Positions 1 through 28,068 of a stretch of 28,068 nucleotides of DNA are shown one piece after another. Origin of the DNA: Acanthamoeba castellanii str. Neff (lineage: Eukaryota > Discosea > Longamoebia > Acanthamoebidae); assembly GCF_000313135.1 (NCBI RefSeq), contig NW_004457616.1, forward strand, positions 1-28,068. Direction: 5' to 3'. Position 1 is the first letter of the stretch, and every line of letters begins with the position of its first letter. The translations under genes and the position numbers were made by a program. The notes under the pieces are model-generated. The model had not been told where the DNA came from, did not search any database, and saw only the letters and a program-made list of their open reading frames with translations.

Positions 1-53
1 GACACACACGACACACACGACACACACGACACACACGACACACACACACACGA
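1..53. repeat. 9-bp tandem repeat (GACACACAC)n in an intron
   Basis: About five copies of a GACACACAC unit, decaying to plain CA. It lies just inside the intron that follows exon 3 of the GT17 gene. The same 9-bp unit recurs at 1811-1854 in an intron of the kinase gene. Confidence 0.85.
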
Positions 54-886
54 TGTGAGCAACTCACGGGCGAGCGAACATACAACAAAAGTGGTTACGT
101 ACGTAGGTCTCCATGAGCCGAACCTCGAGCAGGTCGATCTCGCAGTCCAGCGGGAAGACGACCACCACGCGCACGGGCTTCTCTCGCGGCTTCACCATCG
201 CCCGCACGTCCGCCGGCAGCCACTCCGCCCCCTTGTCCTTTTTTTTTGTTTTTTTGTTGGACCCAAAAAAGAAAGGCGTAGAAGATGGAAGGCGTAGAAG
301 AGAGTACCTCCTTGAGGAAGCGCTTGGCCTGGTCGGGCGGCAGCAGGGGCAGAAGGGGCGCGCTCCAGTCGAAGGTGGGCGCGTCGGCGCTGTGGGGGTT
401 GAGCAGGGTGTGGAACCGGCTTTGGGGCGGTTGCGGGCGATGATGTTGGGCGACGACGGTGGTGACGACGGTGGTGGTCGTCGTGGTGGTCTCAGTCTCG
501 ACGCCCGTCTTCGGGTCGACCACGGTGGTGGTCGTCGTGCTGGTTCGTGTCTCCGTGCTGGAGGTGGCCGACACTTCCTCGTTTTTGCGGGGCGTCGAAG
601 AAGAAGAAGAAGATGGACCGTATCGTACGACCTCACCTTCATTCGGGCTCTCGTTCGAAAAAGATGAACGAAGCATACGTCCCCCTGTACACGCCCAGGC
701 CCGCACATCAACAACAAGAACAGCAACACCTGCAAACCAGAGAGATCTTGGTCGGAGAGGTCTGAGGGTACCTTGGATAACATCTACGGTCAGGTAGAGG
801 CCGAGGGCCAGCCCGAGCAGAAGCAGGAGGGTGCGCCATTCCAGCCGTGCCCTGATGTGGGGCTGCCCCCAGCCACGTTCTTCCAT
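1..886 (-). CDS. Glycosyltransferase family 17 (MGAT3-like), 5' part, continues beyond window start
   Basis: Likely a Golgi type II membrane enzyme adding beta-1,4-GlcNAc to glycans. Exons by eye: 886-772, 729-308, 237-103, with the next intron running off the window. The start at 886 gives a short basic cytoplasmic tail and then a hydrophobic signal anchor (LLLLLGLALGLYLTVDV, about residues 20-36). Exon 2 encodes a Ser/Thr-rich stem with a poly-Thr stretch. Exon 3 holds VVVVFPLDCEIDLLEVRLME, matching the entry of the GT17 domain (family pattern: hydrophobic strand, then E-x-D-LLEVR). The catalytic remainder lies outside the window. The first intron would be only 42 nt and is a multiple of three without a stop, so it may be retained or not real. 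Family assignment rests on this one motif plus topology. Confidence 0.65.
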
Positions 887-1289
887 GAAGGCGAGGAGGT
901 TTCGTCTTTCGCTTTCTCTTATCCCTCCCTTTATGGCAGAACTATCTCCCCCGACGAATCGGAGTGTCGCGCTTTGTGGGATCTCCTCTTCCGGTTGGTG
1001 AAGTTCGGCTCATTTTGCTCTGTGCTCCGCCCCACACAAAAAGGCTTACAAGGCCGAACGGGAAAAAGCCAAGGCCTTTTCAACATGGAGGCTGGCCCAT
1101 CGCGAACAAGCAGACTGTAGCCCCCAATGTTCTTCCAGCAAAACCGCCCCAGTGTCCTGGTGATTGATTCAAGGGCTCAGACCCAAAGCTCACTCAGGAG
1201 CTGAAGGTGGTGCCTGCTACTCCAACACGTTTGTGTAGACGTGTGTGTCTGCATGTCTGCAAAGTGGATCTCTCTTCTGATTGATGAAG
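887..1289. other. Intergenic region between GT17 start and kinase stop
   Basis: About 400 bp upstream of the GT17 start and downstream of the kinase stop, both genes being on the minus strand. Open frames cross it on the plus strand, but none has a recognisable domain or fits a splice pattern. It must hold the GT17 promoter and the kinase 3' end; no clear TATA box or poly(A) signal was picked out. Confidence 0.5.
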
Positions 1290-2505
1290 TCACACCAACT
1301 TGGAGGCGAGGTACTGCTGGAAGCGCTGTGCGTACATGGACGGCTCGACTGCAGAGAGCTGGTTCTGGCACCATCGCACACGCACCACCGCACACGCACA
1401 CGCACACGCACACGCACACGCACACGCACACGCACACGCACACGCACCATAAGAGTTGAGCTTCGTCTGACGAATCTGTAGAAGATCTCAGGGTGGTGGT
1501 TAGTACCTGAGCAAAGAGGACGCCCTTGATCTTGGCCTCGCACACCTTGCGCAGGGTCCACGGCTGCATGAGGTCGATCACGCCAAAGTAGTACAGCTCC
1601 CTCTCCTCGTGCAAACCGCCATCGCCGCTCCTGCACAGCAGCGGTAGAGTCAGACCACCACGCGCGCGCCTGTGACCGGGGTAGCAGACGCCGTGGCCCG
1701 CGGACGATAGACCACACGACATACCGAGCAAGCACGCCGCCGTCGTGAAAGTGGATCGGGCCGCCTTCTTCCAGCTCTCGCCTGTCCGGTGGTCGGTGAG
1801 TTGCCTTGTCTGACACACGACACACACGACACACACGACACACACGACACACACAGGAATGCGATAGCCACGCACTTCTGTAGGGCAAGCAGTTCGTCGT
1901 GGGTCATCTTGTGGATGCCCACGAAGAAGCTGTAGTCCATGATCCCGCACGATTCCAAGAACTGTTGTCACGCGTGCGCGCTTTGTGTGAGCGCCGCGCA
2001 TGGTCGCGGTGTATCACCCTCAGTGTGGGGGGGGGTTGGTACGTCACCTTGCAGTCGTGGGCCAGTTGCTGTAGCACACTGCTTCGCAGTGGACCCAGGT
2101 ACAGGCTCCGCCCCAGGAAGTCCTGGTCTCTAATTCACAGCCGTGAGCTCGCGCAGAGCAGGGCGAGAAGGGAGAGCAGGGAAAGAAAAACCGTAGCGTT
2201 CGCGAGGCATCGTTGGTGGCGGTCAGTCGGCCCTCCACACAGCCCTGGGAGATGACGCGGTGGAGGTGGCGGTGGAGCGCAGTGTGCGTGGGAAGGTGGA
2301 CGACAGACAGCGGTGTGGTGTGTGGTGGTGGGAAGGGTGACGCACCTTGAGGTCGTACCGCAGGTGAATGGGTCGCTCGGGCGACGAGAAGACGTGGGCC
2401 ATCACCACGAAGAACTCCCGCCCCTCGTCCGTCTGTAGCGAGTGGAGCCCTAGAAATTTGCACAAGAGCGTCGACTTGTGCTTGTCCACGTGCTGGCCAT
2501 TCGAC

Positions 2506-2541
<36 letters not shown>

Positions 2542-5500
2542 CACATGCACACGCGCACACACACCGAGCGCACAATACCAACAACCACTGTCAGTGAGCC
2601 AGGCGAAAGGGTCGTCAGTAGCCCGACATACCTCGAAGTAATCGGAGAAGATGGAGCGAAGAAACCGCCACTCGCCGTTGGTGATCGTCTTGACAATGAA
2701 TCGCCTGGTGGGTGATGAGAGAGAGAGAGAGAGAGATGAGCCAACAAACCAGCAGTGGTGGCCGCGACACACTGTACCGGTCGACCGAGGTGAAGAAGGA
2801 GCTGCCGCTCTTGCCCTCCGACCTGATCTGCTCCAGGTGCTGGAACGAGTCCTGTGGGAGAGATAAGCGTAGGTTGGCGTGGGCGTTGTGATGTCTACCG
2901 AGAACGTGTTGGGAGGGAGGAGGGGAATGCGAACAGACGTACCGTGAGCTGGGCGAGAGAGGTGCCGTGCTTGGCCAAGAGCTGCGCGAACGCCGACGGA
3001 GCAAACGAGCCGAACCTGAATATGCGATCACCGACCTGCCCGTGGTACTTGAAGACCCGGTACTTGGCCTCCTTTCCGGGGGTCGTAGTCTCTGCGCCGT
3101 CTCGGCTGCGGTCGAGACTCTCATACTGAGAGTCGACGCCATACATTGATGAGGCGGCCCGACACGCGCGCGCACAGGCGTAGGACTGTACGTACGGTCG
3201 TGCGCAGGCCTGCGTGGATGAACGGCGGCAGCTGCTGGCGGTCGACCGACAGCAGAGCGCAGCTACGGGGCATCGAGGCGTGCCAGGGGCGAGTTAGTGG
3301 CGTTGTGGACCACAAAATTTGTGGAAAGAAGGCCTTTGGCTCCACATACCTCATTGGTCCGCGTTTGATCTCCTCAGCCCCGGGAAGCAGCTCGGCCAAC
3401 ACCAGGTTCTGGAGAGGGAGGGAGACATGGAAGGGCAGATTAGCCCGTGCGAGAAGAGGACCACGACTGCGCGGTGCTGGGTGTTTGGCGCGCGCGTGTT
3501 CTACCTTGGCCTCCACCTGCAGGATCTGATCAGAGCTGTGCTTGTAGTGGAGCTGCAGTGCATAGGGGGCGACCAAGAGCGACATGCCGCTCGAGTAGAG
3601 CGACTTGATCACCGGCTGGACATCTGGCCAGGCAGGAGACAATCAGCGTTCAGCTCGCACAGCACAGCACAGCCACCATCGAAGGACTGGAGGTATTACC
3701 AGGTTGGGCGATCACGTCACGGACGATGGCCGGGATGGACCTTCGCGCTTTGTTGGCCTTGTGACCTTCCACCGACTGACCATGGCCCATCACATCAGCG
3801 CAAGCTGTGGGCGACGAGCAGCAGAAGCTGTGCTGGGGGAGGGAAAGAGGGGAGGGGGGGGGTGCCTGCAGAAGATCCTCGATTCGGATGTCGGCTTCGC
3901 TGTGGCGCAGGAGCGACACCCAGGGCAGTAGCCAGCTGAACTGTTCGCCCAGCTGCCCGAACGCGCTGTTCCAAGGCACCGACACCAGCACATGTCAGGG
4001 ACAACGCTGTAAGGTGTGCCTCGCTTGAGACCCACGTGGGTCGCTGAACGTGAGGCGGCGGCTCACCTGGTGGGGTCCTTGAATATCTTCAGCAGGGACT
4101 TGCGAAAGGCCAACGAGAGCTCCACAGTGTGCCCGTTGATCATTGATCTGCGTTTCGCCCGGCACCAGTTAGGTTGGCCTTGGGGGGGGGGGTAATTGTG
4201 GAGGAGGGGCCTCTGAGCGCTATGTAAGTACCGAAGGAAGGGTCCCTTATCGCTGGCGTAGTGCTTGAGCCCTTCGCCTTCGATCTTCACCTGTAACTCC
4301 TATTACAATTTTTTTTTAAAAATGATGAGTTAAAAGGTTGAAAGAGAGACTCGCGGAGAGAGTGAGAGAGCGAGAGAGAAGATACCTCAAAAGAAGAGAG
4401 CAGGGTCTGGAGCTCCTTCTGCGCGGTCGGGTGCTCGAACCCGAACACGATGACAAATAACCGCTCCCCGTTGGCGCCCTTGCCCAGCTTCACTGTGCGA
4501 AGGAAGGATGGCATCTGTCAGTCCCCGATCCCAGGGGCGCGGTGGTACTCTGTGACCCTTCGAACCTTTGTGCGTGCACTGCAGGCTCTTCCCCGCCGTC
4601 GTCAGGATGTCGCGCAGGCAACCGGACAGCTCGCCCACCTCGAAATCTGCAGACGAACAACCTCTTCATAGTGAATGGGCTGCTCTTTTGACACACTTCA
4701 CACTTCACACACACACACGACAAAGCGGGGAGGTAGGTCAGCCGACGCACCATCGACGCCCTCTTTGATCACAAAGGACAGGGAGCACAACACCGAGTCC
4801 CTGCTGGCCTTTGGGATGTCCTTGGCCAGCTGAGCGACTGCGCAAGCGAGCAGAAGCAAAAGAAAGAGTGTTAGGCGCAAGCGTGATGGAGCACCACAGT
4901 GTGCTGTGGGGACTACGGTGGTAGGTCGGTAGGTACCGACGTCGGGTGCTCGCAAAAGCCGGATGGTGAGCGAAGAGGTGGTGGCAGGGGACCCGATGGT
5001 GATTCGCCCGCGAACGTTGACGACTTCTGGGCCGGACAGGGACAGCTCCCTGATGATGCAGGGATCCAAGGCCAGAGGAGTGAGTACTGCGCGGCCGCAC
5101 ACGCACACACAACACGCAGCACACGCACACACGGCATGCGGCAGACCTGATGGCTCTTCGCATTGATGGAGAGGCGGAAGAGGGAGAGAAGAGGCCCGAT
5201 GACGAGGCCGGCCCATACAGGGCCTTGTCGTGCAGCTTGCTGAAGAGGAAGTAGGCCATCTTGCAGAACTCCCTCGCCGAAGCATGCATCTTCTGCAGGT
5301 GCTGTTCCTTCTTCCTCTGCTGCTTCTTCAACTTGGTCGTTTGAGTGTGGCGCACTGCGCCTGCGCCAACATGATTAAAAGGTTTTAATTATTTAATTAT
5401 AATAACTAAAATTTGAAATAAATGATTGAGTAAAATAAAATAAAATAATAAGTTATATATAATTTCGATTGGGGAGTACCCGTTCGAGCTGGATAATCGA

Positions 5501-5594
5501 CGATTGGATGCAATTCAATCTTGGATTGTTGCAGCTCGAGCCGCGCCGTGAGCTCGGCGATCTCCTGTCTAAGCAGCCTGTTTTCCTCCTCCAT
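1290..5594 (-). CDS. Phosphatidylinositol phosphate kinase (PIPK) with long novel N-terminal region
   Basis: A PIP kinase phosphorylating inositol head groups of membrane PIPs. About 21 exons (first 5594-5480, last 1358-1290) give roughly 767 residues. Start: ATG at 5594 opening a coiled coil (EEENRLLRQEIAELTARLEL). The C-terminal 300 residues are the kinase: FGSFAPSAFAQLL, then SEGKSGSSFFTSVDR, RRFIVKTI with the ATP-site Lys (exon 2704-2632), HVDKHKSTLLCKFLGLHSL (2492-2346), YDLK-G (2346/2244), DQDFLGRSLYLGP (2129-2048), SCGIMDYSFFVGIH (1961-1876), YYFGVIDLMQPW with the metal-binding Asp (1630-1507), and C-terminal VEPSMYAQRFQQYL. The N-terminal 450 residues are mostly helical and match no family I know. 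PIP4K versus PIP5K specificity cannot be settled: the activation loop (CEAKIKGVLFAQ) aligns ambiguously at the Glu/Ala position. The exon 2/3 join (near 5147/5086) shows a phase conflict and may use another donor. Confidence 0.88.
1387..1447. repeat. Hexamer (CACACG)n microsatellite in an intron
   Basis: About nine copies of CGCACA/CACACG in the last intron of the kinase gene. The sense strand is TGTGCG-rich and lies upstream of the acceptor for the last exon. Confidence 0.85.
1811..1854. repeat. 9-bp tandem repeat (CACACACGA)n in an intron
   Basis: Four to five copies of the same unit found at 1-53, inside the kinase intron between the MDYSFF exon and the following VIDLMQ exon. Confidence 0.85.
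2507..2541. repeat. Tetramer (CACG)n microsatellite in an intron
   Basis: About eight CACG units in the kinase intron between exons 2704-2632 and 2492-2346. Confidence 0.85.
2717..2735. repeat. (GA)n microsatellite in an intron
   Basis: About nine GA units in the kinase intron just upstream (sense strand) of the exon encoding RRFIVKTI. Confidence 0.8.
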
Positions 5595-5714
5595 CTTCAA
5601 GAGAACACAACCGTGGATGTGTGTCTCTTGAGTACGTCTGTTTCGCCGAATAAATATCTTCTTTAGTCCTTTTATTAATTTATTAATATTTATTAATATT
5701 TTATCTTATTCGAG
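5595..5714. promoter_or_regulatory. AT-rich divergent promoter between kinase and hydrolase
   Basis: 120 bp separate the kinase ATG (5594, minus) from the hydrolase ATG (5715, plus). Positions 5647-5710 are strongly AT-rich with repeated TTTATTAAT/TTAATATTTATT runs, in sharp contrast to the GC-rich exons. The head-to-head arrangement makes a shared promoter likely; no defined factor site was recognised. Confidence 0.55.
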
Positions 5715-7662
5715 ATGGAAGACACGAACGAGAAGGAGGCTGTGCTTGTTGGTGAACACGTCGAGGTTCGGCCGGGTCGGGTGCTGCACATCTGGCAGCA
5801 CAAAAACGAAGATGACGAAGAACGCGAGCGACCAGTCATGCTCTTCGTCCACGGTGCGGGCGGCAGAAAAGAGGTGCTCTACTCTTCCCCCCCCCACAAA
5901 TCCATCCATTCAAGTTCCTTCCATGGCCGCCTTGCTCAATCTATGTTGGTCGTGTTGGCCCATCTTCGAGCGTAGCAATGGCAGGCACAGATAGACCACT
6001 TCAAGGAGACGCACGACGTCCTGGGTACACGTCGAAGCTGAAGCTGAAGCTGAAGATGAGGTGCTGGCGATGGCGCTAACGATGGTGGTGGTGCGCAGCG
6101 TTCGACATGGTGGGCCACGGCCAGAGCAACGCAGTGGGGGACTGGTACGGCTACGCCACCGCCCACCTACTCCAGGACCTCCTGGCCATCGTGCAGCGCT
6201 TTGTCGGTACGTGCGCCCACCGCTACACCACTTCGCGCGTCCAACCTTTCAGAGCGCTTGCCATGGGCTTATATCGTGCCGTGCGGTGATGCGTGTGTGT
6301 CGTGTCGTTGGTCGTGTCGTTGGTCGTGTCGTGTCATGCGTGTGTGTCGTGTCGTTGGTCGTGTCGTTGGTCGTGTCGTGTCGTGTCGTGTCGTGTCATG
6401 CGTGTGTGTCGTGTGTGCTTAGATCCGAAGCGTGAGGACAACGTGCTCGTGGCGCACTCCTACGGGACGGTGATTGCGGTCAAGCTGCTCGCGCATTTGC
6501 ACCGCCATCACGTCGAAGAGTCAAATGGATCGGGAGAGGATGAAGGGGCTGCTGCCGGCGCACGCAATGCGTGTGCCTACTTCAGAAAGGTGGTCCTTGT
6601 CGGTGCCGCCGGTGATCAGCCTGCGGGGACCACCCACCCAATTTGGTAGCGTTGAGGCCGCACGACACACACCGACACAACACACACTCATACAAACGCA
6701 CCAACATTGACTATGGAGTGTTGCAGGTACCTGCCGTCGTTCGCGCTTGAGTGGATCCGACCTGTGATGGGCAAAGGGTTCGTGGACAAGGCCTGGCACC
6801 CCGCCACGGACAGGTGCGTGAGCCACACACACACACACACACAACACACACACAACACACACACACACACAACACACACCACACGACGCCTTCTTGGAAC
6901 ACTCACCCAACCGCTCACACATGCACACACATGTGTGCTTGCACCACTATAGGGAGTTGGTCCTGCGCGAAGCCAACATCGCCGCCACGAATCCCATGCA
7001 CGTGTGTACCCCCCCCCAAAGGTGCACCACAGGGCCGGCGGCACCACCGCCCAACTGACGCGCGACCCTCTCTTTTTCTTTGTCTCTGTTTGTTGGCTTT
7101 CTCAATGTCTCAGGTCATGGTACGGGGATGATGAACAACCACTGACCAGCCCCAGCGGGCGGTGTACCTGCTGCGCGCTTGCATTGCCTAATCTTTACCC
7201 ACCTACCACCCACCTCCCCAGCGGCCCCTCTTTCGTGGGATGGAATGGCAGCTCGAGGACGACGCTTCTTTGATCGTCGGCGCCCGATTCCTCTTCATCT
7301 CGGGAATCAACGATGGTGCGTCCCCACTCAATTTCTTTTAATTACAATTTGCAATCTTACAAATAATGATGTATTTGCCAGGCATCACGCCCCACCAGTC
7401 GGCGACACGCCTTGCAGAGTGGCTCCAAGACATGAACTCGGTAGAGCCCAGCCACCCCACAGCTTGCGCGTCTCATGCCTCTCTCCCCCTTGCTCACTCG
7501 CATGCATGCGCTTCGCCTCCCTTGCCCCCCACCCCCACCCCACAAACCGCTGTGCAGGTGTTGGTCGAGGTTCTCGACCAGTCGGGCCACATGCCGCACA
7601 TGGAAGTGCCGCGCACGGTCAACGCGCTCATCCAGGACTTGGTCGTCCACCATGAATTGTAG
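5715..7662 (+). CDS. Alpha/beta hydrolase, ABHD8-like
   Basis: A serine hydrolase or lipase-like enzyme; substrate unknown. Exons: 5715-5873, 5991-6024, 6099-6206, 6423-6645, 6727-6813, 6953-about 7001, one near 7114, 7222-7315, 7382-7440, 7558-7662. Triad visible: nucleophile Ser in AHSYGT (exon 4), acid Asp in FISGINDGITP (exon 8), His in SGHMPHME (last exon). The oxyanion-side strand is MLFVHGAGG (exon 1), followed by DMVGHGQS. The YATAHLLQDLLAIVQRF helix before the nucleophile resembles the ABHD8 layout. Exon 4 carries an acidic insertion (EESNGSGEDEGAAAG) after the nucleophile helix. The exon near 7114 is unresolved: the best-matching peptide spans two frames there, so a frameshift or a missed site is possible. 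It converges on the EGF gene with 78 bp between stops. Confidence 0.82.
6289..6422. repeat. GTGTCG-type minisatellite in an intron
   Basis: Two long repeats of about 47 bp (ATGCGTGTGTGTCGTGTCG, then GTTGGTCGTGTC twice), the second expanded by extra GTGTC units. They fill the 3' part of the hydrolase intron right up to its acceptor (TTAG at 6422). Confidence 0.85.
6823..6884. repeat. (CA)n/(ACACA)n microsatellite in an intron
   Basis: Interrupted CA repeat in the hydrolase intron that starts at 6814. Confidence 0.85.
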
Positions 7663-7740
7663 TGCGAGAATGTACCCCACATTTACTACTCCCCCTGTGC
7701 CCTCCCTCCCCACCCAAAAAAAGCATAACTAAGCCGGGGC

Positions 7741-8566
7741 TCAGTGGCCGAGGAGGCCCGCGCTGCGCTTCTCGTGGAGGAACCGCTGCATGTGGGTCAT
7801 CCGCTCGCACGGGAGGCTGGCGTCCTCGGAGCACTCGGCGCCGGTCCAGCCCGCCTCGCACTCGCACGTGTCCTCCGCCACACACGTCCCGTGCCCGCTG
7901 CAGTAGTTGACGTTGAAGCAGGTGATCTCCTAAACACATGGCAAGCCCCAACCACAGCCGTAAGAAGGCCACCGCACACGAACGCAACACGACACACAGC
8001 ACGCGCCACCGCACACGGCACACGAGGAAGAAGAAGTCGTTACCCTGGGGATGACCAAGAGGTTGCCGGTGATGGTGAGTTTGGACCCGCTCTTGATGGA
8101 GAGCGAGGAGACGCGTGCGGTACTGTCGAGCTCGGATTCGGCTCCTTCGTCCAGCACGACGTCGGAGGTCTTGTCCGGCACCTCGCCCTCCTCCCAGTTC
8201 TCGGCATCGTCCCACGACGTGGACGTGGCGTTGCTCGAGAATGAAGACTCAGCATAGGGGCAAGGGGTGGCCTCCGGTTCAGTCCTGCCAGCTGAAGTGC
8301 GCGAGGAGATACAGAGGTAAGAGGGGGAGGAGAAGGGGGGGGGAAGGCGAGCGGTTACCACAGGCACAGCCAAAGAAGAGGCCAACCAAGAGGATCACAC
8401 CCAGATGGAGGAGAGCTGTGGAACGTTGTGCCCAGTTAGAAGTACGAGGATAATAAAGAAGAGGGAAGGAGGAGTATAAACAATAAGATCGTACCCTTTC
8501 CCATCTCTTCCTTGTGAAGAACGTGCCGCGGTGCTTGTTACTTCTTCTTTTCTTTAACGAAACCAT
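7741..8566 (-). CDS. Single-pass membrane protein with C-terminal EGF-like domain
   Basis: Three exons (8566-8359, 8291-8044, 7929-7741) join in frame to 214 residues. A basic N-terminus (MVSLKKRRSNKHRG) precedes one membrane helix (ALLHLGVILLVGLFFGCACG, about residues 50-69), so a type II surface protein is likely. The ectodomain has WDDAENWEEGEVPDKTSDVV and then a SLSIKSGSKLTITGNLLV strand pattern, like the N-W-x-x-G-x-V-P beta-repeat modules of surface and adhesion proteins. The last exon is an EGF-like module with six Cys (CFNVNYCSGHGTCVAEDTC, then CECEAGWTGAEC). Role in adhesion or recognition is inference. An apparent GT-AG pair inside exon 1 (donor near 8494) would break the frame and was not used. 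An upstream in-frame ATG at 8656 is possible but lies in AT-rich DNA. Confidence 0.7.
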
Positions 8567-8839
8567 CGATTTCTCCTTTTTAGGCTCTGATTTCCTTGTG
8601 GAGACAAATCCAAAAAAAATATTATATCCAATAATAAATAAACCACCCAACATCATGTTTACTTATTTATTGTATTTATTTTGGACATAATTGTGCCCGC
8701 TCTTAAAACTCTTTTTGATTTAATATCAGCTGCCAGTGGCCCTTCCCAGCCTGGGTAGCAAGGTCTGATTACTTTACACGTCCTCAATCCTCTCTCTCTC
8801 TTGGTTGGTAGTCGTCGATATGTTGATACGCGTTCCCTT
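8567..8839. other. AT-rich intergenic region
   Basis: Between the EGF-protein start and the SH3-gene stop, both on the minus strand. 8610-8720 is notably AT-rich (AAAAAAAATATTATATCC, TTTATTTATTGTATTTATTT) and probably holds the EGF-gene promoter; 8721-8839 is probably SH3-gene 3' UTR. No gene was seen. Confidence 0.5.
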
Positions 8840-8994
8840 TTACATCAGTTTCTTGAGGTCGATAACATCATTCTGGAGTTTGGATAGAAGCTGATCAAGC
8901 TCCTTGATATCGGCATCGCTCACGTCCGACGCCTCCGCCGCTGCCGCCCTAAGAGTGGCCGCTCTGCCTCGATCTACGACACACACACACACCA

Positions 8995-9027
<33 letters not shown>

Positions 9028-10129
9028 CAAAATCGAGATGGTTGGTTAGCCTCGCCACCCAAGAGCACAGCGAATGCTACAAAGGTGCATACCGGTGGGT
9101 TTGAGTGCCACGGGGGCCGATGGGGTGGAGAGCGGGGGCCGACCGGCCGGCGGCGGGGCGGCGACGGGCGGCCTGGCAGCGGCCTGTGGCGTGCTCGGCG
9201 GACCACCACTGCTACCAATTGGCGGCCGGGAGGCGGCGACGGGAGGCGGTGCGGCGTATCCCGACACTGCGCGAGGCGACGGGGCGGCCGAGGCAGAGGA
9301 AGACAGGGGAGGCCGGCTGCCGGCAGCCGGGGGCGGCGGACCGCCGGCCGAACCGCCGATGCCAGAACCGCCGCTCGTGAGGCCGGGCCGAGCGACTGCC
9401 GAGGGCGCCGGCGGACGCGCACCGCCTTCGCAGGAGAGACGATAGAGGGGAGAGGAGAGGGCGGTGAGCTTGGGCGGCGAGGGCGATGACAAGACCCACG
9501 GCGTGGCCGTGCAGCGGTGGAACAGTGAGACAGAAGTGGGGAGTGTACCAGGGGACTGCGGGGAGGGGGCAGCGCCGGACGCTGTTGATTGATTGATTGG
9601 TGTGACACAAACACCAGATTGGTGGGAGTGTCAGAATACCTCACAGATCGGGAGATCAAGAAGAGTTCGGGAGGGCGAGGAGGATGGAGCGCAGCGAGAA
9701 TTGATTCTAAAGAACGAAAGCGGTTGATTGATGGGCTGGCGCGTACCGTAAGCTGATGTGGGCCTAGCACCAGCCACGGCGCCGTTCGGTCGAGCTGCGC
9801 CTGCGCCTAAAGAAAAGACGTAGTGAGCCACGAGCTGAATTAATGTAATTTGGCGTAGATGCCACACAACAATTGGGATGGGGCATACCGCCAGGCACAG
9901 CGCCAGGCGCGGGGGCGCCTCTTTGTTCGGCAGCGGTGATGAGCTGGACGTAGGTTGCAGGAAGGTATCCCACCTTTCCATTCAATTCGCCCGCCCACCA
10001 ACCATTGTCGAATTGGCTGGTAATGTTGATGACGTCGCCCGCCTTGAAGGAGAGCTGGCGCTGCTCTGCGTTACCCGCGAAATCGTAGAGGGCTCGCCCC
10101 TTCGAGATGGTTCTAGCAGCTTGGCTCAT
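8840..10129 (-). CDS. SH3 domain adaptor with proline-rich linker
   Basis: Exons 10129-9889, 9806-9747, 9425-9093 and 8973-8840 join exactly in frame to 255 residues. The SH3 domain is residues about 10-65: ALYDF, the acidic/aromatic RT-loop region, DNGWWAGEL with the ligand-binding Trp, and LPATYV in the usual P-x-x-Y position. Next comes a Pro/Ala/Gly-rich linker with many PPP and RPP runs (GGPPPPAAGSRPPL, ARPPVAAPPPAGRPPL), which could bind SH3 or profilin partners or the protein's own SH3. The C-terminus is an amphipathic helix (DADIKELDQLLSKLQNDVID). The domain order suggests a cytoskeletal or endocytic adaptor; the partner is unknown. A candidate extra exon at 9706-9640 was left out because it breaks the phase. 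Confidence 0.85.
8978..9028. repeat. (CA)n(GA)n compound microsatellite in an intron
   Basis: CA repeat passing directly into GA repeat, in the last intron of the SH3 gene, next to the acceptor of the final exon. Confidence 0.85.
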
Positions 10130-10554
10130 TCCGTTGTGTATGTGTTAATTGATGATTTAAATCGAGGGAGGCTGCAGCGGAGGGGTGAAGGCAGCAGAAA
10201 GAATTGGCTGGCGATGAGATGAGGGGATCGAGAGAACAATCAAACAACAATCAAGTAAATCAGCTCAGCGGCTGTCCAGCAAAACAAGGGTCACCCTTGC
10301 CACCCAAGCAATTCGCGTTGCCATAAACGGCATTGGCGGGCTGGAATGCGCAGCTACATTCTTCCCATTCCTCCGCTCGTTGCCTGGCAGGTTGGCTAAA
10401 CTGCGTGCGTGTGCGCGTGTGCGCGTGCGGTGATACATTTAGTGTGCGTGTGTTGCAAGATTGCATTGCAGATGATGATGCTGATACGAATGAAAAAATG
10501 AAGAAGAGGCTTCGCGACGAGGCCGGACCTCTCTCTCGTTGTTGGGGTAGTTGT
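10130..10554. other. Intergenic region between SH3 gene and DHX8 gene
   Basis: About 425 bp, upstream of the SH3 gene and downstream of DHX8 on the minus strand. It contains a short GTGCGC-rich stretch (10405-10432). A long plus-strand frame starts here at 10333 but is an antisense shadow of DHX8. No gene was recognised. Confidence 0.5.
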
Positions 10555-13500
10555 TCAGCCGCGCCTCTTGCTGAGACGCCAGGCGTTGGGCTCGCGGTAC
10601 TTGTCGAAGAGGGGCTCGACCTTCTCCTGGCGCTTGCGCTTGGAGAGCTTGGTCGGGTCGGAGACGCGGTAGAACTTGGGGGCGAACTCGACGAGCCACT
10701 TGGGTTCGATCATGAGGACCTCGCGCATGTACTCCTTGGTGGTGAGGACGAGCTCCTGGTAGATGACCCACTCGGGGTTCTTCTGGAAGAGGGCCGACGA
10801 CGGGTGGATATATACAGGCTGGCCCTCGGTGAGGGTCTTGTAGCCCTCCTGGGGGTCCTTGCGCGCGGCGTGGGCGAAGAAGCCGCTGACGATGGCCTTG
10901 CGCACGGCGCTGTAGTTCTTGCCGGCGGAGGTTACCTCCATCTTGTAGCGGTCCATGATGGTGAGAAGCTGCTTGCGGATGTCCTGGGCGCGACGCATCG
11001 ACCGGGCCTGGATGAAGTTCTCGTAGCACCACGGGTTGGAGAAGTTGTTGCTCTTCCACGCCTCGTAGACCGCGAGCAGGGTGAGGTGGTCGCCCTCGAC
11101 CTGGTGGAACTTGGCCTTCTTCTGGTCGGCCTGCGCCTGCTTCTCCTTGGGTCGGTAGAAGACGTTCTGCACCGAGAGCATGGCCACCACCGTGAGGATC
11201 TCGTCGGCGCAGCCCAGCTCGACCGACGTGATGAGCATCTTCGAGAGCTGCGGCTCCAGCGGGAACTCGGCCATCTTGCGCCCGAGGCGCGTGAGCAGGC
11301 CCTCCTCGTCGAGCGCGCCCAGCGAGTAGAGCTGCTCCATGGCCACGATCAGCGTCTGCACCGGCGGCGGGTCCATGAAGTCGAAGCCCAGCATGTCGTT
11401 GATGCCCATCGCCTTGAGCGTGAGCACCGTGTTGGCCAGGTTCGTGCGCTGGATCTCGGGCACCGACGTCGGCAGCATCTCGTTTTTGTAGGCGCCCTCC
11501 GTGTACAGCCGGTAGCACTTACCGGGGCCTGTTCGTCCGGCACGGCCGGCCCTCTGCCTCGCGGCCGCCTGCGAGATCGGGCATACGACGAGCGAGTCCA
11601 TCCCCATCTTCGGGTTGTAGACCTTCTGCTTGACGAAGCCCGGGTCGACGACGTAGTAGATGCCGTCGATAGTGACCGACGTCTCGGCAATGTTGGTGGC
11701 CACGACCACCTTTCGCGAGCCCCTGGCCGCCGGCTCGAAGATTCGCGTCTGCATCTCGGAGGGCAGGGCCGAGTAGACGGGCAGGATGACCAGCTCGGGC
11801 ACCATCGGGCCGAGCGACTTCATTCGCTCGTAGAGGATCTGGCACGCCGTGTCGATCTCCTCCTGACCCGTAAGGAAGAGCAGGACGTCGCCGGGCGGCT
11901 CGGAGAGATGGATCTGCATGACGGTGATGAGAGCCGCGTCGAGGTAGTCGGTCTCGGGCGACTTGGTGTAGAGGATCTCGACGGGGAACGTGCGGCCGGG
12001 GATGGTGAAGATGGGGCAGTTGCTGAAGTAGGTGGAGAACTTCTCGGCATCGAGCGTGGCCGACGTGATGATGAGCTTGAGGTCGGGGCGGTTCTGCGTC
12101 GCCTTCTTCAGCAGGCCGAAGAGGACGTCCGTGTGGATGGTGCGCTCGTGGGCCTCGTCGAGCATGAGCACCGAGTACTTGGACAGATCGGGGTCGAGGA
12201 GGCACTCGCGCAGCAGCATACCGTCGGTCATGTACTTGATCTTGGTCTCCGGGCTGGTGCAGTCCTCGAAACGGATGGCGTAGCCGACCTCCTGGCCCAG
12301 GCGGCAACCGAATTCTTCGGCCACGCGCTTGGCGACGGACATGGCAGCCACACGCCTGGGCTGCGTGCACCCGATCATGCCACGCGAGGCGTAGCCGGCT
12401 TCGGCCAGGTACTGCGTCATCTGCGTCGTCTTGCCGGATCCCGTCTCGCCGATGACGACCAGCAATTGGTTGTCGTGCATGGCCTTGAGGAGCTCCTCGC
12501 GCAGCTTGAAGATCGGCAGGCTCTCGCGTTGCTCGATGATCGAGGTCTTGGTGGCCTGACCGTAGCGGGCGTTGGAGCCGCCGAGGTAGTTCTTCTTCCA
12601 CTCGGGCAGCTCGTAGGTGGGCGCGCCGATGCCGCGCAGCTCCTGGGCGATGTGACGCTCGCCGGGCTCGGGCATGGGATCTTCCCAGGGACGGTTGAGA
12701 TCCTTGGGGATGGAGTCGAGCATCTGCTTGCGCTGCTCGTCACGCAGCTCGCGTCGCTCCTTGGACAGGGCCGACTGGGTCATGGCCGCACGCTGGAGGG
12801 AGCCGTCGGGGTTGCGCACCACCTTGATCGGCGACAGCTGAATGTGGCTGAAGCGCGTCTGGCCACGCAGGAAGGGCGCCTCGACCTCGCTTAGCTCCAC
12901 CTCGAGCTCCTCCTCGTTCTCCTCGACGTTGTTGAGTACGCCGTTGGTCTCGTCGAAGCCGGGCATCTCGCGCGCGTCGACCACGCCGGCAGCGGCGAGC
13001 TGCTTCCACTCCCACTTCTCGGGCGACGACATGCGCTTGATCGGGCGGTGCGGCGTGGACTCGTCCTCTTCGGCGCGCGATCGTACCCGCACGTTGGGCG
13101 CGCTGGGGTTGTGGCTGGTGTCCTCGTCGGTCTTGCGCGGCAGCAGGTCCTTGCCCGTCTGCTGGTCGACCTCGCGCATGGTCAAGCTGACCTTCTCGCC
13201 GGCCACGCCGAGCACCTTCACTTTCACCTTCTCGCCACGCTTGATGGCGTCGTTGGCGTTGGTGAGGCGACCACCCGCTCGGATTTCGGACACGTGCACG
13301 AGGCCCTCCTTGCGGCCGCGCACGCCTTCCAGCGACACGAAGCATCCGAATTCCTTGACGGTTCGCACAGTGCCGTCGTAAATCTTGTACTTGACCGGCT
13401 CATCATCGTCTCGCGCGGGCGGCTTGAACGCTGGCCTGTCTCGATCACGGTCGCGACCGTGGCGATCGGGGCTGCGGCTCCTGCGGCTTCGATCTCGATC

Positions 13501-14052
13501 CCTCCTATCTCTATCATAATCGTCATCTCTACCTCGCCTGCCCCTATCGTCGTCCCTTCCCCTCCCGTCCCGCTCTCTGTCTCTGCTGTGATGATCTCCC
13601 CTCTCGCGATCCCTCGAAGCCGGCTCGTGATCGTCCTCCCGCTTTCGCTTTCTATCGTCTGCCACCGGAGGGACAGGCTCTTCCTCCTCAACGATCTTCA
13701 TCATGCGAGCGGCGTAGTTGTCTGGCACGGCGAGGCCAGGGAATTGGTTGGCTAGCACATTCGAATGGGCCGCAGCCACTTGCGCAGGGGCCGCACTACC
13801 CCCGCTCTGCGCCTTCGATGGCTTCATTCGCTGGATGATGTGGAAGAGCTTCTCGACCAGAACCTCGGGAAAATCGGCTCCATTCTCGGACAGCGCCCCC
13901 GAGAAGGCAGGCAGGGTGGGGTTCTTTTCCGCGATGTCGACGATGAATTCGGCCAGCACCTTGTCGCTCATGCCCGCGCCGAGGTGGTTCTCCAGCTCTG
14001 TGCATATCTTCGACACCAGCGACAAAAGCTGAAGCTTCTCTATTTCGTCCAT
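10555..14052 (-). CDS. DHX8: DEAH-box RNA helicase DHX8/Prp22 (spliceosome mRNA release)
   Basis: ATP-dependent helicase that releases spliced mRNA from the post-catalytic spliceosome. A single uninterrupted frame gives 1165 residues (human DHX8 is about 1220). Order: N-terminal helical segment (1-110), an arginine/aspartate RS-like region (about 125-205), an S1 RNA-binding domain (about 222-297; [19 protein letters not shown] and GLVHVSEIR), a linker, RecA1 with Walker [11 protein letters not shown] (about 533), DEAH (about 631) and SAT (about 661), RecA2 with [20 protein letters not shown] and [12 protein letters not shown] (about 829), then the winged-helix/ratchet/OB C-terminal region. 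The S1 domain plus RS-like region identifies DHX8/Prp22 among DEAH helicases. ATG at 14052 chosen because the protein then begins with the conserved DEIEKL(Q)[12 protein letters not shown] region; the frame upstream (to 14424) has no such similarity. No introns, unlike nearly all neighbours. Confidence 0.96.
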
Positions 14053-14715
14053 CCTTCGCCACAGACTAATGCAATTCGAAACGCAGATGCGCAGGCAAGT
14101 GCAGAAAATAATTGGCGAGGAAAAGGTGGCGAAAAAGTTTTTTACTCCTGACATTCCGGGAATTTGTCCACATTGTCGCACACGCAACCACCGCGAGCTG
14201 ATGGGCGCGTGAGCGATGCAGAGGGCGCAGGGCAAGGTCGATCGACTGCTAGCTTGGTCGTACGCAAGCACCAGGTCTTGTGTCTGCCCTGGACCATGGT
14301 CTGTGCCGAGCGGCCCGCACAAGAGAACAAAGCCATAAAAGGCAAAATGCTGTGAGATACCCTTCTCAACTCCACCAGCATGCACGTTGGCTTCTCTCTG
14401 TCTTTTTGTGTCCGGAGCTTGCACGATTATTTTCGGTCACTTCTCGCCACTGATCACATCATGCTCTTTGAAGAATCCGCAGGCGGACCACCACGGCCTC
14501 AGCTTGGAATTCCTGACGTGAGGTCACCCCCTCGTAACGATTAGATGACGCTGACGGTCTGGTATCGAGACCCTGTGCAACCCGAAAGCCGACATTCTGG
14601 GCCGGAAGCTGGCTGTTCCTTCTGTTTCTTCCTCCTGCTGTGCCAGCAGCTGCCACCTCGCGATTCCTTCCTTCTCGGCCGCGCACGAACGGCCGTGCCC
14701 TCGACGCGCACTACC
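14053..14715. other. Intergenic region upstream of DHX8
   Basis: About 660 bp, divergent between DHX8 (minus) and the small plus-strand membrane ORF. Short frames on both strands have no recognisable domains. It probably holds the DHX8 promoter and 5' UTR. Extension of the membrane ORF to an upstream in-frame ATG at 14545 is possible. Confidence 0.4.
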
Positions 14716-14916
14716 ATGCTGGCGATTCTGGGACAGTTCGTCTTCTCCCCCACCTTCGTGCTGGTGGCAACGCCAGCGCTCATACTCCTCGCGATCGTTT
14801 TCTACTACATACCCGCGGCTATGCGGATGCACGCCGCCACCACCCTGCTTAGTTTCGCGCCAATTGTTGCCTCGCTCACCTTCTTCTGCCTCGACAGTGC
14901 CATCCACTCCGCATAA
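14716..14916 (+). CDS. Small hydrophobic protein, two predicted membrane helices
   Basis: 66 residues, not recognised. Two hydrophobic helices: VFSPTFVLVATPALILLAIV (about residues 8-27) and LLSFAPIVASLTFFCLD (about 43-59), joined by YYIPAAMRMHAATT. The stop is TAA at 14914. A longer version from ATG 14545 would be 123 residues, but the added part is Cys/Ser-rich and looks non-coding. A competing frame on the minus strand (14931-14524) is hydrophilic and less convincing. Function unknown; support is only the hydrophobic pattern and GC-rich codon usage. Confidence 0.4.
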   Translation: MLAILGQFVFSPTFVLVATPALILLAIVFYYIPAAMRMHAATTLLSFAPIVASLTFFCLDSAIHSA

Positions 14917-14964
14917 TCTTCTTCCCTTCACCAGAAATGAAACACAAAGAACGAAAGCGAAGCG

Positions 14965-15663
14965 GAAATGTTTTTATTTTTATTTTCTTTCAACAGAATA
15001 TTATCTCTCCAGCCTTGTAAAACAATGGTTAAGACCAAAACTAGAAAAACAGTGGTGCCCTCCAGCTCTATTCATGATGTAAACACAGGCCTGGAATACT
15101 GTGCTTGTGCCTGGAGGTACAAGGTTACCTTCTGGTGACACCAACCCCACTCTGGGCCAAGGTTGGATTGGACCAGGTCATTTGTTCACCTTCTCCACAC
15201 CTTTATTCTGTTTGGTCTCCACTCTCCTTTTGTGTGCTGCACATGTCATCCATCTGTTGTTCCATAGAAGGTATGATTTTACATGTATTATTTTTAATTT
15301 GACAGTGGTTGATGTTATTCTTGAGGGCACAAATCATCTACCTCATAATTTTGTTGGTTTCATGGTCTCTGCATTCAGTGACCCCTTGTTTTATTCTTGG
15401 TGCTCAAATTAGGAAGTTCAAGAAATGGGATGTTTCAACAGTTGATCTCTACAAATGGTGGCTGCCACAAGCAGCACCCACATGTGCCATCAACTTAATC
15501 CCAGTTGCAGGACTCCACCCAAGGTTATGCTACAAGTGAAACCCCCCCAACAAACACAAGAACACCTGGCCTGATTGTTTATTTTTTTATATTTAAAAAA
15601 CCAATAACAGTTACAGTTTTGTGCAAATAGGAATAACATGTGCAGGGTTCTGCAGCCAGGAGG
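14965..15663. other. CpG-free, AT-richer island of unknown origin
   Basis: Reading base by base, no CG dinucleotide occurs between 14965 and 15663 (about 700 bp), while flanking DNA has one every 10 bp or so. TG and CA are common, as in a CpG-decayed mobile element. Plus-strand frames at 15101-15412 and 15309-15539 give hydrophobic or aromatic peptides (for example KKWDVSTVDLYKWWLPQAAP) without a recognised family; a 36-nt GT-AG segment (15271-15305) could be an intron. It may be a decayed transposon or a captured insert. Confidence 0.55.
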
Positions 15664-15726
15664 CGCTGACATACTGGGGAGGTGGTGGCCTCTCGCAGCG
15701 TGCAGGGCTGGCTGGGCAGGGGTGGT

Positions 15727-18700
15727 TCATGTGCTCGTTGACTTGCGTTCGTAGCGGTAGGCGATCAGCTCGAAAGGCGCGTCTGCACGCACAGACCACC
15801 ACGCAACTGATCAGACCTATCCACGACAAACCACACGGGGAAGACGCTGGTTTGACCCGGGGGGGGGCACCTGTGGGTCGATCAGTCACACCCAACACCA
15901 GGGAGAGTTCTTGGCCTTCCTGCAGCGTTTGCGTGGCTCCCCTGCCGACAAGGACCTCGTTGATGTAGGTGCCATTGGTACTGTTTGTGTAGTTCACGAT
16001 TGAACCGCGTTAGTATGTTGTCTCTGAGACGCTTGGGTGGTGGTGGGTGGTGGTGTGTGAAGGTACCTCGTATCCTCCACGACCACCTCGAAGCTCGGGT
16101 GCTTGAATTGCTTCAAGTGCTGCGGATTCTTGCGGTAGCAACGCACTCCGTACCTGTTCCGAGACAAGCGCAGTTTGGGTGAGAACGGACATCGACCGAC
16201 CGACCGAAACCAAACGGAGAGCAGACGAGGCACACGGTCTGCGGACGTAACGTACCTGCACTCTGGCGCCCCATCGCTCGGCGACAGCTCGAGCGACGGC
16301 GTGTCGTTGCTCTCGTCACCTTGCGAGGCAAGGAGCAATCTTCGTTGCACGACAGAGACTTTGCAGTGCTTGGTACTAATATGTGTATTCTTGAATCGGC
16401 AGGCGGGGTGGCAAGTCGAGTGTCGGCCCATCAACACACCTGAGCTCACGCACGCACGGTAAATCACACACACAACACAACGAGCGTAAGACACGCTCAC
16501 CAGACTAGGTCATGGAGCGAGCAGCGGGTCGCACCGTCTTCGGGGATGGCCACACTCTTGAACTTGGGGTTGAGGGAAACCAGCTTGCCAAACTGGCCGT
16601 ACTCCTCTTCCTCTTCCTCCTGACGATCGCCTGCAGTCATCGCGCGTCAGCTTGTTTGAGGCCACCACATGAACACATTGGGCCACACATGAAGCAGTGG
16701 GTGGGCATACCGGCGCCGGGCCTGCTTCTGGAGCTGTGCTCGCTGCGCTTCTCCGTCTTCTTATTCCCCTGCTCACTCGTGGTGTGTCCCCGCTCCTCCC
16801 CACGGCTTCTTCGCTTGGCGCCTGCGGCCTGCTCCCTCTTCGTGCCCTCGTCTTCGTCCACCATCTTCCTCTTCTTCGACTTGGCGGGCACCACCCCGAA
16901 TCCTGCAAGTGTAGACGCCCACGACGCAGTCTCCTGTCAGGCCACACGCGCAGCAAGGCGAGGGATCGTGTGTGTGTGTGTGTGTGTGTGTCATCGGTAC
17001 CGGGCGACTCCTCGTCTTCAAATTCAAGCGGCGGCGTCGGTTCGTAGACTAGCGCATCGACCAGCGTGGGCGTCTCTTGGATGGCGGCCTTCTTGTTGCT
17101 GTTCGTCTTCTCCTTCTTCTCCTTCTTCCGTTTCTTGTCCGTGTTCTGCTCCTCCAGGAGGCGAGCCAGCGACGAGGCGCCCAAGCTCGTGTCCAGCTGC
17201 GTGGGCTGGCTGTCGATCTGCGTCGGGTTGTCGTCGGTCAGCGTCGGCGGCAGGCCCGCGCCGCTGCTGCCCAGCAGGTTAAAGGCGGGGAGGTCGGCCT
17301 GGGTGGGTATCGAACCCAGGCTCTCGCCCTCAGTGTCCGACAGCACGAACATCGAGAGGTCCATCTGTGTCGACGTGTTGAGCGCGTCGACCTGCGTCGG
17401 TGCGCGCATCAGCGACGACGGCGGGTCCTCCTGCGTGGGTCCCATCAGCGACGAGTCGAGCGAGCCCGGGCGCAAGCCCTTCCTCTTCTCCTTCTTCTCC
17501 TTCTTCTCCGCGTTGTTCTTCTTGCTAGCCGCCTTCCAGCTGCTCGAGGCATCGTCTTCATCCTCGTCATCCTCGTCTTCTTCGTAGGCGCCGCCCTTGA
17601 CGTAGTCGTCGAGATAGACTTCATCGTCTTGCGTCGAGGTGTCGAGCAGCAGTAGCGACGTGTCCAGCGATGTGTCCTCCTCGAGCGCCTTCCCCTTGGG
17701 CTTGAGGCCTCCCGCGTCGCCGCGCCATCCCTTGCGCATGGGCGAGGCGCAGGGCGATGGCGGCCCCAAGTTGCGCCCGCGGCCGCCAGACCTGAGTCGA
17801 ATGGGACTGACCCCGCCAAGCAGGCCTCCGTCGTCGCTCTGCGTGGGTCGATGGAGGAGGTCCGAGCTCTGGCTGATGTGGCACCGGACCTCGTCTTCGG
17901 TCTGCGTGGGCTGGCCCAGCATGGCGTCGAGGTCGTCGTAGGCCACCGACGAGTCGCCCTGGGACTGGGACTGCGACAGCGACGGCGACGACGAGATGAG
18001 GTCGGTTTGCGTGGCCTGCGACATCAGGCGCCGCCACTGCGACGCCGTCGGTCCGGTGGTCGTGGTCGAGCTGGACGAAGCGAGCGCAGCCTTTGCCTTC
18101 TTCGCCTTGTCCGCCCGACGCTTGCGCTTGCCGGTGGTGCCTGGCGACGACGGTGACGACGGCGCCACGGGCGACAGAGCCCAGGGCGACCGCGGCGCGC
18201 CGCCGTCGTGCTGCGTGGGCGAGTCCAGGTGGCGGAGGTACGAGTGCTGCGGCGAGGGCGTCGTGGGCGAACGCGGCGGAGTGGCGAGCGGCGACGACGA
18301 CGCGGACAGCAGCGGCATCGGTGAGTCCGACTGCGTGGCCTGGTCGAGCAGCAGGTGGTACGGGTTGGGGCTGAGCGAGGGCGAGCGCGACGCCACCACC
18401 TCGGCCTTGGCCCGCTTGGTCTTGGCCCGGCCGCGTGACGATCGTCGCGGAGAGTGGTCCACCTGGGTGGGCAGCTCGTCCAGCTGGGTGCTGGTCGCCA
18501 GTAGCGGCACATCGAGCTGCGTAGGCAGCTCCTCCAGCGCGCCGGCGCTGCTGGTGGTGGTGGTTGCGCCCGACGCGGGTGCCTTCTCGACTTCTTCCTC
18601 CTCTTCCTCCTCTACTTCGTTGGCCTTGGCGACCGCCGCGAGGTTGTTTCTTCGCCTATTGAGCATGGTCTTCAGTCGGCCACCGCCGACCTGAGCAGCT

Positions 18701-19068
18701 GCTGTAGGCTTCGTTGTGTCGCCCGCTCGGCCCTCGATGGCCTTGATCATGTTCTCTGGCCGCTTGGTGCTGGGCTTCGGTGCAGGCTTCTTCGCGACCT
18801 CTTCTTCTTTGTCTTGGTCTTCCTCCCCCTCCTTTTCCTCGCCTCGAGGTTTGCTGCTCGCTTCTGGTTTCATCTCCTCTTCTTCTTGCTCTTCGTCCTG
18901 CTTGCCCTTCGACTTCTTTTTCGCCCGCTTTGCCCGAGTGTTGGCAGCATTTGAAGATGTCGCCGCTGCTTTAGGTTTGCTTTTGCTGGTCGCCTCTTCG
19001 CGCTTCTTGGGGACAGCACTCCTCATCCAGGGCAGTTTGCGCGTGGTCGCCACCACCGGCTTATCCAT
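15727..19068 (-). CDS. TQxD-repeat protein with C-terminal FHA domain containing a PBZ zinc finger
   Basis: Probable DNA-damage signalling scaffold. Exons 19068-17001, 16902-16711, 16630-16535, 16439-16256, 16153-16067, 15980-15892 and 15782-15727 sum to 2772 nt, exactly 924 codons, with every phase matching. Residues 1-165 are basic/acidic and disordered. From about 183 to 670, 14 TQxD motifs (TQLD, TQVD, TQSD, TQHD, TQTD, TQDD, TQED, TQMD, TQAD, TQID), one TQTE and two TLxD variants lie in Ser/Pro/acidic linkers with Lys-rich patches. The C-terminal FHA domain (about 763-920) begins FGKLVSLNPKF and has MGRHS (R791), ISTKHC (S807, H810) and STNGTYIN (N878), so the phospho-Thr-binding residues are kept. 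Between the latter two sits a C-x5-C-x6-H-x5-H PBZ finger (C846, C852, H859, H865; YGVRCYRKNPQH). Closest concepts are MDC1, Rad53/Chk2 and APLF; orthology is not claimed. Confidence 0.9.
16968..16991. repeat. (TG)n microsatellite in an intron
   Basis: About 12 TG units in the first intron of the FHA gene (17000-16903), close to its donor. Confidence 0.85.
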
Positions 19069-19182
19069 TCCCGCCAAAATCGATGCTATCAATTATCTAT
19101 CGCTCCAAATCGATTTTGCTCCGCGATAGATCACTTCAACTTGTCGACGTGAAATTTTCGGGCTTGGAATGCGACGAATTTC
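19069..19182. promoter_or_regulatory. Short divergent promoter, FHA gene and plus-strand ORF
   Basis: 114 bp between head-to-head starts (19068 minus, 19183 plus). It contains AAATCGAT near 19079 and again near 19111 (AAATCGATTTT), a repeated candidate site, in otherwise AT-richer DNA. No function was assigned to the repeated motif. Confidence 0.45.
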
Positions 19183-19425
19183 ATGTCGTCAGGCGCTTTG
19201 GGCGTGGCCTGCATGGCGTGTCCAGTGGTGCGCAGCGATGACGAGCCGAGCTTCCTGTGCACCGCGGCCGAGGCCCTGCTTCACTGGCGCGCAGCAGCTG
19301 AGTTCAAAGACGTGCTGGCCAGGGCCACACACTTTGGCGTGTGGCAGCACCAGACGCAGCGCGAGGTGCGCAACGGCGAGCAGGTGTCGCTGTTCCTGGT
19401 GTCGGTTGTGGAGGTGACCAATTGA
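19183..19425 (+). CDS. Unrecognised 80-residue protein, or first exon of a gene split by the copia element
   Basis: The frame runs from MSSGALGVACMACP through SFLCTAAEALLHWRAAAEFK and ATHFGVWQHQTQREVRN to LFLVSVVEVTN and a stop. GC-rich, codon-like composition and balanced amino acids suggest real coding sequence; no family was recognised. The last codons overlap a GTGACC donor-like site (19420), so this could be only a 5' exon. Beyond the retrotransposon, plus-strand host sequence near 23021-23080 (LTRAFDKFVDTLRAMCAVV) and 23166-23331 (FDHVCDCPICMVRLPHV) also looks exon-like, so one host gene may span the insertion. That link is inference. Confidence 0.4.
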   Translation: MSSGALGVACMACPVVRSDDEPSFLCTAAEALLHWRAAAEFKDVLARATHFGVWQHQTQREVRNGEQVSLFLVSVVEVTN

Positions 19426-19495
19426 GCGCGTGTCCTCCAATCAAGCTGCCAGCGGCCTACAAGACACCTCTGTTTGCATCCTCGTAGTACACTTT

Positions 19496-19662
19496 TGTTG
19501 GAGAGTATGAGGGAGATGCGAGAGAAGATACAATGTGTTGTATTGTTGGAGCAAATGACAAAGTCAAAAGAATACAGAATTGACTATTTAAGGCGTGTGA
19601 GACATTGGGAGTTTGGAGAGCGTGGTGGAGTCTATAACTGGAAGAGAGTGTTATCTCCAACA
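19496..19662 (-). repeat. 167-bp 3' LTR of the copia element
   Basis: On the minus strand it starts TGTTGGAG and ends CTCCAACA, a perfect 8-bp inverted terminal repeat in the canonical TG...CA form. A purine-rich tract (TTGAGGGTG) lies just upstream on the sense strand, where the polypurine tract belongs. A TTAAATAG TATA-like stretch occurs inside. Confidence 0.8.
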
Positions 19663-19681
19663 CACCCTCAATCAATGTAGG

Positions 19682-20669
19682 TTATACTGGAAACTGGAGG
19701 AGACAAAGAAGGTCATTCTGCTTGATGTGAGGGAGAGCCTTCATTAGAATGTTGGCCAGCATTGTGGTTGTTGGTTCATGCTTGAGGGTGATGAGTCCTT
19801 TGGTGATCATGTCATGGACATGATGCAGTTTGATGTTGTAGTGTTTGATTCTTGAGTGGAACATGGTCTGCTGCTGGTTGGCAATCATGATTGTGCTCTG
19901 GTTGTTGTTGCTCTGGTTGTGGTTGTGATTGTGCTCAGATGATTGGGTTGGACTGGTCAATGTTGAGGCTGATGAAGAACTTGTGAACATAGATCACTTG
20001 CTTTGTTGCTTCAGAAATTGAGTTGAATTTGGCTTCAGTGGAGGAGAGAGTGACAGTGGTCTGTGTCTTTGAGGTCCACATGATGGGTCCTCCTGTGAGT
20101 AGGAAGAAGTAGCTGGAGATGGACTTGTGGTTGATTGGGTTGGCTCCCCAGTCCATGTCACAGTACCTGATCAGGATGAAGTCAGTCAGAGAGATGGAGT
20201 CCAGTCGCCTGTATGTGATGGCCAGATCTCAGGTGCCCTTGAGGTAGTGTAGGATGTGTTTTGCTGTGGTCCAGTGTGTGTTGTTGAAGGACACCATGAA
20301 GCAGGAGAGGTAGCTGACAGTGTATGCAATGTCTGGTCTCAACACAATGGCAATGTAGAGCAGCTTGCCAATGATTTGGCAGTATGGTATCTTGTCACTC
20401 AGTGTTTCACTGTTGTTGAGTGTGAGTCCAACCTCCATGGGTGTGGTTGCTGGGTTGCAGTTGCTCATGTTGAATGTCTGCAGGAGCTTGTTGATGTGTC
20501 CATGTTGGTGGAGTTGCATGAGTCCATCAACATGGTTGTAGTTGATCTTCATGCTGAGGATTGATGTGGCAGCACTGAGGTCCTTCATGGTGCACTTGTT
20601 GGATAGAATCTTCTTGATGGTGTTGATGTCATTGGGTTTGGTGATGATGAGGCAGTTGTCAACATATAT
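19682..20669 (-). pseudogene. Copia RT (C-terminal half) and RNase H, degenerate
   Basis: RT fragment begins at the active-site strand, here YVDN instead of the usual YVDD, then LIITKPNDIN, MKDLSAATSILSMKI and HILHYLKGT. A stop (TGA) follows LKGT in frame. RNase H has DMDWGA (catalytic Asp), SSTEAKF (catalytic Glu) and, in another frame, SRIKHYNIKLHHVHDM and ANILMKALP near the end. The frame changes between about 19990 and 19935. The enzyme is inactive on several counts. Confidence 0.85.
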
Positions 20670-20972
20670 AACTTGTGGTCATTTGAAATGAGAGGTCACA
20701 AATGACTGTGGAATTTTTGTTGTGCTAAAATCTCCATTCCACACTGATAAAATCACTTTTAACTCCACAAATTCCAAGTTTTTATGAAATCATTTTCATC
20801 TCAAGTCCCTCAATATCACTTATAAGCAGCGGTCTAGCATGTCAAAATCACACATGCAGATCAAAATCTTCAAAACTGACCTGTAAATCAAAAATGTCAA
20901 ATCTCACATGATTTTAGCACAACAAAAATTCCACAGTCATTTGTTACCTCTCATTTCAAATGACCACAAGTT
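20670..20972. mobile_element. 303-bp fold-back (MITE-like) element with 63-bp terminal inverted repeats
   Basis: Left arm 20670-20732 (starting AACTTGTGGTCATTTG) and right arm 20910-20972 (ending CCACAAGTT) are reverse complements with one mismatch over 63 bp. The interior is AT-rich without a coding frame. It sits at the junction where the copia linker (upstream on minus) meets the RT active site, with about 600 nt of expected RT coding sequence missing. No target-site duplication is visible. It is either a non-autonomous DNA transposon or a palindrome formed during a deletion. Confidence 0.85.
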
Positions 20973-20974
20973 CA

Positions 20975-22080
20975 AGGATGTCCATGATGGAGGTGTCCAC
21001 CTCCATGTGAATGGGGGACTGCTTGTTGTGATGTGAGTTGAAGGTCTGATCAATGCTGGGGCTTGTGCTGTCATCAAGGGGCACATGCACTGGTTCAGGA
21101 GTGCTGGTGGCCATGTTGTGGATGTTGTGGTTGTTGCTGGTCAGCATGACACTGGGAGTGTTGAGTGAAGGTGATGTAAAAAGACATTGTGGTTGAGTGG
21201 GAACTGGGTACCCACATGCAGTGTATTGAGGTATTGTGGGTTGGCCTGAGGTAGTGGGCCTCAACGCTGTGCAGGTCCAGCTTATTGCATTTGTGGTGGG
21301 GGAGTAGCAGGTAGGTGTGCATGCTGAATGGGTGAAGGTGACTGAGGGTGGGTACATCACCATGTAGCATCTTGTGGGGGGAGTGGTTGTTGTTGGCACA
21401 TGTGGGTGCAATTGTGGATGTGGACTGATGGCCTTGGCCCAGAAGGAGTGAGGTAGCCTGGATGAGAAGAGCATGGCCCTGGCCATCTCAATGATGTCCA
21501 TTGTACTGAGGTGTGTATGGTGGTGATGGGACATGTTCAATGCTGGATGTGTGCAGGAGAGCCTGGGTGTTGTGGCCAGTGTACTCACCACTGTGGTCCA
21601 ACTGGAGCATGTGGATGTGTGTCTCAGCTGGCAGGGAGGCGATGAGGTTGTGGAGCCTGTTGATCACCTTGCTCTTGTCCTTGAGGAAGTAGACAGTGGC
21701 ATGGCACAAGTAGTCATCAATGAAGGAGACAAAGTAGGTCTTGCCAGTGAATGAGCAAGTTGGGAATGGGCTGCAGATGTTGGACCATGTGCATGGGTGC
21801 ATTGGAGTGGGGGGCTGGGCCAGGTCCAATGGCCTTGTGGTGTTGCTTGGCCTGAATGCAGAAGGTGCTTGTGGAGGGCTTGGAGCTGGGCGCAATGGCC
21901 CTGGAGGTGGCAAGCTTGAGGTGGTTGATGCCAATGTGGCCCATACACAAGTGCAGGTGGTTGTAGGTAGTGGGGCATGGTGTGCTTGCAATGAGGGCCT
22001 GCTGAGCATGGGCCAGGGGCAGTAATGACCATAGCAGGTGCTGGATGGTGGCACCAGATCAGTCAAGGTGGATGGTGCAC
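20975..22080 (-). pseudogene. Copia integrase and integrase-RT linker, degenerate
   Basis: Integrase core has YFVSFIDDY (first Asp) and HMLQLDHSGEYTG (second Asp), then TPQYNG followed by a one-base frameshift before the helix IIEMARAMLFSSRLPHSFWA that carries the Glu. A Pro/Thr/His-rich linker follows, ending at the fold-back element. The upstream pre-integrase part is Cys/His-rich (HHAPLPTTTC) but poorly kept. Confidence 0.8.
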
Positions 22081-22959
22081 ATAAGCTGGACTAGATGGCT
22101 GGTGGAGATGAGGTTCTTCATGAGGTCCAGGATGTAGAGGACGTCCTGTAGCACAATATAGACAGTGTGGCCATTGATCAGCATGGAAGTGCAGATCTGT
22201 CCACTGCTGTGGATAATGAGGGCAGTGTTGTTGCCAAGGATAATACTATGGGTGAGGCATCTGGTGTTGAAGGAGTCAAGCCACTTGTGGTGGCAGGTCA
22301 TGTGAGTTGATGTGTGTGCTTGTCAGATGCAGGTGAGTTGTTGCTGATGAGGAGCATCTTGGTTGGTGGCTGTGTGGGTGATGGTGATGTTGGCCTGCTT
22401 GGGCGTGAGGAGGGCTGTGTGGCGCTTTGCATTGCACTGGTTGATGCTGTGGCCAGGGTGGGTGCAGTAGGTGCAGGTGAGTGCAGGGTTGTATGGGAAT
22501 TGGTGTCCTGTCTGGTTCTTCCTGTTGTTGGACTGTCTGGTGGTAGTAGATGTGGTGGCGATGTTGGCACTGCCATTGCCACACATGTGTCACTCCTTCC
22601 TCTTGGGGCGGTTCCCTGCACTGGGGGTGTTAGTGCCCTGGTTAGGATGAGTCACTGTGGTAGAGCTGGGCTGAGCAGTCAACTGGGTGGTGAAAAGAAG
22701 TGAATAGTGACTGGTGTCTGCCATGGTAGTCTTGTTGATGATTGAGGACTTGTGCTGGTGCAGTGTGGACTGTGTGAAGTTGAGTGTGACAATGGCCTGA
22801 GTGTGAATGATGGTGGCGATAGTGGAGTACAATGGTGGTAGGCCACGCAGAATAAAATGGATTGCCCATGTGGGCTTGAACTTGTAATTGTTGGTGGTCA
22901 TCTGTTTGATTAGGACATTGATCTGGTTGATGTAGCCAAGATCATCTTCATCTCCAACA
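22081..22959 (-). pseudogene. Copia gag, CCHC zinc knuckle and protease-like segment, degenerate
   Basis: Gag-like segment includes GYINQINVLIKQM and AIHFILRGLPPLYSTIATII (22600-22945), typical of copia gag. A CCHC knuckle CTYCTHPGHSINQC (C-x2-C-x4-H-x4-C) lies near 22430-22475. The following segment (NTRCLTHSIILGNN, MLINGHTVYIVLQDVLYI) matches the protease/pre-integrase region, but the usual D-S/T-G-A catalytic motif is not visible. The N-terminus of gag is missing. Confidence 0.75.
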
Positions 22960-23334
22960 TCAGCCCCGCAAATCGCGCAGGCCAAAGTTGATGCTACGGC
23001 CCGCCGGTCGCCCACCCAGCCATCCTCACTCGGGCCTTCGACAAATTTGTAGACACATTACGAGCAATGTGTGCTGTTGTGGGGACTAGATGTAGGCACG
23101 TGCACACACCTTTGACAGTATCGACAGAAGGCAGGCGCTACGAACGAACATAGCACATCTCCGCTGGGATTCCAGCTGTTCGATCACGTCTGCGACTGTC
23201 CCATTTGCATGGTGCGCTTGCCGCACGTGACTCTCCACCACGCCACCCTTTTTCGTTTTTCCGTTTTGTTCAATTCGAAAACGAAAGCAGCAGCCGTCAC
23301 TTTCTCTCTTTCTCTTTCGTCGGTGGACTGACTC
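22960..23334. other. Host flank between copia element and CD36-like gene
   Basis: CpG-rich host DNA resumes at about 22965. Plus-strand exon-like peptides: LTRAFDKFVDTLRAMCAVV (about 23021-23080, after a CAG acceptor at 23017-23019) and FQLFDHVCDCPICMVRLPHV (about 23166-23230), the latter open to a stop near 23331. A minus-strand ACAICGADVGDEDD peptide at the element border is an alternative. No confident gene model. Confidence 0.35.
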
Positions 23335-26300
23335 TTACTCGTCGGTGTCGTTGATGAGCGGATTGTAGGCCAAGTCTCCGTCGCCTGTTCGCGTGAACTC
23401 GAAATAGCTCCCTCGGCTGCAACACCACCGGCGATGCCACAACGCGTCAGCACGAGCGAGGCCATTTGAGAGTAAAGTGGAATGGAGCGTGAGCGTACCG
23501 ATCTGCCTTGAGGCACAGGAGGAGGACAAAAAAACTGGGCAGGGAGAGCAGCAACAAAAAGCCGCCCAGGCCCACCAGCACCCAAAAGATAATCACCTCC
23601 GCCTTGAATCCGAGGTACAGCGAATCTGAAATACGAACACGGGGCCACATCCGTGTATGCGTTGGTGGGTAAGCGCGCACTCGTTCGGGTGATGATGGAT
23701 CGCGACGTACCCTTGACTTGGTCGGCATTGGCCTCGGTGAGGCCCGCGTACATGTGGATGTACACCACCGGGTAGATGACGTCCAAGCGCACGTCGGGGT
23801 TATAGGTGGTCATCTGGAAGTAGGTCTTCGACGGGTCCAAATAAATATTGATCTGCACCGACTCGTCGTACCACACCACTATACAGCGCCAGAAGAGAAA
23901 GAGAGGGCGGGTGAGAGAATCTTCTCGTTGCTGCGCGTCAGGTGTGCTCGGGTGAGCGCCAAGGTACCGTTTCCCGTGTTGGGCTCAACGTCAATACGGG
24001 TGATATCAGCGGCAGGATCGGGCACTTGGCCTTCGATGAGGCTGGTGTACTTGGGGTCGGCCAGGTACATGTGGGGGTTGCTGAGCATCAACGACGTTCC
24101 ATTGTGGAAGCCCGTCAGGTTGCAGAAACCTGGTGTGTCACAAATCGTTCCATAACAACAGCACGATGAGTTAGAGAGCCTCGCTTTCGCCTGATCGTTC
24201 GTGGGCGTGGCAGTACCCTGGATAGTTTGGTAGAGGGTGGCATTGATGGCCCAGGTCTCGTTTGCGAGTGTGTAGCGGATCGTATTTACTCCTCTGTGTA
24301 ACGAACCGGTCAGGAGGTTTGCTTGTAAGGCAGTTAATAGAGGGTGGGGTGGGGGTAATGCGTACTTGTGGTCCATGTAGCCCAACGGGACAAGGTGCAT
24401 GTTTCGCACGTAGTTGGAATCCCTGGTGTGTCATGTAGATTGTTGGAGCGTCAGAGTGTTAACAACATAGCTACACTGCGAGAGACCGGGAATTTGGCGA
24501 TTGTGTATTTCATACCATGACCACAGCTCGGAGTCGAGGTCGAGGAAGGGGCGGAAGAATCCCAAGTCGTTTACTCCCTGCACAGGGATCGGCTCTCTGC
24601 GCGTCATGAGAACGTGTTTCACCTGTTAGATCACTGCGACCGCAGTGGTCGGTGCAATCGGGGGGGGGGGTATCGCGTACGCGTAGACATCTTCTATGAC
24701 AGTTTGGCCGAACCACTGAGTGTAAACTTGCACTTGGTTGATGTCGTCCTTGCCCGTGAAAACCACGTCGGGTCCATGCCTCTTGCGCGCCTTCTCCGGG
24801 GTTGTTTCGTTACCTACGCTCAACCAGGGCATTATCGGTTTCCGCAGTCAGCCAGCCGACAGTAACCCGGCGTGGCGCGCAGGCACGAGACAAGGTACCG
24901 AGAATGGAAGCGTCTGGTTGCTCCGGCGAAAGCAATGCAAGCAGAGGATCGGTGTTCTCCATAAGCCTGGGCGATGGGAGTGAGATATGACCGTGGTCAC
25001 GCTGTGAGGCCCATAGGTACACACATGTGATGAAAGCGGCAGCGGGGCGTACCATTCGTCCACCGTGCGCGTAGTGAAAAGACCACCGCCTTTAGCGATG
25101 GCGTCTGCCATCACCTTGGGCGAGAACTCGGCCAACATGTAGAGAAAATACACGTAGAACTGCGGGTAAAGAGAAGGAAGCCTCGTCAGAGAGAGAGACC
25201 ATGTACGTTGACATCACAAGGTGTCGGGAGCAAACGTACCGCGTCCGCTTGGCCCTAGTTGTGCCACACACGAAGAAAGAAGTTAGCCAAGAGCGACATG
25301 GGAGGGCTGACCAGGAAGTTGTACCCTGCCGACTCCCCAGGTCTCGCGAACGTAAGTGTCATTGTAGTTTATCGGGTTGACCGTTGCTGCGATATTGTAG
25401 AGAAAGAAAACGCGTCACGTTGAGCCATTCTTGAAGGCGATGTGACTGAAAGGTTTCGTCAGTGGGAACGTACCCTGAATGAAGACGGCCAGATTCAGTG
25501 CCGAGAAGAGGCCCACCGGTCCGTTGAGCAACTGCTTGCTCTGCTCACCGACACCCACAACCAGGGAAATATCAGGCGCGCGGAATCGTTTGGAGAGGGC
25601 ACTAGGTGGGCAAGGTAATACATACGGCGTTGGCAGGAATCCGAGCGGCCGGGTTGATTCCCCAGAAGACGCCGAGTTCGGAGGAGGCCGGGAACTGGGT
25701 TCCAGGGTAGAGCGTGGTCACCGACACTCCACCAGTGACCTGGGCCGTGCCCCACTGCAGGTATGCTGCAATAGTGACCAAAACGAGCGCTCGGTTAGGC
25801 AACGTGCGATCGGGCAGCGTTTGTAAGACACGCACCCAGGTCGTTGAGCTCGGCCACATCCCATTGCTGCAGGAGTGACGGTACGACGAGGCCATCTCGC
25901 GCACGCTTGTACCAGGCAAGCAGTGCGCTCACCTGTCAAGTGTGATGATGTGGAGTGTTAGCAGCCCACACACATTGCCTTGCGACAATGATAACCGACC
26001 TGATCTGGCGTAAGTTCAAATGCAGTTCTGATCTCCTCAGTCGCATTGGCATCGCCTAAAAGCGCATGTAATCAGATTTCCCCTCCTGATGCAGGCGCAC
26101 GAGGGTAGGAGCGTGTAAGCGACTTACCGTTCAGAGCCTGGCGCCAGGTAGTGGTGGACTTCGTGTCCGTAGCGACGAGCGAGAGTGGCGTTGCAGGATT
26201 GAAGAGCATCTCTGCACTAGCCAACGAGATACCACTGAAGCAGAAGCAAAGGTGAGCTCATCGACGCGTTCGACATTCTGCGTGTTTCAGAGTGGTGTAC

Positions 26301-27357
26301 CTGGGCGCTGCGGCATCGAGTGAAACCTGCATGTAGGTCCACTCGGGCGAAATGAGCTTCGTTTGATTGGCCCAGTTGTCAAAGAAAGCGAGTGTATTGG
26401 TTCCGTTGGTGAGCTTCCCTTGCTCTTTTGCCAGCACGCCCGCCTCGGTCTGCCAAGTGCCAAGTTGTATGCGCAGCTAACGTTAGATCGAAGAACACGC
26501 TACGCAAGGAAAGGAAAGCTCGAGAGAACGGCGCACCTGGACAACCAAGTCGGGAATCCACACCTCCCACATGAAATCGAAGAACAGCTTTATAGCAGGA
26601 CCCGTGATTGCAACGGTCAGAAGGCCTTCGCCTCCGGCTTGCGAGAGTGCACCAGGGTAGGCTGGGAGAAGAGAGAATGAGCGTGAGCCTACTTTCAGAG
26701 GCCAATCCACTGCACGACAGGGTTGGGCGCGTACCAGGGTTGGTATTGACGATAACGTCGGTGTCCGGGCCAACAGAGAGCTCGGGAAGGAAGACGTAGC
26801 GTGTCATCGTGTTGTATTTGACCTTGTTGCCGCCTTCGAGCCACTCGATATCAATGAGATCCTTCTTGTTCCTGAACGGTTGCAGTTGGACGGTGAGCTC
26901 TATGTCGCACCACCGCACACGCACACATGAGGGAAAGGTATAAGCACCAGTAGACGTAGGGTCCCACTTCCTTGACGATGGGCAGTGCGCCATTGCGCAC
27001 ATCTTCGAGGTTGGTGATGTTGTAGAAGTGCGCCGCAATGTACAGCGTTGGCGCGTCGCTGGCGTACGTGTTCTGCCAGTGTTTGTAATTTGTTGCTTCC
27101 TGTGGTGTGGTTGGACGGTGTGCGTGGTGCGCAATAAATAAGAGAATTAATGTAAATAATTGCAGCAAAAATAGAGAGGGAAAGATTGAGGGCGGAGAGC
27201 GTACGGGTGAATCGATGATGACTTGGTCATAGATCCCACTCTTGATGAAATCCCTCACGCCAGCCTGTGCAAGCCAAGCGCCCCCGAAGAGAACAGCACC
27301 CAGCAAAACCGTGAGTGCTGTCACCACGAGACAGCACCAGGTCTTCTTTCGCACCAT
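23335..27357 (-). CDS. CD36/LIMP-2 (SCARB) family scavenger receptor, enlarged ectodomain
   Basis: Double-pass membrane glycoprotein family for lipid/particle binding and lysosomal membrane function. About 22 exons and roughly 800 residues (human CD36 and LIMP-2 are about 480). Exon 1 (27357-27205) has the N-terminal helix LVVTALTVLLGAVLFGGAWL. Exon 2 (27099-26948) gives FYNITNLEDV...KEVGPYVY, the family hallmark. Later come ELSVGPDTDV, FTGKDDINQVQVYTQWFGQT, GFFRPFLDLDSELW, LVPLGYMDHK, SLMLSNPHMYLADPKY, RIDVEPNTG (24409-23879 region) and the C-terminal helix IIFWVLVGLGGFLLLLSLPS. The cytosolic tail ends LAYNPLINDTDE and contains YNPL, a YxxPhi sorting motif, with a PLI reminiscent of the LIMP-2 tail, so endolysosomal targeting is likely. 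The extra length lies between SVGPD and TGKDD (apex helices). The exon 2/3 join is one nucleotide out of phase with the obvious GT-AG sites. Confidence 0.9.
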
Positions 27358-27788
27358 CTAACCTTCTGGGAAGGGAAAGAGAATTTGGGAGCTTCAGATG
27401 AGTTGATAATCTCTTGAGATCTCAGAGCAGGACGCGATGCAGCGATGGCGAAATCGATGGATGTGCGCGCAAACCTTCTTACCTTCTTTGCACGTGCGGC
27501 TTGGCGTAAGCTGCTTGCCCTTGTTCGCGCTTCTCTTTCGAGTCTTCTCTTGTGCCCTTGCTCTCTACTCGAATTCTTACCGGCAGCTGTGCCATTGCCC
27601 TTCATTCGCGAAGCAAGAAAAAGTCCGCCGCCCTTCTTTCCGTTATGGAATGCAAGGAATCAACTGCTTGTTCTGGGCAAAATAGTTCGAATATTTAAAC
27701 AGAAGAAGCGGAAAGGAAGAAAGAGAAAAGTTGCGATCCTCCGTCATCGATGCGGTGGTGATGGTACAGTTTGATGCGCTCAAGCGGA
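27358..27788. other. Intergenic region upstream of the CD36-like gene
   Basis: About 430 bp between the CD36-like start and the stop of the HA-domain gene, both on the minus strand. Plus-strand frames here (27437-27774) are basic and Leu/Cys-rich without domain features. 27680-27700 is AT-rich (GAATATTTAAACAG) and may mark a 3' end or promoter. Confidence 0.45.
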
Positions 27789-28068
27789 TCAGGAGGATTC
27801 GGGGGTCGACGCAAAGAAGCCGGTGGCGTCAAGTAGCTTTCGCCGCCAGGGCAGGAGCATGCCGGATCTCATTCTGTTGAGCTGCTCGTCGGACCACCTG
27901 CCGCGATGCCACAAGCTCGTGTTAGAGCACTCGACACACGCGATACGACACGCACACTCATCACAGCTCGAGGAAGCAGGTAATCGAACCTGCCGAGCGA
28001 GGCCGACTGCTTTCGATTGGGTCGGCTGAGGTTGTGCTGCTTCTGCCACGCCTTGAGCGCCTCGAAGC
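27789..28068 (-). CDS. Helicase-associated (HA) domain protein, C-terminal end; continues beyond window end
   Basis: Two exons, 28068-27990 and 27897-27789, join in phase (AG|G) and end with TGA. Peptide: FEALKAWQKQHNLSRPNRKQ, then SASLGRWSDEQLNRMRSGML, LPWRRKLLDATGF and a short tail. This fits the HA module (PF03457 type): Trp, L-x-x-[FY/W]-x-x-x-H, P, L-G-x-W, Q-R-like positions, G-x-L, R-x-x-x-L-x-x-x-G-F. HA modules occur alone or in tandem in predicted nucleic-acid-binding proteins and helicases; which it is here depends on sequence beyond the window. No helicase motif is in view. Confidence 0.7.
   Translation of the reverse strand, partial: LRGAQGVAEAAQPQPTQSKAVGLARQVRLPASSSCDECACRIACVECSNTSLWHRGRWSDEQLNRMRSGMLLPWRRKLLDATGFFASTPESS

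Follow-up and report, generated by a model that had tools for sequence, protein, structure and literature searches.

What kind of protein carries, on one chain, a dense series of TQxD motifs and an FHA domain that reads phosphothreonine, and by which signals would it be governed? This question is raised by a minus-strand gene (19068-15727) of Acanthamoeba castellanii str. Neff, located in a stretch of 28,068 nucleotides that was analysed at its full length and is referred to below as the window. Seven inferred exons were spliced here into a model of 930 aa, which matches, letter for letter, the database protein P0001 recovered by protein search (Table 1). Splicing through a donor at 16500 was also considered; the acceptors tried by hand led to a stop codon or to a broken FHA domain, and P0001 fits the other model. 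Only a PBZ zinc finger and the FHA domain score above the Pfam cut-off in the 930-aa protein, whose chain ends after the FHA domain. In the spliced protein, Pfam detected no protein kinase domain following the FHA domain, no Tudor domain, no RING up to an E value of 1, and no BRCT domain, hence no C-terminal tandem BRCT of the MDC1 type. The sequence-only reading of this locus had proposed that a TQxD array and a complete FHA domain share one polypeptide devoid of a kinase domain, a layout that the spliced model, Pfam and the identity with P0001 bear out; its coordinates, strand and residue numbers were likewise right.

Table 1. Features of the minus-strand gene 19068-15727, in positions of the window.
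Feature	Position	Strand	Residues	Content and basis
Exon 1	17001..19068	-		Start codon, basic/acidic N-terminal region, entire TQxD array; open reading frame, donor site, product as in P0001
Array of 15 TQx[D/E] sites	17191..18522	-	183-626	Motif counts and shuffles
Exon 2	16711..16902	-		Lys/Arg-rich linker; splice signals, frame, identity with P0001
FHA domain, CHFR/Rad53/Chk2-like	15748..16601	-	about 764-924	Split by the PBZ insert
Exon 3	16535..16630	-		FHA domain begins; exon model, identity with P0001
Exon 4	16256..16439	-		FHA strands, then initial PBZ residues; exon model, identity with P0001
FHA residue in exon 4	16425-16423	-	R791	
FHA residue in exon 4	16383-16381	-	H805	
FHA residue in exon 4	16377-16375	-	S807	
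PBZ zinc finger	16099..16260	-	C846-x5-C852-x6-H859-x5-H865	Interrupted by one intron; sits in the FHA beta5-beta6 hairpin
Exon 5	16067..16153	-		Bulk of PBZ (Y848, C852, Y853, R854, H859, H865), then FHA beta6; Pfam zf-CCHH match on the genome strand and in the spliced protein
Exon 6	15871..15980	-		STNGTYIN loop of FHA and the strands after it; identity with P0001
FHA residue in exon 6	15976-15974	-	N878	
Exon 7	15727..15782	-		Final FHA strand and stop codon; exon model, identity with P0001

Fifteen of the 16 TQ sites of the protein lie at residues 183-623, the sixteenth (892, TQTL) being inside the FHA domain. The array comprises 14 TQxD and one TQTE, with an acidic residue at +3 in 15/15, and is accompanied by two TLxD at residues 609 and 668, exactly as the sequence-only reading had counted them. 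Spacings range from 7 to 70 residues, and the density of SQ/TQ reaches a maximum of 9 per 100 residues. Several SQ/TQ within 100 residues define an SQ/TQ cluster domain, and by this definition the 930-aa protein has one. Composition and low model confidence point to a putatively disordered linker around these sites. Such a series could in principle be a functionless by-product of drift in a repetitive Ser/Thr/Asp-rich region, since exon 1 contains many short DNA repeats: direct repeats of 16-34 bases (62-88% identity) overlap several motifs, and a local 21-base tandem repeat at 17190-17247 (2.7 copies, 78% matches) spans the last two TQ sites, 616 and 623, together with the TLTD at 609, so that these three motifs may be local duplicates. 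Nevertheless, residues 161-700 hold 15 TQ where shuffling predicts 2.3, and 15 TQx[DE] where it predicts 0.32, with a maximum of 4; none of 20,000 shuffles attained either observed count. The DNA repeat search revealed no tandem array covering the remaining 13 TQ sites, which by themselves exceed the shuffle maximum, and the T, the Q and the acid stay constant while the Thr codons (ACG 11, ACC 3, ACA 1) and the flanks vary. Drift of this kind comes close to a negligible probability.

The composition of the sites suggests which enzymes may act on them. TQxD fits at once the SQ/TQ rule of PIKKs and the pThr-x-x-Asp rule of FHA readers, a point made from the sequence at the outset and upheld by the motif counts and the invariable acid at +3. 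This acid follows every array TQ, whereas it follows 5 of the remaining 31 Thr (Fisher 3e-8) and one of the seven SQ, and Sxx[DE] is depleted (3 observed, 10.5 expected). At the array sites Thr is selected over Ser, matching the requirement of an FHA reader. The Rad53-like proteins P0003 and P0004 carry N-terminal TQ at residues 4, 7, 11 and 14 without an acid at +3, and only one of their seven TQ (residue 362) has it, so TQ clusters in general do not force an acid at this position. In a set of 123 other proteins, 8 of 510 TQ have an acid at +3, a figure set aside as evidence since these proteins come mostly from one helicase family. A constitutive array for an acidophilic kinase, in which the acid at +3 would serve CK2 (T-x-x-[D/E]) and the sites would be permanently phosphorylated, agrees with 15/15 sites, and FHA ligands whose pThr is made by CK2 are known. 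However, CK2 acts preferentially on Ser with further acid at +1/+2, whereas the array has Gln at +1 throughout, an acidic +2 in only 2/15 and the depletion of Sxx[DE] just described, all of which render this alternative improbable.

The sites share more than their core. The extended motif reads [LIM]x(2,3)[PSA]TQx[DE], with [LIM] at -5/-4 in 14/15 sites and P/S/A at -1 in all 15, Pro alone accounting for 10. This upstream part had been overlooked, and its hydrophobic position is not predicted by an argument from kinase plus FHA. FHA domains weigh +3 more than -5/-4; the near-constant hydrophobic residue therefore hints at an additional or different reader, and the extended motif spells out, in a form open to testing, what a phosphothreonine reader would select. 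TQ repeats may also be anchors for the dynein light chain LC8, a role they have in ASCIZ with its multivalent LC8 platform, and the Asp/Glu that LC8 is described as favouring two residues past the anchor Gln (PMC6607443) is present here. The same source nonetheless indicates that the residue best suited to LC8 after Gln is branched and of medium size (TQT), and that Pro before the anchor or charge beside Gln is disfavoured, whereas in the array Gln is followed by Thr in 2/15 sites, by Val or Ile in 3/15, by Asp or Glu in 2/15 and by other residues in 8, and the anchor has Pro in front of it in 10/15. An LC8 array is accordingly highly improbable.

The presumed reader is an FHA domain of the PF00498 class, distinct from the APLF-type FHA_2 (PNK-type). 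It scores 29-35 bits with the PBZ insert (cut-off 20.7) and, once the insert is removed, aligns in one piece at 41.8 bits over profile positions 2-66 of 67. The phosphothreonine contacts R791, S807 and N878, already named in the sequence-only reading, were recovered in the exon model within GR, ISTKH and STNGT, the last being identical to Rad53 FHA1. Without the insert, the domain lies near CHFR, Rad53 and Chk2, and the best solved-structure match is the FHA of CHFR (E 1e-7), which places it in the CHFR class; with the insert kept, the E values for structures of Chk2, CHFR and Rad53 are nearly the same (0.002-0.004). When a three-sequence alignment served as profile against the solved structures, mostly Rad53 and other kinases came up, as the alignment rows dictate, and this outcome is left aside; AlphaFold, run with one sequence or three, gave pLDDT of 24-36 over the FHA-PBZ region, too low for a usable fold. 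In the alignment with the solved FHA domains, at the place that we take to be that of Rad53 Arg83, the array protein has His805, and hence not the Arg of a pTxxD-selective FHA of the Rad53 FHA1 type. Arg83 is reported to select Asp at +3 (PMC4037201).

The insert itself is a second predicted reader, which the earlier reading had missed. The beta5-beta6 hairpin that harbours it is directed away from the pThr-binding loops in the FHA topology, so that PAR and phosphothreonine could be held simultaneously by one module. It matches Pfam PF10283 (E 1.1e-11, 44.9 bits, cut-off 22.7) and solved APLF PBZ structures (E 4.6e-12), and besides C846, C852, H859 and H865 it has Y848, Y853 and R854, the Tyr/Tyr/Arg residues named for APLF PBZ (PMC6264785). 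The protein has one copy rather than the tandem of APLF, and the affinity of a single PBZ for PAR is described as far below that of the APLF pair (PMC4030884). The predicted PAR-binding finger would constitute a separate and perhaps earlier recruitment signal. PBZ fingers are described in Dictyostelium Chk2, Ku70, Rad17 and CHFR (PMC5087659; PMC4030884). FHA_2/PBZ neighbours also occur elsewhere in the Acanthamoeba genome.

Taken together, the product is most likely a kinase-less nuclear damage adaptor that is recruited by PAR, phosphorylated on its TQxD sites by an ATM/ATR-type kinase and read through this array by FHA domains, a reading to which we assign a probability of about 0.5. The localisation, phosphorylation and binding steps that we infer from the observed features would be as follows. 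First, a PARP at the lesion would make poly(ADP-ribose), to which the PBZ, given its intact finger, would bind. Second, an ATM/ATR-type kinase would phosphorylate the Thr of the TQxD sites, as suggested by the TQ context at 15/15 sites. Finally, the resulting pThr-Gln-x-Asp would be bound by FHA domains, of which the most economical candidate is the FHA of the protein itself, acting in trans and thereby cross-linking copies; those of checkpoint proteins may bind the array as well. The account given from the sequence alone stands as regards the array, the FHA domain, the lack of a kinase and the dual-rule motif, and falls short as regards the PBZ and the -5/-4 position, which it did not contain. 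Matches in the genome, counted at exon level and not as genes, offer candidate upstream enzymes: FATC at 5 places and the PARP catalytic domain at 28, 4 of them under the Pfam cut-off.

Instead of self-assembling, the protein may act by hetero-docking like MDC1 or Rad9, its pTQxD array recruiting further proteins with an FHA domain, whether checkpoint kinase or E3 ligase, while its own FHA reads a different lesion phosphoprotein. RNF8 is described as reading the TQXF cluster of MDC1 (PMC6858307), and the SCD of Rad9 as being read by the FHA domains of Rad53 (PMC13067819). Moreover, the genome has at least 14 other FHA exon matches, the split FHA of the array gene not being among them, and the Asp+3 selector position is His805 rather than Arg. 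On the other hand, with reader and ligands in one chain, binding in trans would be hard to avoid, given affinity, and no FHA-kinase was recognised among 59 scored kinase matches (from 310 candidates), all of them more than 10 kb away from any FHA match; two kinase loci that were read yielded nothing of use here. A motif scan did, however, record a kinase-like pair in L049, HRDIKPEN and DFGWS, which lie some 1.3 kb away from the FHA of this locus and on the other strand, and in L059 one DFGLA at the edge of the locus. We hold hetero-docking to be possible, at clearly less than even odds.

Self-assembly of the adaptor through its own FHA is plausible, and phosphorylation-driven FHA self-association is, as a principle, already known, as are the building blocks: dimerisation of CHK2 at pThr68 (PMC11639082) provides a precedent for FHA-pTQ binding, and the FHA-driven oligomerisation of MDC1 another (PMC6858307). 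More tentatively, the single chain could form a PAR-nucleated, phosphorylation-driven polymer, the PBZ-in-FHA module acting as a two-input coincidence reader of PAR and pThr and the 15-site array as its own multivalent ligand. PARP and ATM/ATR signals would then jointly switch on a self-assembling repair scaffold devoid of kinase, BRCT and Tudor domains. If the FHA does read its own array, nature would offer a minimal system with ligand array, reader and PAR sensor on one chain, and a single purified protein, together with a kinase and PAR, would suffice for testing the logic by which damage foci assemble. A zinc finger nested within a beta-sandwich reader, in one of its loops, would likewise show two damage signals wired into one module.

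Protein searches with the FHA-PBZ region, among candidates of about 511-1627 aa (a range outside which shorter, longer or broken annotated orthologues would fall), found no orthologue. With E up to 1e-3 (581 candidates), they returned P0001 and one APLF whose match spans 23% of the query; with E up to 10 and a slightly shorter region (541 candidates), the APLF was gone and P0001 was joined by a pair of Rad53-like kinases (E 2.6 and 2.9). Viral contigs gave 86 pattern matches, of which none was confirmed. A restricted DNA pattern of two TQxD has 3 matches in the 38.4-Mb genome, each of them within the array gene, and its reversed control has 1. Among 45 loci, a non-random sample, only L014, the array gene, exceeds two TQx[DE] in a single frame, the BRCT loci L039 and L040 reaching two each. 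In the searches made, no other protein combined a TQxD array with an FHA carrying a nested PBZ.

Each known system shares a part of this design. CHFR, an FHA-RING-PBZ ubiquitin ligase with the PBZ at its C-terminus, resembles the array protein in having both FHA and PBZ and provides the nearest solved FHA after removal of the insert, but it possesses a RING, lacks a TQxD array and does not carry its PBZ inside the FHA. APLF and Dictyostelium APL also share FHA and PBZ; in APLF, however, the FHA belongs to another class (Pfam FHA_2) and the PBZ is separate from it. APL, for which no enzymatic domain is recognised, has been discussed as a scaffold (PMC5087659). In Chk2 and Rad53 an SQ/TQ cluster precedes an FHA of the same class, with a precedent for pTQ-FHA self-association, but both are kinases, and the N-terminal TQ of the Rad53-like P0003 and P0004 lack the acid at +3. 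Dictyostelium Chk2, a checkpoint protein of an amoebozoan, is stated to possess a PBZ (PMC5087659; PMC4030884), yet it too is a kinase. The mediators Rad9 and 53BP1 share the cluster of PIKK sites, which in Rad9 is read by FHA domains, and differ by their Tudor and BRCT domains. Finally, MDC1 combines an FHA with a PIKK-type TQ cluster, oligomerises through its FHA and docks partners through pTQ, but has BRCT domains and TQXF motifs, whereas the array has TQX[D/E], with F at +3 in 0/15; in the Acanthamoeba protein, the PBZ would take the place of gamma-H2AX binding as the likely recruiter.

On the basis of splice signals and frame keeping, the TQxD motifs belong to a single gene of seven exons encoding a 930-residue protein, with the whole array in exon 1 and the FHA domain in exons 3 to 7. 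The spliced model places each of the three phosphothreonine-contact residues proposed in the sequence-only reading (R791, S807 and N878) precisely within an FHA motif (GR, ISTKH and STNGT, respectively). A search of 5.8 billion proteins retrieved a database protein, P0001, identical to this model in 930 of 930 letters. Because its uninterrupted 930 residues match a seven-exon gene, P0001 is most simply explained as the product of a spliced transcript. Its source bears the label 'lgn', which we take to designate Logan assemblies of public reads, and comprises 13 contigs, none longer than 3562 bases; since this length suffices for the 3342-base genomic locus, P0001 could instead be an independent gene prediction, not RNA evidence, if the source used an intron-aware gene caller. 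Transcript or prediction, it argues against separate products of the repeat exon and the FHA exons, in keeping with the earlier proposal that both reside in one polypeptide. Roughly 10 bases 3' of the inferred donor, the first intron carries a (GT)12 microsatellite, whose changes in length could affect splicing. The start codon of the TQxD gene and the beginning of a short divergent open frame, devoid of Pfam match over the 79 aa tested, are separated by about 120 bases, possibly a shared promoter region.

When the FHA was compared with solved structures, the best match was the PAR-binding zinc finger (PBZ) of APLF (E 4.6e-12), followed by the FHAs of Chk2, CHFR and Rad53 (E 0.002-0.004). Once the PBZ stretch was removed, Pfam FHA matched in one piece (41.8 bits; profile positions 2-66 of 67), and the order of solved FHAs became CHFR (E 1e-7), Rad53 FHA1 (9e-5) and Chk2 (3e-4). 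By this comparison of sequences, the FHA is split by a PBZ inserted in its beta5-beta6 hairpin. The first half, encoded by exons 3 and 4, has no Pfam match by itself, and alignment with CHFR places the insertion point between the strands that flank Ser-x-x-His and the Asn-Gly-Thr loop. Structures predicted from one or three input sequences had mean pLDDT of 35.8 and 35.6 (24-36 over the FHA-PBZ), as expected from so few sequences, and gave no usable model; hence the argument that the insert lies at a distance from the phosphothreonine-binding loops is drawn from general FHA topology, in which the beta5-beta6 hairpin is remote from them. By our own correspondence, the insertion point would have its counterpart in the beta5'-beta6' hairpin of CHK2, where Pro152 is located (PMC11639082). 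All zinc ligands of the PBZ are present (C846, C852, H859 and H865), as are equivalents (Y848, Y853 and R854) of the adenine and phosphate contacts named for APLF (PMC6264785). Its coding sequence crosses the exon 4/5 junction, and skipping of exon 5 would break the FHA because this exon also encodes FHA beta6.

The protein contains 16 TQ dipeptides, 15 of which lie within residues 183-623 and the last, at residue 892, inside the FHA. As counted earlier from the sequence, the array consists of 14 TQxD and one TQTE, such that all 15 TQ carry an acid at +3 (Asp 14, Glu 1). Over residues 161-700, the 15 TQ and 15 TQx[DE] compare with 2.3 and 0.32 expected, and with maxima of 9 and 4 in 20,000 shuffles; acid at +3 follows only 5 of 31 Thr that lack a following Gln (Fisher 3e-8 against 15/15). 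Although Ser outnumbers Thr here, SQ occurs seven times and SQx[DE] once, and Sxx[DE] is depleted (3 observed, 10.5 expected). Since FHA readers are specific for phosphothreonine, this selection of Thr fits an FHA reader. Judged by the site preferences of CK2, an array of CK2 sites (T-x-x-D/E) would account for the acid at +3 but leaves Gln+1 and the scarcity of Ser sites unexplained. Two further regularities were absent from the sequence-only reading: [LIM] at -5 or -4 in 14/15 sites (0.25 expected per site; of the offset pairs scanned, this one had the lowest binomial value, 4e-8), and Pro, Ser or Ala before Thr in 15/15. Pro occupies the latter position in 10/15 sites, which, together with mixed residues after Gln (Thr 2/15, Val or Ile 3/15, Asp or Glu 2/15), disfavors LC8 anchors when the preferences described for these (PMC6607443) serve as yardstick.

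Drift, whereby the motifs would have accumulated without selection, gains some support from a 21-base tandem repeat (2.7 copies) spanning TLTD 609 and the two TQ sites that close the array, because of which part of the array may stem from local duplication, a likely origin for these last sites. Short direct repeats of 16-34 bases (62-88% identity) overlap several motifs; neighboring sites are 7-70 residues apart, with a mixture of Thr codons. Drift is nonetheless disfavored by shuffle maxima below the observed TQ and TQx[DE] counts. The tandem-repeat scan found no tandem array over the remaining 13 sites, a number well above the 4 reached at most by shuffling. However the motif arose, selection therefore seems to have maintained it, as judged from repetition within this one protein of one genome. 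FHA-PBZ protein searches, with candidates of about 511-1627 aa, returned no orthologue. A DNA pattern for two nearby TQxD, restricted in codons and spacing, occurred at 3 places in the 38.4-Mb genome, all inside the TQxD gene (reversed control, 1 place); arrays written in different codons or spaced further apart may exist elsewhere.

PIKKs phosphorylate SQ/TQ and FHA domains bind pThr. The anatomy of the TQxD protein suggests an adaptor that reads PAR and pThr and presents an array which a PIKK would turn into an FHA ligand. Rad53 FHA1 selects Asp+3 via Arg83 (PMC4037201) and binds Cdc45 pTxxD motifs once phosphorylated (PMC6375734), Rad53 FHAs read the SQ/TQ cluster of Rad9 (PMC13067819), and in MDC1 the FHA promotes oligomerisation and TQXF sites recruit RNF8 (PMC6858307). 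We put at roughly 0.5 the probability of an adaptor whose own FHA is among the readers of the array, a role favored by the presence of reader and ligand in one polypeptide and by the preference of the array for Thr and for acid at +3. Purely hetero-docking, in which only the FHAs of other proteins would read the array, is the less probable alternative. Against the own FHA as reader stand His805, aligned opposite Rad53 Arg83, CHFR as the nearest solved FHA, and the unexplained -5/-4 preference.

Potential partners were sought in the whole genome (250 contigs). FATC matches, which mark PIKK-family proteins, some of them possibly ATM or ATR, occur at 5 places, PARP catalytic-domain matches at 28 (exon-level hits, 4 under cut-off), BRCT at 11, and PBZ at 9, including the TQxD gene and two partial matches. 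FHA matches occur at at least 14 places, a lower bound because the split FHA of the TQxD gene itself was missed. A kinase scan covering part of the candidates recognized no FHA-kinase. PBZ and APLF-type FHA_2 matches share the same or neighboring frame at two loci, over cut-off at L012 and both just under it at L016, and the same arrangement was seen by eye at L010; these three other PBZ genes are APLF-like in look. The PBZ set of this genome seems expanded, as reported for Dictyostelium. No second FHA-PBZ arrangement was seen in the genome, the FHA-PBZ query matching, outside the TQxD gene, PBZ stretches and two weak places. The sequence at C44:1381562, where a match continues beyond the PBZ, is interrupted by a stop and by eye is not FHA-like. 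Two BRCT frames with near-equal scores and weak WGR matches, L039 and L040, each carry two TQ, both TQx[DE], and possibly represent a second protein with this motif; the contig carrying L039 also has a PARP catalytic match.

Within the retroelement remains listed below, further coding-like frames are integrase- and gag-like by eye.

Coordinates of the TQxD gene, its associated elements and the other features of the window
Feature	Position	Strand	Evidence or remark
TQxD gene	19068-15727	minus	
(GT)12 microsatellite	16968-16991		
21-base tandem repeat	17190-17247		
Divergent open frame	19186-19425	plus	
Copia-type retroelement remains adjoining TQxD gene	20229-22650	minus	RVT_2 match 20229-20678
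CD36/scavenger-receptor family gene(s), several exons	23879-27357	minus	matches 23879-24430, 26851-27357
DHX8/Prp22-type splicing helicase, single long open frame	10555-14436	minus	database protein P0007 at 100% identity among matches listed
SH3-domain exon	9764-10144	minus	domain match
Phosphatidylinositol-4-phosphate 5-kinase match	1650-1967	minus	just under Pfam cut-off

In the open-access literature, no description was found of a TQxD array together with an FHA, nor of an FHA with a PBZ inside it, although nesting could not be queried directly. The Dictyostelium PBZ set reportedly originates from Ahel et al. in 2008. PBZ fingers are described on Dictyostelium damage proteins, including Chk2 and CHFR (PMC5087659; PMC4030884). 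Scaffolds combining FHA and PBZ are already known from APLF and APL, as is self-association of the pTQ-FHA type from CHK2 and MDC1.
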